64,000 nucleotides of DNA from Candidatus Zixiibacteriota bacterium (GTDB lineage Bacteria > Zixibacteria > MSB-5A5 > GN15 > FEB-12). The notes beneath the pieces are model-generated. The model was not told where the DNA came from. It searched no databases and saw only the letters and a list, made by a program, of their open reading frames with translations. A program made the translations under genes and the position numbers. The stretch covers positions 1-64,000 of the forward strand of contig JBFMDV010000020.1 in NCBI GenBank assembly GCA_040753875.1, given 5' to 3'. Below are positions 1 to 64,000 of this stretch, piece by piece; positions within the stretch are counted from its first letter, which is position 1, and every line of letters starts with the position of its first letter.

Positions 1-48
1 CTCGGGTGGAGACAATCTCAACGGCATCAATCGCCGTCCTCTACGCAT
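1..48 (-). CDS. Possible start of a gene running off the left edge (partial)
   Basis: On the minus strand an ATG at 48-46 follows a GGAGG with a 5-base spacer and opens a frame that stays open to the window edge, about 16 codons beginning MRRGRRLMPLRL. It is the next gene downstream of the lipoprotein at 124-1527. The product is too short to recognise. The good ribosome-binding site is the only support, so this could be chance. Confidence 0.3.
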   Translation of the reverse strand, partial: MRRGRRLMPLRLSPPE

Positions 49-123
49 GGTATCCTCCAGTATATGGTTTACCAAAGATACGCAGAAGACAAATAATATG
101 ATAGACATTAATGACTCAATACA

Positions 124-1527
124 CTAGATGACCGGAACCTCGTCACAGTGGCCTGGGCCAATAAGGCCATTGTTGTAGTTGTCGAGCGCGGTTTGCCAAG
201 TGTTGACGCTGTTCTTCAATGAGTGCGACAAGCTGCCCCAGGCATTCCAATCAAAACTGGCCAGGAACGCGTCCGCAGCGGCAATGGTTGAGGCGACAGC
301 AGAGCCATCAGCGCCACTGGCGATACTCAGTTTGGCGCCCAGAAGCTGGGCATATAGTTTCGTTATGCCGTTCGACGGCTCACCATAGGTGTGCTGGTCA
401 AGTATTGCCACGGCAGTCGCCGCGTTGGTCACGTGAATACTGCTGGCGCCACCGGCCGTACCGAGCCAGATGGGCAGTAGCGGCGTAACAACATCGGCCT
501 GCGGACCGAACCCGGCATGGGTTTTCCAGTAGCCAATGGTGTGATCACAGCCGATCGCTCTGTACATGCCCGCATCCCAGGTGAGATCGGTCTCTCCACC
601 CTCAAGCGTGGTGCAGATAGTCCGACCGGTCGTGACATCGGCATCGCTGTCGACAGCGTCGTTCGCCCCTTGATCCTGCGGGCTGAACACGAAGCCCGAC
701 GGCAGAACGAATTCAACGAAATACGAACCCGGCGTTAGATCGCCGAATAAGTAGTACCCGTTAACGTCTGTGGACGTCGTGCCAACCAGCTGGCCGCCGC
801 AATCATACAGCCTTACGGTCACCCCGGGAATTCCAGGTTCCCCGACGTCCTGGATGCCGTCCAAATTCAGATCGTGCCAGACAAAATCCCCGATTGCAGC
901 AATCTCAGGAATCTGAGGCATCTCAAACCGAATGAGACTCTGCTTTTCAAGGTCACTGACTTGGCCGGTAACCAACTGGGGCTGAGCACCAAAAGCGGTG
1001 TTGGGGAAATTGGCATAGATGGCGGCGTCGGCCACCGTCCCGAGCAGACCCCGCTGGATGGTCACGCAATCGGGAGTGCAAATGACCAACTTAGGGCGCA
1101 GCGCCGGGTCGGTCCCTTCACTGCTATGGTACCAGGCGAGACCCAACGGTCCCTCTTCAAGCAGGAAACCATAGTTCGGATACGTACCATTCAGCCAGCC
1201 CTGAACGAGGGCCGTGACATCGACTGATCTCCAGCCGATAGCATCGGGAGTGAAGGTACCGAAAACATCTGTGGCATAAGCCCCGGCGAAATTGTTCCAC
1301 GTGACCGTTGCTTCATCCCACGGCGAGGTGGCGCGATGGACACGAACTTCCTGTGGGCTAATGTCAAATACATAGACCCACAAAGTAGCCGAATTGACCG
1401 TGACCGCCGCGGACAGGTTTCGGGTCAGGAGCTTGGGGTCGTTTGGCTGGGTAGGCTGCTGCGAACAACCTGCCACCAGCAATCCGACAACAAGCGGCAG
1501 GGCGAGCAATTTGTTGAATTTGGACAT
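124..1527 (-). CDS. Surface lipoprotein with DNRLRE-like and SdrD B-type domains
   Basis: A predicted outer-surface lipoprotein of about 467 residues. The chosen ATG at 1527 follows AAGGAG and begins MSKFNKLLALPLVV; the lipobox LVAGC comes at about residue 21, so an upstream in-frame start at 1557 is not used. After the lipid anchor comes a beta-rich region with the WDEATVTWNNF pattern seen in DNRLRE domains of cell-surface proteins. It is followed by an SdrD/Cna B-type domain (IGDFVWHDLNLDGIQD, PGVTVRLYD, TDVNGYYLFGDLTPGSY). The C-terminal third (HTIGYWKTHAGFG onward) resembles a tail seen in secreted proteins of many environmental bacteria and has no known function. B-type domains normally act as structural spacers in adhesins, so a cell-surface or adhesive role is inferred. 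The gene stands alone; a candidate promoter lies about 245 bases upstream. Confidence 0.75.
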   Translation of the reverse strand: MSKFNKLLALPLVVGLLVAGCSQQPTQPNDPKLLTRNLSAAVTVNSATLWVYVFDISPQEVRVHRATSPWDEATVTWNNFAGAYATDVFGTFTPDAIGWRSVDVTALVQGWLNGTYPNYGFLLEEGPLGLAWYHSSEGTDPALRPKLVICTPDCVTIQRGLLGTVADAAIYANFPNTAFGAQPQLVTGQVSDLEKQSLIRFEMPQIPEIAAIGDFVWHDLNLDGIQDVGEPGIPGVTVRLYDCGGQLVGTTSTDVNGYYLFGDLTPGSYFVEFVLPSGFVFSPQDQGANDAVDSDADVTTGRTICTTLEGGETDLTWDAGMYRAIGCDHTIGYWKTHAGFGPQADVVTPLLPIWLGTAGGASSIHVTNAATAVAILDQHTYGEPSNGITKLYAQLLGAKLSIASGADGSAVASTIAAADAFLASFDWNAWGSLSHSLKNSVNTWQTALDNYNNGLIGPGHCDEVPVI

Positions 1528-1771
1528 ACTGTGACTCCTTTTATTGAGTTGGGACATTCTTCAGCTACGCCCCGGACGGCACCAGCCGAGCATAAGAGGC
1601 GCCCTGCACTTGCTAACTGACCGTAATAGACCCCAGTATCCGGTAGCCGCGATCCCATGAATTAAAATCAGCCCGTGTTTCAGGGCTACGTGACTCGGCG
1701 AGTCGACCGCGTAGACTGCACGATCAAACCCGAGGGTGGCCCCCAAAAAGCCACAGTGAAGTTGCGAATCT

Positions 1772-1799
1772 AAAATAACGTACGTGCGGGAATTGTCAA
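1772..1799 (-). promoter_or_regulatory. Candidate sigma-70 promoter for the lipoprotein gene
   Basis: On the minus strand a perfect TTGACA (1799-1794) is followed after 16 bases by TATTTT (1777-1772). It lies between tRNA-Leu and the lipoprotein gene, in an AT-richer stretch, and would give a leader of about 235 bases. No other signal was seen in 1558-1771. Confidence 0.45.
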
Positions 1800-1831
1800 G
1801 AAAGAACCTAAAGGAAGGTCCAGGTTTCTTA

Positions 1832-1915
1832 TGCCGAAGGGGGGACTCGAACCCCCACTCCCTTGCAGGAACTGCGCCCTGAACGCAGCGCGTCTACCAA
1901 TTTCACCACTTCGGC
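1832..1915 (-). tRNA. tRNA-Leu(CAG)
   Basis: The minus strand folds as a complete class II tRNA. The acceptor stem GCCGAAG/CTTCGGC has discriminator A. The D arm contains AATTGGTAGA. The anticodon stem-loop is CTGCG-TTCAGGG-CGCAG with anticodon CAG. A long variable arm follows, and the T arm is GGGGG-TTCGAGT-CCCCC. No 3' CCA is encoded, unlike the tRNA-Gln in this window. The long variable arm and anticodon identify leucine. Confidence 0.96.
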
Positions 1916-1962
1916 GTCGAGACTGATAGCCGGAGACCGTCGAGGAGGCCGCCGGCAGGCAG

Positions 1963-1990
1963 AATATAGGCAGGGGGTCTTTGAAATCAA
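1963..1990 (-). promoter_or_regulatory. Candidate promoter for tRNA-Leu
   Basis: On the minus strand TTGATT and TATATT are separated by 16 bases, about 48 bases upstream of the mature tRNA 5' end. The -10 hexamer matches the sigma-70 consensus at five of six positions; the -35 is weaker. Confidence 0.4.
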
Positions 1991-2102
1991 GGGCATTTTT
2001 GGCAGCCTGCACCCAAGGTCGATTCCCGTGAACTGGTTGACTGCGGAGTTACAAAAAACTACCTTAATGACAGCAAACGTTCACGTTGTACGGAAGATCA
2101 CT

Positions 2103-3095
2103 ATGCCTTGCGGCCGATGCAGTTTGGCAAAACGGTTCCTGCTACCTTGCGTTGTGGCCGTGGCCGTCCTGTTGAGTTGCAGTTCCGGTGACCGGCTCGC
2201 CGTCAACTCGGTAGGCCCACCCCCCGTCCAGGACCTGGCCTTAGCGCGCCACGATCCGCAGGGGTTTGTTGCCCTTCCCTTTGAAAAACTCCCTTTTATG
2301 AACGCCAACATCTCGTCGTGCCGGAGCTTTCTTGAACCGGTCGATAGCGATGGGATCGAGATGTCCTTGTTTTACGGCGCTGCGTGCTACCACCCCGTCA
2401 ATCTGTGTCACCGCACGCTTGGGTTTATTTCCGCGTACTTTCAAACTCGTGATACGTTCTTTCTGGGACGTGCCGAACGAACCACCCGCAAGCTGATGCA
2501 GCTGTGCGAATTTCAGGACAGTGCCGCCTTTGCCTCCTATCAATTCCCTTTTAACGTCCACGGAGATTCCCGCAATCATTGTGAATCCCCCTGGTTTTCC
2601 GGAATGGCACAGGGGGAGTTTCTTGAGGTGCTGGTACGGCTGTTTGAGGTAACACAGGATAGCTCGTACCTCGACTTCGCAAACCGCGTGTTTGTCTCAT
2701 TGGAACATCTCCACCTGCAAAATTCCCGCTGGGTTGCCCAGCTTGACTCCGACCGGTACTATTGGATCGAGGAGTACCCGCTCGAAAACGGCATGGATCA
2801 GACACTGAACGGCTTCATTGCCGCCGTTTTTGGAGTCTATGATTACTACCGCGTCACCGGCACAGGACGGGCAAAGAGCATCTACGAACTGAGCCTGACG
2901 ACACTTAAGAGATATCTCCCTGAATTCCGGCGACCTGGCCTTCGGAGCTATTATTGCCTCGGGCACCGCGTGATCGCCTCCGACGGTTACCATGCTCTCC
3001 ACTGCAACCAGCTACACTACCTGGCCGGAATCACGGGCGATCAGTATTTTGAGGATATGGCCAGGCTCTTCGAATCGGACGTGGCGGGGCAGTAG
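2103..3095 (+). CDS. Lipoprotein with D-glucuronyl C5-epimerase C-terminal domain
   Basis: About 330 residues. The ATG at 2103 is preferred because GGAAG lies 8 bases upstream and the protein then begins with a lipoprotein signal (KRFLLPCVVAVAVLLSC). The mature part resembles the C-terminal domain of heparosan/heparin D-glucuronyl C5-epimerases (C5-epim_C): SPWFSGMAQGEFLEVLVRLF, WIEEYPLENG, LNGFIAAVFGVYDYYRVTG, a tyrosine-containing YYCLGH segment and YHALHCNQLHYLAGIT align in order with the family. These enzymes invert C5 of uronic acids inside a finished polysaccharide. The bacterial protein would act in the periplasm or at the cell surface. It lacks the N-terminal beta domain of animal enzymes. 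It precedes a GT-C glycosyltransferase by about 100 bases, which supports a role in surface glycan maturation. The substrate is unknown. Confidence 0.7.
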   Translation: MPCGRCSLAKRFLLPCVVAVAVLLSCSSGDRLAVNSVGPPPVQDLALARHDPQGFVALPFEKLPFMNANISSCRSFLEPVDSDGIEMSLFYGAACYHPVNLCHRTLGFISAYFQTRDTFFLGRAERTTRKLMQLCEFQDSAAFASYQFPFNVHGDSRNHCESPWFSGMAQGEFLEVLVRLFEVTQDSSYLDFANRVFVSLEHLHLQNSRWVAQLDSDRYYWIEEYPLENGMDQTLNGFIAAVFGVYDYYRVTGTGRAKSIYELSLTTLKRYLPEFRRPGLRSYYCLGHRVIASDGYHALHCNQLHYLAGITGDQYFEDMARLFESDVAGQ

Positions 3096-3106
3096 CGGGG
3101 CAGTAG
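3085..3106 (+). repeat. 11-bp tandem duplication across the stop codon
   Basis: The unit CGGGGCAGTAG occurs twice in a row at 3085-3095 and 3096-3106. The first copy supplies the last codons and TAG stop of the C5-epimerase-like gene; the second lies just outside it. Confidence 0.9.
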
Positions 3107-3197
3107 CGTTGCACTAATACTGCGGATACAAAGTTGTTGTGGAAAGGTACGAAACGGAGTAGATTTGCCTGCGAAATTATTCTGATTTAGTTCAGGG

Positions 3198-5081
3198 ATG
3201 GAACAAACTCACAACAGAACAAGCTCGATCGGGCTGATCTTACAGCCGCAAGTTTTGTTCCCCACTCTCGAAGTAATCCTCGCAGTAGCCGGACTCTTCC
3301 TTTTTAGCCGCCACGCCATAAGAGAATACACTGCTGAAGCACACTTGATAGACCTACTTCGCGCCAAGTTCTGGTCTATCGGTTGGGTGCTTATCAGTGC
3401 GGCGGTGCTCTATTTGTGCAGGCGGTCCCCGTCAGCGCCTACCTGGGCCGTGTTTCTTGTCAGCACGTACTTTGTAATTCTCTACGGACTGTTATTCAAG
3501 GGTACGGAATACGGCATGAACGGCCATTGGGGGGATAATGGGAACCGCCTCGCTGAGATCTGCAAGATAATGGCCTACATTAGCCCGTTTCAGGACTGGT
3601 ACCTCAAAGATCTCCCCAGCTTTTATCCACCTGGCTGGTTCTGGTTGATGGCAATTTACGCGAAAATCCTCCAAATAGAAGCTTATCAAACAATCAAGTA
3701 TGGCTATCTGCTGATTTTCCTCGTGTATCCGTGGCTGCTCTACTTTTCCTGGCGGAAGCTCGTGACACCCGTCGCCGCGGCGGCAGTGGTCGTGGCAACT
3801 CTGTTCTTGGCCTACAAATACATGGACTGGACCTATTACGAGAACATCACCGCCGGCCTTTTCCTCCCCTGGTGGCTGCACTACTTCGAAGGGGGAAAGG
3901 GTTCTCCCTCCGAGCCGATTCGTTTCACTACGCGCGAATATGTTTCCGGAGCTCTGATTGGCGCCGCCCTGTTTCTCATCTACTACTACTGGTTCTTCAT
4001 GGCCTTGGCGGCGGTGCCGGTGACTCTGGGATACCGCTTCCTGACCACTCGCTCCTGGTCGTCGGTCTGGAACGATGTTAAACACAAATTGACTCTGATG
4101 GTAGGTGTAATGGCGCTGACATCGATCTACTGGCTGCCGCTGATCATCAGCATCTTCCGATACGGCTCCGAATCCATGCAGCATCTGTGGTGGAATAGCC
4201 ACCATGGGGACCTGACCGATCAATGGCGCGCAGTGTCATTCGAATCGCTCTGGATATACGTTGGTGTCTTCTCTGCGTTCTACTTATGGGACCGACTCGG
4301 CCGAGGGAAGTTGCCGCTTTTCTTTGCAGGCGGCATTCTGACGATTCAGTTAGATCGAATTTACAATTTTGCCAGCAAGTCGCTCCAATCTCGAAAGGTA
4401 ATTGAACTGGCTCACGTCTTCGTGGCCGCCCCGCTCGCATTGGGAGTAATCGAAGTATGGGAGAAAGCGGCCTCGCACCCCAACGTACGCAGAGGCATCG
4501 TGGGAATCGGACTCCTTGGTGCCGTTGTGGTCGCCAACGCTCATACGGAGGATATCAATACCGAGAAGTATCGCAATGCGGTTGGACAACGGGTTCCCGT
4601 TGAGGACTTGGCAGTGTTCGATTCAGTTGACACGCACGCAAGAGTCTTCCTGACCAACAATTATCGCGAAGCTTGTTATCGCCCCTACTATCTCTTCATT
4701 CCATATAACAACATGACCGCCCACACAGGCGGGCGCTACAGCCGGAGAGAAGCGTTCTTAAGGGAAGCGGCCAAGATCGTCGAGCCGGAACTACTGGCGT
4801 ATGCACTGGCGTACAACCGATATGACCGAGTCGATTACGTTTATTTGCCAGTCAACAAGGATACCAAACGCCTCGAACAAACGCTCTATCAGGCAGCCTT
4901 CAATGAAATTGGCAAGACCACTATTATCACCTATACAGCCGACATCGCCACGGCACCGAGCATCTTCGTGAAGCGACACGAGAAGGGCATGTACGAGCTG
5001 GTCGCGCCGCCCAGAGGTATAAATTTGGATCAACGCATCAAAGATCGTTACCCGGCAGTTTTCGCCCACTTACGCGACTAG
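3198..5081 (+). CDS. GT-C membrane glycosyltransferase, AftA arabinofuranosyltransferase-like
   Basis: A 627-residue integral membrane protein with about ten hydrophobic segments in its first 450 residues and a hydrophilic C-terminal domain. The segment NGHWGDNGNRLAEI and the following DLPSFYPPGWFW in the loop after the third membrane span resemble the N-terminal region of mycobacterial AftA-type galactan arabinofuranosyltransferases. The soluble part contains NNMTAHTGGRYSRREAFL, also reminiscent of that family. GT-C enzymes use polyprenyl-phosphate sugars on the outer face of the inner membrane. Here the donor could be made by the GT2 at 6133-6921, although no decaprenyl-phosphoryl-arabinose genes are visible. 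A general GT-C/PMT-like assignment is safer than arabinosyl transfer. The start at 3198 has only a weak CAGGG upstream. Confidence 0.6.
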   Translation: MEQTHNRTSSIGLILQPQVLFPTLEVILAVAGLFLFSRHAIREYTAEAHLIDLLRAKFWSIGWVLISAAVLYLCRRSPSAPTWAVFLVSTYFVILYGLLFKGTEYGMNGHWGDNGNRLAEICKIMAYISPFQDWYLKDLPSFYPPGWFWLMAIYAKILQIEAYQTIKYGYLLIFLVYPWLLYFSWRKLVTPVAAAAVVVATLFLAYKYMDWTYYENITAGLFLPWWLHYFEGGKGSPSEPIRFTTREYVSGALIGAALFLIYYYWFFMALAAVPVTLGYRFLTTRSWSSVWNDVKHKLTLMVGVMALTSIYWLPLIISIFRYGSESMQHLWWNSHHGDLTDQWRAVSFESLWIYVGVFSAFYLWDRLGRGKLPLFFAGGILTIQLDRIYNFASKSLQSRKVIELAHVFVAAPLALGVIEVWEKAASHPNVRRGIVGIGLLGAVVVANAHTEDINTEKYRNAVGQRVPVEDLAVFDSVDTHARVFLTNNYREACYRPYYLFIPYNNMTAHTGGRYSRREAFLREAAKIVEPELLAYALAYNRYDRVDYVYLPVNKDTKRLEQTLYQAAFNEIGKTTIITYTADIATAPSIFVKRHEKGMYELVAPPRGINLDQRIKDRYPAVFAHLRD

Positions 5082-5173
5082 ACAACCGTTCCTCACAAAG
5101 GTTCAGAGAGAACACGCGATTGTAGAAAATACCGGAGCCAGGGGGACTCCTCAAATCCCGGCGTTCAAGCGGG

Positions 5174-6136
5174 TCAAATAATCTCTTTCCGTCCCCGGAA
5201 CCACTCTACCGTCCGACGCAACCCCTCTTCAAGTCCCACCTGTGGCTGCCAGCGAAGGCGCGTTCGGATCAACTCGATACTCAGCACCCGTCGACGGATA
5301 TTGTCGATATCGCGACGGTCGATGTGCTCCGGCACGATGTTGCTCCCCATGAGCCTGGTCAACATCGCGACCAGTTCCACAACCCGTGTCTCCGTGCCGG
5401 TCCCCAGATTGAACACCATGCCGTCTGCCTTGGGTGAAAGCATCGCCACCAGCGTGGCATCGACCGCGTCATCAACGTACGTGAAATCTCGCGTTTGCTG
5501 ACCGTCGCCGTGTATTTGCGGGCGTTGGCCATTGTGGATGGCATCCATGAATTTCGAAATCACACCGCAGTAGGGATTCGTGGGGTCTTGTTTGGGACCA
5601 TAGACATTTGAGTACCGCACGGCTGTCACCGGCACACCATACGATTCGTAGAATGCGAAACAGTAGTTCTCACCGGCCAGCTTCGAAACTGAATATGGAG
5701 AGAACGTGATCGTGCGCTCGTCCTCATTGATCGGAATTATGCGCGGGTTGCCATAGACAGAGGCTGATGACGTGTATACGATCCGCTCAATGCCATGTTC
5801 TTTGGCCGCCAATAGCACATTAAGCGTACCGCCGATATTGGTGGCGAAATCCTCGCGCGGATTCTTGGTGGAGACGATAATATTCCGCGCCGCCATGTGG
5901 GCCACGTAATCGGACTCTCTCACCAGCTTCGACACCAGTTCGGAATCAGTCACCGAACCCCGCACGAAACGGTACTCGATACCAGCATCGATATTTTCGA
6001 GTCTGCCGGTGAACAGGTCATCAAGGACCGTCACTCTGCCACCTGCCCGCGCCACCCGCTCGGTAACATTGGAGCCTACAAACCCGGCTCCTCCGGTGAT
6101 GAGTACTCGTTTCCCTTCAAGTCTCAGTTCAGTCAT
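5174..6136 (-). CDS. NAD-dependent nucleotide-sugar epimerase/dehydratase
   Basis: About 320 residues of the extended short-chain dehydrogenase type. It has GGAGFVGS at residues 15-22 for NAD binding, the catalytic SSASVYG serine region at about 123, and a YxxxK pair (Y148, K152 in YSVSKLAGENY). It also has the typical QTRDFTYVDDAVDATLVAM segment. This architecture fits UDP-glucose/UDP-glucuronate 4-epimerases and relatives; the exact sugar cannot be read. The ATG at 6136 overlaps the stop of the upstream GT2 as ATGA, so the two are translationally coupled and a longer upstream start is rejected. The pair would supply and load the sugar used by neighbouring membrane glycosyltransferases. It converges with the AftA-like gene, with about 90 bases between and no clear terminator. 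Confidence 0.88.
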   Translation of the reverse strand: MTELRLEGKRVLITGGAGFVGSNVTERVARAGGRVTVLDDLFTGRLENIDAGIEYRFVRGSVTDSELVSKLVRESDYVAHMAARNIIVSTKNPREDFATNIGGTLNVLLAAKEHGIERIVYTSSASVYGNPRIIPINEDERTITFSPYSVSKLAGENYCFAFYESYGVPVTAVRYSNVYGPKQDPTNPYCGVISKFMDAIHNGQRPQIHGDGQQTRDFTYVDDAVDATLVAMLSPKADGMVFNLGTGTETRVVELVAMLTRLMGSNIVPEHIDRRDIDNIRRRVLSIELIRTRLRWQPQVGLEEGLRRTVEWFRGRKEII

Positions 6137-6921
6137 TTTCGTATCCCCAGTCTCAGGAAAATCAGCGGCCGCGCCAGTCGCCACCAGTCGCGAAACGGTT
6201 TCATCTTCGTATACTGCTGCGGCAAGCCATGGTAATACACCGTGATTGGCATCTCGATCACCTTGACCGTATGCGATGTGACCGCTTTGTACAGCAAGTA
6301 TGGCTCAAGCTCATACGTGTTCAGCCAATCCTGATTGAGCTTGATGCAAGGGTCATCGAGAATAGAGAGATAAAACGCGCGGAACCCGTTGGTGCCATCG
6401 GTGATGCGGTGACCCGTCAGAATCGTGAACATTAGCGAATAGAGGCGAGTGGTGATCTCGCGAAACAGCGGCCCATTGACTGTCTTGCCGCCTTTCAATC
6501 GACGGGAGCCCTGTACGAAATTGCGCTTGTCTTCGCAGAGCTTATCCAGCACTGGCGGCAATTCACTCGGTTCGTGCTGATCATCGCCGGACATGATGAC
6601 GGCAATATCGAATCCGTTCTGCTTCCCGTAGTACAGCCCGGTTCGAATCCCTGCCCCCACCCCCATATTCACCTCATGTCGAATGACATGAGCGCCCGCC
6701 TGACGTGCCTCGTCGGAAGTCCGGTCGTTTGAGCAGTCATCGACAACAACTATCCGATCCACACAACCGACGGCAGTTACTTTGTGTACCACTCGACCAA
6801 TCTTCCCCTCCTCGTTGAATGCGGGGAGGACACAGAGTACGCTACAGCGACCGGCCATATGAACTCGCCCGAACAAATCATCGCCCTGAGAATTAGCTTT
6901 TGGATGCTGCTCGTGAGACAT
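6133..6921 (-). CDS. GT2 family polyprenyl-phosphate sugar transferase (DPM1-like)
   Basis: A GT2 glycosyltransferase with no membrane span, of the dolichyl-phosphate mannose synthase/undecaprenyl-phosphate type. The nucleotide-sugar site shows VLPAFNEEGKIGRVV (about residue 31), VVVDDCSNDRTSD (58-70), NMGVGAGIRTGL (85-95) and a metal-binding MSGDDQHEPSE (110-120) as DxD equivalent. Such enzymes move a sugar from a nucleotide to a lipid phosphate, which GT-C enzymes then use outside the membrane. It leads a two-gene operon with the epimerase and is divergent from a GT-C gene. A strong promoter sits just upstream, leaving a leader of only about 10 bases. The ATG at 6921 lacks a clear Shine-Dalgarno sequence; an internal ATG before AGRCSVLCVLPAFN is possible. 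Confidence 0.85.
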   Translation of the reverse strand: MSHEQHPKANSQGDDLFGRVHMAGRCSVLCVLPAFNEEGKIGRVVHKVTAVGCVDRIVVVDDCSNDRTSDEARQAGAHVIRHEVNMGVGAGIRTGLYYGKQNGFDIAVIMSGDDQHEPSELPPVLDKLCEDKRNFVQGSRRLKGGKTVNGPLFREITTRLYSLMFTILTGHRITDGTNGFRAFYLSILDDPCIKLNQDWLNTYELEPYLLYKAVTSHTVKVIEMPITVYYHGLPQQYTKMKPFRDWWRLARPLIFLRLGIRK

Positions 6922-6938
6922 GGCGTACCATTGGCTTT

Positions 6939-6967
6939 ATTGTAGGTACCGCTTTGCCGCTTGTCAA
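6939..6967 (-). promoter_or_regulatory. Sigma-70 promoter for the GT2-epimerase operon
   Basis: On the minus strand a perfect TTGACA (6967-6962) and TACAAT (6944-6939, five of six matches) are separated by exactly 17 bases. Transcription would begin around 6932, so the annotated start codon at 6921 would have a very short leader. Confidence 0.7.
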
Positions 6968-7023
6968 TACGTTCCAGTGTTTCTATTTTGGCAGCGCGCT
7001 GTTGAACGGAGATGATTGTAACC

Positions 7024-8337
7024 ATGACCGCATCCAACTCATCACCCCGATATTTGTTGGATCTCTGGCTTCTGTGGGGGGCGGCGCTGATCCTTCGTAT
7101 AATCTATTTCGTGCTCGCTATCAGAGATGTGGGACTAATCTCGGCGTGTCAATACTCACCGGACTCAACCTTTTACCAGTCAATTGCCGATAGCTTTCTG
7201 TCCGGTCAGTGGCACGCCTCGACCAGCTTGCTCAAAGTGGGTCCTGGGTACGGCATGATGTTGGCCGCCGTCAAAGCCATATTCGGCCCGGGATTGATCG
7301 CCCCGGTAGCACTGAATATACTCCTCGGCAGTCTTGCCCCCGTATTGATCTACTTGATCGCACAGAGTTTGTTCGAAAACCGTCTCGTTTCACTGGTGGC
7401 GGGCGCAATCAGTGCCGTCTCACTCACATCAGTTGCGCTCAGCAGTCAAATTCTGACCGATCAGCCGTTCTTCACCATACACGCTGCAGCCATTCTCGCC
7501 TTCACCAATGGAATCAGAACGGCGCGATTTCAGTGGTTCCTTGCTGCCGGCGCGCTTGGTGCCTGGGGTGCGTATGTGCGATCGGCCGGTGAACCGTGGT
7601 TATACCTCTTCGCCGCGCTCATCCTGCTGGCACCTCGTCCGCCCACATTCTGCTCGCGGCGCCATTTCGTCCGCACGGCCAGCGTGACCGTCCTTATCAT
7701 GCTTCTGATGGTCGCTTCCTGGTCCTGGCGAAACCGCCAGGTGCACGGGTTGTATACATTTGGCACCAACGGTGTGATGTCACTGCGTTCTTACCTTCTG
7801 CCGCTTGCCGTCGGCTCCCACACTCCCGGCAGCAACATGAGCCAACTCGGACTCACCTGGTCCATCGAGGACGGTGACAACAGCCTTCCCCCCAAGGAAG
7901 CATACGGCCTGGCGAGACAGCGCGTCATAAGGGTACTTCGCGAGCACCCGGGCTGGATGTTCGATGCGTACTTCGCCGCGCTGAAGGACAACATCCGCAA
8001 CATCAACATCTTCTTGTACCAACAGATACCTTCCCTCCGCTGGTTTACCATTCTGGAGGATCGCGTCATGGTAACGTGGCTCGGTTATCTGATCGTTGCC
8101 GCAAGTTTTATCGGACTTGTCATAATGATTGCTCGCAGGCAATACCTTGCGGCCATGCTCCTCGGTACGACCTACGCATACTTCACCTTCATCGCCGGAT
8201 TCAGCTTTTCCCAAGGTTCACGACTTCACTATCCCGCTGAAATGGCCTGGAGTATTCTCACCGCGTACTTTGTCGTTTCAACTTTTCGTGGAATCGCTCG
8301 TTTGATAAGACGCTCGCGTTCCGCCAATCAGTATTGA
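7024..8337 (+). CDS. PMT-type GT-C membrane glycosyltransferase
   Basis: About 437 residues with roughly ten membrane helices. The first external loop holds the acidic SPDSTFYQSIADSFLSGQW motif, which places an aspartate after the first helix as in dolichyl-phosphate-mannose protein mannosyltransferase (PMT_2, GT39/GT83-like) proteins. The rest (YVRSAGEPWLYLF, helices, and a hydrophilic loop at about 255-330) fits that superfamily without pinning a substrate. It starts back to back with the GT2 gene, so the two probably supply one glycan pathway. The ATG at 7024 is chosen because GGAG lies 12 bases upstream; an in-frame ATG at 7012 abuts that GGAG and is less likely. Confidence 0.7.
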   Translation: MTASNSSPRYLLDLWLLWGAALILRIIYFVLAIRDVGLISACQYSPDSTFYQSIADSFLSGQWHASTSLLKVGPGYGMMLAAVKAIFGPGLIAPVALNILLGSLAPVLIYLIAQSLFENRLVSLVAGAISAVSLTSVALSSQILTDQPFFTIHAAAILAFTNGIRTARFQWFLAAGALGAWGAYVRSAGEPWLYLFAALILLAPRPPTFCSRRHFVRTASVTVLIMLLMVASWSWRNRQVHGLYTFGTNGVMSLRSYLLPLAVGSHTPGSNMSQLGLTWSIEDGDNSLPPKEAYGLARQRVIRVLREHPGWMFDAYFAALKDNIRNINIFLYQQIPSLRWFTILEDRVMVTWLGYLIVAASFIGLVIMIARRQYLAAMLLGTTYAYFTFIAGFSFSQGSRLHYPAEMAWSILTAYFVVSTFRGIARLIRRSRSANQY

Positions 8338-8387
8338 CAAGTCGAAACGATCTCCGAATTCAGCACAGGCCCATGAGCTGGCATACC

Positions 8388-8414
8388 AAAAAAAACCGCC
8401 TCATGCGAGGCGGT
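8388..8414 (-). terminator. Intrinsic terminator of rpoD
   Basis: ACCGCCTC (8395-8402) and GAGGCGGT (8407-8414) form an 8-bp stem with a 4-base loop. Read on the minus strand it is followed by eight T residues (8395-8388), just downstream of the rpoD stop. Confidence 0.9.
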
Positions 8415-8439
8415 CTTAACGTGTGCATTGTCGGTGTTG

Positions 8440-9294
8440 TCAGTTCAGATACGCGCGCAACGAACGGCTGCGCGAGGCATGGCGAAGGCGACGAATCGCC
8501 TTCTCCTTGATCTGTCGCACTCGTTCGCGGGTCAGCGAGAATCGCGCCCCGATCTCTTCCAGTGTGAGCGCCTTCTCATGATTCAACCCAAAATACAGGT
8601 TGATCACTTCGGCTTCACGCGGCGTGAGCGTATCGAGCGCTTTCTCGATCTCTACCCTCAGTGATTGCGTGAGCAGCGCTTCATCGGGGGATGGCTGAAA
8701 CTCATCCTCGAGGATATCAATCAGCGAGTTGTCCTCCGACACCGAAAACGGCGCATCGAGGGATAAGTGCGAGTTGGAAATCTTCAGCGTGTCGGACACT
8801 TCTCCTTCGGAGAGCTCCAACTCCTTGGCGATCTCCTCCGGCGAAGGCTCACGACCCAATCCCTGTTCCAAACGGCTGGAGATCTTACCGATCTTGTGCA
8901 AAGTGCCAACTCGGTTGAGCGGCAGTCGCACAATGCGGCTCTGTTCCGCCAACGCCTGAAGTATCGCCTGTCGGATCCACCAGACAGCATAGCTGATGAA
9001 TTTGAATCCGCGGGTCTCGTCGAACCGTTTGGCCGCTTTGATCAGGCCGATGTTGCCTTCGTTAATAAGATCGGCCAGGGACAGACCCTGATTCTGATAC
9101 TGTTTGGCTACCGAAACGACGAAGCGCAGATTGGCCTTGGTCAATTTCTCCAGGGCCTTCTTGTCGCCCTGCTTGATACGTCGCGCCAGCCGCACTTCCT
9201 CATCGGCAGTAATGAGAGGTGTTTCCCCGATCTCGCGAAGATACAGGTCGAGCGACCGGTCCTCGTCGCGATATTTTAGGGATTGTTTAGCCAC
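8440..9294 (-). CDS. rpoD: Primary-type RNA polymerase sigma factor (RpoD/SigA, short form)
   Basis: A 284-residue sigma-70 that lacks region 1.1. Region 1.2 is [22 protein letters not shown]. Regions 2.1-2.4 include [47 protein letters not shown] and [11 protein letters not shown], the near-invariant -10 recognition helix of group 1 and 2 sigma factors. Region 3 follows, and region 4.2 is [29 protein letters not shown], which reads the -35 element. The near-perfect sequence of the DNA-contact segments suggests the housekeeping sigma factor, matching the consensus promoters in the window; a group 2 paralogue cannot be excluded. Translation starts at GTG 9294 behind AGGAGAGAG. It lies about 100 bases downstream of an HtrA gene on the same strand and ends at a strong terminator. 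Confidence 0.94.
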
Positions 9295-9394
9295 GTGTTA
9301 CAACTCTCTCCTTTTCAAAGATACGAACGGTTTCCACGCTGACCGGCCGCCTTCCCGAAGGCCGCACAACGTGCTCTTCCCTTGTCATTTCATC

Positions 9395-10885
9395 CTACGG
9401 ACGCAGCACCTTCCGTGCGATCGTACCGTCCGGCTCCAACACTATCAGCGGTACCCGAGCCCCTTTCCCAATGCGAGTCTCGAGTCGTTTAATGTCACCT
9501 ATTGAACCGACCTCAGCACCACTCACCTGTGTGATGATTGTCCCCTCGGCTATGGACGCCCGGTCAGCCGCTGATCCACTATATACGCGGTTTACATACA
9601 GCCCGGCGATGGGTTTGATTCCAATCTGGCGGGCCATGTCCTCGGTAAACGAGACTAATTCCATCCCCATCCAGTCGAGCGCCATCTGATCGCGGCCGCC
9701 GCGTCCGACCGACGCCGATGCCAGCGAGGCATCACGGTCTGCCACCGTCGCCGTCAACGTCATTTCATTCCCTTCTCGGATAACTTGTACCGGGACACTC
9801 GCACCGCTCTTTACGGTAGAGACCAACACAGCAAACTGATTGCTGTTCTGGACCTCTTCGTTATTGAATGCCACCACTACGTCGCCGCGGCGGATACCGG
9901 CCTGTTCAGCCGGCGAACCATAAAAGACCGAATCGATCACCACCCCTTGTACGGCTTTCAATCCAAGACGTTTGGCCTGGCGCTCGGTCACATTTGACAG
10001 CCACACGCCCAGCCACCCACGGCTCACCTTGCCGCTCGCGATCAGGTCAGGAACCACGGCGCGCGCCAGGTTGATCGGGATAGCGAACCCGATCCCCACT
10101 GAGGATCCAGTGGGGCTTGAGATCGCCGAATTGACCCCTACGCACTCGCCGCGGAGATTCAACAGCGGCCCACCGGAGTTACCGGGATTGATCGAGGCAT
10201 CAGTCTGAATGTAGTTTTGAAACAGCGGCGTCTCGTCCCCGAATCGCAGATTGGAGCGCCCCTTCGCCGAGATAACACCGACTGTCACCGTCCGGTCCAG
10301 GCCCTGCTGCGGGAACGGGTTACCGATAGCTATCGCCCAATCGCCCACTTTGATACCTTCGGAATCCCCAAACGGTATTGTTGTTACTTTTTCCTGCGGA
10401 TCCACTTTGAGAACCGCCAGATCGGTGGCGGTGTCAATCCCAACAACCTTGGCGTCATATTCATAACCGGACGAGGTCCTGACCGTCACCTGGCGGGAAC
10501 CGCGCACCACGTGGCTGTTGGTCAGAATGTAACCGTCCTCGCGAAAGAAGAATCCAGAGCCGGAAGAAGTACCGAAGCCGCCGCCATGATACCACCACGG
10601 GAGCTGTTCATCTTCAGTCACCGCCGCAACGTTCACCACCGCATCTTTCACCCGGTCAACAACGCCCACGAACGGAGATTCCTGCTCGCCGTTACGGTCT
10701 ACAATGGGGTACAGCCCGGTCTGAGCGATGTTGGTCGGCACCTGCGCCTCCGCCGGGTGCGGCAAATCGAACCGTGACGCGACGACAATTCCAATCACGA
10801 CACTCAATAGCGCGACGGTAAAGACTGTCGCAACGCCGAACCGGCGGGGATTATGCCTGTCGGGGGGAATAAGCTGGTCCTTCAA
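9395..10885 (-). CDS. HtrA/DegP family periplasmic serine protease with two PDZ domains
   Basis: A 496-residue envelope quality-control protease. One N-terminal membrane segment (VATVFTVALLSVVIGIVVAS, about 18-37) anchors or exports it. The trypsin-like domain has all three catalytic residues: H125 in LTNSHVV, D155 in DTATDLAVLKV and S237 in NPGNSGGP. Two PDZ domains follow (about 295-385 with RGWLGVWLSN, and about 400-490), the usual DegP/DegQ layout. Translation probably starts at TTG 10885, because TTGGAGGCAATTC precedes it directly. A strong sigma-70 promoter lies just upstream. It is separate from the second HtrA pair at 20.2-23.1 kb and is the paralogue nearest the main sigma factor gene. 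It may be co-transcribed with rpoD, as the 100-base gap contains a small hairpin without a T tract. Confidence 0.93.
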   Translation of the reverse strand: MKDQLIPPDRHNPRRFGVATVFTVALLSVVIGIVVASRFDLPHPAEAQVPTNIAQTGLYPIVDRNGEQESPFVGVVDRVKDAVVNVAAVTEDEQLPWWYHGGGFGTSSGSGFFFREDGYILTNSHVVRGSRQVTVRTSSGYEYDAKVVGIDTATDLAVLKVDPQEKVTTIPFGDSEGIKVGDWAIAIGNPFPQQGLDRTVTVGVISAKGRSNLRFGDETPLFQNYIQTDASINPGNSGGPLLNLRGECVGVNSAISSPTGSSVGIGFAIPINLARAVVPDLIASGKVSRGWLGVWLSNVTERQAKRLGLKAVQGVVIDSVFYGSPAEQAGIRRGDVVVAFNNEEVQNSNQFAVLVSTVKSGASVPVQVIREGNEMTLTATVADRDASLASASVGRGGRDQMALDWMGMELVSFTEDMARQIGIKPIAGLYVNRVYSGSAADRASIAEGTIITQVSGAEVGSIGDIKRLETRIGKGARVPLIVLEPDGTIARKVLRP

Positions 10886-10913
10886 GAATTGCCTCCAACG
10901 GGTTTAGCCTCAT

Positions 10914-10942
10914 ATTTTACTATTCCTTAAGGGGCCTGTCAA
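10914..10942 (-). promoter_or_regulatory. Sigma-70 promoter for the htrA gene at 9395-10885
   Basis: On the minus strand TTGACA (10942-10937), a 17-base spacer and TAAAAT (10919-10914) form a near-consensus promoter. Transcription would begin about 10907, giving a leader of roughly 20 bases that contains the GGAGG site before the TTG start. No ECF-type GGAAC element was seen here. Confidence 0.75.
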
Positions 10943-11072
10943 GCCCAAAATACCAGGCCTCACCCGGTATTCTCTCCTTATAACGTCTTGGCCCAGATAA
11001 TGATTCAGCCTTTTTTTCTGCTTTCTACAGAGCGCTTCGCCCCAACGCTTCTCTACCCCACCGGGTAACTTA

Positions 11073-11101
11073 TTGACATCCCTTGAGAAAGCGGTTAGGT
11101 T
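11073..11101 (+). promoter_or_regulatory. Candidate promoter of the aldolase-folate-pantothenate operon
   Basis: TTGACA (11073-11078) is followed after 17 bases by TAGGTT (11096-11101), which matches the -10 consensus only at positions 1, 2 and 6. The ATG at 11111 is 9 bases past the -10, so the transcript could be leaderless; no Shine-Dalgarno sequence is present before this ATG. Confidence 0.4.
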
Positions 11102-11110
11102 GACTTTTTG

Positions 11111-11764
11111 ATGGCAACTGAACAGGAACTTGGACAACAAATTGTCCAGATCGGCCAAAGACTCGCCGAGCGCCAGATGGTGGCCGGAGCGGATGGAAAC
11201 ATCTCCGTCCGCCTGCCGGATAACCGTGTCCTCATAACCCCGTCCGGGAAGGCCAAAGGGCACCTGGTTACAGCGGAAATAATCACGGTTAACCTGGACG
11301 GAGTCAAACTGACCGGTAAAGGAAGTCCCTCAAGTGAATCCGCCATGCACATGTTTGTCTACAAGTCTCGTCCGGACATATCGGCCTGCGTGCACTCTCA
11401 TCCGCCCTATGTCACGTCGTTCGCGGTAGCCGGCGAAGAACTCCCTTTTGACGTTCTGCCGGAAGTTGTGGTCACGGTCGGTGAAATTCCCCTGACGGAA
11501 TACGCGCCTCCGGGGACATCAGCCGTACCTGATGCCATCGCCCCATTCATTGCCGACCACAACGCCTTTCTCCTCCGCAACCACGGCCTGTTGACGATCG
11601 GCCGAACGCTTGAGGAAGCGTACCTCCGCCATGAGACGGTCGAGCATTATGCCCGGATACTGCATTTGGCCCGCCAACTGGGCACTGTAGGTCGGATCCC
11701 CCAGGAGGACTTCGCTCGTCTGGATGAACTCCGCCTGAAACTCGAACAGGGCTCAGACCGGTAG
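11111..11764 (+). CDS. Class II aldolase/adducin family protein (fuculose-phosphate aldolase-like)
   Basis: 217 residues, the usual size for L-fuculose/ribulose-phosphate aldolases. The metal and substrate residues are in place: GNISVRLP (29-36), the acid E76 in SSESAMHM, H95 and H97 in CVHSHPPY, and H158 in LLRNHGLLTIG. The family carries out zinc-dependent retro-aldol cleavage, dehydration (MtnB) or decarboxylation, so the reaction is not fixed by sequence. It is the first gene of a six-gene operon and lies 11 bases before an aminotransferase-like gene. The MtnB/MtnE pairing of methionine salvage comes to mind, but no other salvage gene is present and the aminotransferase is unusual. The ATG at 11111 is used; a TTG just upstream is unlikely. 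Confidence 0.85.
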   Translation: MATEQELGQQIVQIGQRLAERQMVAGADGNISVRLPDNRVLITPSGKAKGHLVTAEIITVNLDGVKLTGKGSPSSESAMHMFVYKSRPDISACVHSHPPYVTSFAVAGEELPFDVLPEVVVTVGEIPLTEYAPPGTSAVPDAIAPFIADHNAFLLRNHGLLTIGRTLEEAYLRHETVEHYARILHLARQLGTVGRIPQEDFARLDELRLKLEQGSDR

Positions 11765-11775
11765 GAGCCGCCGCC

Positions 11776-12960
11776 ATGTTGGTGAAGAAAGTCGTGATCG
11801 ACCGGGCCAATCGGCTCTTCAAGATGCCGCCGGACATTCTCTCGTTTGCCTCCCTTGTCCCCAAGCGCGGGCTGATCAGGAGACCCGACCTACTGGACCT
11901 GGCAACGTTCGCCTGGCCGGTCGAGTTTGACGATGACGTAGTGATCAAGGGGGAACGGCTGCGGCCGGCGTCGAGATCTGAAATTGACGGCCTGAAGGAA
12001 GAAATTTTGGCCTGGATGCAAACACACGCTCAGGCTCGCCTGACCAGTACAAAAGAAGTCTATGTCGGCGGTGGCATCACGCATATGCTTCTCGCCCTTT
12101 CGCTGGCCTATATCGATAACGGAGACCTGGCCTTTGTCCCGGAGCTTGGTGTGCCCATGTACCGAAAAGCGATCATCGCTGCGGGAGGTGAGCCGGTGAC
12201 GTATGGCATCTCCCAAAAGAGAGGCTGGTCACCGGACTTCAGCCGGGTCGGCAGCCGGGTCGGCCATGTCGCCCGGATACTGTTTCTCAATTCGCCGCAC
12301 AATCCCACCGGCGGCGAATTAACCCCCAAGGATCTCGGGGAACTGATATGGCAGGCAGGAAAGGAAAATCTGCTGATCGTCAACGATGCCGCTTACCAGT
12401 CGATCGCCGGTCGTGCACCGGTTTCGACACTGGCCGTCGAGGGGGGGCGTCGCGTCGCAGTCGAACTGTATTCTCTCTCGTATCAGTTCGGTCTCCCTCA
12501 CCTGCCGTTTGGGTTCGCTGTGGGGAATCGCGAGGTCATCGCGGGGCTCGAAGTCGCATCTGGTCTGTTGCCGGTAACAATACCCTCGTGGGTAGTGGAA
12601 ATGGCCCACCGAGCGATCCGCCAGTATCCGAACGCCGCCATCAAATCGGTGCGTCAACAATGCGCGCAGACGTCAGCAGAGGCGTCGCGATTGCTCGAAC
12701 TGCTGTCGCTGGAAACCGTCGGAGGCGCCGCCGTACCGTTCATCTGGTGCCGCATCCAGCGCCGCGCTCACGCCGGGACATTGGCTCGTCTGCTGTACCG
12801 TCGGTACCGGATTCTTGTTGCACCCGGCACCTCATTCGGCGAGACCGGACAGGGATATATCCGCATGTCACTGACGCGCGACGCGAAGACATACGGCGAT
12901 GCCGCCGCCCGCATCAAGCGGCGCCTGGATCTGCTCCATGGGCGAAAGGGGGAGGCATGA
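11776..12960 (+). CDS. Aminotransferase class I/II fold protein without the PLP lysine
   Basis: 394 residues with the full layout of fold-type I aminotransferases near the LL-diaminopimelate/aspartate group. It has GGGITHMLLALSLAYI (98-113), VPELGVPMYR (121-130), NSPHNPTGG with N176, VNDAAYQSI with D204 and Y207, and a carboxylate-binding arginine R363 in GYIRMSLT. At the site that normally reads SLSKTYNMTGWRxG, this protein reads SLSYQFGLPHLPFG. The Schiff-base lysine is Tyr236 (codon 12481-12483), and the phosphate-binding arginine nearby is also gone. Ordinary transamination is therefore not expected. It may bind PLP or PMP non-covalently, catalyse something else, or be structural. It sits between the aldolase and folB, whose ATG overlaps its stop as ATGA, so it is part of the operon rather than a decaying gene. 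Confidence 0.85.
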   Translation: MLVKKVVIDRANRLFKMPPDILSFASLVPKRGLIRRPDLLDLATFAWPVEFDDDVVIKGERLRPASRSEIDGLKEEILAWMQTHAQARLTSTKEVYVGGGITHMLLALSLAYIDNGDLAFVPELGVPMYRKAIIAAGGEPVTYGISQKRGWSPDFSRVGSRVGHVARILFLNSPHNPTGGELTPKDLGELIWQAGKENLLIVNDAAYQSIAGRAPVSTLAVEGGRRVAVELYSLSYQFGLPHLPFGFAVGNREVIAGLEVASGLLPVTIPSWVVEMAHRAIRQYPNAAIKSVRQQCAQTSAEASRLLELLSLETVGGAAVPFIWCRIQRRAHAGTLARLLYRRYRILVAPGTSFGETGQGYIRMSLTRDAKTYGDAAARIKRRLDLLHGRKGEA

Positions 12961-13349
12961 AAGATGTTATTCGCCTGGTCGGCATGTCGTTTTACGGCTT
13001 CCACGGCGTGACTACCGCCGAAAAAGAGACCGGCAGAGTCTTTGAAGTGGATTGCGAACTGGAGCTCGACTTGTCTGATGCCGGTCACAGCGACAGCCTG
13101 CGCGACACCATTGACTACAGCCAGGTGCATGCCACGATACAGGAAGTCGTGGAGGGTACGGCGTTCGCGCTGTTGGAGCGGCTGGCGAATCATCTGGCCT
13201 CGATAGTCCTTGACAAGTTTCCGGCGTATCGGGTAACTTTGAAAGTCCGGAAGCTGCATCCGCCGATCGCCGGGCACGTGAAACATATTGAGGTGGAAGT
13301 CACGCGGTATCAGGGAGATACTACCAAGTTGACCAATCCGACAAAATGA
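12957..13349 (+). CDS. folB: Dihydroneopterin aldolase
   Basis: 130 residues, the family length. FolB converts 7,8-dihydroneopterin to 6-hydroxymethyl-7,8-dihydropterin and glycolaldehyde in folate synthesis. The family signature is clear: IRLVGMSFYGFHGVTTAEKETGR with the active-site glutamate, FEVDCELELDLSDAGHSD, TIDYSQVHATI, LLERLANHLA and the catalytic-lysine segment VTLKVRKLHPPI. The ATG at 12957 overlaps the previous stop and follows GGGGGAGGC; a much longer upstream in-frame opening is a shadow over the aminotransferase gene. The next enzyme of the pathway, folK, follows 18 bases later. Confidence 0.94.
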   Translation: MKDVIRLVGMSFYGFHGVTTAEKETGRVFEVDCELELDLSDAGHSDSLRDTIDYSQVHATIQEVVEGTAFALLERLANHLASIVLDKFPAYRVTLKVRKLHPPIAGHVKHIEVEVTRYQGDTTKLTNPTK

Positions 13350-13367
13350 GTATGATGAGGTACTTCA

Positions 13368-13877
13368 ATGGCTGAAACCGTCTATTTGCTTCTGGGCTCC
13401 AACATCGGCGATCGCGAACGAAACCTTGCCGCCGCCGCAACGCGACTGGAATCACTTGAAGGGTTCGAGTTGATCGCTGCGTCGAGCATCTACATCTCCG
13501 AAGCGGTGGACATGGTCGGCGAGAACCCGTCGTTTCTCAATCAGGTCATCAAAGGAGAATACCAATTCACTCCAATGGAACTTCTGCGCGAAACAGAACG
13601 GATCGAGCAGGAACTCGGCCGTTCCGACAAAGGGCGCAAAATGTCCCGCTCGCTCGATTGCGATATTCTGCTGTTTGGCGAAACGGTATCGACGAGCGAA
13701 CAACTGACTATACCGCACAAGCAGCTTTTGCACCGTCCCTTCGCGCTGATTCCCTTGTTAGAACTCGACCCCATGGTTGTTCATCCTGTCACACATAAAC
13801 CGATTGCGGATTACCTGAAAGATCGGGATCGCCAATCAGTGCTGCTGTACAAGGACCATGTCGCAGGAAACCGCTGA
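13368..13877 (+). CDS. folK: 2-amino-4-hydroxy-6-hydroxymethyldihydropteridine pyrophosphokinase
   Basis: 169 residues. FolK transfers pyrophosphate from ATP to 6-hydroxymethyl-dihydropterin, the step after FolB. It shows the family pattern YLLLGSNIGDRERNL at the N terminus, EAVDMVGENPSFLNQV, ELLRETERIEQELGR and the metal-binding RSLDCDILLFG (DxD), then LTIPHKQLLHRPFALIPLLEL. GAGG precedes the start. Its last 20 bases overlap the start of the deoxynucleoside kinase. Confidence 0.95.
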   Translation: MAETVYLLLGSNIGDRERNLAAAATRLESLEGFELIAASSIYISEAVDMVGENPSFLNQVIKGEYQFTPMELLRETERIEQELGRSDKGRKMSRSLDCDILLFGETVSTSEQLTIPHKQLLHRPFALIPLLELDPMVVHPVTHKPIADYLKDRDRQSVLLYKDHVAGNR

Positions 13878-14541
13878 GCCCAGATATATTGCAGTCGAGG
13901 GCGTCATCGGCGTCGGCAAGACCACCTTCGCCCGGATGCTCGCCGAACGGATCGGCGCGGAGATTCTGAACGAAGAGGTGTTCGAGAATCCGTTCCTGGT
14001 AGACTTCTACAAGAACCGCAAACGGTACGCCTTCCCCTGCCAGCTTTATTTCCTTATTTCTCGATTTCAGCAGCAACAGCAACTGGTGGTGCGAGACCTG
14101 TTCGCTCAGCGGATCGTGGCGGATTATCTCTATGCCAAGGACGCCATCTTCGCGTCCGTCACTCTGAGCGAACGGGAATTAGTGCTCTATAACAAGATCG
14201 CCCCGGTTCTGACCCGCGATATCCCCCGCCCCGACCTCGTGATCTATCTGCAGGCGCGCACCGGCATACTGCTTGACCGCATTCGCCGCCGCAATTTTGC
14301 ATTCGAAAAAACCATCGATCAGGAGTATCTCGAGGTCCTTAACAAGGCGTATGATTACTATTTTTTCCACTACACCGAGACACCCCTGCTGGTGGTGAAG
14401 ACGGACGATATCGACTTCGTGCACACGCCGGAGCATTTCGATGATCTGATCGACCAGATACGCAAGCCGATGGTCGGCAAGAAATATTATTCCCCCGCCG
14501 GCGACCTCAAAACCAGACCGCAGCAGGATTATGTCGGTTAA
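13858..14541 (+). CDS. Deoxynucleoside kinase (deoxyguanosine/deoxyadenosine kinase family)
   Basis: 227 residues. It phosphorylates deoxynucleosides for salvage. The P-loop is VEGVIGVGKTTFARML (about 14-29). The substrate region ILNEEVFENPFLVDFYKNRKRYAFPCQLYFL resembles Bacillus Dgk/Dck. The LID-like region RDIPRPDLVIYLQARTGILLDRIRRRN carries the catalytic and ATP-binding arginines. The ATG at 13858 overlaps folK and its end overlaps panB, so expression is coupled to the vitamin genes. Linkage of this kinase to folK is seen in other bacteria, which supports the assignment; the preferred base cannot be read. Confidence 0.9.
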   Translation: MSQETAEPRYIAVEGVIGVGKTTFARMLAERIGAEILNEEVFENPFLVDFYKNRKRYAFPCQLYFLISRFQQQQQLVVRDLFAQRIVADYLYAKDAIFASVTLSERELVLYNKIAPVLTRDIPRPDLVIYLQARTGILLDRIRRRNFAFEKTIDQEYLEVLNKAYDYYFFHYTETPLLVVKTDDIDFVHTPEHFDDLIDQIRKPMVGKKYYSPAGDLKTRPQQDYVG

Positions 14542-15352
14542 TCGACCCCGCAAGAAGAGTACCGTGAACAGCTTCGTCACGAAGAAGGCGCACGGAGAGA
14601 AGATCGCGGTTCTCACGGCGTACGACTACTTTGTGGCCAAACTAATGGACCAGGCCGGGATTGATGCGGTTCTGGTCGGTGATTCGGCGGCCAATGTGAT
14701 CCATGGATTCGATTCCACGCTGCCGATCAGCATGGACGTGATGATCGCCCACACGGCGGCGGTGTCCAGAGGGACGGAGCGGGCGCTGATCATCGCCGAC
14801 ATGCCGTTCCTCTCATTTCAGCCGTCACGGAAAACCGCCATTCTCAATGCCGGTCGCTTTCTCAAGGAGGGGGGCGCTGAGGCTGTCAAGATCGAAGGAG
14901 GGATTGAAATGGCAGGGACGATCAAGCGAGTCATCGAATGCGGTATCCCGGTGATGGGACATATCGGCCTCACGCCGCAGTCAATTCACCGGTTCGGCGG
15001 CCCCAAAGTGCAAGGGCGCGAAGAACGCTCCAAGGCGTATCTCATGGAATCGGCGCTCGCTTTGGAAGAAGCCGGCTGTTTTTCAATTGTGCTCGAACTA
15101 ATTGAAACATCGATAGCGACCGAGATAACGGCGGCCCTTCAGACCGCAGCCACCATCGGTATCGGGGCGGGTCCGAATTGCGACGGCCAGGTGCTGGTCA
15201 CCAACGACCTGCTGGGACTGCGGGAACCGGATTTCAAACCGAAATTCCTCCGCCAGTATGCCGACTTGTCGGCTGCCATTAGTGACGCCGTGCGCCGATA
15301 CATCGAGGATGTCCGCCGAGGCAACTACCCTTCCAAAGAAGAGTCGTATTGA
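14531..15352 (+). CDS. panB: 3-methyl-2-oxobutanoate hydroxymethyltransferase
   Basis: 273 residues. PanB adds a hydroxymethyl group from 5,10-methylene-tetrahydrofolate to ketoisovalerate, giving ketopantoate for pantothenate and coenzyme A. Signatures are ILTAYDYFVAKLMDQAGID, VLVGDSAANVIHGFDSTLPIS with the metal-binding aspartate, MPFLSFQPS, AVKIEGGIEMAGTI, VMGHIGLTPQS and IGIGAGPNCDGQVLV with the catalytic-site glutamate region of ELIETSIATEIT. Being in one operon with folB and folK links supply of the folate cofactor to its user. It is the last gene of the operon; no clear terminator was found. Confidence 0.96.
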   Translation: MSVNRPRKKSTVNSFVTKKAHGEKIAVLTAYDYFVAKLMDQAGIDAVLVGDSAANVIHGFDSTLPISMDVMIAHTAAVSRGTERALIIADMPFLSFQPSRKTAILNAGRFLKEGGAEAVKIEGGIEMAGTIKRVIECGIPVMGHIGLTPQSIHRFGGPKVQGREERSKAYLMESALALEEAGCFSIVLELIETSIATEITAALQTAATIGIGAGPNCDGQVLVTNDLLGLREPDFKPKFLRQYADLSAAISDAVRRYIEDVRRGNYPSKEESY

Positions 15353-15518
15353 TTCCGCTCGGCTGCTCAGGCCAATTCTTGTTGACAGGATTCAATCCGC
15401 TTGACTAAGTTGAGCAGACTTGTCGATTTGCAAATCTCACCGGGCAGGTCCCGGGAGAATATGCGGAAGACACCGTCTTCCCCAGGACACGAAACAACTC
15501 AAATGGCTGGAGGTATGT

Positions 15519-15977
15519 ATGTTGAAGGAATTCCGGGAGTTTGCCATGCGCGGCAACGTCATGGACATGGCGGTCGGTATCATTATCGGCGCGGCCTTTG
15601 GCTCCATCGTGACGTCGCTTGTTGGTGATGTTCTCATGCCGCCTATCGGGCTGTTGCTGGGCAATGTCGATTTCTCCAACTTGTTTGTCGTGCTGCAGGA
15701 CGGCAGCACGCCCGGACCGTATTCATCACTGACAGCGGCTCAGGGAGCAGGTGCCGTAACCATCAATTACGGACTGTTCATCAACAAGATCATCAGCTTT
15801 GTCATCGTTGCATTCGCCGTGTTCATGATCATCCGCGCGATGAACCGGCTCAAACGCAAAGCTGAATCGCCGGCCGCGGTGCCGACGACCCGGGAATGCC
15901 CGCGTTGCCTGTCGGTGATTTCTATCAAGGCCACTCGATGCGCTCACTGTACGTCGGAGTTAGCGGCTTCGGCGTGA
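15519..15977 (+). CDS. mscL: Large-conductance mechanosensitive channel with C-terminal zinc ribbon
   Basis: 152 residues. MscL opens under membrane tension to release solutes during hypo-osmotic shock. The N-terminal half is canonical: [47 protein letters not shown] is the first amphipathic segment plus TM1, and [30 protein letters not shown] is TM2. After the usual cytoplasmic linker the protein ends in [10 protein letters not shown] and RCAHCTSEL, a CxxC...CxxC zinc ribbon in place of the usual charged helix. The ATG at 15519 follows GGAGG; longer frames upstream are not needed. It appears monocistronic. Confidence 0.94.
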
Positions 15978-16070
15978 TGTGCAGTGCAGGCGGTCACTGT
16001 GCCACGCATGGTCAATGATTGCCGCATTCCCGCTTGGATGTGATGTCTACGTCAAAGGAGTGTCACTGTC

Positions 16071-16964
16071 ATGAAATCTGCCATTCTAGCCTTCGGTTTG
16101 GTTGCACTTACTTCTCTTCCGACCAGTGCTCAGGATTCCACCGTGATCGGCTGGCGCAAATCGCTGCTTGTCGATGTCACGACCACGCAAACTTCGTACT
16201 CCGACTCCTGGGTCGGCGGGGAGGCTGGGTCGTTCAACTGGGTAGCTAATCTCAATGGCGGCGCTGAGCGCCAGATGAAGAGCTGGTTCAATTACCGCGC
16301 TACGCTCAAACTGTCGTTCGGGCAGACGATGACCCAGGATGAACAAAGCAAAGATTGGTCCAGGCCAAAGAAGTCCACCGACCTGATCGACTGGGAAAAC
16401 CTTGGCCGTTTCACGTTCAATAAGTTCGTCGATCCGTACGCCGCATTCCGCTTGGAAAGCCAGTTCTACACGCCGCTGCATCCGCAGAAGAAAGCGTATC
16501 TGTCTCCCGTGAAACTAACTGAATCGGCCGGTCTGGCTCGGCGTTTCTATCAGGCGAAGAAAGATGATCAGATAACCAGCCGTCTCGGGTTTGCACTTCG
16601 GCAGATTCTCAAGAAGGACATTTTGGATACGGTCTCATTCGCAACGGTGGATACGACCTTCACCGATGGTGGTCTTGAGTCCGTGACCGACATTTCTCTG
16701 ACCTTGAATTCAAACCTCCGTTATGTCGGCAAGCTTTCTCTCTACAAGGCGCTTTACTTTTCGGAGAGCAGCAAAGTCAAGGGGACACCGTTTGAGAATG
16801 ACTGGAAAGCAGTTGATATCAACCTGGAGAACCTGGTGTCGGCAAACGTCACGAAGATCGTCGCCGTGACGTTTTACACGCAGATCCTCTATGATAGACA
16901 GGTGAGCTACAAGGGACGATTCAAGGAGACGCTGGGGATAGGCTTCGCGTTCAAGCTGGCGTGA
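16071..16964 (+). CDS. DUF3078 family outer-membrane protein
   Basis: 297 residues. A cleavable signal peptide (MKSAILAFGLVALTSLPTSAQ) is followed by alternating beta segments rich in aromatic residues (GWRKSLLVDVTTTQTSYSDSW, WVANLNGGAERQ, WFNYRATLKLSFGQT, FRLESQFYTPLH). It ends in a beta strand (LGIGFAFKLA), as outer-membrane barrels often do. This fits the DUF3078 family of Bacteroidota and relatives, which has no assigned function. AAAGGAG precedes the start. It converges with the kinase gene with only 23 bases between stops, and no terminator is visible there. Confidence 0.75.
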   Translation: MKSAILAFGLVALTSLPTSAQDSTVIGWRKSLLVDVTTTQTSYSDSWVGGEAGSFNWVANLNGGAERQMKSWFNYRATLKLSFGQTMTQDEQSKDWSRPKKSTDLIDWENLGRFTFNKFVDPYAAFRLESQFYTPLHPQKKAYLSPVKLTESAGLARRFYQAKKDDQITSRLGFALRQILKKDILDTVSFATVDTTFTDGGLESVTDISLTLNSNLRYVGKLSLYKALYFSESSKVKGTPFENDWKAVDINLENLVSANVTKIVAVTFYTQILYDRQVSYKGRFKETLGIGFAFKLA

Positions 16965-16987
16965 AGTTCGTACGCTCGTGTGCGGGC

Positions 16988-18685
16988 TCAGTGTCCGATC
17001 ACACCGCTGAGATAGAGTATCAGCAGTGTAATCACCAGGATACTGATGCCGCCAACGGCAAGAACCCAGATCGGTACTCTCCGCCTTGCTGCCTCTTCCG
17101 GCTCCTCGATCGGCGAATGTTCGCGCTCGTCAATCGCGCGGAGGAACTCCTCCCAATCGATCAGCACTTGCTCGCAACTCTGGTACCTGTTTCCTACCCT
17201 GACAGCCAGAAGCCGCTCGAGGATTGACGTGACCCCTTCGGGTAGCATACGCTGCGCTTCGCCCAAATTCAGATTGTCGCGCGGGTCATATTCCGGTGTC
17301 CTCCCAAGCAGCAATTGATGCAGGATAACGCCAACGGCATAGATATCGGCGGCCTTAGAGACTTTCCGTTCCGGCGCCATGTACCAGTTTCTCTTGCCGG
17401 TGCCGTTGTAATGAGCCGGCATCCCAAAGTCGGTCAGCTTGACCACATCGGCGGTATCAAACAGCACGTTGGACGGACGAACGTCGCCGTGAATGATGTT
17501 GTTCTTGTGCGCGAAATCCAGTCCGCGGGCGATCTGCACCACTACTTCCATCGCTTTGCGCCACGGATACACCCGAACCATCCGGTCGGCCAACGACCCA
17601 CCCGGCGCATACTCACAGATAATGACAGTGGATTTATTGTCTCCCCCGGCGCCGAAGACCGGGTTGATATTCACATGTTTGAGGGACTTCAGCAGCTTGG
17701 CTTCTTTACGTCCCTGCTCCCCCCGGCTGTGTTTCTTCAGGATGTACAGCTTCTTGTTCGCTTTGTTCTCGACCAAAATGGTCGAGCCAAACTTACTTTC
17801 CTTGATGGTATCCAGATACCGACAGTTACCGATGAACGAGTCTGCACCGGAGACTGAGGTATCATCGTTGGGCAGTCCCGACCGCGCCCCACCCATGATC
17901 TCCAGCAGGGCATCTTTGAGTTCTACCGCCGTCTGATACCGGTCCTTCGGTTCCTGCGCCAGGCACTTCTGAATGATTGTGTCGAAGGCCGATGGCAGCG
18001 AGGAGTTGATCTCCGAGGGCAGTTTGAACCTTCCCTGCGGCTTGCGACCGGTCAGAATTTCGTAGATGATGATTCCCAGCGAATACAGGTCTGTTGTTTG
18101 GTCGACATTGGTCGAGCTGATCTTCTGCTCCGGCGACATATACGCCATCGTTCCCATAATGACATCGCCGGAGGTTACTTCGGTGTCCGGCATCCCCACG
18201 ATCTGCGCGATGCCGAAATCCGCGACGCGGGCATTCCCCTGGCGGTCGATCAGCACGTTGGTCGGTTTGATATCGCGGTGCACCACGCCATTCTTGTGCG
18301 CATAATCGAGCGCCTTGCACACCTGAACGACCACATCCAGTTTGACATTGAGCGGGATCTTCTGAGAATCGATCACTTCGCGGAACGAGGCACCGTCGAC
18401 ATACTCCATGACGAAATAGTACCGCCCGCCCGCTTTTCCCCGGTCGATAATGTGCACGATATTGGGGTGGCTCAGCTTGGCGATAACCAACGATTCTCGT
18501 TCGAAACGTCTGACAATGTCGGGGTCGTTGATAAGCTTGCCGGAAAGGACTTTGATCGCAACATCGCGATTGAGTGATTCCTGGCGCCCTTTGTAGATTT
18601 CGGCAATGCCGCCCTGACCGATCTTTCCGGTCAACACGTAATCCCCGATCTTGACTGTCCTATCGTCCTGAACTACCTGCGCCAT
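16988..18685 (-). CDS. Membrane serine/threonine kinase with two kinase domains
   Basis: 565 residues. Kinase domain 1 (about 14-265) is complete: glycine loop GKIGQGGIAEIYKG, lysine K45 in VAIKVL, HRDIKPTNV with D138, DFG at 156-158, and GTMAYMSPE. Kinase domain 2 (about 284-515) is divergent. It lacks a glycine loop (KESKFGSTILVE), keeps a lysine in YILKKH, has HGDVRPSNV instead of HRDxKxxN, and keeps TDFG and MAPE. A single membrane helix (about 538-560) is followed by only about five outside residues, so there is no sensor domain of the PASTA kind. The ATG at 18685 follows GGAG, rather than an in-frame start at 18700. Tandem kinase domains in one chain suggest autoregulation. The targets are unknown. 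The gene begins about 20 bases past the terminator of the upstream gene. Confidence 0.88.
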   Translation of the reverse strand: MAQVVQDDRTVKIGDYVLTGKIGQGGIAEIYKGRQESLNRDVAIKVLSGKLINDPDIVRRFERESLVIAKLSHPNIVHIIDRGKAGGRYYFVMEYVDGASFREVIDSQKIPLNVKLDVVVQVCKALDYAHKNGVVHRDIKPTNVLIDRQGNARVADFGIAQIVGMPDTEVTSGDVIMGTMAYMSPEQKISSTNVDQTTDLYSLGIIIYEILTGRKPQGRFKLPSEINSSLPSAFDTIIQKCLAQEPKDRYQTAVELKDALLEIMGGARSGLPNDDTSVSGADSFIGNCRYLDTIKESKFGSTILVENKANKKLYILKKHSRGEQGRKEAKLLKSLKHVNINPVFGAGGDNKSTVIICEYAPGGSLADRMVRVYPWRKAMEVVVQIARGLDFAHKNNIIHGDVRPSNVLFDTADVVKLTDFGMPAHYNGTGKRNWYMAPERKVSKAADIYAVGVILHQLLLGRTPEYDPRDNLNLGEAQRMLPEGVTSILERLLAVRVGNRYQSCEQVLIDWEEFLRAIDEREHSPIEEPEEAARRRVPIWVLAVGGISILVITLLILYLSGVIGH

Positions 18686-18702
18686 CGTTGCTCCAACCAA
18701 CC

Positions 18703-18738
18703 AAAAAGAAAGGGATAACCGCTTGAGCGGCTATCCCT
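18703..18738 (-). terminator. Intrinsic terminator of the cohesin-like/sorting-domain gene
   Basis: AGGGATA (18711-18717) and TATCCCT (18732-18738) enclose an inner CCGC/GCGG stem with a TTGA loop. On the minus strand the stem is followed by a T-rich tract (TTCTTTTT). Confidence 0.85.
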
Positions 18739-18767
18739 TACTAAATCGGCAGTAATGACCTAATGGT

Positions 18768-19622
18768 TTATTTCACCAGGATCATCTTTTTCGTTTCCGA
18801 ACCCAAATCATGAGTCAGCCGGTAGAAGTAGACGCCGCTCGGTTGACGCGAGGCATCGAACGTAACCTGATGTACCCCAGCGTCTACCCGACGGTCCACT
18901 AATGTCGCCACCCGCTGGCCCAGTACATTGAAGACCTCCAGCGTGACGTGACTGGCTCGGGGGAGAGCATAGGAGATCACCGTGGATGGGTTAAATGGGT
19001 TCGGGTAGTTCTGGCCAAGAGCGAACTCCTCGGGAAGCAGGCCTTTGTCATCCCCAAGCGCTGTCGGCACCATAACACGCACGTAACCGGCCGAGAAGGC
19101 AGGGAAATACGCAGTCCCTTGGTCATCGCTGAAATTGCTCTGATCCCAGTAGTGTATCGTATCTGGACCCATCACGACAATCGAATCGAGGTTGATGGAG
19201 TCGATCGGGACAACCCCTGACTGCGCGTTGCCGCTCAGACTGAAAAAGAGACGGCAGATCAACCCGCTCGGATCGGTTATCGTGGGAATTGGATTTTGAA
19301 ACGGTGGAATATACAGGACATGAACCGTATGGGCGCTCGGATCAATTATGGCAGTTCCAGTGAAACTGGCCGGCAAGAGCGAGCCGATGAACGATACGGA
19401 ATCAAGAGATAGTTCCGGACTTGCAAATTTCAGTGGAATCGACAACGCCGCGATGCCTATGTTGTTGTTGGTTAGGGTAACACCCAAGTTGAATTTATTG
19501 CCCGGCTGGACCTGAATCGTGTCTACTGAAACCACCCCATCGTATGGCGGCGGCACCGCCAAAGCGGCGCCGCTTGCCAACACCAGAAGCGGCAGTACAA
19601 GCGACTTCGTTAACGACCTCAT
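18768..19622 (-). CDS. Secreted cohesin-like protein with T9SS-type C-terminal sorting domain
   Basis: About 284 residues. The ATG at 19622 is chosen because AAAGGATGG lies about 9 bases upstream and a signal peptide (KSLVLPLLVLASGAALA) follows. The mature N-terminal half (VDTIQVQPGNKFNLGVTLTNN, LSIPLKFASPELSLDSVSF) looks like a cohesin-type beta sandwich. Cohesins bind dockerins, and two dockerin-like proteins are encoded elsewhere in the window. The last 85 residues (GQNYPNPFNPSTVISYALP, VTLEVFNVLGQRVATLVD, HQVTFDASRQPSGVYFYRL, KKMILVK) are a FlgD-Ig-like/type A sorting domain, known as a type IX secretion signal in FCB bacteria. It is a single gene with its own terminator. Its ligand is unknown. 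Confidence 0.8.
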   Translation of the reverse strand: MRSLTKSLVLPLLVLASGAALAVPPPYDGVVSVDTIQVQPGNKFNLGVTLTNNNIGIAALSIPLKFASPELSLDSVSFIGSLLPASFTGTAIIDPSAHTVHVLYIPPFQNPIPTITDPSGLICRLFFSLSGNAQSGVVPIDSINLDSIVVMGPDTIHYWDQSNFSDDQGTAYFPAFSAGYVRVMVPTALGDDKGLLPEEFALGQNYPNPFNPSTVISYALPRASHVTLEVFNVLGQRVATLVDRRVDAGVHQVTFDASRQPSGVYFYRLTHDLGSETKKMILVK

Positions 19623-19931
19623 ACCAACCATCCTTTCAATATACTCATCACGCACTTGTTCACAACTTGCTCAACGCCGATTTCTCTTAATACCAGGCGC
19701 TATACCTTCCTTGCGCAAAGAGTATGCCACCGTTCCGATGCTGCAAGTTTTAGCGGTCCCAGCATCGCGAGACTACAGCTATCAGCGTAACAATTTGCTA
19801 CACAGTAGGTTACATGAAAGCGTAACAGTCAGGCGCCAGCGGGGTTGTTAGAAACAGGTACTCGAAGGCAGAACTGTCGTGCGCAATAGCGTGCTTATGG
19901 GAAATGACATGCAAATGCGAGGTTCAGAATG

Positions 19932-19974
19932 GTAGGTCGGGGTCCGAGGTCGATTCGACCGAGAAACCCGACAT
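19932..19974 (+). repeat. 43-base stem-loop repeat, copy A
   Basis: The element runs from GTAGGTCGGG to GAGAAACCCGACAT. An outer stem (GTCGGG/CCCGAC) encloses an inner stem GGTCG-ATT-CGACC. A second copy at 53385-53427 differs at only four positions, two of which are a compensating pair in the inner stem (T-A here, C-G there). Confidence 0.85.
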
Positions 19975-19985
19975 CGGATGCATAA

Positions 19986-20015
19986 TGTCATGCCAGCGTA
20001 CGCTGGCATCCAGCC
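19986..20015 (+). repeat. 30-base palindromic repeat, copy 1
   Basis: TGTC precedes the perfect 20-base palindrome ATGCCAGCGTACGCTGGCAT, and CCAGCC follows it. The same ends, TGTCAT and CCAGCC, frame a second palindrome at 20207-20236 whose stem has changed on both sides. Confidence 0.85.
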
Positions 20016-20206
20016 CCAGCGGTTGACTGGCCCACAGCTTTCGGTGGGGTGACGCACTTGAGCTGTGGGTCAAAACGCTGGGACCAATCAAAGTTGTCCT
20101 GAGCGCAGTCACAGGCTTGCAGTGGGATTCTTCACTGCATAATTGCCTTGGCGTGACGCACTGAGCGGAGACGGAGCGCGATCCTCTGTCTGCCGTTCTC
20201 TCGTTG

Positions 20207-20236
20207 TGTCATTTCCGCGCACGCGGAAATCCAGCC
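20207..20236 (+). repeat. 30-base palindromic repeat, copy 2
   Basis: TGTC and CCAGCC flank the palindrome ATTTCCGCGCACGCGGAAAT, which has two unpaired bases at its centre. It abuts the stop codon of the pseudo-HtrA gene. The stem differs from copy 1 at paired positions, so pairing is kept while the sequence is not. It resembles the NTCATTCCCGCG...CGCGGGAATCCAG class of dispersed repeats known in many bacteria, and could also stop transcription of the gene. Confidence 0.8.
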
Positions 20237-21706
20237 TTACTGATTCCAATCGGTCTTGATATTGACGAACATGGTCTTGTTGTCACGCCAGATGAAACAG
20301 ATCACCTCTCGAGGAAGCGCGCTTTCAATGGCTTCAACTGCCGCTTTCACATCATCGATCGAATTGATCGTGGTCGTGCCTATCTTTTGGAGAACATCAC
20401 CGATCTGCAATCCGCCTACCGAGGCCAGGCCGCCGGGCTTGAGTTCCGATACCACCACTCCCTGCAGACTGCCGACATCGACGTTGAACGCCATGTAATC
20501 GGAGAACACCAGGTTTCTCACGGAAAATTCGAGCGACTTGCTCTGGTACTCCGGCGCGTCGGTGGCCGTCAGCGGCGCCGCCTCAAGGGTAGCCAGGATC
20601 CGAAGCGTATCGATCCCGAAGTCATGTGGACGATAGACTGTAAATTCGATCGAGGTTCCCGGCGCCATTTCAGCGATATGTCGCTGGAACACCGGCAGCT
20701 TCTCATCTGAGTCGATGTCCATCGGTTGGCCGTTTAATTCATAGATGATATCCCCAATCAGCAAACCTGCCTTTTCGGCCGGAGAGCCCTTCATGACGTC
20801 GTTAACGATTATCCCTCCGGGCGCTGTCACACCAAGGAATTCCGCTATATCCTTGGTGAGTGCTTGCAGTGTGATCCCCAGCCAGGCGCGGTCCTCCTCT
20901 CCCTTGCGCGGCGGCGCCGCAATCATCTTCTGTAGACGCTCGCCGGTCACCACCCCAAGCATCGGGATATCGAACTGGTTAAAGGACTCCAACATGCCGC
21001 CGGCATCGGTGTTCACCGAACCCGGGTCCATAAGTGCTCCCAGGACACCCACCGGGACTAACTGGTCGTCGAAAAGCACGCCCGCCATTTCCGTCGGGTT
21101 GAACCCGACCGTAAGTGGGAATCGTTCCGGCTGCTCAACTATGGTTGAGATCATTCCGATGTCCGCTGCAATCGGCGGGTTCACGAACTCCGGCAGGAGC
21201 ATGTAAAGTGCCAGCCAGGAACCGACTTTGAATTGCAGGTTGGAGGTAAACCTAACCGGTTTGAAGCGACCGGCAGTGTCCCCGGTAATGCGGGCAAAAC
21301 CGAGCTTGGTAAACCGATCGATACCGACGAACTCAGCCGAGTACTTCTTGCCGGCGAAGGTGCTCACCTCGATCTTCGTGGGCGTGGTTTTCATGGTGAA
21401 CCCTGACATGGCGGCAAAGGGGTGCTCGGTGGAAAGGAAACTGCCGTCGAACACAACCAAGCCATCTTCGGAGACAACGGTACCCAATACTCGCTGCTCC
21501 TGCTCATTGGTCTGCATGCCCATCGATATCTCAACTTTGATCTTCATGATAACAGTGAATTCGCGGACCATCTGCTGCAGCCGATCAAACTCAAAATTCT
21601 GGGCAGCACCTCGTTGCGAGACGCCAAGCGTCAGAACAAGGGCAGTCAAGAGCCCAGCCGAGCCGAACCCTCGCCTCGGCATGACCCTATTCATTCGATT
21701 CAGCAC
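20237..21706 (-). CDS. Catalytically dead HtrA-like protein with two PDZ domains
   Basis: 489 residues with a signal segment (GSAGLLTALVLTLGVSQRGAAQ), a degenerate trypsin-like domain (about 50-250) and two PDZ domains (about 275-370 with RAWLGITLQAL and 395-485). The fold can be followed against the active neighbour: GTVVSEDGLVVFDGSF replaces the histidine strand, IDRFTKLGFARI replaces the aspartate strand (Lys134 at the aspartate site), and GFNPTEMAGVLFDD replaces NPGNSGGPL. All three catalytic residues are thus absent while the PDZ domains remain good. GTG 21706 follows AAGGA and lies 20 bases inside the upstream active HtrA gene, so the two are coupled. It may be a substrate-binding or regulatory partner of that protease. 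It is not a broken gene: the frame is open over its full length. Confidence 0.85.
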   Translation of the reverse strand: MLNRMNRVMPRRGFGSAGLLTALVLTLGVSQRGAAQNFEFDRLQQMVREFTVIMKIKVEISMGMQTNEQEQRVLGTVVSEDGLVVFDGSFLSTEHPFAAMSGFTMKTTPTKIEVSTFAGKKYSAEFVGIDRFTKLGFARITGDTAGRFKPVRFTSNLQFKVGSWLALYMLLPEFVNPPIAADIGMISTIVEQPERFPLTVGFNPTEMAGVLFDDQLVPVGVLGALMDPGSVNTDAGGMLESFNQFDIPMLGVVTGERLQKMIAAPPRKGEEDRAWLGITLQALTKDIAEFLGVTAPGGIIVNDVMKGSPAEKAGLLIGDIIYELNGQPMDIDSDEKLPVFQRHIAEMAPGTSIEFTVYRPHDFGIDTLRILATLEAAPLTATDAPEYQSKSLEFSVRNLVFSDYMAFNVDVGSLQGVVVSELKPGGLASVGGLQIGDVLQKIGTTTINSIDDVKAAVEAIESALPREVICFIWRDNKTMFVNIKTDWNQ

Positions 21707-23063
21707 CTGATTTCCTTTCCGCCTTCACGACCACCAGTCGATTGGCTCCCCCGCGTCGGACCGCCAGCAGCACTTTCTCCATTCCCTGCTGGACCAGTTC
21801 ATTGTACCACTGCACGAATTCCGGCAGTGTATTCACATCTTGCTTGTTGACACTTACTATAACATCGCCGGGCCGCAATCCCCCCTGGTCCCCTGCGCCG
21901 ACCCGTTTGACTCCCGTGACAAAGACACCGATTGTATCCTTGAGTTGATTCTCGAGTTGCATCTGGCGCGTCAGTCCCTTCACCGTGAATCCCCAGCCGG
22001 CGCACTCAAAGTCCTCGCCCTGCAGATCCCCCAGCGCCTTGGTGGTCACACGTACGGAGTATTCCTGGTCGTTGCGCCGCACGCGGAAATCGATCACGGA
22101 ACCCGGCTTTTTGCTGGCGATCTTTTTGTAGAATGCCGGCAACTCCTCGACAAACCGCGCCGAAACCGGCTGCCCATCCATTTCCACCACCACGTCTCCG
22201 GCTTTCAAAAGAGCCGCCTCAGCTGGAGAGCCGCCATCGATCGACGCGATCAGCACCCCCGAGGTGCCGTTGGTACCGAAATAGTTCTCCAACTCCTGAA
22301 GTGCCTGGCAGTGAACGCCAATCCAACTGCGTGTCACCCGCCCACTCAAGAGGATCGCCTGCGTGACTTCTTTCACGATATTGATCGGAATGGCGAACCC
22401 GAGATTGTTGGCAAACATTGTGGCGCGAGAGTTGATACCGATAACGCGACCCGTCATGTCCACCAGCGGACCGCCCGAATTGCCCGGATTGATGGCGGCA
22501 TCGGTCTGGATCCACAGGTTGTAAATACCCGTCTGCTCGCCGGTAGGGAGCCGCACATCAGAGGAAAAGTACCGGTCTTTCGTAGAGATGACGCCGGCCG
22601 AGACCGTTCGCGATAATGAGAGGGGTGAACCCATGGCCATAACATACTGGCCCACCTGCAAGGAATCGGAATCGCCAAACTCCGCCACGTGCAGTTTTCC
22701 CTTGTATTCGTTCAGATTCAACTTGATGACGGCTATATCGGTCGGCGGGTCCCCGCCGATGAACTGAGCTGACACCTGTTCCTTGTCGCTGAGCGTGCAA
22801 ATGATCCGTACTGCCTTGCCGGCGACATGATAGTTGGTAACGACGTAACCGTCGCGGTGAAAGATCACGCCCGACCCTATCACTTCCTGCTTCTTCAATT
22901 CCCCCGTGTGGTAGTCCTTCACGACCGGTTGCACGTGCACCAACGCCGGGAGCACCCGGTCTCTGGCCATATACAACTCATTTTGGGTCGTCAATCCGAC
23001 CGCGGTCGCGTTGCTCCAGGCAAGACCGACGAGGAAACCGACTATCTTCACCATTCTGATCAA
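21687..23063 (-). CDS. HtrA family serine protease with two PDZ domains
   Basis: 458 residues exported by an N-terminal signal (MVKIVGFLVGLAWSNATA). The protease domain is intact: H79 in VVTNYHV, D109 in PPTDIAVIKL and S196 in INPGNSGGPLVD. PDZ domains follow at about 245-345 (RSWIGVHCQALQ, GGSPAEAALLKAGDVVVEMDG) and 355-445 (GGLRPGDVIVSVNKQDVN). Both PDZ loops are normal. It is the first gene of a two-gene unit with the dead paralogue and lies directly downstream of the ECF/toastrack operon, from which it is separated by a terminator. The start is TTG 23063 or ATG 23054; neither has an ideal Shine-Dalgarno spacing. A role in envelope protein quality control follows from the family. Confidence 0.92.
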   Translation of the reverse strand: MIRMVKIVGFLVGLAWSNATAVGLTTQNELYMARDRVLPALVHVQPVVKDYHTGELKKQEVIGSGVIFHRDGYVVTNYHVAGKAVRIICTLSDKEQVSAQFIGGDPPTDIAVIKLNLNEYKGKLHVAEFGDSDSLQVGQYVMAMGSPLSLSRTVSAGVISTKDRYFSSDVRLPTGEQTGIYNLWIQTDAAINPGNSGGPLVDMTGRVIGINSRATMFANNLGFAIPINIVKEVTQAILLSGRVTRSWIGVHCQALQELENYFGTNGTSGVLIASIDGGSPAEAALLKAGDVVVEMDGQPVSARFVEELPAFYKKIASKKPGSVIDFRVRRNDQEYSVRVTTKALGDLQGEDFECAGWGFTVKGLTRQMQLENQLKDTIGVFVTGVKRVGAGDQGGLRPGDVIVSVNKQDVNTLPEFVQWYNELVQQGMEKVLLAVRRGGANRLVVVKAERKSGAESNE

Positions 23064-23147
23064 ATCTACATTCCTGCTTTCCGCCGCTTATAACATCGGC
23101 ATCACCATTTGGTTCAAACGGCCGTCATCGACCGCCGGCAAAGCGAG

Positions 23148-23177
23148 AGTATAGGATGTTCTTCTAATCTTCAGCAA
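23148..23177 (-). promoter_or_regulatory. Candidate promoter of the HtrA/pseudo-HtrA pair
   Basis: On the minus strand TTGCTG (23177-23172) is followed after 18 bases by TATACT (23153-23148). The -10 is good and the -35 weak. It lies between the terminator at 23217-23245 and the htrA start. Confidence 0.5.
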
Positions 23178-23216
23178 GGCCATTCTTTGCGTTTGCACGG
23201 CGTTCGGCATGTGGCA

Positions 23217-23245
23217 AACAAAAAGGCCGCCCGGCAAGGCGGCCT
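23217..23245 (-). terminator. Intrinsic terminator of the ECF/toastrack operon
   Basis: AGGCCGCC (23224-23231) pairs with GGCGGCCT (23238-23245). On the minus strand the stem is followed by a run of T residues, 20 bases past the stop of the last toastrack gene. Confidence 0.88.
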
Positions 23246-23264
23246 CATACGGACAAATCGCAGG

Positions 23265-24116
23265 TCATTTCTTCCAACGAAAATCGACTGACCCCATGCC
23301 GACATCCAGGCGCATAACCAGGCGGTCCTTCGCATTCTCAAAGTCAGGCGTTTCCCATACGTCGTCTGACACCTTGTCAAGGTCGCCACCGTCGATATCG
23401 ACCGAGGAAAACCAGTTGTCGTCTTCAGTCTCCACCCGAACGGCCAACCCTCTCGGCAGGATGATGTCCGCGGAGCCCAGACCGATCTCGATCTTGGCTT
23501 CGGATTCGCCGTGGTACTCGCCCCGGAAATCCATATCGAAGGAGCCGGCGCCGCCGGAGAACTTGAGGTACTCGAAATTCGCGTTCCCCAGGTTGATCAA
23601 TTTGAGGCTTGATGCGCCCGCCTCGATTCTCATCTCGCGCAGACGCTCCGGATTCGGCCTCGAGAAGTCGATCGTCCCGGATGCTGCCCCCACTTCAAGC
23701 TTCAACTCCGTCAACGATAACCCACCCAGGTCGATCTCGGCGTCACACGCGCCTATTTCGAACTTCGCGTCAAGCGGGTACTTCCGCGGCAACACCAGAT
23801 CCCACCGGTTGTCATTGGTGTTCACATTGCGGTGGCGTTTCCATTCGCTGTCCAGCCGCAGATAGCCGGTGGAGCCTTTGACTTCATACTCGACATCATA
23901 ATCGACCCGACGAGGGTCGTAGGCAACATTCAGACGCGCCGCGTCAGGGATATCTCCCGGATTGATGATCAGCTCCCCCGCTCCAAATGAACAGTTCATC
24001 GAAAGCCGATCCGCCCCATGGATTACAACCGTCTCCGTTTTGTGCTCCAGCGCGCCGCCGACTGCGCCGGAAGCCAATGTCGCCCCCACGAACAGCGACA
24101 AAATCGCTCGCCACAT
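23265..24116 (-). CDS. Secreted toastrack protein (LiaF C-terminal/DUF2154-like)
   Basis: 283 residues with a short signal peptide (MWRAILSLFVGATLASGAVGG) and then a repetitive beta structure. Short strands with glycine-rich turns recur, each ending in a similar phrase (LSMNCSFGAGELIINPGD, AKFEIGACDAEIDLGGL, KLEVGAASGTIDFS, MRIEAGASSLKLINLG, KFSGGAGSFDMDF, KIEIGLGSADIILP, MRLDVGMGSVDF). This is the toastrack pattern known from LiaF and DUF4097 proteins, which are linked to envelope-stress responses. No membrane span other than the signal is present, so it is periplasmic. It is the last gene of a four-gene operon led by an ECF sigma factor and carries the second toastrack domain of that operon. 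The binding partner is unknown. Confidence 0.78.
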   Translation of the reverse strand: MWRAILSLFVGATLASGAVGGALEHKTETVVIHGADRLSMNCSFGAGELIINPGDIPDAARLNVAYDPRRVDYDVEYEVKGSTGYLRLDSEWKRHRNVNTNDNRWDLVLPRKYPLDAKFEIGACDAEIDLGGLSLTELKLEVGAASGTIDFSRPNPERLREMRIEAGASSLKLINLGNANFEYLKFSGGAGSFDMDFRGEYHGESEAKIEIGLGSADIILPRGLAVRVETEDDNWFSSVDIDGGDLDKVSDDVWETPDFENAKDRLVMRLDVGMGSVDFRWKK

Positions 24117-24192
24117 GCCGGTCCTTCTTTCTCTTCGGTGATTATCCGACTGGCTTATCTACGTGGAAGCGGCAGGCAATGTTTCCGGATAG

Positions 24193-25455
24193 TCATTTGC
24201 TGTCTGATGACAGCGGCGGGGGGACGTCAGACCGGGGAACGATAGGAGGGACTGGCGGAGGGGCCACAAACGGCGGCGCTGTTGGAATCGGCGGGGGGGC
24301 CGGAGCGGGAGCGCCGGTCTCGTGAATCTGGTGACGGTCGCGGAAGCTGGCATATGGCCTGCCGCCAAATCTGGTCAGAACGGCAGAGCCTATACCGCCG
24401 CACACCGGGTGCACCGAGACGATGATGGCGACAACCAGGAAGAATATCCCGAACCCTTGGGAGATTTCATCGCCAGTCCCCAGAAGAATCGCGACCGCCA
24501 CCCAGAGCAGCATGAACAAAATCGTACCACCGAGTGACTGCAACAGGCCGCCGTCTTCCCCGGTCTGCCACCGGCGGAGCAGGCGTTGGCCGATGGCGGT
24601 TCCAAACGCAACCACGCCGCTCGCCGCTGCGATGACCATTAACAGTGGCAGGAACGGAATTAAGAGTATCCCGACGATGGTAATGGCAAGGACTAAGAAC
24701 ACAATCGGCAGCAGGAAGACCATCGCGACGCCCATCAGGGTGGAACGGACAGGATACTGCCTCAAACAGCGCCCCATGTTGCCGAACTGACGCGGGGCCA
24801 GCGACAGCCCTATGAATCCCACCAGCAAGAAGAACGCAGTGAGCGAAAGTGCGATGATCAATCCGTCGACTGAGAACTGACGGCCGAACTCGCGGGTCGG
24901 GAAATCAATGAGCGGATCGCTGATGATCTGCTGGCCGAGGACCTTGCCGCCGGGCCGAACCACAATCTCCGGCGCCTTGATGTCTCCGTCAACCTGTCCC
25001 GACTCGGTCACGAGCACCCGGCCATTGATAGTCTGAATATCTCCTTTGACCCAGCCTTTGACCGTCACCCGCCCGACGGCGATGATGTCGCCATCGACGT
25101 ACTCATCGTATCCGACCAGTGCCGATCGCTGAAACGGCTTGATCACCTGCTCATCGGTGCATCGTTCTTCGACCGGCGCAGCGCTCGTCTCTCGTCCTCG
25201 CCCCCCTTCGGGGAACCGTGGCGACCGCGATCGCCCCTCTTCGTCGGGCACAAACTGGTCCGTTTCAAAATCGTACCGCCACCGATTCCCGAGTGTATCA
25301 GTCGCCGTCACTCCTTCGGCGGTCAGTTCGATCTCGTCAAAGATGGTATCGTGGATATCTCCGGTCGCGCCCGGACGGTTCTGCGCGACTGCCGCCAGGC
25401 TCGCGAAGAGCCCAACGACAAGCGAAAGGTATACCGTTCGAGCAATCTTGCTCAT
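24193..25455 (-). CDS. Polymer-forming (bactofilin-like) integral membrane protein
   Basis: 420 residues. After a signal peptide (ARTVYLSLVVGLFASLAAVA) comes a beta-helical polymer-forming region at about 110-165 (YVDGDIIAVGRVTVKG, VKGDIQTINGRVLVTESG, QVDGDIKAPEIVVRPGG). About five or six membrane helices follow (about 190-350), then a proline-rich tail (PAPAPPPIPTAPP...). The repeated VxGDI pattern is that of bactofilin-like proteins, here in a periplasmic rather than cytoplasmic setting because the signal comes first. Such proteins with C-terminal helices occur next to toastrack genes in other bacteria and are presumed envelope scaffolds. It lies 35 bases after one toastrack gene and 76 before another. 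Confidence 0.75.
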   Translation of the reverse strand: MSKIARTVYLSLVVGLFASLAAVAQNRPGATGDIHDTIFDEIELTAEGVTATDTLGNRWRYDFETDQFVPDEEGRSRSPRFPEGGRGRETSAAPVEERCTDEQVIKPFQRSALVGYDEYVDGDIIAVGRVTVKGWVKGDIQTINGRVLVTESGQVDGDIKAPEIVVRPGGKVLGQQIISDPLIDFPTREFGRQFSVDGLIIALSLTAFFLLVGFIGLSLAPRQFGNMGRCLRQYPVRSTLMGVAMVFLLPIVFLVLAITIVGILLIPFLPLLMVIAAASGVVAFGTAIGQRLLRRWQTGEDGGLLQSLGGTILFMLLWVAVAILLGTGDEISQGFGIFFLVVAIIVSVHPVCGGIGSAVLTRFGGRPYASFRDRHQIHETGAPAPAPPPIPTAPPFVAPPPVPPIVPRSDVPPPLSSDSK

Positions 25456-25490
25456 AATCTTCGTCTACATCCAATGTAGCTGTCGGCAGC

Positions 25491-26453
25491 TCAGAACTGG
25501 TCGACGGAGACGTCACCCAAACGCGACATCAGGGTGATGCTCACGCCGCCACTTCCAAACTCGCCGACCATCTGTTTCTTCGACAGCGATTTCAGCGTCA
25601 CCGGAATATCGGTCCGGATCTGGCCGGCTTCCGAGCCGATATGCAACTTGCCGGACGATGTCTCCGGAAGCAACAGGTTTATGTTGCCGCTTTCTGTCTG
25701 TACGTAATAGTCGCGGCTGCTGTCGAGATTCGTCTTGATATTGATACTGCCGCTGGCGGTGACAACTTCCAGCGCCCCTCGCTCTTGCACTACGTCAACG
25801 TCAGCCGAGCCGGCCTTCACCCTGATATCCCCCTCGACCCACTGCAGCGAAACGGTGCCGGCCGCCTGGCGCACCGTTACCGGCCCAAAAAGCAACTCAC
25901 CGGTAGTGCTTCCGGAGCCATTATCGACATCCACTGCCCCCTCAATACCGTTGAGCACGATATGCGCTGACGACGCTTTCACGCTGACCGGACCCCTTAC
26001 CTGGTCGGCCGATATCGTTCCCGACTGACTGGCGATCGAGAGGTCACAATGCACCGGCACAGTGATGTTGAAGTCGATCCGCGCGACAACTTCGTGGCTG
26101 CCGCCCAGAAGTCGCGCTAACAGCGATCGTTCTTCTCTGGTCATAGTCCCCATAACCGTTTCGATCGTCACCTTATCGTTGGATTGGACGACGCGAATTT
26201 CGAGCCTCCCCGCGATCTCCGAGGCCAGTTCTTTCGTAGACGCCTCTATCCGTTTGGTGGCTGTTATCAAAACCTCCGGCTCATCGTGAGTCGTGATCTC
26301 CAGATCCCCCTCAAGACTCAGGATCGATACCGACACCTTGTCGGGCGTCTCAAGGGATTTCTGAAAGTCAAACGCGAACTCATCCGCAACAGCCGCCGCC
26401 ACAGAAATCAGCACGAGTGCCGATGTCGTTGCGGCTCTTTGCCATAGAGGCAT
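25491..26453 (-). CDS. Secreted DUF4097 toastrack protein
   Basis: 320 residues. The ATG at 26453 follows AAGGAGGG and opens onto a signal peptide (WQRAATTSALVLISVAAAVADE); a frame reaching up to 26735 overlaps the sigma factor and is not real. The mature protein is a run of short beta strands of DUF4097 type: VSILSLEGDLEITTHDEPEVLITATKRI, DLSIASQSGTISADQVRGPVSVKASS, VDVDNGSGSTTGELLFGPVTVRQAAG, IRVKAGSADVDVVQERGALEVVTASGSI and YVQTESGNINLLLPE. It starts 25 bases after the ECF sigma stop, where an anti-sigma factor is usually encoded. It has no cytoplasmic sigma-binding domain or membrane span, so it is not an ordinary anti-sigma factor. Confidence 0.82.
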   Translation of the reverse strand: MPLWQRAATTSALVLISVAAAVADEFAFDFQKSLETPDKVSVSILSLEGDLEITTHDEPEVLITATKRIEASTKELASEIAGRLEIRVVQSNDKVTIETVMGTMTREERSLLARLLGGSHEVVARIDFNITVPVHCDLSIASQSGTISADQVRGPVSVKASSAHIVLNGIEGAVDVDNGSGSTTGELLFGPVTVRQAAGTVSLQWVEGDIRVKAGSADVDVVQERGALEVVTASGSINIKTNLDSSRDYYVQTESGNINLLLPETSSGKLHIGSEAGQIRTDIPVTLKSLSKKQMVGEFGSGGVSITLMSRLGDVSVDQF

Positions 26454-26478
26454 GCCAAACCCTCCTTGCGTCGGGCCA

Positions 26479-27102
26479 TCACAAGTGCCGGAGCTTTTTC
26501 TTGAGCAGCTCCCGGGCGCGGAATATCCGCGCTTTGACGGTCCCGACAGGTATATCCAGTAGGTCGGCAATTTCCTCATACGATTTATCGTCCTTGTGCC
26601 GGTAGACGATGACTTCCCGGTACTTCTTCGGCAGCGAATCGATAGCCTCCTCGATGCTGAAACTCTGTTCTTTTCGCTCCAGGTCCCGTTCGGGATGGTA
26701 CGAGTAGTCCGGCACCTCGATCTCGACCTCGCCATCGTGTGTCTCGAGGGGACGGTCCAGCGACAGCGCCTGGATTCTCTTCTTGCGCAGGAAGTCGATC
26801 GAGGCGTTGGCTGCTATTTTGTACAGCCAGGTGGAAAACCGGTATTCCGACCGGTAGGTCGCCAGTGCCGAAAACGCCTTCATGAACGTCTCCTGGACAA
26901 GGTCGCTGGCCGTCTCCTCGTTTCGAACGATCTTGTTGATAATATGAAAGATCGCCGGGCGATGTTTTTCCATCAACGAGGTATAGGCTTTCTGACTTCC
27001 GCCCAGGGCCTCTTCAATCAAAATGCCGTCGTCGTCCTGCAAGCAGGTCCTTCTTTGCTCTACGTTCACAGGCGTGGCCTGTTTCAATTGGTTGGGAGCC
27101 AT
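26479..27102 (-). CDS. ECF-type (group 4) RNA polymerase sigma factor
   Basis: About 207 residues. Sigma region 2 covers about 25-95 (LMEKHRPAIFHIINKIVRNEETASDLVQETFMKAFSAL, FSTWLYKIAANASIDFLRKKR). Region 4 covers about 140-200 (AIDSLPKKYREVIVYRHKDDKSYEEIADLLDIPVGTVKARIFRARELLKKKL). This is a standard RpoE-like ECF factor, which directs transcription from special promoters. The ATG at 27102 has no clear Shine-Dalgarno sequence, and an in-frame TTG at 27159 is the only longer option. Three envelope genes follow on the same strand with gaps of 25, 35 and 76 bases. No anti-sigma gene is next to it, so how it is held inactive is unclear. Confidence 0.92.
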   Translation of the reverse strand: MAPNQLKQATPVNVEQRRTCLQDDDGILIEEALGGSQKAYTSLMEKHRPAIFHIINKIVRNEETASDLVQETFMKAFSALATYRSEYRFSTWLYKIAANASIDFLRKKRIQALSLDRPLETHDGEVEIEVPDYSYHPERDLERKEQSFSIEEAIDSLPKKYREVIVYRHKDDKSYEEIADLLDIPVGTVKARIFRARELLKKKLRHL

Positions 27103-27256
27103 AATAATAGGAAGCGGGTGGAGAGCACAACAACTGTTTGTGCGCGCTGATCTCGACAATGCAGGAACAGAACACGATACGGAAAATTTGCGCGACTGAC
27201 CGGCGGAAGCCGCGACACACAGCCTCCGCCGACAACAACATCCGGACGTTCAGCCC

Positions 27257-27436
27257 TCAGTCGCCAAAGCAAGGCCCGACAATTCTGCAGTTATTGATCG
27301 GGCAACAGACCTTGAGCTGTCCGTTCACACAATAGGCTATGCAAGGGGGACCCGCCTTGACAGATGTGATCATCAGCCCAATTACGAAACTGAGCGCGAA
27401 CGCTGCCACTAAAACGACACTCATAGACTTACGCAT
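27257..27436 (-). CDS. Secreted six-cysteine micro-peptide (59 residues)
   Basis: A short gene with the best ribosome-binding site in the area: AGGAGGTG lies 8 bases before the ATG at 27436. The product begins with a signal peptide (MRKSMSVVLVAAFALSFVIG and on to VKA) and ends in a mature part of about 31 residues. That part has six cysteines in the order C-x3-C-x7-C-C-x4-C-x5-C (GPPCIAYC, LKVCCPINNC, GPC) and ends FGD. A central CC pair in a six-cysteine peptide is the knottin-like framework, and three disulfides could form after export. No family was recognised. The gene is 154 bases upstream of the ECF sigma factor on the same strand. It could be a metallo-peptide, a bacteriocin-like peptide or a target of that sigma factor; none is proven. 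Confidence 0.75.
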   Translation of the reverse strand: MRKSMSVVLVAAFALSFVIGLMITSVKAGPPCIAYCVNGQLKVCCPINNCRIVGPCFGD

Positions 27437-27620
27437 GTTGTTTCACCTCCTTTCATGCGTGTGAAAGCGCTGAGGTACAATGAAGTCGTATTCGTTGAGA
27501 AAGCCCATCCACTTGAAAATCTGTACGCACGACTGATGACTTTGGTTTGACGCCGGGAGAGATTCTGTTCGCAGAGCGGGCAACCTGATCCCTCCGCCTG
27601 CACGCTACGCGATATAGATA

Positions 27621-27650
27621 TTGACAATTCGGCGCCCCCGGATTTATTAG
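27621..27650 (+). promoter_or_regulatory. Candidate promoter of the gcvT operon
   Basis: A perfect TTGACA (27621-27626) is followed after 18 bases by TATTAG (27645-27650), giving a transcript start near 27657, about 30 bases before gcvT. The leader is too short to hold a glycine riboswitch. Confidence 0.5.
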
Positions 27651-27685
27651 CACCTACTGCTTAAGGTATTTGACGAGAAAGAATT

Positions 27686-28792
27686 ATGAATAATCGTTCC
27701 GCAGAGCCGATTCGCACTCCCTTTTGCGATTTCCACATAGCCGCAGGCGCCAAAATGGTTGATTTTGCAGGCTTTTATATGCCGGTTCAGTACAAGGGAA
27801 TCACGCAAGAACACCTGGCCGTACGCAACAACGTTGGTCTCTTTGACCTCTCGCACATGGGAGAGTTCGAGGTGACCGGCACCGACGCGCTGGCCTTCCT
27901 CCAGAAGACCACTACCAACAATGTCGCCGCGCTGGAGATCGGAAAGATCCAGTACAGCTGCATGCCGTATCCCGATGGCGGCATTGTCGACGATCTGCTC
28001 ATCTACCGTCTGCAAGACCGGTTCTTCCTGGTGGTAAACGCATCCAACATTAAGAAAGATTTCGAGTGGCTCCAATCAAACCTATCCGGCAACGTCCACT
28101 TGGCGAATCGCTCCGATGAACTGGGGTTGTTGGCTATCCAGGGGCCGAACGCCCAGAAGGTGATGGCTGAACTCACCCGTCACGATCTCGAATCGATGGC
28201 CTACTACACGTGGGCGATTGACATGGTCGGGGGTGTTGAACTGCTGTTCTCCCGTACGGGCTATACCGGGGAGGATGGTTTCGAACTCTATATTCCGAAT
28301 GCCCAGTGTGCTCGGCTGTGGGAAGCGGTCACAGCGGCCGGAAAGAAGTACGGCATGGAATTGATCGGTCTTGGCGCGCGTGACAGCTTGCGCCTCGAAA
28401 TGAAAATGGCGCTCTACGGAAACGATATTGACAAGACCACCACCCCTGTTGAAGCGGGTCTGAGTTGGATCGTCGATTTCGATAAAGAGTTCATCGGCAA
28501 GCCGGTGATGGTGAAGCAACGTGATGAAAAACCGAAACGCCGGTTGGTCTGTCTCGAACTTGAGGGGAAAGCATTCCCGCGACACGGCTACGACATTGTC
28601 GGAGACGGTAAGGTGGTCGGCAAGGTCACGTCCGGCACGTTCTCGCCATCGCTCCAAAAACCGATCGCCCTGGGCTATGTGCCGCTGGACAAATCCAGGA
28701 TCGGCTCCATTATTGACGTCGCAATTCGGGACAAAACCTACCCGGCCACCGTGGTGAAACCGCCGTTTTATAAACATGCAACGCACAGGTAA
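27686..28792 (+). CDS. gcvT: Aminomethyltransferase, glycine cleavage system T protein
   Basis: 368 residues, full length. GcvT takes the aminomethyl group from lipoyl-H protein, releases ammonia and makes 5,10-methylene-tetrahydrofolate. The folate-binding pattern is clear: MVDFAGFYMPVQYKGITQEHLAVRNNVGLFDLSHMGEFEVTG, LPYPDGGI-like MPYPDGGIVDDLLIYR with the catalytic aspartate, LLAIQGPNAQKVM, GYTGEDGFELYI and GLGARDSLRLEMKMALYGNDID. The C-terminal region VTSGTFSPSLQKPIALGYV matches too. No gcvH or gcvP lies nearby, so the other subunits must be elsewhere. It leads a seven-gene plus-strand run and is 3 bases ahead of the comB-like gene. Confidence 0.95.
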   Translation: MNNRSAEPIRTPFCDFHIAAGAKMVDFAGFYMPVQYKGITQEHLAVRNNVGLFDLSHMGEFEVTGTDALAFLQKTTTNNVAALEIGKIQYSCMPYPDGGIVDDLLIYRLQDRFFLVVNASNIKKDFEWLQSNLSGNVHLANRSDELGLLAIQGPNAQKVMAELTRHDLESMAYYTWAIDMVGGVELLFSRTGYTGEDGFELYIPNAQCARLWEAVTAAGKKYGMELIGLGARDSLRLEMKMALYGNDIDKTTTPVEAGLSWIVDFDKEFIGKPVMVKQRDEKPKRRLVCLELEGKAFPRHGYDIVGDGKVVGKVTSGTFSPSLQKPIALGYVPLDKSRIGSIIDVAIRDKTYPATVVKPPFYKHATHR

Positions 28793-28795
28793 TTC

Positions 28796-29524
28796 ATGCA
28801 GATCGATCTCTTTCTGACTCCCGTACCACTTGCCAAAGCCAACCTGGAACACAAAACCGTGGCGGTCGTCGACGTGCTGCGATCCGCTACGTCGATCTGC
28901 GCCGCCCTTCTGTCCGGCGCCAGGGGCATCATTCCCACCGACGGACCCGGGGAAGCCGGTGAAATGCGCATGAAGATCGGCTCTGAGATGACCGTCATGG
29001 CCGGCGAACGGGACGGTGTCAGAATGGACAGCTTCACGTTTGGAAATTCTCCCGCCGAATTCACTCGCGAAGGGGTTGAAGGGAAATTCGTTATCATGAC
29101 CACCACCAACGGCACTGCCATTTTTGACAAGGTCAGCAAGGCGAGCCGGGTGTTCTCTTGCGGCCTGGTCAACGTGTCGAAGGTTGCCGAACGTGTCGCC
29201 GCGGAGAAGCTGGACGTCACCATCGTCTGCTCGGGTCAGGAAGGCAGTTTCTCGATCGAGGACACGTTGTGCGGCGGTATGCTTATCCACTTGCTGGAAA
29301 CGGCGCATCGGCAGAGAGTGACGGTAAACGATGCCGCTTCGTTGGCGCTCCTGCTCTATCGCACCAACAAGACCGCGCTGCGCCAGACCATTCAACAGGG
29401 TGAACATGGCCGTTTTTTGACGTCGATCGGTTTTGCCGGCGATGTCGAGCTGGCGGCGGCGGTCGATTCAATACCGATCGTGCCGCAGCTCAAAGAGGGG
29501 CGCCTGGTCGCCGATGAACATTGA
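28796..29524 (+). CDS. ComB-like 2-phosphosulfolactate phosphatase family protein
   Basis: 242 residues, the usual ComB length. ComB is a magnesium-dependent phosphatase acting on 2-phosphosulfolactate in coenzyme M synthesis. Family motifs are VAVVDVLRSATSICAALLSGA, FTFGNSPAEFT, IMTTTNGTAIF, CGLVNVSKVAERV and VCSGQEGSFSIEDTLCGGMLI. No comA, comC or methanogenesis gene is present here, and ComB-family proteins are common in bacteria that do not make coenzyme M. The true substrate may thus be another phospho-acid. The family call is firm; the reaction is not. Confidence 0.88.
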   Translation: MQIDLFLTPVPLAKANLEHKTVAVVDVLRSATSICAALLSGARGIIPTDGPGEAGEMRMKIGSEMTVMAGERDGVRMDSFTFGNSPAEFTREGVEGKFVIMTTTNGTAIFDKVSKASRVFSCGLVNVSKVAERVAAEKLDVTIVCSGQEGSFSIEDTLCGGMLIHLLETAHRQRVTVNDAASLALLLYRTNKTALRQTIQQGEHGRFLTSIGFAGDVELAAAVDSIPIVPQLKEGRLVADEH

Positions 29525-29579
29525 GCGACGCAAACCGGATTTATCGATCTCGTCCCCGCGGAACAGGTATAAGCACCAG

Positions 29580-31481
29580 ATGAGATTGCGCATCGTCATC
29601 GCGTTGCTGGCGATCGTTGCGGGTGGCAGCCGGACCTGCGCCGCACCCGGCGTTGAGGCGGCCCTGTCGGTGTATCAATGGGACAGGGCAGAGCATCGGC
29701 CGGTGTTGTTGTATACCGACACGGCGAGGTTCGTTCAGGGGATTCGAGCGGTCGGGGTTCTGACCTGCTTCTCTGTGGAACTGGAGTTCACGAAGATCGA
29801 TTCTTCGAGTTGTTCTTTCACGACCCATGTGATCACTCTCGGACAGTCGCCCCAGACGTTCTCCCGCCGTTTTACGACCGAGTTCGGCCTGCCTGCTCGC
29901 GTAGACAGCATCGGTGCCAAGGCGGGCGGACAGTATGCGCTGAGCATCAGCCCTCTGAAACGCATCTCGATCGACACATCCGCCTGTCCGTACGTTCACT
30001 ATCGAAAAGACGATTTCGATTTTGATCCCACCACCAATACCGACCTGTACTTCGTGCCAAAAAGTTTCGGCGACTATTACTGGAACCAGGTGAAGAGCAT
30101 CATAGAGGAGCGATACAGTCTCTTCAGAAGCCTGAATAATTTCTCGCTGCCGGGCAAATGCGCCATCTATCTCTGCCCCTGCCGGCTGCCGTCGATCATC
30201 TGGGATACCCGCTTCGGCATGATGGTCGACCCGACCCGCAACGCGGTCTTTGCCATTTACAACAAGTCTTTCAACTCGGCCGACCCGTTCATCGTCAACC
30301 AGGCGGCGCTTCTGCGCAACTACGGTTACGCGCCGGCGTTTCTTTCCGAGGGGTTCGCCAATTATCTGACCCTGGCGAATCACGACATGATCGAGCTGAT
30401 CAAAAAGCACAAACGTCAGCCGCTGGACTCGCTGCTGATCACTCGCAACTACTTTACTGCCGAACCGATCGTATCCGACCGGACATCGGCCAGTTTCGTC
30501 CGATACCTGATCGACCAATACAAGATCGACCGCTTCCTGCGGTTGTATCGGCAGGCTGATGACCTGAATTTGAAACAGGCCATCGAAACCGTTTATGGCG
30601 TGACGATAGGGACACTCGAAAAGGACTGGCTGCACTACCTCGACACGCTCACGTTCCGCCGGGAGCAGTTTCTGGACCAGTCCGATCTTGCCGAAGCGAT
30701 GTTCGATTATCTCTCGATGAACCGCTTCGCTCTCGAGGCCCTCGCGCGGTGCAACGGCCGTTCCGATTCCATTGGCGCCATGGACCAGGTGGTTCGAAGC
30801 TACTTCTGCCTGGGCAATTACTACCTTGCCAGTTCGTACCAGGAAAAACTTGTTGATCTCGACACCACTTCCACAATCAACCGGATGAGCTTGGCCGGAT
30901 ATCAAATGATGAACGGCATCTATGACTCAGCTTTCGCGAACTTGCAGCGGGCCCGTCACCTCGATACCTCCAATCAGGCCGTGAAATTCAATCTCGCTGT
31001 GAACTATCGGGCTCGCGGCGATGACTCGACCGCCCGGAAGTACCTGGATGAAGTCGTTCACTCGTCGGTGGACCGGTCGGCGTCGTCTCAGGCGCGCGTT
31101 CTGCTCGCCGACCTGTTGCTTACCGACGGCGATCCGGAGGACCGCAAGAAGGCCGAGCAGTACTGCCGAGAATCCGCCGGCATGTGGGAACAGACGGTCG
31201 GCAGTCACAACCAGTCGCCGATCACGTCGCTCTGGATCGGAGCCGCCTACCTGGGGCTCGGCGACACCGGCAACGCCGTTGACTACCTGGTTTCTGCCGA
31301 GTATCTCGAAACGAGACCTTTCTTTCTGGGCATGATCAACCTGTTGCTCGGCAAAGCCGCCGACCTCAGGGGCGAGCGAAACGCCGCGCGGGATTTCTAC
31401 GGCAAAGTCGTCACGCTCCCGAGCGCCGACTACCACCAGCGCGAGGCGCGCCGGTACCTGGACCACCCCTACACACGATAA
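29580..31481 (+). CDS. Periplasmic degenerate peptidase-MA-like protein with TPR repeats
   Basis: About 633 residues. The ATG at 29580 begins a signal peptide (MRLRIVIALLAIVAGG), while the frame upstream runs into comB. Residues about 180-370 resemble a gluzincin peptidase-MA domain, with the late phrase YAPAFLSEGFANYLTLA. The HExxH zinc helix that should precede it reads VNQAALLRNYG, so the zinc ligands and catalytic glutamate are lost. The C-terminal half holds tetratricopeptide repeats (YDSAFANLQRARHLDTSNQAVKFNLAVNYRARGDDSTARKYL, IGAAYLGLGDTGNAVDYL). A binding rather than proteolytic role is inferred. It is 3 bases ahead of the BatA-like gene and may work with it at the membrane. Confidence 0.6.
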   Translation: MRLRIVIALLAIVAGGSRTCAAPGVEAALSVYQWDRAEHRPVLLYTDTARFVQGIRAVGVLTCFSVELEFTKIDSSSCSFTTHVITLGQSPQTFSRRFTTEFGLPARVDSIGAKAGGQYALSISPLKRISIDTSACPYVHYRKDDFDFDPTTNTDLYFVPKSFGDYYWNQVKSIIEERYSLFRSLNNFSLPGKCAIYLCPCRLPSIIWDTRFGMMVDPTRNAVFAIYNKSFNSADPFIVNQAALLRNYGYAPAFLSEGFANYLTLANHDMIELIKKHKRQPLDSLLITRNYFTAEPIVSDRTSASFVRYLIDQYKIDRFLRLYRQADDLNLKQAIETVYGVTIGTLEKDWLHYLDTLTFRREQFLDQSDLAEAMFDYLSMNRFALEALARCNGRSDSIGAMDQVVRSYFCLGNYYLASSYQEKLVDLDTTSTINRMSLAGYQMMNGIYDSAFANLQRARHLDTSNQAVKFNLAVNYRARGDDSTARKYLDEVVHSSVDRSASSQARVLLADLLLTDGDPEDRKKAEQYCRESAGMWEQTVGSHNQSPITSLWIGAAYLGLGDTGNAVDYLVSAEYLETRPFFLGMINLLLGKAADLRGERNAARDFYGKVVTLPSADYHQREARRYLDHPYTR

Positions 31482-31484
31482 CCG

Positions 31485-33554
31485 ATGTTCAGCTTTCTCA
31501 ATGGTTCCGTGCTGTTCGCCGCTCTGGCGGCGCTGATCCCGCTCATCATTCATCTCTTTTCACGGCGGCGGGTCAAAGTCGTGGACTTCTCATCGGTGCG
31601 GCACCTGAAGGCAATGCAGAAGCGGCAGGTACGCCGGCTCAAGATCAGACAGTTGTTGCTCTTGCTCCTTCGTATGCTCGTTATCCTCGCCGTTGTCCTG
31701 GCGTTTGCCCGCCCCACGACCAAGAGCGGGACAGTCGGATCGCACGCATCAGTAGCCGCCGTCGTTCTGCTGGACAATTCGGCCTCGATGAATCGGTACG
31801 TCACCGATGGCAACCTCTTCGATATCGCCAAGAAACGCACGTATGAGCTATTGCAGACTTTTGGACAGGCTGACCAGATCGTACTCATGCCGCTGTGCCG
31901 TCGATCCGAGCAGGTAACGCCGCAGGCGTTCGGCTCGGCAGCGGTTGCATTGGAACAACTGGAACAGACACAGGTGGGATATGGCGAAGCTGATTTCCAG
32001 ACCACGCTGCAAAGCGCTGTGGATCTCCTGACTTCGGCGGCGCACCTGAATCGCGAACTGTACATCGTGAGCGACCAGCAGCGCCATTCACTGCCGGACA
32101 AACAGCTCCCCATCGACTCCGCCGCCCGCGTCTATGTGGTGGACCTTCCTTTAGAAGTAAACGACAACATTGGGATTGTCTCGGTCGATTTTGGCGGACA
32201 ATTGATTCAGCCCGGCCTTGATTTCAGTCTCGTCGCCACCGTCAAGAACTACGGACCCGGTGACGGCTCCGATATGCTGGCATCACTCTTTGTCGATGAC
32301 CGACGCGTCGCACAGACCAGTTTTCGAGTCGGCGGAAATGCCGAGGCCACGGTGCGGTTCACCCACGCGGTCACCGCGACCGGTTTTCATTCAGGGTACG
32401 TCGAGATCTCTGACGACAAATTCCAGGGGGACAACCGCTATTATTTCAGCTTTCGCATCGCCGATCGCTTCAATGTACTCATTGTCAATGGTGATCAATC
32501 CGCGCAATATATCGGTCTGGCGCTTGCTCCCAGTCCCGCCCTGACCCAGGCATGGTCGGTCAAGACAGCCGCCCCCGATGAACTCTCAGGGGTGGATCTC
32601 TCCGGCTACGATGTGGTCGTGCTGGCCGGAGCGCCACGGCTCGCCGCTCCCTTCGATGAACGTATCAAGAGTTTTGTGATGAGCGGCAAAGGGGCGTTTG
32701 TTGTGTACGGCGCCGACAGCCCGATCGGAGATTTCAACAGCCTGTGGTCCGACATGACCGGCGTGATGTTCGATGAGCCGGTACGGGCGACTTTCACCCG
32801 GGCCGGTTATTATTCATTTCAGTCTTTTACTATGGCACATCCGGTTTTTTCGCTGTTCGGTTTCGAGAAGAGCAAGCCGCCGGAGATCAAGTTCTTCACG
32901 TTGCCAAAGCCGCGACTCGTAGGCCAGAGCCGCGAATTGGCCGAGTTCACCGGCAGTCGGCCGGCTCTCGTCGAGAATCAATTCGGCAGTGGCAGAGTGA
33001 TAACCTTTACTGCTCCCATGATACCAGACTACACCGACCTCCCCGGCCAGGCGTTCTTTGTACCGTTTGTTTCCCGGATCGTGGAGTACCTCGCTTCGGA
33101 CCTTTCGTCACTCGAAACGCGCCTGTTTGTCGGCGGCAATATCATCAGATCGCCCATGCTTCGCGGAGCGCCCGCATATTCGCTGCAGATGACGTCGCCC
33201 GATAACATGGAATACTCGCTTTCACCCGAAGACTCCCCGGGCGCTGTCACGGTTAATGCCAAACCAACGCAGCTTCCCGGCATCTATTCTCTCCGTTATG
33301 TGAGTCAGGAAGTGGATCGCTTTGCGGTCAATCTCAAACCGGCGGAATGCGATCTGACTGCCGCCGACATGGACCAGTTTACCTCGGCCATCGGCGCCGC
33401 ATCAGCCAATCAACTCACTACCGGCGCGCCGATGGAAGCGGCCATTGCCTCGTTCCGGTTCGGTCGAGAACTATGGCAGTTGTTCCTCTGGGGCGCCGTT
33501 CTTTTCCTCGCCCTTGAGATGTTGCTGGCGCGAGGTGCGCCTCCCGAGGAGTGA
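31485..33554 (+). CDS. BatA-like membrane protein with von Willebrand factor A domain
   Basis: 689 residues. The first 70 residues are the double-transmembrane BatA N-terminal module (FLNGSVLFAALAALIPLIIHLFSRRRVKVVDFSSVRHLKAM, then LLLLLLRMLVILAVVLAFARP). A VWA domain follows (about 85-235) with an intact metal-binding DxSxS (DNSAS in VVLLDNSASMNRY). After a beta-rich CARDB-like region (about 240-330) comes a glutamine-amidotransferase-like fold (VLIVNGDQSAQYIGLALAPS, YDVVVLAGAPRL, GAFVVYGADSP) and a last membrane helix near 665-682. BatA-like proteins with this extension are known in FCB bacteria with no firm role; aerotolerance and stress roles come from Bacteroides. It is embedded in the gcvT-to-methyltransferase run. 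Confidence 0.85.
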   Translation: MFSFLNGSVLFAALAALIPLIIHLFSRRRVKVVDFSSVRHLKAMQKRQVRRLKIRQLLLLLLRMLVILAVVLAFARPTTKSGTVGSHASVAAVVLLDNSASMNRYVTDGNLFDIAKKRTYELLQTFGQADQIVLMPLCRRSEQVTPQAFGSAAVALEQLEQTQVGYGEADFQTTLQSAVDLLTSAAHLNRELYIVSDQQRHSLPDKQLPIDSAARVYVVDLPLEVNDNIGIVSVDFGGQLIQPGLDFSLVATVKNYGPGDGSDMLASLFVDDRRVAQTSFRVGGNAEATVRFTHAVTATGFHSGYVEISDDKFQGDNRYYFSFRIADRFNVLIVNGDQSAQYIGLALAPSPALTQAWSVKTAAPDELSGVDLSGYDVVVLAGAPRLAAPFDERIKSFVMSGKGAFVVYGADSPIGDFNSLWSDMTGVMFDEPVRATFTRAGYYSFQSFTMAHPVFSLFGFEKSKPPEIKFFTLPKPRLVGQSRELAEFTGSRPALVENQFGSGRVITFTAPMIPDYTDLPGQAFFVPFVSRIVEYLASDLSSLETRLFVGGNIIRSPMLRGAPAYSLQMTSPDNMEYSLSPEDSPGAVTVNAKPTQLPGIYSLRYVSQEVDRFAVNLKPAECDLTAADMDQFTSAIGAASANQLTTGAPMEAAIASFRFGRELWQLFLWGAVLFLALEMLLARGAPPEE

Positions 33555-33557
33555 CCT

Positions 33558-35447
33558 ATGACGCTCCTCGCCGCCGAATATATCAGCAAGAAATTCAAGG
33601 ATCAGGTCCTGATGGGCAGGGTCTCATTCACCGTTCAGGACAGTGACCGAATCGGACTGGTGGGGAAGAACGGCTCGGGCAAAACCACCCTCCTGGAGAT
33701 CCTCGCCGCCAAACAGGAGCCGGACAGCGGTGTCATCACCCGCTCGCGTGCCTGCCGGATCGATTATGTGGAACAGGAAAAAACGGAATACCTTGACCAG
33801 ACTCTCCACGAGTTCGTCTCGGCCGCGCGACAGGACCTCCTCGATATGCAGCGAGAGATACGGGAACTTGAGCAGCATCTGGCTCATTTCCCTCATGACG
33901 GCGAAAGCCTGACCAGACTCGGAACGATTCAGCACACGTTCGAGTCCGCGCGAGGGCACCTGTTCGAAAACGAGGTGCGCATTATTCTCGAAGGGCTCGG
34001 TTTTGCGCCCGTTCGCCATCACGATCCGCTCCGCAACCTCTCTGGCGGCGAGAAGAATCGCGCCGGGCTGGCCCGCCTGTTGGCCGGTAACGGGAACCTT
34101 TTGCTCCTCGATGAGCCCACTAACCACCTCGATATCGAATCCACCACCTGGCTCGAGAATTATCTCAAGCAGCTCAATAAAGCGTATATCATTGTGTCAC
34201 ACGACCGCACCTTTTTGACCACCACGGTCGACCGTGTGTGGGAGGTGGGATTCGGCACGCTCGAGTTCTACTACAACGGCTTTGAGAGATATCTGAGTGA
34301 ACGCCACGAGCGACGGGCGCAGCAGGCGCACAAGTACGCCTATCAGCAGGAGGAGATCAAGCGACTGGAGGAGTTCGTGCGCCGCAACATGGCGGGCCAG
34401 AAGACCAAACAGGCGCAATCCAAACTGAAATATCTCGCCCGCATCAAACGTATCGAGGCGCCCCGGTCCGATGGTCGCGGACCCCTGATCAAGGTCAGTT
34501 CATCGGGTCGCTCGTTTAATCATGTGCTTGCCGCCGACAGTATATCTCTCGGCTACGGATCGAGGACGGTCGTGGAAGATATCACGTTCGATCTGTACCG
34601 CGGTGACAAGGTTGGTTTGATCGGACGTAACGGCTCCGGTAAATCCACCATCCTCAAAGCATTGCTCGGCGAACTCGAACCGATGGCCGGCACGCTTCGA
34701 CTCGGGAGCAACGTCGATGTCGCCTATTTCGATCAGGAGCTATCGGACCTGAACTACGAGGCCACGGTTTTGGACAATCTGTGGGAGTTGGATCCATCGG
34801 CCGAGGTCGGCAAGATCCGCTCCGCGCTGGCGCGCTTTGGATTCACGGGCGAGGACGTCCTCAAAGCTGTCGCTGCTCTCTCGGGTGGCGAGAAGACCAA
34901 ACTTTGCCTGGCGCGGCTCTTATACCGCCCAGCCAACTTTGTCATTCTCGACGAACCCACCAACCATCTGGATATAGACGCCCGCGAGGCGCTTGAAACT
35001 GCGCTGGGCAACTATGACGGCACCTGTTTGATTGTGAGCCACGATCGGTTCTTTCTTGACCGGGTGACCAGTCGCATACTCCATGTCAACGACGGTAGTG
35101 TGACACCGTACAACGGCAATTACAGTTATTTCGCGGAGAAGACAAAGCCAATCGAACCAGCCGCCGCTCCTAAGACTAAAGACAGTTCGAAGAAACGGGC
35201 GTTTGATGATTTCCGTGAGCAGTCCAAACGAAAGGCCCGACATAAAAAGCAACTCCTGTCGAGCAAGTCGAAACTCGCCGACCTGGAGAAAGAACTCGAA
35301 CAACTGGAAAGCGGAATCGCGCGCGATATCCCTCGCCACGACTGGGAAGCTCTCCAACGGGCCTCCGAGCGCAAGAAGGAAGTCGAGAAGGAAATTCTCG
35401 ATCTGTACGCCGCACTCGAAGAACTGGAGGGGATGAGCTTTGATTAA
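33558..35447 (+). CDS. ABC-F family ATPase (Uup/EttA-like)
   Basis: 629 residues with two ATP-binding cassettes and no membrane span. Cassette 1: GLVGKNGSGKTTLLEIL, LSGGEKNRAGLARLL, LLLDEPTNHLDIESTTWLE. The linker has the ABC-F arm region (YLSERHERRAQQAHKYAYQQEEIKRLEEFV). Cassette 2: GLIGRNGSGKSTILKAL, LSGGEKTKLCLARLL, VILDEPTNHLDIDAREALE. The C-terminal tail is a charged coiled coil (KRKARHKKQLLSSKSKLADLEKELEQLE), as in Uup. ABC-F proteins act on the ribosome, and some protect it from antibiotics. The exact subfamily is uncertain. The next gene overlaps its end by 8 bases. Confidence 0.93.
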   Translation: MTLLAAEYISKKFKDQVLMGRVSFTVQDSDRIGLVGKNGSGKTTLLEILAAKQEPDSGVITRSRACRIDYVEQEKTEYLDQTLHEFVSAARQDLLDMQREIRELEQHLAHFPHDGESLTRLGTIQHTFESARGHLFENEVRIILEGLGFAPVRHHDPLRNLSGGEKNRAGLARLLAGNGNLLLLDEPTNHLDIESTTWLENYLKQLNKAYIIVSHDRTFLTTTVDRVWEVGFGTLEFYYNGFERYLSERHERRAQQAHKYAYQQEEIKRLEEFVRRNMAGQKTKQAQSKLKYLARIKRIEAPRSDGRGPLIKVSSSGRSFNHVLAADSISLGYGSRTVVEDITFDLYRGDKVGLIGRNGSGKSTILKALLGELEPMAGTLRLGSNVDVAYFDQELSDLNYEATVLDNLWELDPSAEVGKIRSALARFGFTGEDVLKAVAALSGGEKTKLCLARLLYRPANFVILDEPTNHLDIDAREALETALGNYDGTCLIVSHDRFFLDRVTSRILHVNDGSVTPYNGNYSYFAEKTKPIEPAAAPKTKDSSKKRAFDDFREQSKRKARHKKQLLSSKSKLADLEKELEQLESGIARDIPRHDWEALQRASERKKEVEKEILDLYAALEELEGMSFD

Positions 35448-36060
35448 ACTGCTCGTTGTCTCGGGATCGCCGGTTGTCGGTAGTTCAACCGACATCCTGC
35501 TTCACGAAATCGAAGGTGCCATTGTGGGGAACCTGCCGTCGGACCGAATTGAGTCGACTTTCGTGAAACTAAACGATATGAAGTTCATCCCGTGCCAGGC
35601 GTGCGGCAAAGCGCCAACTCCGGACTGGTGCTTCTTTCACGACGATCTCGATAAAGTGTACAGTCTCGTTGCCGAGTGTGACTGCCTGCTGTTCGGCTCC
35701 CCGATCTATTTCGATTCGGTCTCGGCTCAGGCGAAAGCGTTTATGGATCGCTGCAACTGTTTCCGGCCGGTCGATTTCGATGACACCCAGCCCAACCACC
35801 ATTTCGTCAAGCGCCTTAAGCGAAAACGCCCCGGCGCGATAGTGCTGGTGGGTGGAGCGAATCAGTGGATGGAGGGCGCGCGTCGTTCCATTGCCGGTTT
35901 CTTCAAATGGATCGAGGTAACCAACGAGGGCGTGGTTACGTATGCAACAACCGATGACAACCGTATCGGTACCGTGAAAGAGGACCGCGAGGCACTCAAC
36001 CGGGCACAGGAGACAGGAAAACATCTCGCCTCATTGCTGGCAAAGACACATGAAGCATGA
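35440..36060 (+). CDS. Flavodoxin-like NADPH-dependent FMN reductase/iron-sulfur flavoprotein
   Basis: 206 residues. The FMN phosphate loop is VVSGSPVVGSSTDIL at the N terminus, and the flavin-side loop is LLFGSPIYFDSVSAQAKAFMDR. Between them are cysteines (CQACGKAPTPDWC) positioned like the compact cysteine motif of iron-sulfur flavoproteins of the archaeal Isf group, although only three are present here. These enzymes pass electrons to quinones, oxygen species or metals. Its start overlaps the ABC-F gene by 8 bases, and its end overlaps the methyltransferase by 11. Confidence 0.8.
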   Translation: MIKLLVVSGSPVVGSSTDILLHEIEGAIVGNLPSDRIESTFVKLNDMKFIPCQACGKAPTPDWCFFHDDLDKVYSLVAECDCLLFGSPIYFDSVSAQAKAFMDRCNCFRPVDFDDTQPNHHFVKRLKRKRPGAIVLVGGANQWMEGARRSIAGFFKWIEVTNEGVVTYATTDDNRIGTVKEDREALNRAQETGKHLASLLAKTHEA

Positions 36061-36700
36061 CACCGTGAATTATTACCGTGCTCGGGCTGCCGAATACGAG
36101 CAGATATATTACCGCGAAGTCCCCGAGCGTCGCCAGGAATTGGCCGACGAAGTCATCCGCCTCCGTTCCCTTGCCTCCGGCAAGACCGTGCTCGAGCTCG
36201 CCTGTGGTACCGGCTATTGGACTCAGGTGCTGTCCGAAACCGCTCGGCAGGTCACCGCCATCGACATTTCGCCGGAAATGCTGTCCGAAGCAAAGAAGAA
36301 ACCGCTTGGCTGTCCGGTCGAGTTTGTCCAGGGGGATATGTTCTCACGCCAGTGGCCAGACCACGCCTTTGACCTGATCGCCGTGGGGTTCTGGTTCTCG
36401 CATCAGCCGCGACAGGAATATGACAAGCTCTTTGATCTATACGCTCATTGTGTAACCGATAACGGCTTGATCTGGATGATCGACAACAACCCTCCGGCCG
36501 AGGGGTCGGGCCACCAAACGATCGGCACAGACGAATTCGGAAACAACTACAAGCAGCGCTTCCTCGACAATGGTGAGCGATATGTCATACTCAAAAACTA
36601 CTTCTCAGAACAAGATTTACTCTCGCTGTTTTCTCGTCGCTTCCGGATCATCCGGATGATTTACAAAACATACTATTGGTCGGTTCAATTGGCTCGATAA
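36050..36700 (+). CDS. Class I SAM-dependent methyltransferase
   Basis: 216 residues. The SAM-binding motif is VLELACGTGYWTQVL, followed by VTAIDISPEMLSEAKKK as the acidic ribose-binding strand, VEFVQGDMFSRQW and FDLIAVGFWFSHQPRQEY. This fits the broad class I methyltransferase group (Methyltransf_11/25), with no clue to substrate. It is the last gene of the gcvT operon and is translationally coupled to the flavodoxin-like gene. No terminator was seen before the next promoter at 36739. Confidence 0.88.
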   Translation: MKHDTVNYYRARAAEYEQIYYREVPERRQELADEVIRLRSLASGKTVLELACGTGYWTQVLSETARQVTAIDISPEMLSEAKKKPLGCPVEFVQGDMFSRQWPDHAFDLIAVGFWFSHQPRQEYDKLFDLYAHCVTDNGLIWMIDNNPPAEGSGHQTIGTDEFGNNYKQRFLDNGERYVILKNYFSEQDLLSLFSRRFRIIRMIYKTYYWSVQLAR

Positions 36701-36738
36701 TTCCGGTCGGGCGACAGAACTCTGCCTCCTGAAAATCA

Positions 36739-36767
36739 TTGACATGGGTGGCGATGTTCGCTATACT
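36739..36767 (+). promoter_or_regulatory. Strong sigma-70 promoter for the dockerin-type gene
   Basis: TTGACA (36739-36744) and TATACT (36762-36767, five of six) are separated by exactly 17 bases. Transcription would start near 36774, about 34 bases before the ATG. This is the best promoter in the window. Confidence 0.8.
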
Positions 36768-36807
36768 TGATTGTAGCTTAGCGATAGTCTGTCGTTGTGG
36801 AGGCGCT

Positions 36808-37695
36808 ATGGCGAATCGATTCAACCACTCCGTCCTGGCAATTGTAGTTTTGCTGATTCTTCTACCTTCGGTACTGACCGCCCAACGAATCTCCTTTGCC
36901 GGAGGATGCGGCGTGTGGCGGAACGGGAGTGGTGTACCTGACAGTCTCCTCACTGGAGAACAGATTACTCTTTTCTTGCGCTACGAGAACCCGGACCCAA
37001 TCGTCAGTTGGAACATCGTCAATGGATTCGAGATTTACTCCCCGGATGGTGCCACCTGGAGCGGACCAGTACGCGGGGACACTCTGAACGGTGAGATTCC
37101 GAGATCGAATTGGGACCTGAACTTCGCCATGAATGTGTTTGACGGCAATGGCGCCCCAGATGCTGATACCATTGGAATCATCGGTACCAGGATTCTTGGG
37201 GCAGGGTTGCCACCCGGCTTCAATGGTGTTCCCTACGGCATCCGAATAGGCTCGTTCGATGACTACCAAAGCGGCCATCACCTCTGCATTGACTCCGCCT
37301 GGTTCCGACCGGCCGGTACATGGAAATGGGCTGCCCAGGGAGGCGTTACAGTTGCTCCAGCGTGGGGAGGTCCCTACTGTTTGACAATCTACCATTTGCC
37401 GTGCAAGCGCGTAGCCGGGAAGGCTGCGCCTGTCGGCTGCGGCTGCTGTAGCGCGACCACCGGTAACGTCGACGGTGACCCGGGCGATATCACGGACGTT
37501 TCTGACCTGTCGGCGCTTGTGGACTATCTGTTCGGCAGCGGTCAGATTTCGAGCTGTCCTGAAGAAAACAACGTTGACGGTAGCGGCGATGGGGTCGTGG
37601 ATCTTTCGGACTTAACGAAAATTGTGGATTTCCTGTTCAGTTCCTCAGACTTGCCCGCTTGTCCCGTGTCATGCCGTCAGTACTATGAGCCGTGA
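36808..37695 (+). CDS. Secreted protein with C-terminal dockerin-like domain
   Basis: 295 residues. The ATG at 36808 follows TGGAGG and begins a signal peptide (NHSVLAIVVLLILLPSVLTAQ). The first part (about 25-205) is an unassigned beta-rich domain (ITLFLRYENPDPIVSWNIVNGFEIYSPDGATW, with a WNxxxxFEIYSP pattern). A cysteine cluster (GCGCC) links to two calcium-loop repeats, NVDGDPGDITDVSDLSALVDYLF and NVDGSGDGVVDLSDLTKIVDFLF, which form a type I dockerin-like pair of the kind abundant in Zixibacteria-like genomes. Dockerins bind cohesins; the cohesin-like protein at 18768-19622 is a possible but unproven partner. It is a single gene with its own strong promoter. Confidence 0.8.
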   Translation: MANRFNHSVLAIVVLLILLPSVLTAQRISFAGGCGVWRNGSGVPDSLLTGEQITLFLRYENPDPIVSWNIVNGFEIYSPDGATWSGPVRGDTLNGEIPRSNWDLNFAMNVFDGNGAPDADTIGIIGTRILGAGLPPGFNGVPYGIRIGSFDDYQSGHHLCIDSAWFRPAGTWKWAAQGGVTVAPAWGGPYCLTIYHLPCKRVAGKAAPVGCGCCSATTGNVDGDPGDITDVSDLSALVDYLFGSGQISSCPEENNVDGSGDGVVDLSDLTKIVDFLFSSSDLPACPVSCRQYYEP

Positions 37696-37777
37696 CCGAG
37701 TGAGGGCGTCGACAAAATCGATTGTCGTGCAATGGGATAGGCTTGACGGCATATCTTAACCGGGCCTGAATCTCTCC

Positions 37778-37806
37778 TTGCCTTTTCTGGGGAGGGCAAA
37801 TATATT
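37778..37806 (+). promoter_or_regulatory. Candidate promoter of rpmE and the prfA cluster
   Basis: TTGCCT (37778-37783) and TATATT (37801-37806) are separated by 17 bases. The leader would be about 85 bases to the rpmE start. The -10 matches at five positions and the -35 at four. Confidence 0.55.
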
Positions 37807-37897
37807 AGCTGTTTACCGGGATCGCCTGTCAGGTTGGAACCCGGTTTTGTTCTAAACGTTTGAAGATTGTGAATTGAGAATAGAGGCTACCGATTAC

Positions 37898-38107
37898 ATG
37901 AAACCCGGCATCCACCCCGATTACAAGGAACTCACGATCACGTGCGCCTGCGGAGCGACCTACCCCACGCGCTCCACGCGGAAGGCGATAAGTGTCGAGA
38001 TCTGCGCCAATTGCCACCCGTATTTTACGGGCAAGCAGAAGCTCCTAGATACGGCCGGCCGTGTCGAGCGGTTCCGCCGCAAATACGGTCAGACCCCAAA
38101 GAAATAG
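37898..38107 (+). CDS. rpmE: Ribosomal protein bL31
   Basis: 69 residues, a normal bL31. It begins [19 protein letters not shown], and the zinc-type cysteines are present (CAC and CANC), so this is the zinc-binding form rather than the zinc-free paralogue. The tail is [20 protein letters not shown]. The ATG at 37898 is the family start; the open frame continues 8 codons upstream but without family similarity. It is the first gene of a translation cluster (rpmE, DUF1385, prfA, unknown, prmC). Confidence 0.96.
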
Positions 38108-38259
38108 GTCAGCCGCACAGAATTCTTTCGCATCACGGGGGCGGGCTGCGTATTGTCTATGAAACCGCCAGGAAACTTGAGACGTTAATTGCTTGTTGTA
38201 CCGGCCAAGGCTCGTGCGGTTTTGGACGATAGCTATTAGGAGTCTGACAGAAATCACCT

Positions 38260-39228
38260 ATGCCCGATCTTAATGTCGGCGGACAAGCCGTTATTGAGGG
38301 CGTCATGATGCGGTCCAAAGATCGCGTCGCGACCGCCGTCCGTATTCCCAGCGGTGAAATCATAGTCAAGACAGAGCCGTTCGTTTCGGTGACCAGCCGA
38401 AACAAGTCGCTCGGCCTGCCCATCGTTCGGGGCGCCATTGCCTTCTTCGAGATGCTGGTGCTGGGGATCAGAACGCTGAACTTCTCGGCCGATATCGCTG
38501 TCAAAGAGATCGAAAAAGAAGAAGCCAGACTGAAAGGGGAAGTGTACCGGGAAGCCACCAAGAAGTCCAATCCCCTCTACCTTACCTTCACGGCCATTGC
38601 CGCCTTGGGAATCGGCATCGCGGTGTTCTTCTTTCTGCCGCTGGCGATCGCCAATCTGCTCGGGATTCAGACGGACGCACTTGGGTTTAATCTCTTGGCC
38701 GGTGCCATTCGGCTGAGCATGTTCGTCATATATGTCTGGCTCATTTCGCTGTTCAAGGAGTTCAATCGGATATTCCAGTATCACGGCGCCGAACACAAAT
38801 CGATATATGCCTATGAAGTGGGCGATGAACTAACTCCGGAGCGGGCCGCAACTCACACCCGTTTTCATCCGCGCTGTGGGACATCGTTTATTCTGATTGT
38901 CGCTTTGTCGGCCATCGCAGTGTACGCCATATCGGATACACTCTTTGCCGTGATCACCGGTCATCCCCCGCAACTACTGGTGAGGTTCGCTGTCCACCTC
39001 AGCCTGCTGCCGCTGGTGTCGGGCGGCTCGTACGAACTGCTCAAACTCTCCGGCCGGACTCGCGACAATACTATCACCAAAGTGCTTATCCGCCCCGGCC
39101 TCTGGCTGCAGAAAATCACCACCAAAGAGCCCTCGCTCGACCAGCTTGAGGTGGCGATAGCCGCCATGGAAGCGGCGCTCGGTGTCTCCGAATCCCGCGT
39201 GACCTCCAAGGTTACCGCCCACTCGTAG
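38260..39228 (+). CDS. DUF1385 membrane protein
   Basis: 322 residues. The start PDLNVGGQAVIEGVMMRSKD is the hallmark of the DUF1385 family. Later hallmarks are FNRIFQYHGAEHKSIYAYE and HTRFHPRCGTSFILIV, with a conserved histidine and cysteine. About four membrane helices are predicted. The family is poorly understood; a metal-binding role is suggested by the H/C motifs but unproven. Its place between rpmE and prfA is conserved in many phyla. A short AGGGAC/GTCCCT hairpin overlaps its stop. Confidence 0.9.
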   Translation: MPDLNVGGQAVIEGVMMRSKDRVATAVRIPSGEIIVKTEPFVSVTSRNKSLGLPIVRGAIAFFEMLVLGIRTLNFSADIAVKEIEKEEARLKGEVYREATKKSNPLYLTFTAIAALGIGIAVFFFLPLAIANLLGIQTDALGFNLLAGAIRLSMFVIYVWLISLFKEFNRIFQYHGAEHKSIYAYEVGDELTPERAATHTRFHPRCGTSFILIVALSAIAVYAISDTLFAVITGHPPQLLVRFAVHLSLLPLVSGGSYELLKLSGRTRDNTITKVLIRPGLWLQKITTKEPSLDQLEVAIAAMEAALGVSESRVTSKVTAHS

Positions 39229-39307
39229 GGACCCGGTCCCTCACTATCTTGCTTCTTTCACTCCTATTCTGTTTATTCGAACCTCAAATAGATAATGTGG
39301 TACACAC

Positions 39308-40381
39308 ATGCTTGATATAGTTGAAAAACTGGAACAGCGTCTGATCGCGCTTGATGAGGCGATGGCTGACCCGGCCAATGTCAACGACCGGCGCAAGCTG
39401 ATTGAGCTCAATCGCGAACGGAGGGGTATCGTCTCGATTCTGGACGTCGGTCGGCGTTACCGCAAAGTGAAGACCGCGCTCGACGAAGCCCGCGAGATAC
39501 TCAAGACCAGCAGCGACGACGAACTGTTGGCCATGGCTCGTGAGGAGTTGGTGCAGTACGAAACGCAGAGCAACGAACTCGAGAACGAGTTCAAGCTGAA
39601 ACTTCTCCCTCGAGACCCCGAAGACGCCAAGGCCGCTATAGTTGAAATTCGTGCCGGTACCGGCGGTGATGAAGCCGGCCTGTTCGCAGCCGACATCTAC
39701 CGGATGTACCAGCGCTACGCCGACGGCAAGAACTGGAAGATGGAAATCCTCAGCTCCAGCGAATCCGGATTGGGGGGATTCAAGGAAATCATCTTCTCGC
39801 TCGATGGCGAAAACGCCTACGGTACCATGAAGTACGAATCCGGTGTTCATCGTGTCCAACGCGTACCGGCCACCGAAACACAGGGGCGGATTCACACCTC
39901 GGCCGTGACTGTGGCCGTCTTCCCCGAAGCCGAGGAAATCGATATCGAAATCAAAGAAAACGAAATCAAAGTCGATGTCTACCGCTCGTCGGGACCGGGC
40001 GGGCAATCCGTCAACACTACCGATTCCGCAGTCCGTATAACGCACCATCCTACCGGACTCGTGGTCACTTGCCAGGATGAGAAATCGCAGTTGAAGAATA
40101 AGGTCAAGGCGCTAAAAGTGCTGCGAGCCCGTCTGTACGACCGCATGATGGCCGAGCGTGAGGCAAAGATCGCCGCCGAGCGTCGCTCCATGGTCTCCAC
40201 GGGTGACCGCTCCGCCAAGATTCGCACGTACAACTTCCCTCAAAGTCGCGTCACCGACCATCGCATCAATCTGACCATCTACCAACTTCCGGATATTCTC
40301 AACGGCAATCTCGATCCGTTGATCGAACCGCTTCAGCAGCACGATCAGGAGGAGCGGCTCAAATTGGAAGCTCACGTCTGA
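39308..40381 (+). CDS. prfA: Peptide chain release factor 1
   Basis: 357 residues. RF1 reads UAA and UAG and triggers peptide release. The PxT stop-codon reading motif is PATETQGRIHTSAVTVAVFPE, and the release motif GGQ is in SSGPGGQSVNTTDSAVRITH. Other hallmarks are EIRAGTGGDEAGLFAADIYRMY and KIRTYNFPQSRVTDHRI. Its modifying enzyme gene, prmC, lies two genes downstream. Confidence 0.97.
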   Translation: MLDIVEKLEQRLIALDEAMADPANVNDRRKLIELNRERRGIVSILDVGRRYRKVKTALDEAREILKTSSDDELLAMAREELVQYETQSNELENEFKLKLLPRDPEDAKAAIVEIRAGTGGDEAGLFAADIYRMYQRYADGKNWKMEILSSSESGLGGFKEIIFSLDGENAYGTMKYESGVHRVQRVPATETQGRIHTSAVTVAVFPEAEEIDIEIKENEIKVDVYRSSGPGGQSVNTTDSAVRITHHPTGLVVTCQDEKSQLKNKVKALKVLRARLYDRMMAEREAKIAAERRSMVSTGDRSAKIRTYNFPQSRVTDHRINLTIYQLPDILNGNLDPLIEPLQQHDQEERLKLEAHV

Positions 40382-40395
40382 GGGGTTTTGCATCA

Positions 40396-41361
40396 ATGAA
40401 ATACATTAGGGTCATCGGAGCTATCATTTTGACTGTAATCATGCTGCGCATCGCACGCGAGACCTCACGCGGCCGTCCTGAGCTGGTCATCCGGAGTACG
40501 AACGGCATCACGCTCGAAATGTACACGGCCACCAAAGGACCGGAGAACGGCACCGCCAGAGTAAGTGTCAAGGTTGCTGCTGCGAACAGCTCGGACCTGA
40601 CCCCGGTTCTCCGCTTCGCCGAAGGCAATTCGACCACTGCGAGTGACTTGGCCCGGTATCAGTCCAGGGTGATGACACCGTTTGATTCCGCAGAGGGTGT
40701 CTACTCCATCGAGGTGAATGCAGGTACGCGCGGCGATAAGCTCCTCTATTTCGTTGAAGTCACGGATAACACCGACAATATCAAGGCACAGTTACTTCAA
40801 GACAATGGCGCACCATTTGAGATGAAATACATCGGCCGGGTCCCCTTGTTCGTGCTGGTCACGCATATCGGTCTGATGTTTGGCACCGTCTTCTGCGTTT
40901 CAATGGCATTTTTATATGCCTGGCGTCTCGTCGGGGGTAGCGCGGATGTACGACCGATGGCGATTCTCTTCGCCTTCGCCACGCTCTTCGCGTTCATCGG
41001 CGGCTATCCGTTTGGCTTCGCCATGAACTACTACGCTTTCAATGTCATCTGGGAAGGGGTGCCATTCGGCACCGATGCCACCGACAACAAGACACAGATC
41101 CTCCTGCTGTTTCTTCTATTCGTGACAGCTTCTACTGTAGGCTCACTCACCAATCGCAGGTTCGGGCGCGACCTCTTTACTCCCAAAACGGTCGGCTGTC
41201 TCGGTGTTGCCGCCTTTCTCCTGATGCTCGGCATCTATTTGATACCGCACTCCATACAGTTCTCGCCGGCCCTGACATATGCTGTCTGTTACAGCTTCAT
41301 TGCGGCATTGGCGTTGCTCTACCTCTTCAGTTATCTTCGGATGAAACGGAGCGAGGCGTGA
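40396..41361 (+). CDS. Unknown membrane protein between prfA and prmC
   Basis: 321 residues. One N-terminal membrane segment (VIGAIILTVIMLRIA) is followed by an outside beta-rich domain (about 25-148: LVIRSTNGITLEMYTATKGPENGTARVSVKVAA, EGVYSIEVNAGTRGDKLLYFVEVTDNTDN). About five helices follow (VPLFVLVTHIGLMFGTVFCVSMAF, MAILFAFATLFAFIGGYPFGFAMNYY, and others). The outside loop has PFGTDATDNKTQILL. The C-terminal part resembles membrane-bound protein domains found near cytochrome genes, but no heme ligand pair could be proven. No function is claimed. It is 14 bases after prfA and overlaps the prmC start (GTGA), so it belongs to the operon. Confidence 0.7.
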   Translation: MKYIRVIGAIILTVIMLRIARETSRGRPELVIRSTNGITLEMYTATKGPENGTARVSVKVAAANSSDLTPVLRFAEGNSTTASDLARYQSRVMTPFDSAEGVYSIEVNAGTRGDKLLYFVEVTDNTDNIKAQLLQDNGAPFEMKYIGRVPLFVLVTHIGLMFGTVFCVSMAFLYAWRLVGGSADVRPMAILFAFATLFAFIGGYPFGFAMNYYAFNVIWEGVPFGTDATDNKTQILLLFLLFVTASTVGSLTNRRFGRDLFTPKTVGCLGVAAFLLMLGIYLIPHSIQFSPALTYAVCYSFIAALALLYLFSYLRMKRSEA

Positions 41362-42221
41362 ACGTCCTGCTCCTCCGATTCATCACCGAAAAGGCTCGTG
41401 TGCTGGAAGCCGTCGGTATCAAGGCAGGTAAAGCCGAAGTCGAACTGATATTGTGCTACTTGCTGAACTGCGACCGGCTTCAGCTTTTTCTCAATGGCTA
41501 CTCCGCTCTCACCGATGACCTGCTTGAGCGCTTCGACGCCATATTAGAACGCCGGGCGACCCGCTACCCCCTTCAGTATATCTTGGGTGAATCCTGGTTC
41601 TACGGGAGGCGCTTCAGCGTCAATCCCGCGGTGATGGTTCCCACACCTGAGACGGAGCTTCTGTGCGAGGCGGCGATCGGTTATGCCCGACGACAGAAGT
41701 ACATACGCCCTCGCATTCTTGATATCGGCGTAGGTTCAGGAGTGATCTCCGTGACTCTGGCGAACGAACTGCCGAATTGCTCTGTTGTGGCCCTTGATCT
41801 CTCGCCCGATGCCATTGCCGTCGCGAGACAGAACGCCCTCATGCTTGGCGGTTCGGACCGGATCGAATTCCGCCATTCCGACTTCTTTGCCGCCGTGCAT
41901 GCTGACGAACGATTTGATCTCATCCTTTCCAATCCCCCGTATATCTCCGATGAAGAGTACAAGCATTTGCCCCCCGAAGTGATGGCGGACCCCAAGCTCG
42001 CGCTGACCTCCGGCGAAGAGGGGCTCAATGCCGTGAAGCAGATCCTGAAGGAAGCGCCCCTCTTTCTTGCCGGGCATGGCCGCCTCATGTTCGAAATAGG
42101 ATACAACCAGGCTGAGCGGGTGGCGCAATTGACCGAGCAAGATTCTCGCTTCAAATCGATCGTGATTCTCAAAGACCTCAACGATATTGACCGCGTGGTC
42201 ATGCTATCATGTGATGAGTGA
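41358..42221 (+). CDS. prmC: Release factor glutamine methyltransferase
   Basis: 287 residues. PrmC methylates the glutamine of the GGQ motif of RF1 and RF2 using SAM. It has the N-terminal helical domain (AEVELILCYLLNCDRLQLFL), the ILGESWFYGRRFSVNPAVMVPTPETELL segment, SAM motif RILDIGVGSGVISVTLA and the catalytic NPPY in LILSNPPYISDEEYKHLPPEV. Translation starts at GTG 41358, overlapping the previous stop. Pairing with prfA in one operon fits its role. Confidence 0.94.
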   Translation: MNVLLLRFITEKARVLEAVGIKAGKAEVELILCYLLNCDRLQLFLNGYSALTDDLLERFDAILERRATRYPLQYILGESWFYGRRFSVNPAVMVPTPETELLCEAAIGYARRQKYIRPRILDIGVGSGVISVTLANELPNCSVVALDLSPDAIAVARQNALMLGGSDRIEFRHSDFFAAVHADERFDLILSNPPYISDEEYKHLPPEVMADPKLALTSGEEGLNAVKQILKEAPLFLAGHGRLMFEIGYNQAERVAQLTEQDSRFKSIVILKDLNDIDRVVMLSCDE

Positions 42222-42224
42222 ATT

Positions 42225-42875
42225 ATGCCTGCTGAATCCCTCGCCGATCTGAAAAAACGCGCCGTTAAGATCGTGGCACTGTTGAAAAAGCAGTATCCTG
42301 ACGCCAAGTGCTCGCTGGATTTTGGCACACCGCATCAATTGATGGTCGCCACCATTCTGTCGGCACAATGTACCGACGAGCGAGTCAATATGGTCACTCC
42401 CGACCTTTTTGAAAAGTACCAGACAGTCGAGAATTTCGCCGGCGCCGAACTTGCCGACCTGGAGCAGATGGTCTACACCACCGGCTTTTTCAAGAACAAG
42501 GCCAAAGCTATCAAAGAATCGGCGCAGCAACTTATCGAGCGACATGGTGGCGTTATGCCACGCACGATTGATGAGTTGACCAAATTAAAAGGCGTCGGCC
42601 GCAAGACTGCCTCGGTGATTCTTGGCGCCGGATTTGGCTTGGCCGAGGGAATCGTGGTGGATACGCACGTCGGCCGCATCAGCCGCCTGCTCGGATTCAC
42701 GCGCAAGAATGACCCTGCCAAAATCGAACGCGAACTTATGAAGATAATCGCGGCTGAGGATTGGATCGCCTACTCACATCTACTGATCTACCACGGTCGC
42801 GCCACCTGTAAAGCCCGCACACCGGACTGCCCCAACTGTGTATTGAAAAAGTTGTGCCCGAGCGCCAAACTATGA
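42225..42875 (+). CDS. nth: Endonuclease III
   Basis: 216 residues. Nth removes oxidised pyrimidines from DNA and nicks the abasic site. The helix-hairpin-helix is LTKLKGVGRKTASVILG with the catalytic lysine in GVGRKTA. The catalytic aspartate is in VVDTHVGRISRLLG. The C terminus carries the 4Fe-4S loop CKARTPDCPNCVLKKLC. The family pattern VATILSAQCTDERVNMVTP is at the N terminus. It follows prmC by 3 bases and overlaps the YdeI-like gene as ATGA. Confidence 0.96.
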   Translation: MPAESLADLKKRAVKIVALLKKQYPDAKCSLDFGTPHQLMVATILSAQCTDERVNMVTPDLFEKYQTVENFAGAELADLEQMVYTTGFFKNKAKAIKESAQQLIERHGGVMPRTIDELTKLKGVGRKTASVILGAGFGLAEGIVVDTHVGRISRLLGFTRKNDPAKIERELMKIIAAEDWIAYSHLLIYHGRATCKARTPDCPNCVLKKLCPSAKL

Positions 42876-43444
42876 CCGATCAATATTACGCCAAATCCCG
42901 TGCTGCCTGGCGATCCTGGCTCAAGCACCACCACTGCACAAAAGAGGGTGTCTGGCTCGTTTTCTATAAGCGACACACCGATACACCTTGCGTCACCTAT
43001 GCCGAAGCGGTCGAAGAAGCCCTCTGCTTTGGCTGGATCGATTCTATTCTGAAACGTGTGGATAACGAAAAGTACATCCAACGATTTACCCCGCGCCGCC
43101 CCGGCAGCAAATGGTCTCTGCTGAACAAAAGCCGCGCCCACAAAATGATCGCCGAAAAGAAAATGACACCCGCTGGTCTGAGGGTGCTTGGGAATGCCCT
43201 TGATTCCGATGCGACGACGGCTGTCCCCTTGTATCGCACCGTGGGGGACACAGGGCCCGACGATCTCAAAGCCGCGTTAAAACGGAACAAAACTGCCTGG
43301 CGCAACTGGCAGTCTTTCGCACCGGGATACCGCCGCCGCTACGTCGTTTGGATCATCAGCGCCAAGCGACCGGAAACGCGCAGCGGCCGCATCGCCGAAG
43401 CTGTCTCCCTCATTGCACGCAATGTCAAGGGCCTGATGAAGTGA
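42872..43444 (+). CDS. YdeI/OmpD-associated family protein
   Basis: 190 residues. The family pattern is strong: AWRSWLKHHHCTKEGVWLVFYKRH, YAEAVEEALCFGWIDSILKRVDNEKYIQRFTPRRPGSKWSLLNK, then helices ending in RPETRSGRIAEAV. These YdeI-like proteins (bacteriocin-protection, DUF1905-related) are small cytosolic proteins of unclear mechanism. The ATG at 42872 overlaps the nth stop. Confidence 0.85.
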   Translation: MTDQYYAKSRAAWRSWLKHHHCTKEGVWLVFYKRHTDTPCVTYAEAVEEALCFGWIDSILKRVDNEKYIQRFTPRRPGSKWSLLNKSRAHKMIAEKKMTPAGLRVLGNALDSDATTAVPLYRTVGDTGPDDLKAALKRNKTAWRNWQSFAPGYRRRYVVWIISAKRPETRSGRIAEAVSLIARNVKGLMK

Positions 43445-43470
43445 TCCCAACACCGAGCCCGACACGCATG

Positions 43471-43498
43471 AAAAAGTCAGGCCCAATTCAGGCCTGAC
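43471..43498 (-). terminator. Intrinsic terminator of the class II aldolase gene
   Basis: GTCAGGCC (43476-43483) pairs with GGCCTGAC (43491-43498) around a 7-base loop. On the minus strand five T residues follow (43475-43471). It lies in the 77 bases between two convergent genes and could also stop the plus-strand operon, though no T tract follows on that strand. Confidence 0.85.
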
Positions 43499-43521
43499 TC
43501 CACTCTCGATTACGAAATTCC

Positions 43522-44553
43522 CTACCCCTTGTACAGCGTCTTCCCGTCAGACTTCAGGTCCTTGCACCCTTGTGACACTCTCTTCGCCATGTTCTTTTCA
43601 GCTTCTTTCAGATACGACCTCGGGTCGAACTTCTTCTTGTCAGCCACCTCATCCTTGGTATGAAGCAGGACCTTCCGGTTCTCGTCCACATGCTTCACTA
43701 TTGCCTCGGTGAACCAGTATTGCGTATCGGTGTCGATGTTCATCTTCACCACGCCGTACTCCAACGTCTCATGAATGTCCGAAAGCTCGGAACCTGAACC
43801 GCCGTGAAATACCAGGTCAAAGTATGCCTTCGGCCCGAACTGCTTCACTACCGCATCCTGCCCCTCTTTCAGAATCTTTGGCTTGAGCACTACGTTCCCT
43901 GGTTTGTAAATGCCATGCACGTTGCCGAATGTCGCCGCCAGCATATACCGCCCTCCTATCGGGCTGAGCGCTTTGTACACTTCAACCATATCCTCCGGCG
44001 TCGTGTACAGTTTGGCTTTTGGAGCGCCCGACGTGTCCACACCGTCTTCCTCACCGCCGACCACGCCGATCTCCACTTCGAGAATAATCTGGTTCTCTTT
44101 ACACATCTTGAGCAGCTCGACCGACTTGGCCAGATTCTCTTTGGTCGGCCAGGAACTGCCGTCGAACATATGCGACTGGAACAGGTTCCCCTGCCCTGCC
44201 GCGCGGCGGCGTGCGGTCTCCTTAATCAACGGCACCATGAACTTGTCCAGTTTCTCCGGTGCGCAGTGGTCGGTATGCAAGGCTACATAGATATTGTACT
44301 TTGCCGCCATCCGATGCACATGCTCGGCGAGCGTAATCGCTCCCATTACCGTATCCTTTACCGCGGTGCCGGATGCGAACTCGCCACCGCCGGTCGAGAC
44401 CTGAATAATTCCATCGGAGCCTACATCGGCGAATCCCTTCAACGCAGCGTTGCAGGTCTCGGTCGAGGTTACATTGATGGCCGGGTAGGCGTAGCCTCCG
44501 GCCTGAGCGGCATCGAGCATCTTCGCATAAATCTCGGGTGTGACAACTGGCAT
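43522..44553 (-). CDS. fbaA: Class II fructose-bisphosphate aldolase
   Basis: 343 residues, close to the E. coli class IIA length. The enzyme joins or cleaves dihydroxyacetone phosphate and glyceraldehyde 3-phosphate using zinc. Key segments are GYAYPAINVTSTET, YVALHTDHCAPEKLDKFM with zinc and proton-transfer residues, QSHMFDGSSWPTKEN, YFDLVFHGGSGSELSD, GVVKMNIDTDTQYWFTEAI and FDPRSYLKEAEKNM. The ATG at 44553 follows GAGGAGAG. It is a single gene with a terminator. Confidence 0.95.
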   Translation of the reverse strand: MPVVTPEIYAKMLDAAQAGGYAYPAINVTSTETCNAALKGFADVGSDGIIQVSTGGGEFASGTAVKDTVMGAITLAEHVHRMAAKYNIYVALHTDHCAPEKLDKFMVPLIKETARRRAAGQGNLFQSHMFDGSSWPTKENLAKSVELLKMCKENQIILEVEIGVVGGEEDGVDTSGAPKAKLYTTPEDMVEVYKALSPIGGRYMLAATFGNVHGIYKPGNVVLKPKILKEGQDAVVKQFGPKAYFDLVFHGGSGSELSDIHETLEYGVVKMNIDTDTQYWFTEAIVKHVDENRKVLLHTKDEVADKKKFDPRSYLKEAEKNMAKRVSQGCKDLKSDGKTLYKG

Positions 44554-44834
44554 AGTATCTCTCCTCGCTACATCGTGCGGGCGCCGGGTGCCCCGCCGTA
44601 TCTCTTCTCTTAAAACTGGTCAAAAGGTTACGTGAACTGCCTCCAAAGTCAAGCATTGTAACAGACCCGCAAAGGACCGCTTTGGGCTTGACTTGACACT
44701 CCCTTGAGATTTATTGGCGGAAAATGCACTCCGACCCGTCACCAAGGTCGTGGATATCTGTAACGATGTTCGCGTATATCCGCCATCCGTCGATTCGCGA
44801 CAAGCAAAACATATACTATTGTAAGGAGAGTACT

Positions 44835-46445
44835 ATGCGCCTTCGAGTGATTCTTGCGCTCCTGACAGCACTACCGGCAATATTCGCGATGCAGACAGTC
44901 GCCGCTCCGGGAGATACCCTCAGGTCGATTGCGACTCCTTCCGGCTACACACAGGGGCTGGCCTTCGACGGCAAGCACCTCTGGTCTTGTGACCGCCGCA
45001 ACGATCAGCTCTATCAAATCGATCCGAAAGACGGCCACGTAGTCGATTCGCTGTCGACACCGGGCTATGCCCCAACCGCCATTGCATGGGACGGGAAACG
45101 GATCTGGTGCGCCGATGCCGAGACATCACTGCTCTACGCAGTCAATCCAACGACGCGTTTGACCGAATGGACCATCAGCTCTCCGGTGGAACAGCCGGAA
45201 GGGCTTGCCTGGGACGGCGCCTATCTGTGGGTCGCTGATATGGCCGCTGACAAGCTCCATAAGATCGACCCGTCCGACGGCACTACCATTGTCTCCATCC
45301 CCTCTCCAACTGCGAACAGTTCCGATCTGACTTTCTACTCACGTTATCTCTGGGCGGTCGATCACTTTCGTGACGAGATCTATATGCTTACGCCGGACCG
45401 GGGCGACGTTGTGATCACACTTTCTTCACCCGGCAAATACCCAAGCGGGCTCGCTTTCGACCGCAAGAACCTGTGGGTGGTCGACTATCAGTCAGATCGT
45501 ATCCACCAACTGGTGGTCGACGACGGCGTCCCGTTCGCCAGGCGGGAAAGCCGCAAAGCGTCAATCGAATTCGTGCATCAGGTACGAAATTTCGGACCGG
45601 ACAGTGTCACCACCCTGCACACGTATCTGGCGATACCACACGACCTTGATTTTCAACAGTTGCTCGGAAAGATCCAATATGACCCCCAGCCGACTGATAT
45701 AGTGAAAGACAAATGGGGACAGGAGGTGGCGCGCTTTGATTTCGCAAATCTCGGCGCCGGTGCCCAGCCGTCAGTGACCATGAGGGTCAATGCCGAGCTC
45801 TTCCGTGTCCGCTATTTTGTTTTTCCCGACAAAGTGGGAAAACTCGAAGATATCCCCGCCGATATCCGCTCGAAATACCTGGCCGATGACATCAAATTCT
45901 CCGATACGAGCCTCACCATTCAGGAGGCGCTCAAAGCGGCAGTCGGCAGCGAGACCAATCCGTATTGGATCGGTCGCCGCATCTTCAACTATCTCATCGA
46001 GCATCTCGAATACGAGCGTGTGGGAGGCTGGAACACCGCCCCCGCCGTTCTCGAAAGAGGCAACGGCTCGTGCAGTGAATACAGTTTCGTGTATATCGCC
46101 ATGTGTCGCGCCGCCGGATTGCCTGCCCGATATGTCGGCTCGGTGGTACACCGGGGCGAAGATGCCTGCTGGGACGACGTCTTCCATCGCTGGGTCGAGA
46201 TATATCTGCCGAAATACGGTTGGATCCCGGTAGATCCGTCGGGCGGCGATTCTCCGTGGCCGCAAGCCCGCGCCAACAGCTTCGGTTATCTCGACAACCG
46301 CTTTCTGATCACCACCATCGGTGGAGGCGGTTCCGAGTTCCTCGAATGGAGCTACAACGCCAACGAACGTTGGGTCTCCAAAGGGAAATGCAAGATTGTC
46401 GTAGAGTCATTCGCCGAGTGGACACCGGGAGAGACGACCAAATAA
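44835..46445 (+). CDS. Secreted beta-propeller protein with transglutaminase-like domain
   Basis: 536 residues. The ATG at 44835 follows AAGGAG and starts a signal peptide (MRLRVILALLTALPAIFAMQTVAA). Residues about 25-265 are five or six propeller blades with the recurring GLAFDGKHLWSCDRRNDQLYQIDP/GLAWDGAYLWVADMAADKLHKIDP pattern. A transglutaminase-like domain follows with the full triad: C413 in GNGSCSEYS, H451 in VFHRWVEI and D467 in PVDPSGGD. A YIAMCRAAGLPARYVGSV segment sits between them. Such domains act as cysteine proteases or cross-linkers at the cell surface. The propeller probably binds the substrate. Confidence 0.85.
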   Translation: MRLRVILALLTALPAIFAMQTVAAPGDTLRSIATPSGYTQGLAFDGKHLWSCDRRNDQLYQIDPKDGHVVDSLSTPGYAPTAIAWDGKRIWCADAETSLLYAVNPTTRLTEWTISSPVEQPEGLAWDGAYLWVADMAADKLHKIDPSDGTTIVSIPSPTANSSDLTFYSRYLWAVDHFRDEIYMLTPDRGDVVITLSSPGKYPSGLAFDRKNLWVVDYQSDRIHQLVVDDGVPFARRESRKASIEFVHQVRNFGPDSVTTLHTYLAIPHDLDFQQLLGKIQYDPQPTDIVKDKWGQEVARFDFANLGAGAQPSVTMRVNAELFRVRYFVFPDKVGKLEDIPADIRSKYLADDIKFSDTSLTIQEALKAAVGSETNPYWIGRRIFNYLIEHLEYERVGGWNTAPAVLERGNGSCSEYSFVYIAMCRAAGLPARYVGSVVHRGEDACWDDVFHRWVEIYLPKYGWIPVDPSGGDSPWPQARANSFGYLDNRFLITTIGGGGSEFLEWSYNANERWVSKGKCKIVVESFAEWTPGETTK

Positions 46446-46458
46446 GGAGATTGGCCGC

Positions 46459-47274
46459 TTACGACCAGGCATCGCCGGAAAGTTTGATCTCCTGGAGTGC
46501 TTCGTGAGCGATCGATTCAGAAATACCAAAGTGCCGCCGTATGGCACTACATAACTCACTCTTGTCCTTCGCACGGCTCACGGTTGCCTTACCACCGGTG
46601 TACTCGGTCACCGTGTAATTGCAGATGACAACCGATCGTTCGTGCGCAAAGCGCGTCAACAGTAATGCATTCATGAACGTGGCGCTCTCCCGGTATGAAT
46701 CGACAATGGCTGGTGCGAAATAGCTGATTTCACGAGGCGTCGGCTTCACCAAATAACCATGAAGCAGTTCTCCCTTTCGATACAGATCCATCCGTGATCG
46801 GTCCTCGATGTCACGCGGTCGAAGTACGTATCTGTCCGTTCCAAACTCCACTTCGAAGTCAGATTCCGAATCCGCAGGCATGGGATCGAGGAATGGCGCA
46901 GCGTAACCCACATCTACAAAATATTCACATCCCTCCAGCTTCACCCGGATTACAATGTGAACGTCCGGATTCTGCATGTCCGCCCCGTTCAGGCAGGCTT
47001 CAAATCCGAGATGACGGAGCAGAAGGCAGAGATAGTGGTTGTTTGAATAGCAGGTCCCGCCGAAATGATGGCGCTTCATTCCGTCGATGAATTTCTCAAA
47101 GTCGGGAATACCTTTTACCCCGTCTCTTTTCAGATAGAGAAGTTTGGAGATATTCTCAAACGGAACGCGATACTGATGAGCGCGGACGAGCCGGGTAAGA
47201 TAATTCCGGTTCGGCGGCTCCTTCGACAAACCGAGTACAGAGAGATATGTTCCAAACAGCCCGGTGTCGCTCAT
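46459..47274 (-). CDS. Arylamine N-acetyltransferase family protein
   Basis: 271 residues. NATs transfer an acetyl group from acetyl-CoA through a cysteine. The triad is visible: C75 in FGGTCYSNNH, H106 in PDVHIVIRV and D121 in FVDVGYAAPF. The N-terminal phrase RAHQYRVPFENISKLL matches the family. The usual RGGxCxE becomes FGGTCYS, as in the divergent group found in other environmental bacteria. The physiological substrate is unknown. GTG 47280 is an alternative start. It converges with the transglutaminase gene (13 bases) and follows acnA on the complementary side with 27 bases between. Confidence 0.85.
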   Translation of the reverse strand: MSDTGLFGTYLSVLGLSKEPPNRNYLTRLVRAHQYRVPFENISKLLYLKRDGVKGIPDFEKFIDGMKRHHFGGTCYSNNHYLCLLLRHLGFEACLNGADMQNPDVHIVIRVKLEGCEYFVDVGYAAPFLDPMPADSESDFEVEFGTDRYVLRPRDIEDRSRMDLYRKGELLHGYLVKPTPREISYFAPAIVDSYRESATFMNALLLTRFAHERSVVICNYTVTEYTGGKATVSRAKDKSELCSAIRRHFGISESIAHEALQEIKLSGDAWS

Positions 47275-47301
47275 GGTCACGAAGAGAATAAGTGACTTTC
47301 C

Positions 47302-49983
47302 TTATTTCTTCTTCAGCATCTGCCGGAGCACCATCGGTAGTACGCCGCCGTGGCGATAATACTCTACCTCAATCTGCGTGTCGATTCTGGCGACGGCATG
47401 GAACACTTTCTCGCCGTTTTTCGACAGCGCCCGCACTTTGATCCGCTGGTGTGGCTTGATCTTGTTCGACAACCCTTCAATCGTGAACAACTCCTCGCCC
47501 GTCAAGCCCAGCGTTTCTCGCGATTCTCCATCGAGAAACTGAAGCGGTAAAACCCCCATGCCGACCAGGTTGGAACGATGGATCCTCTCGTACGTTTGCG
47601 CGATTACTGCCTTCACACCCAAAAGCAGCGTCCCTTTCGCCGCCCAGTCGCGCGATGACCCCATACCGTAGTCCTTGCCGGCCAGAATGACCAGTGGCGT
47701 GTTCTCCGCCCGGTATTTCATGGCGGCATCATAGATGGACATTCGCTCGCCGCTCGGGAAATGAACCGTTACGCCCCCCTCCGATCCCGGCACCAGCAGG
47801 TTGCGAAGACGGATATTCGCGAAAGTCCCGCGTGTCATCACCCGGTCGTTTCCGCGCCGAGACCCGTAACTGTTGAAATCCGCGAATTGAACGCCGTGTT
47901 CGAGAAGATACCGCCCCGCCGGGGAATCCGCTTTGATCGACCCAGCCGGCGATATGTGATCGGTGGTAATGGAATCACCGACCATGCCCAGAACGCGAGC
48001 ATCGCGAACCGGTTCGACATCTCCCGGCTCATTGGTCATGCTCAGGAAAAACGGCGGCTCCTGGATATAGGTCGAGTTTTCATCCCAGGCATACAAATCA
48101 CTGGATTTCCCCGAGATGGCATTCCAGGTCGGGTTGCCGTCGAACACCGAACCGTACTCTCTTGTGAACATTTCTGGTTTGACGAATTTTGTGATGGCAT
48201 CAGCCACCTCTCGCTGGGTCGGCCAGATATCTTTCAAATAGACCGGCTGACCCGATTTATCCTTTCCAATCGGCTCGGTCACAAGATCGATGTCCACCGT
48301 GCCTGCGAGCGCATACGCCACCACCAACGGCGGCGAGGCCAGATAGTTTGCTTTCGTCAGCGGGTTGATACGTCCTTCGAAATTCCGATTGCCCGATAGC
48401 ACTGCCGCAGCCACGAGATTCCCTTCGTTGATGGCGGTCGCCACCGGCTCCGGAAGCGGGCCGGAATTACCAATGCAGGTCGTGCAGCCGTACCCTACGT
48501 TGTGAAATCCCAGTTTCTCCAGATACGGCAAGAGACCGGATTGCTCCAGATATCTCATCACCACCCGCGACCCGGGCGCCAGTGATGACTTCACGTAGGG
48601 CCTGGTGGTCAGGCCGCGTTCCACTGCTTTTTTTGCCAGAAGTCCCGATGCGAGGAGCACTGCCGGGTCCGATGTATTCGTACAGGAGGTGATAGCCGCT
48701 ATGACAACGGCGCCGTGCCCAATCTCCGCGTTGTACCCATTGCGGACTGCCACACGTTTATTGCGGTCAACCGCCGCCAGATCGAACCCGCGCTCGGCCG
48801 GCGGTTTACCCAATGCCGAGCGGAATTCCTGTTTCACGTGTGAGAGCGCGACACGATCCTGCGGGCGTTTTGGTCCAGCAAGCGAGGATTCCACGGTCGA
48901 GATATCCAGTTCGATAATATCGGTGAATTCCGGCGCCAACGCCCCCTTCTCGCGGAACAGCCCCTGTTCCTTCGTATACCGTTCGACCAACTCAATCTCC
49001 TCCAGCGACCGACCGGTGAGCTTCAGATAATCAAGAGTGGCGTTATCTACCGGGAAGAACCCCATGGTCGCACCGTATTCCGGCGCCATGTTTGCCACCA
49101 TTGCTTTGGTCGGCAGTGAAAGCGTGTCGAGCGCGGGTCCGCAGAACTCCACGAATTTGTTGACCACGCCTTTTTTGCGAAGGATCTGTGTCACAGTCAG
49201 AACCAGATCGGTGCCGGTCACGCCTTCCGAAAGCTCGCCGGTCAATTTGAAACCAATCACCTCCGGCGTGAGCATATAGAGCGGCTGCCCCAGCATGACC
49301 GCCTCGGCCTCAATTCCTCCCACGCCCCATCCCAGCACGCCGAGACCGTTGATCATAACAGTGTGACTGTCGGTCCCCACCAGCGTATCCGGAAACGCCA
49401 CATGATCCACCACCATGACCACCTTGGCGAGATACTCGAGGTTCACCTGGTGAATGATTCCGGTCGCGGGCGGCACGACCCGGAAATTATCGAACGCGCG
49501 CTGTCCCCAATGAAGAAACTCATATCGCTCCCTGTTTCGCTCGAACTCCTTCTCCATGTTTATGGAAAGCGCATCGGAACTCGCAAACGCATCCACCTGC
49601 ACCGAGTGATCCACAACCAGATCGACCGGCACGAGTGGATTGATCTTCTTGGGATTCCCGCCCAGTCGTTTCATCGCCGAGCGCATCGCCGCCAGGTCCA
49701 CCACCGCCGGGACTCCCGTAAAATCCTGAAGCACCACACGAGCAGGTTTGAACGGTATCTCCAATTGCCCCACTTTCCTGGGATCATACCCGGCCAGCTT
49801 CTTGACGTCCGCTTCCGTTATGATTTTGTCGTCACAGTGGCGGAGTACCGATTCCAGAAGTATGCGAATGGAATACGGCAGCCGGTCGATACGGCCGAAT
49901 TTCTGCAGTTTGTCCAGACGAAAGATTTTGTATTTCTGTGAACTGGTCTTTAGTTCGGTGTAAGCTCCAAAGTGGTCTTTCAC
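47302..49983 (-). CDS. acnA: Aconitate hydratase (AcnA/IRP1 type)
   Basis: 893 residues. Aconitase interconverts citrate and isocitrate in the TCA cycle. The three iron-sulfur cysteines are in [11 protein letters not shown] and [14 protein letters not shown]. The N-terminal phrases [31 protein letters not shown] and [29 protein letters not shown], and the swivelling domain with [46 protein letters not shown], identify the AcnA/IRP1 branch. Translation starts at GTG 49983 after TGGAGGA. A strong promoter lies upstream, divergent from ispE. Confidence 0.97.
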
Positions 49984-50025
49984 AAGTATCCTCCAGCGCT
50001 GAAATTCAGATCATCAACGCTTGCA

Positions 50026-50054
50026 AGTATACATCAGATAATACGTGATGACAA
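50026..50054 (-). promoter_or_regulatory. Sigma-70 promoter of acnA
   Basis: On the minus strand TTGTCA (50054-50049) and TATACT (50031-50026) are separated by 17 bases; each matches five of six consensus positions. The leader would be about 35 bases and contains the GGAGGA site. Confidence 0.72.
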
Positions 50055-50143
50055 GGTTTTGGGGCTGCTGCGAGGAAAGGTTGACCGCCGAGTCCTGGAA
50101 GCTATATTGTCGTGCCCGACAACCGGCGAGAACTTGGAAGACG

Positions 50144-51034
50144 ATGTTTGTCAAACGAATAGACTCCGACCGCGTGGTGATCGGCGCTCCCGCCAAGCTG
50201 AATTTGTTTCTCGAAGTGCTGGAGAGACGCCCTGACGGTTACCACAATATCAACTCGCTGTTTCAGACGGTTTCCCTGTTCGACCGCATGAAAGTCACGA
50301 AAGGCACCGGCTCCGGGATTGACCTGCAGCTGATCGGCTCATCTGCCGGGATCGGTGCTTTGGACGACAACCTGGTGACCAAGGCGTATCGTCTCATGGC
50401 CGAGAAATTCGATGCAGTCCGGGGAATAAGGGTCGAATTGGAGAAAAATATCCCCATCGGCGCCGGGTTGGGTGGTGGGTCAAGCGACGCTGCGGCGACC
50501 ATCCTTGCCTGTAACCTGCTATTTGACTTGCGATTATCACGGGACCAGATGGCCCGGATGGGAATCCGGATCGGGGCCGACCTGCCGTTCTTTTTTGGCC
50601 GGGGGCAGGCCCTGGTCAGCGGGCGTGGCGAGATCGTGCGAGACATAGAGCTCCCCACCGATTACTGGATCGTTCTGATAACACCGTCGTTTCAAGTATC
50701 AACCGCCGCGAGTTATGCCCAACTGGATTTGGGCTTGACAGTTGCGAGAGAACCATTTAGCTTGCCCTCTTGCCGGACGGCTGATGAGCTGATCGGGTCC
50801 CTGGCGCTCGCGGGCAACGACTTTGAAGCTAATCATCTGGTCTCCTACCCGGAAATACGTAAGGTTAGGGACTGGCTATTGGCTCGAAGAGCGCTGCTTG
50901 CCCGCATGAGCGGCTCGGGTCCGACGGTCTTCGGAATATATTTGGCGGCTCCCGAGACGGAGCAAGACAACGTAGAGGGCTGGGGCGATTGGCGTTTACA
51001 CACGGTTCGGCCGATCACCCTCGGAACGTATTGA
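50144..51034 (+). CDS. ispE: 4-diphosphocytidyl-2-C-methyl-D-erythritol kinase
   Basis: 296 residues. IspE phosphorylates CDP-methylerythritol in the MEP isoprenoid pathway. It belongs to the GHMP kinases: GAPAKLNLFLEVLERRPDGYHNINSLFQTV with the active-site lysine, IPIGAGLGGGSSDAAATILA for ATP binding, IGADLPFFFGRGQALVSGRGE and MSGSGPTVFGIY. The ATG at 50144 is the family start. It heads a cluster with spoVG, prs and rplY, and feeds the isoprenoid supply for the squalene/phytoene synthase elsewhere in the window. Confidence 0.95.
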   Translation: MFVKRIDSDRVVIGAPAKLNLFLEVLERRPDGYHNINSLFQTVSLFDRMKVTKGTGSGIDLQLIGSSAGIGALDDNLVTKAYRLMAEKFDAVRGIRVELEKNIPIGAGLGGGSSDAAATILACNLLFDLRLSRDQMARMGIRIGADLPFFFGRGQALVSGRGEIVRDIELPTDYWIVLITPSFQVSTAASYAQLDLGLTVAREPFSLPSCRTADELIGSLALAGNDFEANHLVSYPEIRKVRDWLLARRALLARMSGSGPTVFGIYLAAPETEQDNVEGWGDWRLHTVRPITLGTY

Positions 51035-51056
51035 CGCCTAACCGCGGGAGGGAACC

Positions 51057-51332
51057 GTGGAGATTACTGAAGTTCGCGTCACGCTGCGCGACGAGGAGAA
51101 GCTGCGAGGGTTTGCCAACGTCACGTTCGACAACGCTTTCGTCGTCCGGGGCATGAAGATCATTCAGGGAGCGAACGGTATCTTCGTCTCCATGCCCAGC
51201 CGACGTCGACCGAACGGGACGCACCAGGATGTGGCGCACCCGGTCAACAGCGACATGCGTCGTCTCATTGAACAGAAAGTTCTGGAGGCGTACCAGGCCG
51301 AGTTGAAGGCGCAGCGCGCGGCACAAAGCTGA
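51057..51332 (+). CDS. spoVG: SpoVG family RNA/DNA-binding regulator
   Basis: 91 residues, the usual SpoVG length. The family pattern is complete: MEITEVRVTL, RGFANVTFDNAFVVRGMKIIQGANGIFVSMPSRR and DVAHPVNSDMRRLIEQKVLEAYQ. SpoVG binds nucleic acid and controls diverse genes in Firmicutes, spirochaetes and others; the name does not imply spores here. GTG 51057 follows GGGAGGGAA. It lies 22 bases after ispE and 16 before tRNA-Gln, probably in one transcript. Confidence 0.95.
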   Translation: MEITEVRVTLRDEEKLRGFANVTFDNAFVVRGMKIIQGANGIFVSMPSRRRPNGTHQDVAHPVNSDMRRLIEQKVLEAYQAELKAQRAAQS

Positions 51333-51348
51333 GCCGCACAACAACTGT

Positions 51349-51423
51349 TGGGGCGTCGACAAGTGGTAAGTCACCAGCCTTTGGAGCTGGCATTCCCAGG
51401 TTCGAATCCTGGCGCCCCAGCCA
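51349..51423 (+). tRNA. tRNA-Gln(TTG)
   Basis: The acceptor stem TGGGGCG/CGCCCCA begins with T as is usual for tRNA-Gln. The anticodon arm is CCAGC-CTTTGGA-GCTGG with anticodon TTG. The T arm is CCAGG-TTCGAAT-CCTGG. Discriminator G is followed by an encoded CCA (51421-51423). It lies just after spoVG on the same strand and was probably processed from the ispE-spoVG transcript. Confidence 0.96.
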
Positions 51424-51582
51424 GAATTCAGGGATTTACCCCGTCGTGCCGTGCGGCTGGTGCTTGAGCAAGCGGGCGTTCGGCACGACAGTGCAACGAG
51501 CGATATGGTGGCAAGTGTAGCCTGGTTTGCGGCGGCACGGGCGGTCGCGAAGCAGGTTTTGTTTCGATAGTGTGGTAGAAAA

Positions 51583-52548
51583 ATGATTGTTCGCAGTGAA
51601 ATCAAGATTGTCACGGGGAACGCTAATATCCCTTTGGCCCAGAGGATCGCCGCCTATCTCGGCCAGCCGCTGACCGATTGTCTGGTCACGCGTTTTTCCG
51701 ATGGCGAAGTGTTCGTTCAGATCAACGAAAACGTCCGCGGCGCCGACCTCTTCATCGTTCAACCGACCAACGCGCCGGCCGAGAACCTGATGGAGCTCCT
51801 TATGCTGATCGAGGCGGCGCGCCGCGCTTCGGCCATGCGGATTACGGCAGTGATCCCGTACTACGGCTACGCCCGCCAGGACCGCAAAGACCGTCCGCGC
51901 GTCCCGATCACCGCGAAACTGGTAGCCAATATGATCACGACCGCCGGATGCGACCGGGTCATGACCATGGACCTTCACGCCAGCCAAATTCAGGGATTTT
52001 TCGATTTGCCGCACGATCACCTGTATTCCTCGCGCACGTTTAACGACCACTTCCGAACCATGCATCTGGATAATCTGGTGGTGGTACCTCCCGATGTCGG
52101 CTCGCTCAAACTGGCGCGAAGCACCGCGGCATCGCTTAACGCCGACCTCGCCATCGTCGACAAGCGCCGCCCTAAAGCCAACGTCTCCGAGGTTATGAGC
52201 CTGATCGGCGAGGTTGATGGCAAGAACGTGCTGATCCGCGATGACATGGTCGATACCGCTGGCTCAATCTGCACCGCTGCAGAACACCTCAAGCTTAACG
52301 GTGCGCTGGACATATATGCAGCCTGTACGCACGGCGTGCTCTCCGGCCCGTCGCTCGAGAGGATTGAAAAGTCCCCTCTCAAGAAAGTCATCATCTCGGA
52401 CTCGATCGATCAGTCCAAGAAATCGTTATCGGACAAATATGTTGTCCTATCCTGCGCGGAACTGATCGGTGAGGCCATCAAGCGGATTTTCGATGAACAG
52501 TCGGTCTCTTCCCTGTTTGAAGAGCCGCCGCACGACAGATTTGAATGA
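51583..52548 (+). CDS. prs: Ribose-phosphate pyrophosphokinase
   Basis: 321 residues. Prs makes PRPP from ribose 5-phosphate and ATP for purine, pyrimidine, histidine and tryptophan synthesis. Signatures are VTGNANIPLAQRIAAYLG, RFSDGEVFVQINENVRG, IPYYGYARQDRKDRPRVPI, MDLHASQIQGFFDLPHDHLY and the PRPP loop VLIRDDMVDTAGSI. It is followed by rplY as in many bacteria (prs-ctc). Confidence 0.97.
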   Translation: MIVRSEIKIVTGNANIPLAQRIAAYLGQPLTDCLVTRFSDGEVFVQINENVRGADLFIVQPTNAPAENLMELLMLIEAARRASAMRITAVIPYYGYARQDRKDRPRVPITAKLVANMITTAGCDRVMTMDLHASQIQGFFDLPHDHLYSSRTFNDHFRTMHLDNLVVVPPDVGSLKLARSTAASLNADLAIVDKRRPKANVSEVMSLIGEVDGKNVLIRDDMVDTAGSICTAAEHLKLNGALDIYAACTHGVLSGPSLERIEKSPLKKVIISDSIDQSKKSLSDKYVVLSCAELIGEAIKRIFDEQSVSSLFEEPPHDRFE

Positions 52549-52585
52549 ACGAATGAATTGTTTGTTTGGAGGATACCTGTAGTCT

Positions 52586-53311
52586 ATGAAAGAAGTATTG
52601 ATCGCGGCCTCTCCCCGCCAGGCGTTGGGGAAAGGGTCCGCGCGGAAGATCCGTGCCACCGGGCAGATCCCGGGTGTCATGTACGGTCCCGAGATCGAGC
52701 CGATGCCGATCCTGGTACCGGAAGCTGAGTTCCGGAAAGCATACCGGGCCTCAGCCGGCACGAGTACCATTTTCACGCTCAACGTCAATGGAAAACCGAA
52801 CAAGGTGATTATTCGCGAAATGCAGCGGGACCCGATCACCAGTCGGATCACCCATCTCGATTTCCACGCCATCTCGATGAACCGACCAATCCATATCCAG
52901 GTGCCGGTCCACCTGGTCGGTACGCCAATCGGCGTGAAAGCGGAGGGCGGCATTATGCAGACACTCCTTCGCGAGATCGAGATTTCGTGCCTGCCGACCA
53001 ACATCCCCGAGCATGTTGAGGTCGATGTCACCAATCTTGGCATCGGTGATTCCATCCACGTGCGGGACGTTACAATTCCGAACGTGGACGTGCTCACCGA
53101 ATCGTCAAGTACGATCGTCGTGATCTCAGCGCCGACCATCATTAAGGTCGAGACGCCGGCCGTCGAGGCTGTCCAGGTCGAGGGTGCCGAAGGCGCCGCA
53201 CCGGCCGAGGGCGCCGAGGGCGCACCGGCCGCGGCAGCCGCAGCTCCGGGCGAAGCCAAGAAAGAAGAAAAGAAAGACGAGAAAGAGAAGAAGGGGAAAG
53301 AGAAGGGCTAA
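52586..53311 (+). CDS. rplY: Ribosomal protein bL25 (CTC form) with charged tail
   Basis: 241 residues. bL25/Ctc binds 5S rRNA. The N-terminal L25 domain (KEVLIAASPRQALGKGSARKIRATGQIPGVMYGPEIEP) is followed by the beta TL5/CTC domain (LDFHAISMNRPIHIQVPVHLVGTPIGVKAEGGIMQ, LPTNIPEHVEVDVTNLGIGDSIHVRDV). The last 55 residues are alanine-rich then lysine- and glutamate-rich (KKEEKKDEKEKK), a disordered tail common in this branch. GGAGGA lies upstream. An intrinsic terminator follows. Confidence 0.95.
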   Translation: MKEVLIAASPRQALGKGSARKIRATGQIPGVMYGPEIEPMPILVPEAEFRKAYRASAGTSTIFTLNVNGKPNKVIIREMQRDPITSRITHLDFHAISMNRPIHIQVPVHLVGTPIGVKAEGGIMQTLLREIEISCLPTNIPEHVEVDVTNLGIGDSIHVRDVTIPNVDVLTESSSTIVVISAPTIIKVETPAVEAVQVEGAEGAAPAEGAEGAPAAAAAAPGEAKKEEKKDEKEKKGKEKG

Positions 53312-53342
53312 TTCTCGCCTATTCGAACTTACGGGCTTTCAC

Positions 53343-53374
53343 AGAACCGCTTGCCATCAGGCGGTTCTTCTTTT
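53343..53374 (+). terminator. Intrinsic terminator of the prs-rplY unit
   Basis: AGAACCGC (53343-53350) pairs with GCGGTTCT (53361-53368) around a 10-base loop and is followed by TCTTTT on the plus strand, 32 bases past the rplY stop. Confidence 0.85.
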
Positions 53375-53384
53375 GTCCCGTGCA

Positions 53385-53427
53385 GTAGGTCGGGTTCCGA
53401 GGCCGCTTCGGCCGAGAAACCCGACAT
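53385..53427 (+). repeat. 43-base stem-loop repeat, copy B
   Basis: This is the second copy of the element at 19932-19974, with 39 of 43 bases the same. Its inner stem is GGCCG-CTT-CGGCC instead of GGTCG-ATT-CGACC, a compensating change. It is followed at about 53515-53545 by a module containing GCTGAGCGGAGTCGAAGCGA, part of which also recurs downstream of copy A (about 20161). The elements fill the space between the rplY terminator and the radical SAM gene. Confidence 0.85.
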
Positions 53428-53567
53428 CCCAAGTCAAGGGTACCCCACCGCCGCCGGCCTGGGCGAAGACGAAGGCTTGCGCTGGGTGTGAAGCGCGAGG
53501 CGATAGCGCCCGGCCGTCGCGCTGAGCGGAGTCGAAGCGAGACAGATGTCTCCAAGCCCGGTTTCTC

Positions 53568-54950
53568 TCAATACGCTTTCTGCAATTCACGATACGCCCG
53601 CTTCGCCGAGAAGAACAATCCCACCAACTGCGGGGACTGCCGGAAATACGCCATCCGTCGGAATGGCGAATTGACCGGCTTCAACCGCAATGCCCTGAAC
53701 GGCGACGCTGCGCGACGATGCAATCTGCTGTATTCGCTGTAGAATTCGTGCAGCGGCAGTCTGGTCGGAAACAGACTGTGCGCCAGATCGAACAGCCGCG
53801 TGTCGTGTGACAGGATATCCCCTTTCACCTGCTCATAGAACTCCGTTCCGGGAAACGGAGTCAGCACCGTGAACTCGAAATAGTATATTCTCATCCGGTC
53901 CATGTAGGCCAGCACGCGGTCGAAGTCGTCCCGTGTATATTCCGGCCTGATGATAAATGCTCCCAGTGGATCCACGCCGTTGGCATGAAGTATCTCCACC
54001 GCGCGGCTGTTCTCCGACACCGAGCCTCGCTTGTTTAGCGCTTTGATCTCGCTGTCGTCAGGTGATTCCAGTCCCAGGAACACTTTTTTCAGCCCGCTCT
54101 CGGCCCATCGTTCGATCAGGTCCGGATGCTTGTTGATATCATCCACCCGGCTCAGCACGTAGAACTGCTTCTTCAATCCGGCCTGCTTCACTAATTCGGC
54201 GATCCGTCCGGCATGTTGCCGATCGAAAAAGAGATTGTCGTCGCCTATGTACACATACGGCTCATTGATCTTCAAAAGCTCCTGCAACACCAATTCCGGC
54301 GCTCGACGCAACACCCGATGCCCCGTCAGTGCCGGACAGGGACAAAAACTGCACGCGTGCGGACATCCCACCGATGTCACCATCAGCGCCACCGGTTTCC
54401 ATACGAGATGACAATACCTATGGCGATTCCGCGCCGTCAGGTCCCGTCGCGGCATCGGCAGATGATCGAGATTGGCCGCAGGCTGACCTATGCTGGTTGC
54501 ATGCCACCGGTTGTGATTGCGGTACCGTAGTCCCTCGATATCATCGAGCGGCCTGCGCGTCTCTACTGCTTCGACCAACTGGCGGAAGCTGTCAGGCCTT
54601 TGCCCGCTCACCAATACATCCACTTGCGGCACCTCGAAATCGTGCGGCACCAGTGTCGCGTGCGGACCTCCTGCCACCGTCACGCACGTCGGATTGACCC
54701 GCTTGGCGTAATCGAGCACTTCGATCATCCGACGCGTGTGAACTACCGTCCCGGTGATACCCACAAGGTCCGGCTGAAGCCGCTCGATCACGCGCTGCCA
54801 CCCCTTTTCCATCTTCATGTCGAGGATACTGACATCGTGGTTGTTGAGTGCCCCCGCCAGATACTCCAGCCCGAGCGGTTCGATATTGATCAGCCCGCGC
54901 GGTATCACACTGAGCGGGTCCGTGTCCGGGTACACCAACAGTATTCGCAT
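53568..54950 (-). CDS. B12-binding domain radical SAM protein
   Basis: 460 residues. The N-terminal half is a cobalamin-binding Rossmann domain (RILLVYPDTDP, LDMKMEKGWQRVIERLQPDLVGITGTVV, VAGGPHATLVPHDFE). The radical SAM cluster motif CxxxCxxC is GCPHACSFCPCPAL, followed by YVYIGDDNLFFDRQHAGRIAEL, KQFYVLSRVDDINKHPDLIERW and GLKKVFLGLESPDDSEIKALNKRGS. Relatives (BchE/HpnJ-like) methylate or rearrange lipids, tetrapyrroles and antibiotics, so substrate is open; a hopanoid or lipid role would fit the prenyl synthase in the window only loosely. GAGGAGAG precedes the start. Confidence 0.9.
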   Translation of the reverse strand: MRILLVYPDTDPLSVIPRGLINIEPLGLEYLAGALNNHDVSILDMKMEKGWQRVIERLQPDLVGITGTVVHTRRMIEVLDYAKRVNPTCVTVAGGPHATLVPHDFEVPQVDVLVSGQRPDSFRQLVEAVETRRPLDDIEGLRYRNHNRWHATSIGQPAANLDHLPMPRRDLTARNRHRYCHLVWKPVALMVTSVGCPHACSFCPCPALTGHRVLRRAPELVLQELLKINEPYVYIGDDNLFFDRQHAGRIAELVKQAGLKKQFYVLSRVDDINKHPDLIERWAESGLKKVFLGLESPDDSEIKALNKRGSVSENSRAVEILHANGVDPLGAFIIRPEYTRDDFDRVLAYMDRMRIYYFEFTVLTPFPGTEFYEQVKGDILSHDTRLFDLAHSLFPTRLPLHEFYSEYSRLHRRAASPFRALRLKPVNSPFRRMAYFRQSPQLVGLFFSAKRAYRELQKAY

Positions 54951-55642
54951 AGCTTGATACTCTCCTCATCAAATGGCGAGGCAATCCGCGTGCCATGCGC
55001 TTCCAACATATCCGCACTCTCCCGTAACCGCAAGGGCAGCAAGCAATTTAGACAGCACAGTCGCTATTCTGCCATGCTCTCCCCCCGCTTAGCGGCTATG
55101 CGTGGGTGGATAGTAAACGAGACCGTTTATCACACGATGTGGTGTAAAATGTCGTGAGACGGGTTCCGAACACGCCTTGAGCTACAAATCCGACACTAAG
55201 GATCGAGAAATCCCGGTACCACACCTGAAAGGTGTGCATTCTCAAACAGGCACTCAACTGCCGAATCCGCACTCCCGCGCCGTTGCATCACCACTTTCCC
55301 CACCGAACCCTTAGTCTTTGCGATTCCATTGAGTTATTAGAATGCAGGAGAACTCTGAGCACCAGTGATCGAAATCGTAAATCACACAATTGGTGAAGCG
55401 CGCCTGCAGGTGGTATCATGCTTTCAGTTCAACAACTTAGCTCGAGAACCGATCCGGTTGTTTTCGCCACAACCACAAGTCACATATAGAGATACGCGAA
55501 TGCACCACAGCCGAATCAGCACCTGTGCATCCGCGTATCACCATGCTACATCATCGGTTACCGCGACCCGACGCCCTCGTACGGAAATAAAAAATGACAA
55601 AACGAACCCAAATATCTGAACTGGCTCGCGCGAGTGAATCCC
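54951..55642. other. Gene-poor intergenic region
   Basis: About 690 bases with no convincing protein gene on either strand; the frame at 55365-55619 has no ribosome-binding site and no family likeness. A CACACCT-GAA-AGGTGTG hairpin lies at 55220-55236. Base composition is lower in GC than in flanking genes. No tRNA, transposase or repeat array was seen. The space could hold a small RNA or the remains of a lost gene, but the sequence does not show which. Confidence 0.6.
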
Positions 55643-55672
55643 TTGACAGAACAGAGAGTAAATGGTACATTA
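55643..55672 (+). promoter_or_regulatory. Candidate promoter of the cysteine-repeat dockerin-type gene
   Basis: TTGACA (55643-55648) is followed after 18 bases by TACATT (55667-55672), with four of six -10 matches. A TATAAC overlaps just downstream. The leader would be about 95 bases. Confidence 0.55.
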
Positions 55673-55772
55673 TAACGCTTCAGTGAAAAGACATCGGGAT
55701 ACAAGAAAACCGGGGTCGACCCTGCTATGGCCGCTCCCTTAATATGTCACCTGTGACCTGTGGAGAATTGTC

Positions 55773-56762
55773 ATGTCCCGGCATAAACTTTTGCGGCAGG
55801 TGCTTTGTCTGTGCCTTCTGTGCATCCCTTTTCTCGCCATTCAAAGCCAGACGGCTGCCCGTAGCGCGGAGCAGGTATGCGGCGATGTCGACGCCAGCGG
55901 AGCAATCGATGTTGGGGATATCGCCTACCTGGTCGACTTTTTGTGTTTCAATGCGGCAGCGCCCCCCTACCCCCAGTTCGCCACATGCGACGGCAACCGG
56001 GAAATCGATATCAGCGACCTTGCCTGGATTATCGACTATCTGTTTTTCTCAGGACCGGCACCACTCTGCCTTGAGGGAAGCCATACCGACGTGACAGGCC
56101 CCTGCTTAAGCCATCTCGTCAATAAAGCGATGAGTGGTGCTGCTACCACAGCAGGCCAGTCAGGCTGTCTGAATCGGGTCCAATCCGAAGAACAGGCCGG
56201 TGAAATGCACGCCGAGCTTGTCAATGGCAAGCTGCACGTGTACCACACGAACGCGTACTATCAGTGTTGCCTTGGGTACAGCGTGACATATGAGCAGACC
56301 GGCCGGTTCATTACCGCTGTCGAATCAGACACCGGTGAGCTGTGTGACTGCTATTGCTATTTCGACCTCGAGTCCGTCTGGGAGGGATTGTACCCGTACG
56401 GAGACGAGTACTGGATCGTGGTGCTCATCGGCATAGAGGGTGATACAGTGGGCACAGACACGATTCCGGTGAACGGAACCATGGTTCTGGAGACAGTCGG
56501 TCATGACCTGCACGTTCACCACCTGAACGCTCCACTAAATTGTTGTCCGGCGTTCTACGTCGACTACACGATAGTCGGCAACCAGATCACGGCCGTGGAA
56601 AATGACTCGCTCAACGCCTGCCTCTGTCTCTGTTTCTACAACCTCGAGTCTGTATTGTATGAACTGTCACCCGGTGAATATGTGGTCACGTTGATCGGAG
56701 GAACAACCACACCGTTCGCAGGAGATACGATCGGAGTGGACACGGCCGTAATAGCACCGTAG
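55773..56762 (+). CDS. Secreted dockerin-type protein with two cysteine-rich repeats
   Basis: 329 residues. A signal peptide (LLRQVLCLCLLCIPFLAI) is followed directly by a dockerin-like pair, GDVDASGAIDVGDIAYLVDFLCF and CDGNREIDISDLAWIIDYLFF, here at the N terminus instead of the usual C terminus. The rest is an internal duplication of about 75 residues. Repeat 1 (about 148-225) runs ELVNGKLHVYHTNAYYQCC...GRFITAVESDTGELCDCYCYFDLESVWEGL. Repeat 2 (about 232-305) runs ETVGHDLHVHHLNAPLNCC...GNQITAVENDSLNACLCLCFYNLESVLYEL. Each unit has a CC pair and a CxCxC cluster. The domain was not recognised as a named family; it may bind metal or form disulfides. GGAG lies before the ATG. Confidence 0.78.
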   Translation: MSRHKLLRQVLCLCLLCIPFLAIQSQTAARSAEQVCGDVDASGAIDVGDIAYLVDFLCFNAAAPPYPQFATCDGNREIDISDLAWIIDYLFFSGPAPLCLEGSHTDVTGPCLSHLVNKAMSGAATTAGQSGCLNRVQSEEQAGEMHAELVNGKLHVYHTNAYYQCCLGYSVTYEQTGRFITAVESDTGELCDCYCYFDLESVWEGLYPYGDEYWIVVLIGIEGDTVGTDTIPVNGTMVLETVGHDLHVHHLNAPLNCCPAFYVDYTIVGNQITAVENDSLNACLCLCFYNLESVLYELSPGEYVVTLIGGTTTPFAGDTIGVDTAVIAP

Positions 56763-56786
56763 AGACCAGCCGTCGCGACGGGGAGG

Positions 56787-59177
56787 TCACATCATATCAT
56801 CCGGATCGACATCGATCACGATCTTGATCGTTGCCGGGAGTTTGAAACGGGGCTCGCGCGCCTCCCACGCGCTCAACAACTGCACCAGCTTCACGGTCTG
56901 GTTTGTTTTGAGCATCAGATGCCTGCGATACCGTTTCCGAAGATGATACATGGGGCACGGCGCAGGTCCGAGCAGACTCGCTTGTATCTTCGCAGTCGTA
57001 ACATTCGCTCGCAGTCGTTCGGCAAAATCACGCGCGGCGGATTCGAGTTTGGATTCATTTGCTGCCGAGAGAATGATATTAACCAACCGCACGAAAGGCG
57101 GATACGAAGCATCCTTGCGGGTCTCGATCTCGCGCTCGTAAAACGAGACATAATCCTGACGGGCGGCATCATCAATAATCGGATTATCCGGCGAATAAGT
57201 CTGGATCAGCACCTCTCCCGGCTGGTCGGCGCGTCCACTTCGTCCGGCAACCTGAAGCAGGCGCGCAAACGTTTTCTCCGAGGCGCGGAAATCCGGAAGG
57301 TCCATCCCCTGATCTGCGGACAGGACACCAACAAGCGTGACACCCGGCAGGTCGAGCCCCTTGGTCACCATCTGTGTGCCGAGAAGCAAGTTTTGTTTGC
57401 GGTGGGCGAAATCGGCCAGGATATGATAGATACTGTGCCGCCCGGAAGCGCTGTCGGAATCGAGCCGGACCGTGAGCGCCTTCGGAAACAAACGGCCGAT
57501 AGCCTCTTCCACCTTCTGCGTTCCTGTGCCCGGATAAAGAAACCGCGAGCTGCTGCATTTTTCGCAACTGTCGTACTGGCTGCGCATGTATTCGCAGTAA
57601 TGGCACAGCAGTCGTCTGTGCGTTTTGTGAAACGTGAGGTGCACTTTGCAGTGCGGACAGAGGGGAACATGGCCGCAGTCGTTGCATTTGATCTGTGGTG
57701 CGTAGCCACGGCGGTTGAGATAGAAAATTATCTGCTCCCCTTGCACGAGCCGCTTGTCGGTTTCGTTTTTTAACGGAAGCGAGACAAACGGAAGGTCCCC
57801 TTTGGCTCCCTCGGTCCGCATATCGACAACCCGCACCTGCGGCAGTTTCGATACACCTGGGCGCTGCGTCAGAGTGAGCAGCTTGTAACGCCCGGTCCTG
57901 GCATGATAGTACGACTCGACCGACGGAGACGCTGAACCGAGAAGAACCGGAATGTTATTGAGTTTGGCCCGCATGATGGCAGAGTCACGGCCATGAAAGC
58001 GGGGCGAGGGGTCATCCTGTTTGTAGGAACTGTCATGTTCTTCGTCAACAATCACGAGGCCGAGATTCGGCAACGGTGCAAACAGCGCGGAGCGCGGGCC
58101 TATGGCAATTCGGTAGTCCCCTCGGCGAACCCCCTGCCAGCTTTGCAGGCGCTCTTTCTCGGTCATGGCGGAGTGGATCACAGTGACTTGGTCGCCGAAA
58201 AAACCGCGGAAATACGCCAGCGTAGCGCCGGTGAGTGAGATTTCGGGAGTCAGCACCAGCACTGTATATCCCCGCTGGAGAACTTCGTTGGCAAGATGGC
58301 AGTACACAAGAGTTTTGCCGGAACCGGTGATGCCGTGCAGAAGCGAGACACCAAATCCGGAGTCGAGGGCCTGAGTAAGAGAGTCCAATGCGACGCGCTG
58401 TTCGGTGGTGAGTGCTATGTTAACGACGTCGGCTTTTGGTTTGACAAAATCAAGCACTGTTCGCCTGGGCGTTTCGAGTACCGGTTCAAGTATCGAGGCG
58501 GCAAGAGCACGACGGATATAGTGGTCGCTCCAACCGGACTGTCTCAGTTCCTTGCGAGTGCAGACGCTGTCGAACCGAAGCTGGTCAGCAGGCTCATCGC
58601 CGAAAACAACGCTTAGACTGGCGCCATCGAGTAGGCGATAGCCGACCGATCGGCGTTTCAGAGTGGCGGCGTTGTCATGCCACTCCTCGACAACAACCCC
58701 TCTGTCCTGAAGCTGTCGCCAAAGTGCACGGTCCGCCAGCAATGACTTCAGCGTATCGGTAGGTATCCTCTTTCCGGGTTTGGCCTTCGCTTGGAACTGT
58801 AGAGGCAGATGACTGATATCACCTGTGCCCCACACCATTGTACTGATTCGGTTTTTCTTAAGTGATGGCGGCAGTGCCGCGGCAAGACAATCGGCCGGAT
58901 TGGCGAAGTAATAGTCGGCTATCCAGAGACAGAGTCTGAATAGCTCCAGCGAGAAATAACTTTGCGGATCAAGTGGGCGGATGATCGGTTTGATCTCGAT
59001 ACGCGGAGGCGGCTCGGCTGAACCAAGATAATAACCAACCTTTCGCGTCCGCCCAAACGGCACCAGCAGCCGCTGGCCTGGTTCGAGCAGTGACGATCCG
59101 TCGCCGACGCGATATGTGAACGTACGGCGCATCGGACCGGCCACCGCCACGTTTGCGAATTGCTCCTGAGGACTCAC
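56787..59177 (-). CDS. priA: Primosomal replication restart helicase PriA
   Basis: About 796 residues. PriA reloads the replisome at stalled forks. After the N-terminal 3' DNA-binding domain (FANVAVAGPMRRTFTYRVGDG) come helicase motif I GITGSGKTLVY, motif II VDEEHDSSYKQ and QTYSPDNPI. The eight zinc cysteines of the primosome domain are in CNDCGHVPLCPHC and CHYCEYMRSQYDSCEKC, all present. I place the start at GTG 59177 (VSPQEQFANVAVAG). The longer GTG at 59207 lies in the loop of the upstream gene's terminator and adds no family sequence. Confidence 0.93.
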   Translation of the reverse strand: MSPQEQFANVAVAGPMRRTFTYRVGDGSSLLEPGQRLLVPFGRTRKVGYYLGSAEPPPRIEIKPIIRPLDPQSYFSLELFRLCLWIADYYFANPADCLAAALPPSLKKNRISTMVWGTGDISHLPLQFQAKAKPGKRIPTDTLKSLLADRALWRQLQDRGVVVEEWHDNAATLKRRSVGYRLLDGASLSVVFGDEPADQLRFDSVCTRKELRQSGWSDHYIRRALAASILEPVLETPRRTVLDFVKPKADVVNIALTTEQRVALDSLTQALDSGFGVSLLHGITGSGKTLVYCHLANEVLQRGYTVLVLTPEISLTGATLAYFRGFFGDQVTVIHSAMTEKERLQSWQGVRRGDYRIAIGPRSALFAPLPNLGLVIVDEEHDSSYKQDDPSPRFHGRDSAIMRAKLNNIPVLLGSASPSVESYYHARTGRYKLLTLTQRPGVSKLPQVRVVDMRTEGAKGDLPFVSLPLKNETDKRLVQGEQIIFYLNRRGYAPQIKCNDCGHVPLCPHCKVHLTFHKTHRRLLCHYCEYMRSQYDSCEKCSSSRFLYPGTGTQKVEEAIGRLFPKALTVRLDSDSASGRHSIYHILADFAHRKQNLLLGTQMVTKGLDLPGVTLVGVLSADQGMDLPDFRASEKTFARLLQVAGRSGRADQPGEVLIQTYSPDNPIIDDAARQDYVSFYEREIETRKDASYPPFVRLVNIILSAANESKLESAARDFAERLRANVTTAKIQASLLGPAPCPMYHLRKRYRRHLMLKTNQTVKLVQLLSAWEAREPRFKLPATIKIVIDVDPDDMM

Positions 59178-59191
59178 GGTCTCCAATATAG

Positions 59192-59218
59192 AAAAAGGCA
59201 GGCGCACTACCTGCCTTT
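59192..59218 (-). terminator. Intrinsic terminator of the TPR protein gene
   Basis: AAAGGCAGG (59194-59202) pairs with CCTGCCTTT (59210-59218) around a 7-base loop. On the minus strand a T run follows (59196-59192). It lies about 35 bases after the TPR gene stop and 15 before the priA start, so priA needs its own promoter or read-through. Confidence 0.88.
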
Positions 59219-59251
59219 ATTCGAGAAGTCGGAACGGAATGCGATAATCGG

Positions 59252-60628
59252 CTACTTGCCCTTGGCTTCGGCCAGGGCCTGCTTATCTTTCATCCCGAGT
59301 TGCTGATATAGGTCCGCCAGGCGCTGCCAGATCTGTTTGTTGTCCGGCTCCAACGCCACCACCTTCTCGTAGGCGCCGGCGGCATTCTTCCAGTCTTTCA
59401 AGTTCAGATAGCAGTCGCCCACTGAGGTGAAATGCTCGGCGTTCTGGGGTTCGAGCTCGGTAAGCCGGGTGAACGCCGCAAGCGCCTCTTTGAAGTCGTT
59501 GCGGATGTAAGCGATCAGACCATACTGCCCGGCCGCATCGACATCCTTAGGACTGGCATCGAACGCCCGTTTGAAATAAACATAAGAAGAGTCGAAGGCG
59601 CTGTTGCGGGCATCAGTCCATCGTTTGGCCGCCTCGGTGTTCTTGGCCTCATCAGCCGCGCGGACCGAATCAGTCGCAGTGCGGCCAATCTGATTGTAAT
59701 AGCGCCCCATGCCGACCAGGGCATCGCCGTTAGCCGGTGCGATCGCCAGCAGTTCGCGGTACACTGCAACCGCCGAGTCATACTGCCGGCAGTTGTTGAA
59801 ACAGGCAGCCAGGTTGTAGAGCGTCACGACCAGTGTCGTATCCTTAGGGGCGTTGACCATCGATTCCCGAAGGTACGGTGCTGCTTCACAGTATTTCCCT
59901 GAGCGAATGTAGGAGTAGGCGACCTCCGAGGCCAGTTTGTCCCGCTCTTTGGCGTTCACCATGGCCTTGGTCAGCCATTTCACACCGGACTCGTTGTCCC
60001 CCTTGTATTCGTAGACAGTCCCAAGCGCAACATACGGCAGATAGTTGGTGGAGTCCAGTATGACCGCCAGGGTCATGTTGTCGATACAGGAATCCATCTG
60101 GGCATCGATCTTCTTCTGATAGAACGCGATAGTAGTGCTGTCGGACTCTGACTCTTTAGCCTTCAGGTCCTCTTCGATCCGATTGAGCTGGCCAACACCA
60201 TCGTTGTACAGATTGCGCCAGTTAAGCACTATGAGTGAGTCGATCACGCTGGCCTTGTCGCAATCACCCTTGTACTTGGCCTTGACTTCTTTGCTGGCGC
60301 AAGCTATCCGAAGAGAATCCCGGTAGGCAACCAGCTTGCTGATTGGTTCCCGTTTGGCTTTCAGATCGGCTGTGGTCTTGGCATAGTCATCCTGAATGAG
60401 GCACATCAGGTACAGGCCTTCAGAATGCGGGCCATAGTGCATGAACAGAGAGTCCAGCATATAGACAGCGTTGGCGTTCCGCTCTTTGGTGTGGTACGAG
60501 AACTCGATCTTGGCCGTCTTGATGTAAGCGCTTTCGGGGAGTTTGCGCCCCTTTGGGGGCGCAGCGACACTGCCGACCGCAACAGCGCTCATCAACAGCA
60601 CCACAAGCCCTTTGGTCATCAATTTCAA
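59252..60628 (-). CDS. Secreted tetratricopeptide repeat protein
   Basis: 458 residues. The start is TTG 60628, because AGGAGGTAACGAA precedes it with ideal spacing; ATG 60619 is too far. A signal peptide (TKGLVVLLMSAVAVGSVAAPP) follows. The mature protein has at least seven TPR units (AVYMLDSLFMHYGPHSEGLYLMC, YVALGTVYEYKGDNESGVKWLTKAM, VAYSYIRSGKYCEAAPYLRESMVNAPKDT, YNLAACFNNCRQYDSAVAVYRELLAIAP, YGLIAYIRNDFKEALAAFTRLTELEPQ, TSVGDCYLNLKDWKNAAGAYEKVVALEP). TPR proteins bind partners, so an envelope assembly role is likely but undefined. A sigma-70 promoter and a terminator make it monocistronic. Confidence 0.85.
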   Translation of the reverse strand: MKLMTKGLVVLLMSAVAVGSVAAPPKGRKLPESAYIKTAKIEFSYHTKERNANAVYMLDSLFMHYGPHSEGLYLMCLIQDDYAKTTADLKAKREPISKLVAYRDSLRIACASKEVKAKYKGDCDKASVIDSLIVLNWRNLYNDGVGQLNRIEEDLKAKESESDSTTIAFYQKKIDAQMDSCIDNMTLAVILDSTNYLPYVALGTVYEYKGDNESGVKWLTKAMVNAKERDKLASEVAYSYIRSGKYCEAAPYLRESMVNAPKDTTLVVTLYNLAACFNNCRQYDSAVAVYRELLAIAPANGDALVGMGRYYNQIGRTATDSVRAADEAKNTEAAKRWTDARNSAFDSSYVYFKRAFDASPKDVDAAGQYGLIAYIRNDFKEALAAFTRLTELEPQNAEHFTSVGDCYLNLKDWKNAAGAYEKVVALEPDNKQIWQRLADLYQQLGMKDKQALAEAKGK

Positions 60629-60673
60629 TTCGTTACCTCCTGTACATGTCCGAATCGCACAAAAATCTCGGCG

Positions 60674-60702
60674 AATGTAACTCTTTTCACAAGCCTTGTC
60701 AA
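60674..60702 (-). promoter_or_regulatory. Sigma-70 promoter of the TPR protein gene
   Basis: On the minus strand TTGACA (60702-60697) and TACATT (60679-60674) are separated by 17 bases. It would give a leader of about 40 bases holding the AGGAGG site, and lies just past the stop of the upstream DUF4139 gene. Confidence 0.62.
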
Positions 60703-60713
60703 CGACTGCCGTC

Positions 60714-62087
60714 TTATCGGTTGGTGAACCGAACCGAGTATCTAACTATCGTCGTGTCATTAGGTTTCACCGGCACGCTGAAAACAAGGGTCTGGGCGTC
60801 TTTCTTTTTGTATTCGAAGTTCGCTTTGGTGACTTCCCATATCCCCCAGAGCTTCTTTTCTACTTTGATATTTACCGCTTCACTCTTGTGGTTGCGCAGT
60901 TCGTCCTCGTAATCCCGGTCCTCGACCGTGGATGAGGCGCGAGTTTGGTTGACCAGACGCTCCTCGGCGGAGATATCGAACGCATAGCCAACCTTCACAT
61001 CCAATTCCTCGTCCTTGGGGGTATGGTCAATCTGATCCTCGCCAAGCAGAACCAGGGAACCGTCATCATCGGCCTTGAAAACCCGAACCCGCCCACCCGG
61101 CAACGGCATGCCAAGCCCGGCTTGCTGCGAGTTCTTGAACTTAACCGCCACTTTCACCTGATCCGGATTCTGTTCCGGTTGAAACAGATATTCTTTCTGA
61201 ACGGTGGCCGTAGCCGGTTCAAAGAGAGCGATCTGCTTGATCTCCCGATCGGAGACGGTGGCTTTTCGGGGGAGTGTATACATGTGGTACTCGAAGAATG
61301 CCTTTTCCTCGAAACCGGCCGCGCCATCGGCCATCGGGGCCGCCTTGGACGTTAGCATTCTAAACTCTCGTTCCGGCCGGATCCGACTGATATCCCCGGC
61401 AATCAGGCGAAGTTTGGCATCGGTGTATGTCTTGCCGGAGTTATTGGTAATGGAGGACCACCCCGAAAGACCGAGCTTTGTCTCCGTCTTGTCCAGTACT
61501 CCCACGTACTCGGCGCTCCAGTTGAGGCCGGAGGTCTGGTACCCGACCCGGCACGGAATGGCGCCTTCGGTGTTGGACTGGTATTTCCAGAACAGCGTCG
61601 GACGAGTGATCAGCCCCTCGGGAAGCGCGGGGAAGTTGACCTCGGTAACATTCCCGAGAAGGACAATCTTGACTTTGCCCTCCTTGTTGCGAAGAGTCAC
61701 GGCTCCGCCGGAACTGGCCAGAAGGGTACCCGTGTACAGCTTCCCTTCCTTGTCGATCAGCTCGATCTCCTTGTCGATGTACTTGTTATACATCTGGTCC
61801 GGGCTGACCAGGTCGTAGGCATAATTCTGTTCGAGAATCGTGACACTGGAGCCGGATTTGAGCACCTCGAACCGGACCGAACTAGCATCGATCTGGCTGG
61901 GGACATCGCGGAACTGTATCTGATCCACCCCCTTTTTGAATTGAAGCTGTCGGGATTCGCTGACAACGCCGAGGTTGCTGTTATACACGGTGACGGTGAG
62001 ATCGTCGGCCAACGCCCCTCCGCCCAAAGCCACTGCTACCAGAGGCACGGCGACAGCAGCAAAACCCGGAACAAACCCTCGTTTCAT
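60714..62087 (-). CDS. DUF4139 domain-containing secreted protein
   Basis: 457 residues with a signal peptide (FAAVAVPLVAVALGGGALA). It begins DDLTVTVYNSNLGVVSESRQLQFKKGVDQIQFRDVPSQIDASSV, the N-terminal part of the DUF4139 family, and continues with LNWSAEYVGVLDKTETKLGLSGWSSITNNSGKTYTDAKLRLIAGD, the family core. The C-terminal half is beta-rich (VKVAVKFKNSQQAGLGMPLPGGRVRVFKADDDGSL). DUF4139 proteins are exported beta-rich proteins of unknown function. AAGGAG precedes the ATG at 62087. The gene ends just before the promoter of the TPR gene. Confidence 0.85.
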   Translation of the reverse strand: MKRGFVPGFAAVAVPLVAVALGGGALADDLTVTVYNSNLGVVSESRQLQFKKGVDQIQFRDVPSQIDASSVRFEVLKSGSSVTILEQNYAYDLVSPDQMYNKYIDKEIELIDKEGKLYTGTLLASSGGAVTLRNKEGKVKIVLLGNVTEVNFPALPEGLITRPTLFWKYQSNTEGAIPCRVGYQTSGLNWSAEYVGVLDKTETKLGLSGWSSITNNSGKTYTDAKLRLIAGDISRIRPEREFRMLTSKAAPMADGAAGFEEKAFFEYHMYTLPRKATVSDREIKQIALFEPATATVQKEYLFQPEQNPDQVKVAVKFKNSQQAGLGMPLPGGRVRVFKADDDGSLVLLGEDQIDHTPKDEELDVKVGYAFDISAEERLVNQTRASSTVEDRDYEDELRNHKSEAVNIKVEKKLWGIWEVTKANFEYKKKDAQTLVFSVPVKPNDTTIVRYSVRFTNR

Positions 62088-62203
62088 AGCATCTACTCCT
62101 TATACATGCCAGCTCGTCAATCCACCCAGCCCGTATCCGTACGGACTGTTTCATCGCTCTTGTCCTCAATACCGATCGAGGAATAATATCTTCCCGAATT
62201 GAC

Positions 62204-63148
62204 TCACGGTTTCAGCGGTAAGGCGACAAATCGCGCCACCGTTTCCTCGATCCGTGTCTGAACTTCTCCGGCCGAGGGTGCCAATGCCAGAGCGGTAAAC
62301 TGCCCACGCGCCGGTTCTATCCGTTCGAAAATCTGAGTGTACAAGCTATAGATAATCTCGAGGCTAAGTTGATAGCGCGGCTCCAGGTACCTTTTGATGG
62401 AATCAATGGTGCGGCGGGCCCGGCGCTGATAGTACGCTCCTATCCGAACATACGTGCACACCAGATCCCGGAAGCTGGGGGTAGGTTCTCCACCGGATGC
62501 CACCTGTCTCACTTCCGAGTGAGTAAGCCCATGTCGAGTTACGATGTCATCGGAAAAGTAGTTGAGTCCGGCTTTCTGATCTTTCTCAAAATCCCGAAGG
62601 ATATGCACGATGTACGAGAAAATGGCCAGACGCCGCGCGGCCAGACGGATATCGTAGGTCGGACGCCGGAATCCCGCACCGTTGTTACTGATTCCACAGA
62701 GGTGCATGAAAATCGAGGCGGGCGCCACAGCGGCACCTTCGGAATATCGCAGGAATTCAGCGAATGTAGCGAAGCCGTTGTGGGTCAGGTCGAAGATCAT
62801 AGCCTTGCCGAGCCGTTCCCATGGCCAGAGCGGCAGGTCGAATCGTTCCAGCGTGTCATAGAACTCGGTATGATACTCATCGGTCGGTTCACGCCTTCGC
62901 ACCATGCCGAGCCAACCGTTGATGAGACCTGCCAGTTGCGCTGCCTCGCGTGAGTCAATGGGACCGGCCGACGACTTGCGGTCATCGACCAGGTCATCGA
63001 TTCGCCGCATGGAGCGATAACAGACCCTGAACGCCTGATAGCGGTCATCATCCCAGAAACGCGCCGCGATATCCAGAATCGGATTGGTCAGAATCTGGCT
63101 GAAATCGAGGTGCGGTGCAAAGTCGAGCATGAGCTTGGATTCGGCCAT
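62204..63148 (-). CDS. Squalene/phytoene synthase family protein
   Basis: 314 residues. The family joins two prenyl diphosphates head to head. The first aspartate motif is RSMRRIDDLVDDRKS and the second HILRDFEKDQKAGLNYFSDD; the GYAGVAP-like loop is EGAAVAPASIFMHLCG. Whether it makes squalene, presqualene diphosphate/hydroxysqualene (HpnC/HpnD) or phytoene cannot be told, since its partners are not in the window. A hopanoid or carotenoid role is likely. It lies divergently from a GT4 gene. Confidence 0.85.
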   Translation of the reverse strand: MAESKLMLDFAPHLDFSQILTNPILDIAARFWDDDRYQAFRVCYRSMRRIDDLVDDRKSSAGPIDSREAAQLAGLINGWLGMVRRREPTDEYHTEFYDTLERFDLPLWPWERLGKAMIFDLTHNGFATFAEFLRYSEGAAVAPASIFMHLCGISNNGAGFRRPTYDIRLAARRLAIFSYIVHILRDFEKDQKAGLNYFSDDIVTRHGLTHSEVRQVASGGEPTPSFRDLVCTYVRIGAYYQRRARRTIDSIKRYLEPRYQLSLEIIYSLYTQIFERIEPARGQFTALALAPSAGEVQTRIEETVARFVALPLKP

Positions 63149-63246
63149 AAATCGGTGAAGAATATAGTGGTTATGGGCAAGCGGGGAAATGTATATTTAT
63201 CGTCGATGCGGGTGGTGAAAACGAAGGGAGAGATTGCTTCGGCTTG

Positions 63247-63263
63247 TCACGCGTGACGCGTGA
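63247..63263 (+). repeat. Short palindromic repeat element
   Basis: TCACGCGTGACGCGTGA is a perfect inverted repeat (7-bp arms, 3-base centre) set in the context GAGATTGCTTCGG...CTCCTCGCAATGACGG. That flanking phrase is a dispersed repeat known from many environmental genomes. It lies just before the GT4 start. Confidence 0.6.
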
Positions 63264-63285
63264 CTCCTCGCAATGACGGAAGACT

Positions 63286-64000
63286 ATGGCCGAGAGATTT
63301 CGACTGCTCATATTGACCCACAACTTCCCCCGCTTCCAGGGTGACTTTGCGGGCGTCTTCATTCATCTGCTGGCCAGGCGGCTGACAGACCATGGAATCG
63401 ATCCTGTGATCCTGGCTCCACATGATCCGGGCGCACTTGAATATGAGAAATGGGACAATGTCACGATCTATCGTTTCCGCTACGCCAAACGCGACGAGGA
63501 TGAGTCAATCGCCTATCGCGGCAATATGCACCAGTTGGTGCTCGGCTCGGTGACCGGCATTTTCAAATTCAAGGCCTTTCTCGATGCCTACCGCGAAGCA
63601 GCGTTTCGGATTATCGACACGGAACGAATCAGTGTTGTCGCCGGGCACTGGTTGATCCCATCGGGGATCGTGATGAAAAGCATCGAGGCAAAATTCCATT
63701 TGCCGATGATTCTCTCTTCGCACGGTACCGATATCCGACTGATGTCGAAATACTTGCAGATGGCGCGGCGCTATTTTCACAGTTTCTTCCCGAAATTGAA
63801 AGCCTGGACCGTGGTTTCATCATACCTTCGAGATGAGATTCTCCGTGTCGAACCAACCCTGGCCCCGATTCTCCAGATCTTGCCGTTACCGCATGATGAG
63901 ACACTTTTCTACCGGGACGAAAATATTGCTCGCGAGCCAAACCTCGTCGTAGCAGTAACGCGTTTCGCCGAGCAGAAACGGGTGGGGCATTTGATACGAG
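63286..64000 (+). CDS. GT4 family glycosyltransferase (partial, runs off right edge)
   Basis: The first 238 codons of a gene that continues beyond the window. It begins MAERFRLLILTHNFPRFQGD and continues GVFIHLLARRLTDHGIDPVILAPHDPG, the N-terminal Rossmann domain of GT4 retaining transferases (WaaG/PimB/RfaB type). Further on are GHWLIPSGIVMKSIEAKF, LSSHGTDIRL, LKAWTVVSSYLRDEI and LPHDETLFYRDEN. The acceptor-domain start PNLVVAVTRFAEQKRVGHLI is the usual IxxVGRLxxxKG position. The donor and acceptor are unknown. No Shine-Dalgarno sequence is obvious at the ATG. Confidence 0.88.
   Translation, partial: MAERFRLLILTHNFPRFQGDFAGVFIHLLARRLTDHGIDPVILAPHDPGALEYEKWDNVTIYRFRYAKRDEDESIAYRGNMHQLVLGSVTGIFKFKAFLDAYREAAFRIIDTERISVVAGHWLIPSGIVMKSIEAKFHLPMILSSHGTDIRLMSKYLQMARRYFHSFFPKLKAWTVVSSYLRDEILRVEPTLAPILQILPLPHDETLFYRDENIAREPNLVVAVTRFAEQKRVGHLIR

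What the first reader, a model, noticed from the sequence alone, without database searches (positions are those of the whole stretch)
27257..27436. Six-cysteine secreted micro-peptide with a knottin-like C-C-CC-C-C framework
Seen: an excellent AGGAGGTG site, a signal peptide and a mature 31-residue part with spacing C-x3-C-x7-CC-x4-C-x5-C. Under 60 codons, it is easily missed by gene callers. Known: that cysteine order is typical of inhibitor-cystine-knot peptides, mostly from eukaryotes. Inference: a disulfide-rich extracellular peptide, signal or metal binder, possibly linked to the adjacent ECF sigma factor.
Basis: partly seen in the sequence, partly recalled or inferred. Interest (0 to 1): 0.65.

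Follow-up and report, generated by a model that had tools for sequence, protein, structure and literature searches.

The report
Exported six-cysteine mini-protein, thioredoxin-linked family
A real 59-residue gene, encoding a small exported protein stapled by disulfide bonds, belongs to a large uncatalogued family in a little-known bacterial phylum, and most members sit beside a gene for a dedicated membrane-anchored thioredoxin that probably folds them.

Summary
The ORF is real, on the minus strand at 27257-27436, as described. It is not an isolated curiosity. A profile finds confident relatives (E<1e-5) in about 20 of 132 genomes of Candidatus Zixiibacteriota, up to 10 per genome and often in tandem arrays. 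No Pfam, NCBIfam or PDB family matches. Selection acts on the protein: mature-part dN/dS is 0.02-0.15 in most measurable ortholog pairs, Cys codons change synonymously, 67 of 70 members have an even Cys count, and ribosome-binding sites are unusually strong. The main discovery lies outside the window: many members are encoded beside a membrane-anchored ResA/TlpA/MauD-like thioredoxin. In an independent test, 26 of 35 such thioredoxins had an adjacent exported Cys-rich mini-protein, against 1 of 105 control genes (p=1e-19), including peptides unrelated to the window's. The window copy is a solo paralogue; its genome has two complete modules elsewhere. The knottin label is unsupported: the cysteine order fits, but no sequence or fold match exists, and the AF2 model (pLDDT 87) is three-stranded. 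The sigma-factor link is rejected: orthologues in 54/54 family genomes, no peptide at 29 other loci. Most likely: a Sec-exported disulfide mini-protein folded by a dedicated thioredoxin; target unknown.

The parts
27257..27436 (-). Gene for the six-cysteine mini-protein (59 aa, ATG start)
   Evidence: relatives
27353..27436 (-). Signal peptide, residues 1-28 (K/R start, hydrophobic core, VKA cleavage motif)
   Evidence: sequence; the same leader type throughout alignment A1
27260..27352 (-). Mature part, residues 29-59: GPPCIAYCVNGQLKVCCPINNCRIVGPCFGD, C-x3-C-x7-CC-x4-C-x5-C
   Evidence: AF2 model pLDDT 87 with three strands; cysteines invariant in A6
27444..27451 (-). Shine-Dalgarno AGGAGGTG, 7 nt before the start codon
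   Evidence: GGAGG in 53 of 70 family members against 35 of 242 larger genes on a generous count
27198..27233 (-). Strong GC-rich hairpin between the peptide gene and the sigma-factor gene (possible terminator or 3' stabiliser, no immediate U run)
   Evidence: -36.5 kcal/mol, z -2.64
26479..27102 (-). ECF sigma factor (Sigma70_r2/r4), neighbour only and not part of the system
   Evidence: Pfam; no linkage in relatives

Best explanation
The gene makes a Sec-exported mini-protein. It has a very strong ribosome-binding site (shown in sequence), is carried out of the cytoplasm by its signal peptide (inferred from sequence) and is cut after VKA. Its six cysteines are oxidised to three disulfides (inferred from even Cys counts, conserved cysteines and the model). 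The result is a small three-stranded sheet scaffold (predicted). For much of the family this folding is catalysed by a membrane-anchored, extracytoplasmic ResA/TlpA/MauD-like thioredoxin encoded next door (adjacency shown, catalysis inferred). The window copy is a solo paralogue that would use thioredoxins encoded elsewhere, at G000:C25 or G000:C38 (inferred). The folded scaffold presumably acts by binding something in the cell envelope or outside the cell, with different paralogues presenting different loop residues on the same cysteine frame (inference; target unknown).
For: Family and conservation. Even Cys count in 67 of 70 and a nearly fixed C-x3-C-x7-CC frame in the core group. Mature dN/dS 0.02-0.15 in most measurable ortholog pairs, with synonymous Cys codon changes. 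The own-genome paralogue C15 and its G037 orthologue (different genera) keep the mature part (pN 0.05) while the leader diverged (pN 0.38). Thioredoxin adjacency found from peptides. Adjacency confirmed from independent thioredoxin loci, 26/35 against 1/105 (p 1.3e-19): with two more by inspection. In the window's own genome only the two module-type thioredoxins among eight AhpC-TSA matches have a Cys-rich neighbour. Thioredoxin clades track peptide class (5 changes against 12.6 in shuffles). Thioredoxin identity (CxxC, ResA-like). AF2 models. Strong SDs.
Against: The window copy itself has no thioredoxin neighbour, nor do many other members. A few members have odd Cys counts. No expression, proteomic or biochemical data. 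The direction of the thioredoxin (oxidase, isomerase or reductase) cannot be read from sequence; ResA and TlpA are reductases (established knowledge).
Confidence: 0.62

Rival explanations
1. The peptide is a redox or metal partner of the thioredoxin rather than a disulfide-locked effector: its cysteines cycle between thiol and disulfide, or hold copper/zinc, in the periplasm.
For: Tight genetic pairing with a ResA/TlpA-like protein, a class that includes reductases; CC and CxxxC motifs; a conserved mature sequence.
Against: Cysteine counts are almost always even with diverse spacings; residues between cysteines are largely hydrophobic/aromatic and confidently modelled as a sheet; no shared metal motif across the peptide classes paired with these thioredoxins.
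Confidence: 0.17
2. The peptides are secreted antimicrobials or competition toxins (bacteriocin-like), kept as a diversified arsenal.
For: Tandem arrays and up to 10 divergent paralogues per genome, patchy distribution, strong ribosome-binding sites, conserved leader with divergent mature parts between paralogues.
Against: No recurrent immunity gene or dedicated exporter beside them; orthologues are under strong purifying selection; no outer-membrane export signal seen.
Confidence: 0.15
3. It is a true inhibitor-cystine-knot (knottin) peptide, as first proposed.
For: The C-C-CC-C-C order. The one clear paired loss, of C1 and C4 in L064_9624 and L069_5378, fits the 1-4 disulfide that a knottin needs.
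Against: No credible PDB sequence match; no knottin in the 50 best fold matches; the model is a three-stranded sheet with CC inside strand 2. The 1-4 link is also expected from the sheet itself.
Confidence: 0.08
4. A peptide signal sensed through, or controlled by, the adjacent ECF sigma factor.
For: The two genes lie about 155 bp apart on the same strand in the window.
Against: Sigma orthologues in 54 of 54 family genomes, peptide at none of 29 other loci examined; a hairpin between the genes; other family members have other neighbours.
Confidence: 0.03

Closest known systems
ResA/TlpA/MauD membrane-anchored thioredoxins (for the partner gene)
   Same: N-terminal membrane anchor, thioredoxin-like domain, CxxC and conserved Pro; best PDB matches are ResA chains and ResA-like proteins; weak NCBIfam matches to ResA in 13 and MauD in 4 of 17.
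   Different: The NCBIfam matches shown are far below cut-off. The Trp before CxxC typical of ResA/TlpA is replaced, as in GCxPC. Neighbours are Cys-rich mini-proteins, not cytochrome c maturation or methylamine dehydrogenase genes.
Inhibitor-cystine-knot peptides (knottins)
   Same: Same cysteine order C-C-CC-C-C; small, exported, disulfide-rich.
   Different: No sequence or fold match; modelled as a simple three-stranded sheet; disulfide map unknown.
Disulfide-containing bacterial products with dedicated oxidoreductases, such as sublancin with BdbA/BdbB, and the methylamine dehydrogenase small subunit with MauD (from memory, not tested)
   Same: A small disulfide-rich exported product paired with its own thiol-disulfide enzyme.
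   Different: No glycosyltransferase, immunity gene or peptidase-ABC exporter recurs here; many unrelated peptide classes share one thioredoxin superfamily.
Pfam DUF6520
   Same: Best of several weak Pfam hits: one array member matches at E 0.0026, 18.6 bits, over residues 1-45, mostly the leader.
   Different: Below the 25.4-bit cut-off; the window peptide and ten other module peptides do not match.

Membership tests
Inhibitor-cystine-knot (knottin) | Six cysteines in the order C-C-CC-C-C | tested here: met
Inhibitor-cystine-knot (knottin) | Disulfides 1-4, 2-5, 3-6 forming a knot | not testable with these tools
   Only C1-C4 gets indirect support, from one joint loss
Inhibitor-cystine-knot (knottin) | Sequence similarity to a known knottin | tested here: not met
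   no match
Inhibitor-cystine-knot (knottin) | Fold similarity to a known knottin | tested here: inconclusive
   no match below E 1 and no knottin in the top 50, but Foldseek is weak at 31 residues
ResA/TlpA/MauD-like thioredoxins (partner gene) | Membrane anchor, thioredoxin-like domain, CxxC and conserved Pro | tested here: met
   (both Cys and the Pro invariant in 17)
ResA (as named by NCBIfam) | Score above the curated cut-off | tested here: not met
   scored 19.0 bits against a cut-off of 170 for the member shown; best E among members only 1.9e-10
DUF6520 | Score above the Pfam gathering cut-off | tested here: not met
Zixiibacteriota Cys-rich mini-protein family (this work) | Signal peptide, strong SD, C-x3-C-x7-CC-xn-C-xm-C mature part | tested here: met
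Thioredoxin plus Cys-rich mini-protein module (this work) | Module-type thioredoxin gene adjacent on the same strand | tested here: not met
   the window copy is solo; complete modules at G000:C25 and G000:C38

The most novel reading that the evidence does not exclude
Zixiibacteriota carry a phylum-wide, diversifying arsenal of disulfide-locked mini-proteins, each class co-inherited with its own dedicated thioredoxin foldase: a bacterial parallel to venom or plant-defence cysteine-rich peptide families, on scaffolds not yet in any structure database.
Probability: 0.3. Interest if true: 0.8.

Novelty: new variant of a known kind. Interest (0 to 1): 0.62.

Why it matters
Disulfide-rich mini-proteins of this diversity are best known from animals and plants. 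A bacterial phylum with many such families, each paired with its own thioredoxin, would give new stable scaffolds, a natural set of enzyme-substrate pairs for studying oxidative folding, and an entry point into the biology of uncultured bacteria. It also shows that genes under 60 codons in such genomes can be read reliably through their genomic partner.

Tried and rejected
ECF sigma link: rejected. Knottin by sequence: no credible PDB match. Pfam and NCBIfam for the peptides: only weak matches, all below cut-off and lying mostly on the signal peptide. Phages, plasmids and viral contigs: no relatives. Literature: nothing relevant found. Recurrent neighbours other than the thioredoxin: S9 peptidase, DUF1028 and FKBP proteins recur mainly in one genus. 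Simple sigma-70 promoter scan: nothing found. Chance ORF: excluded by homology and selection.

Full report
1. Observation. The ORF is on the minus strand at 27257-27436, 59 aa, ATG start, with AGGAGGTG 7 nt upstream. The cysteine spacing is exactly as reported. The N-terminus has a basic start, a hydrophobic core and a VKA cleavage motif; the mature part would be GPPCIAYCVNGQLKVCCPINNCRIVGPCFGD.

2. It is a real gene of a real family. In its own genome there are paralogues at E 6e-11 (C31) and 3e-6 (C15). In 98 relatives, clear homologues appear in several genera, families and orders. A 20-row profile finds matches at E<=0.01 in 31 of 132 genomes of the phylum, of which about 20 are confident (E<1e-5), with up to 10 matches each in G041, G046 and G057. 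The phylum is Candidatus Zixiibacteriota, named by the one public record recovered. I collected 70 members. They run in tandem arrays in several genomes, for example four in a row in G074 and seven around one thioredoxin in G041.

3. Selection and chemistry. Ortholog pairs have low dN/dS in the mature part (0.02-0.15 in most measurable pairs, up to 0.40 in one), and conserved Cys codons switch between TGC and TGT. For the C15 paralogue and its G037 orthologue the mature part is nearly fixed (pN 0.05, pS 0.38) while the leader has diverged (pN 0.38). Of 70 members, 67 have an even number of mature cysteines (4, 6, 8 or 10), and the core group keeps C-x3-C-x7-CC with variable later loops. This is what disulfide-bonded proteins should look like. 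In the pair L064_9624 / L069_5378 the first and fourth cysteines are missing together, suggesting a C1-C4 bond; this is probably one evolutionary event. The ribosome-binding sites are unusually strong: GGAGG in 53 of 70 members and GGAGGTGA in 32, against 35 and 2 of 242 larger genes on a generous count.

4. The partner. Comparing neighbours across 40 loci showed one recurrent gene, a roughly 200-aa protein with an N-terminal membrane anchor and CxxC, beside peptide genes in 15 genomes. It is ResA/TlpA/MauD-like: the best PDB matches are ResA chains and ResA-like proteins near E 1e-15, NCBIfam matches are weak, and both active-site cysteines and the Pro are invariant in the 17 aligned. I then reversed the test. 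Searching the phylum with this thioredoxin gave 89 genomes. From 39 further loci (40 fetched, one known peptide locus dropped), 35 thioredoxins could be scored automatically and 26 had a same-strand exported Cys-rich ORF within 250 bp, against 1 of 105 genes in control loci (Fisher p 1.3e-19). Inspection added two more loci; of the misses, several lie at contig ends, one is a classical TlpA and one has lost its first active-site Cys. Many of these peptides are unrelated in mature sequence to the window's. In the window's genome, of eight AhpC-TSA matches only the two module-type thioredoxins have such a neighbour. Thioredoxin clades follow peptide class (5 changes against 12.6 in shuffles), which fits co-inheritance of the two genes. 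The 17 thioredoxins used to build the profile were found through peptides and are not counted in the test.

5. The window copy. It has no thioredoxin beside it, like many other members. The neighbouring ECF sigma factor is a conserved gene: a match in all 54 family genomes (mostly 68-86% identical), none of the 29 other loci examined carrying the peptide. A strong hairpin lies between the two genes. The sigma link is therefore coincidental or private to this genome.

6. Structure. AF2 on the mature part with one relative gives pLDDT 87 and three strands (5-9, 12-17, 21-27); a relative folded alone gives the same three-strand layout. Coordinates were not provided, so disulfide distances could not be measured. 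Foldseek against the PDB gives nothing below E 1 and no knottin in the top 50. With a turn at N10-G11, residues 4 and 17 (C1 and C4) would face each other, in line with their joint loss; this is my inference.

7. Mechanism. Best reading: Sec export, cleavage, oxidation to three disulfides assisted by a dedicated membrane-anchored thioredoxin, then action as a stable binding scaffold in the envelope or outside. Shown: the gene, family, conservation, partner adjacency. Inferred: export, disulfides, catalysis, function. Because these bacteria are probably diderm (established relationship to the FCB group, from memory; a sorting-domain-like C-terminus was seen in L077), 'secreted' may mean periplasmic. 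Rivals are a redox or metal partner of the thioredoxin, an antimicrobial arsenal, a true knottin, and a sigma-linked signal.

8. Novelty. No significant Pfam, NCBIfam, PDB, phage, plasmid or viral match and no relevant paper found in the open library searched. Pairing of a disulfide-rich product with its own oxidoreductase is known in principle; a phylum-wide set of diverse mini-protein classes sharing one thioredoxin superfamily appears new. Other phyla could not be searched, so the restriction to this phylum is not shown.

Noticed in passing
L074 4496-7326, L097 867-2777, L111 3355-4918: Arrays of longer (90-100 aa) exported peptides, mostly with eight cysteines and a shared CSxxTGPxC-type motif, beside module thioredoxins; a separate class from the window's.
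   Followed up: partly
L125 2218-2400, L127 3137-3328, L129 3125-3319, L135 3136-3324, L126 171-365: Another class, very short peptides of the form CCWVMVCT..PPIVCWEVCxPCP, beside one thioredoxin clade; the window's genome has one (G000:C38).
   Followed up: partly
L061, L064, L069, L070: In one genus most of these arrays also hold an S9 prolyl oligopeptidase, a DUF1028-TPR protein and an FKBP isomerase, possibly a processing and folding set.
   Followed up: partly
L107 2627-3193: A module-type thioredoxin with the first active-site Cys lost (SPHC) and no Cys-rich neighbour, suggesting joint decay.
   Followed up: no
L060, L082, L083, L085, L086, L087: An eight-cysteine branch of the window's family, with two extra cysteines at matching places, consistent with one added disulfide.
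   Followed up: partly
window 27198-27233: Very stable hairpin after the peptide gene without an immediate U run; role (terminator or mRNA stabiliser) unknown.
   Followed up: partly
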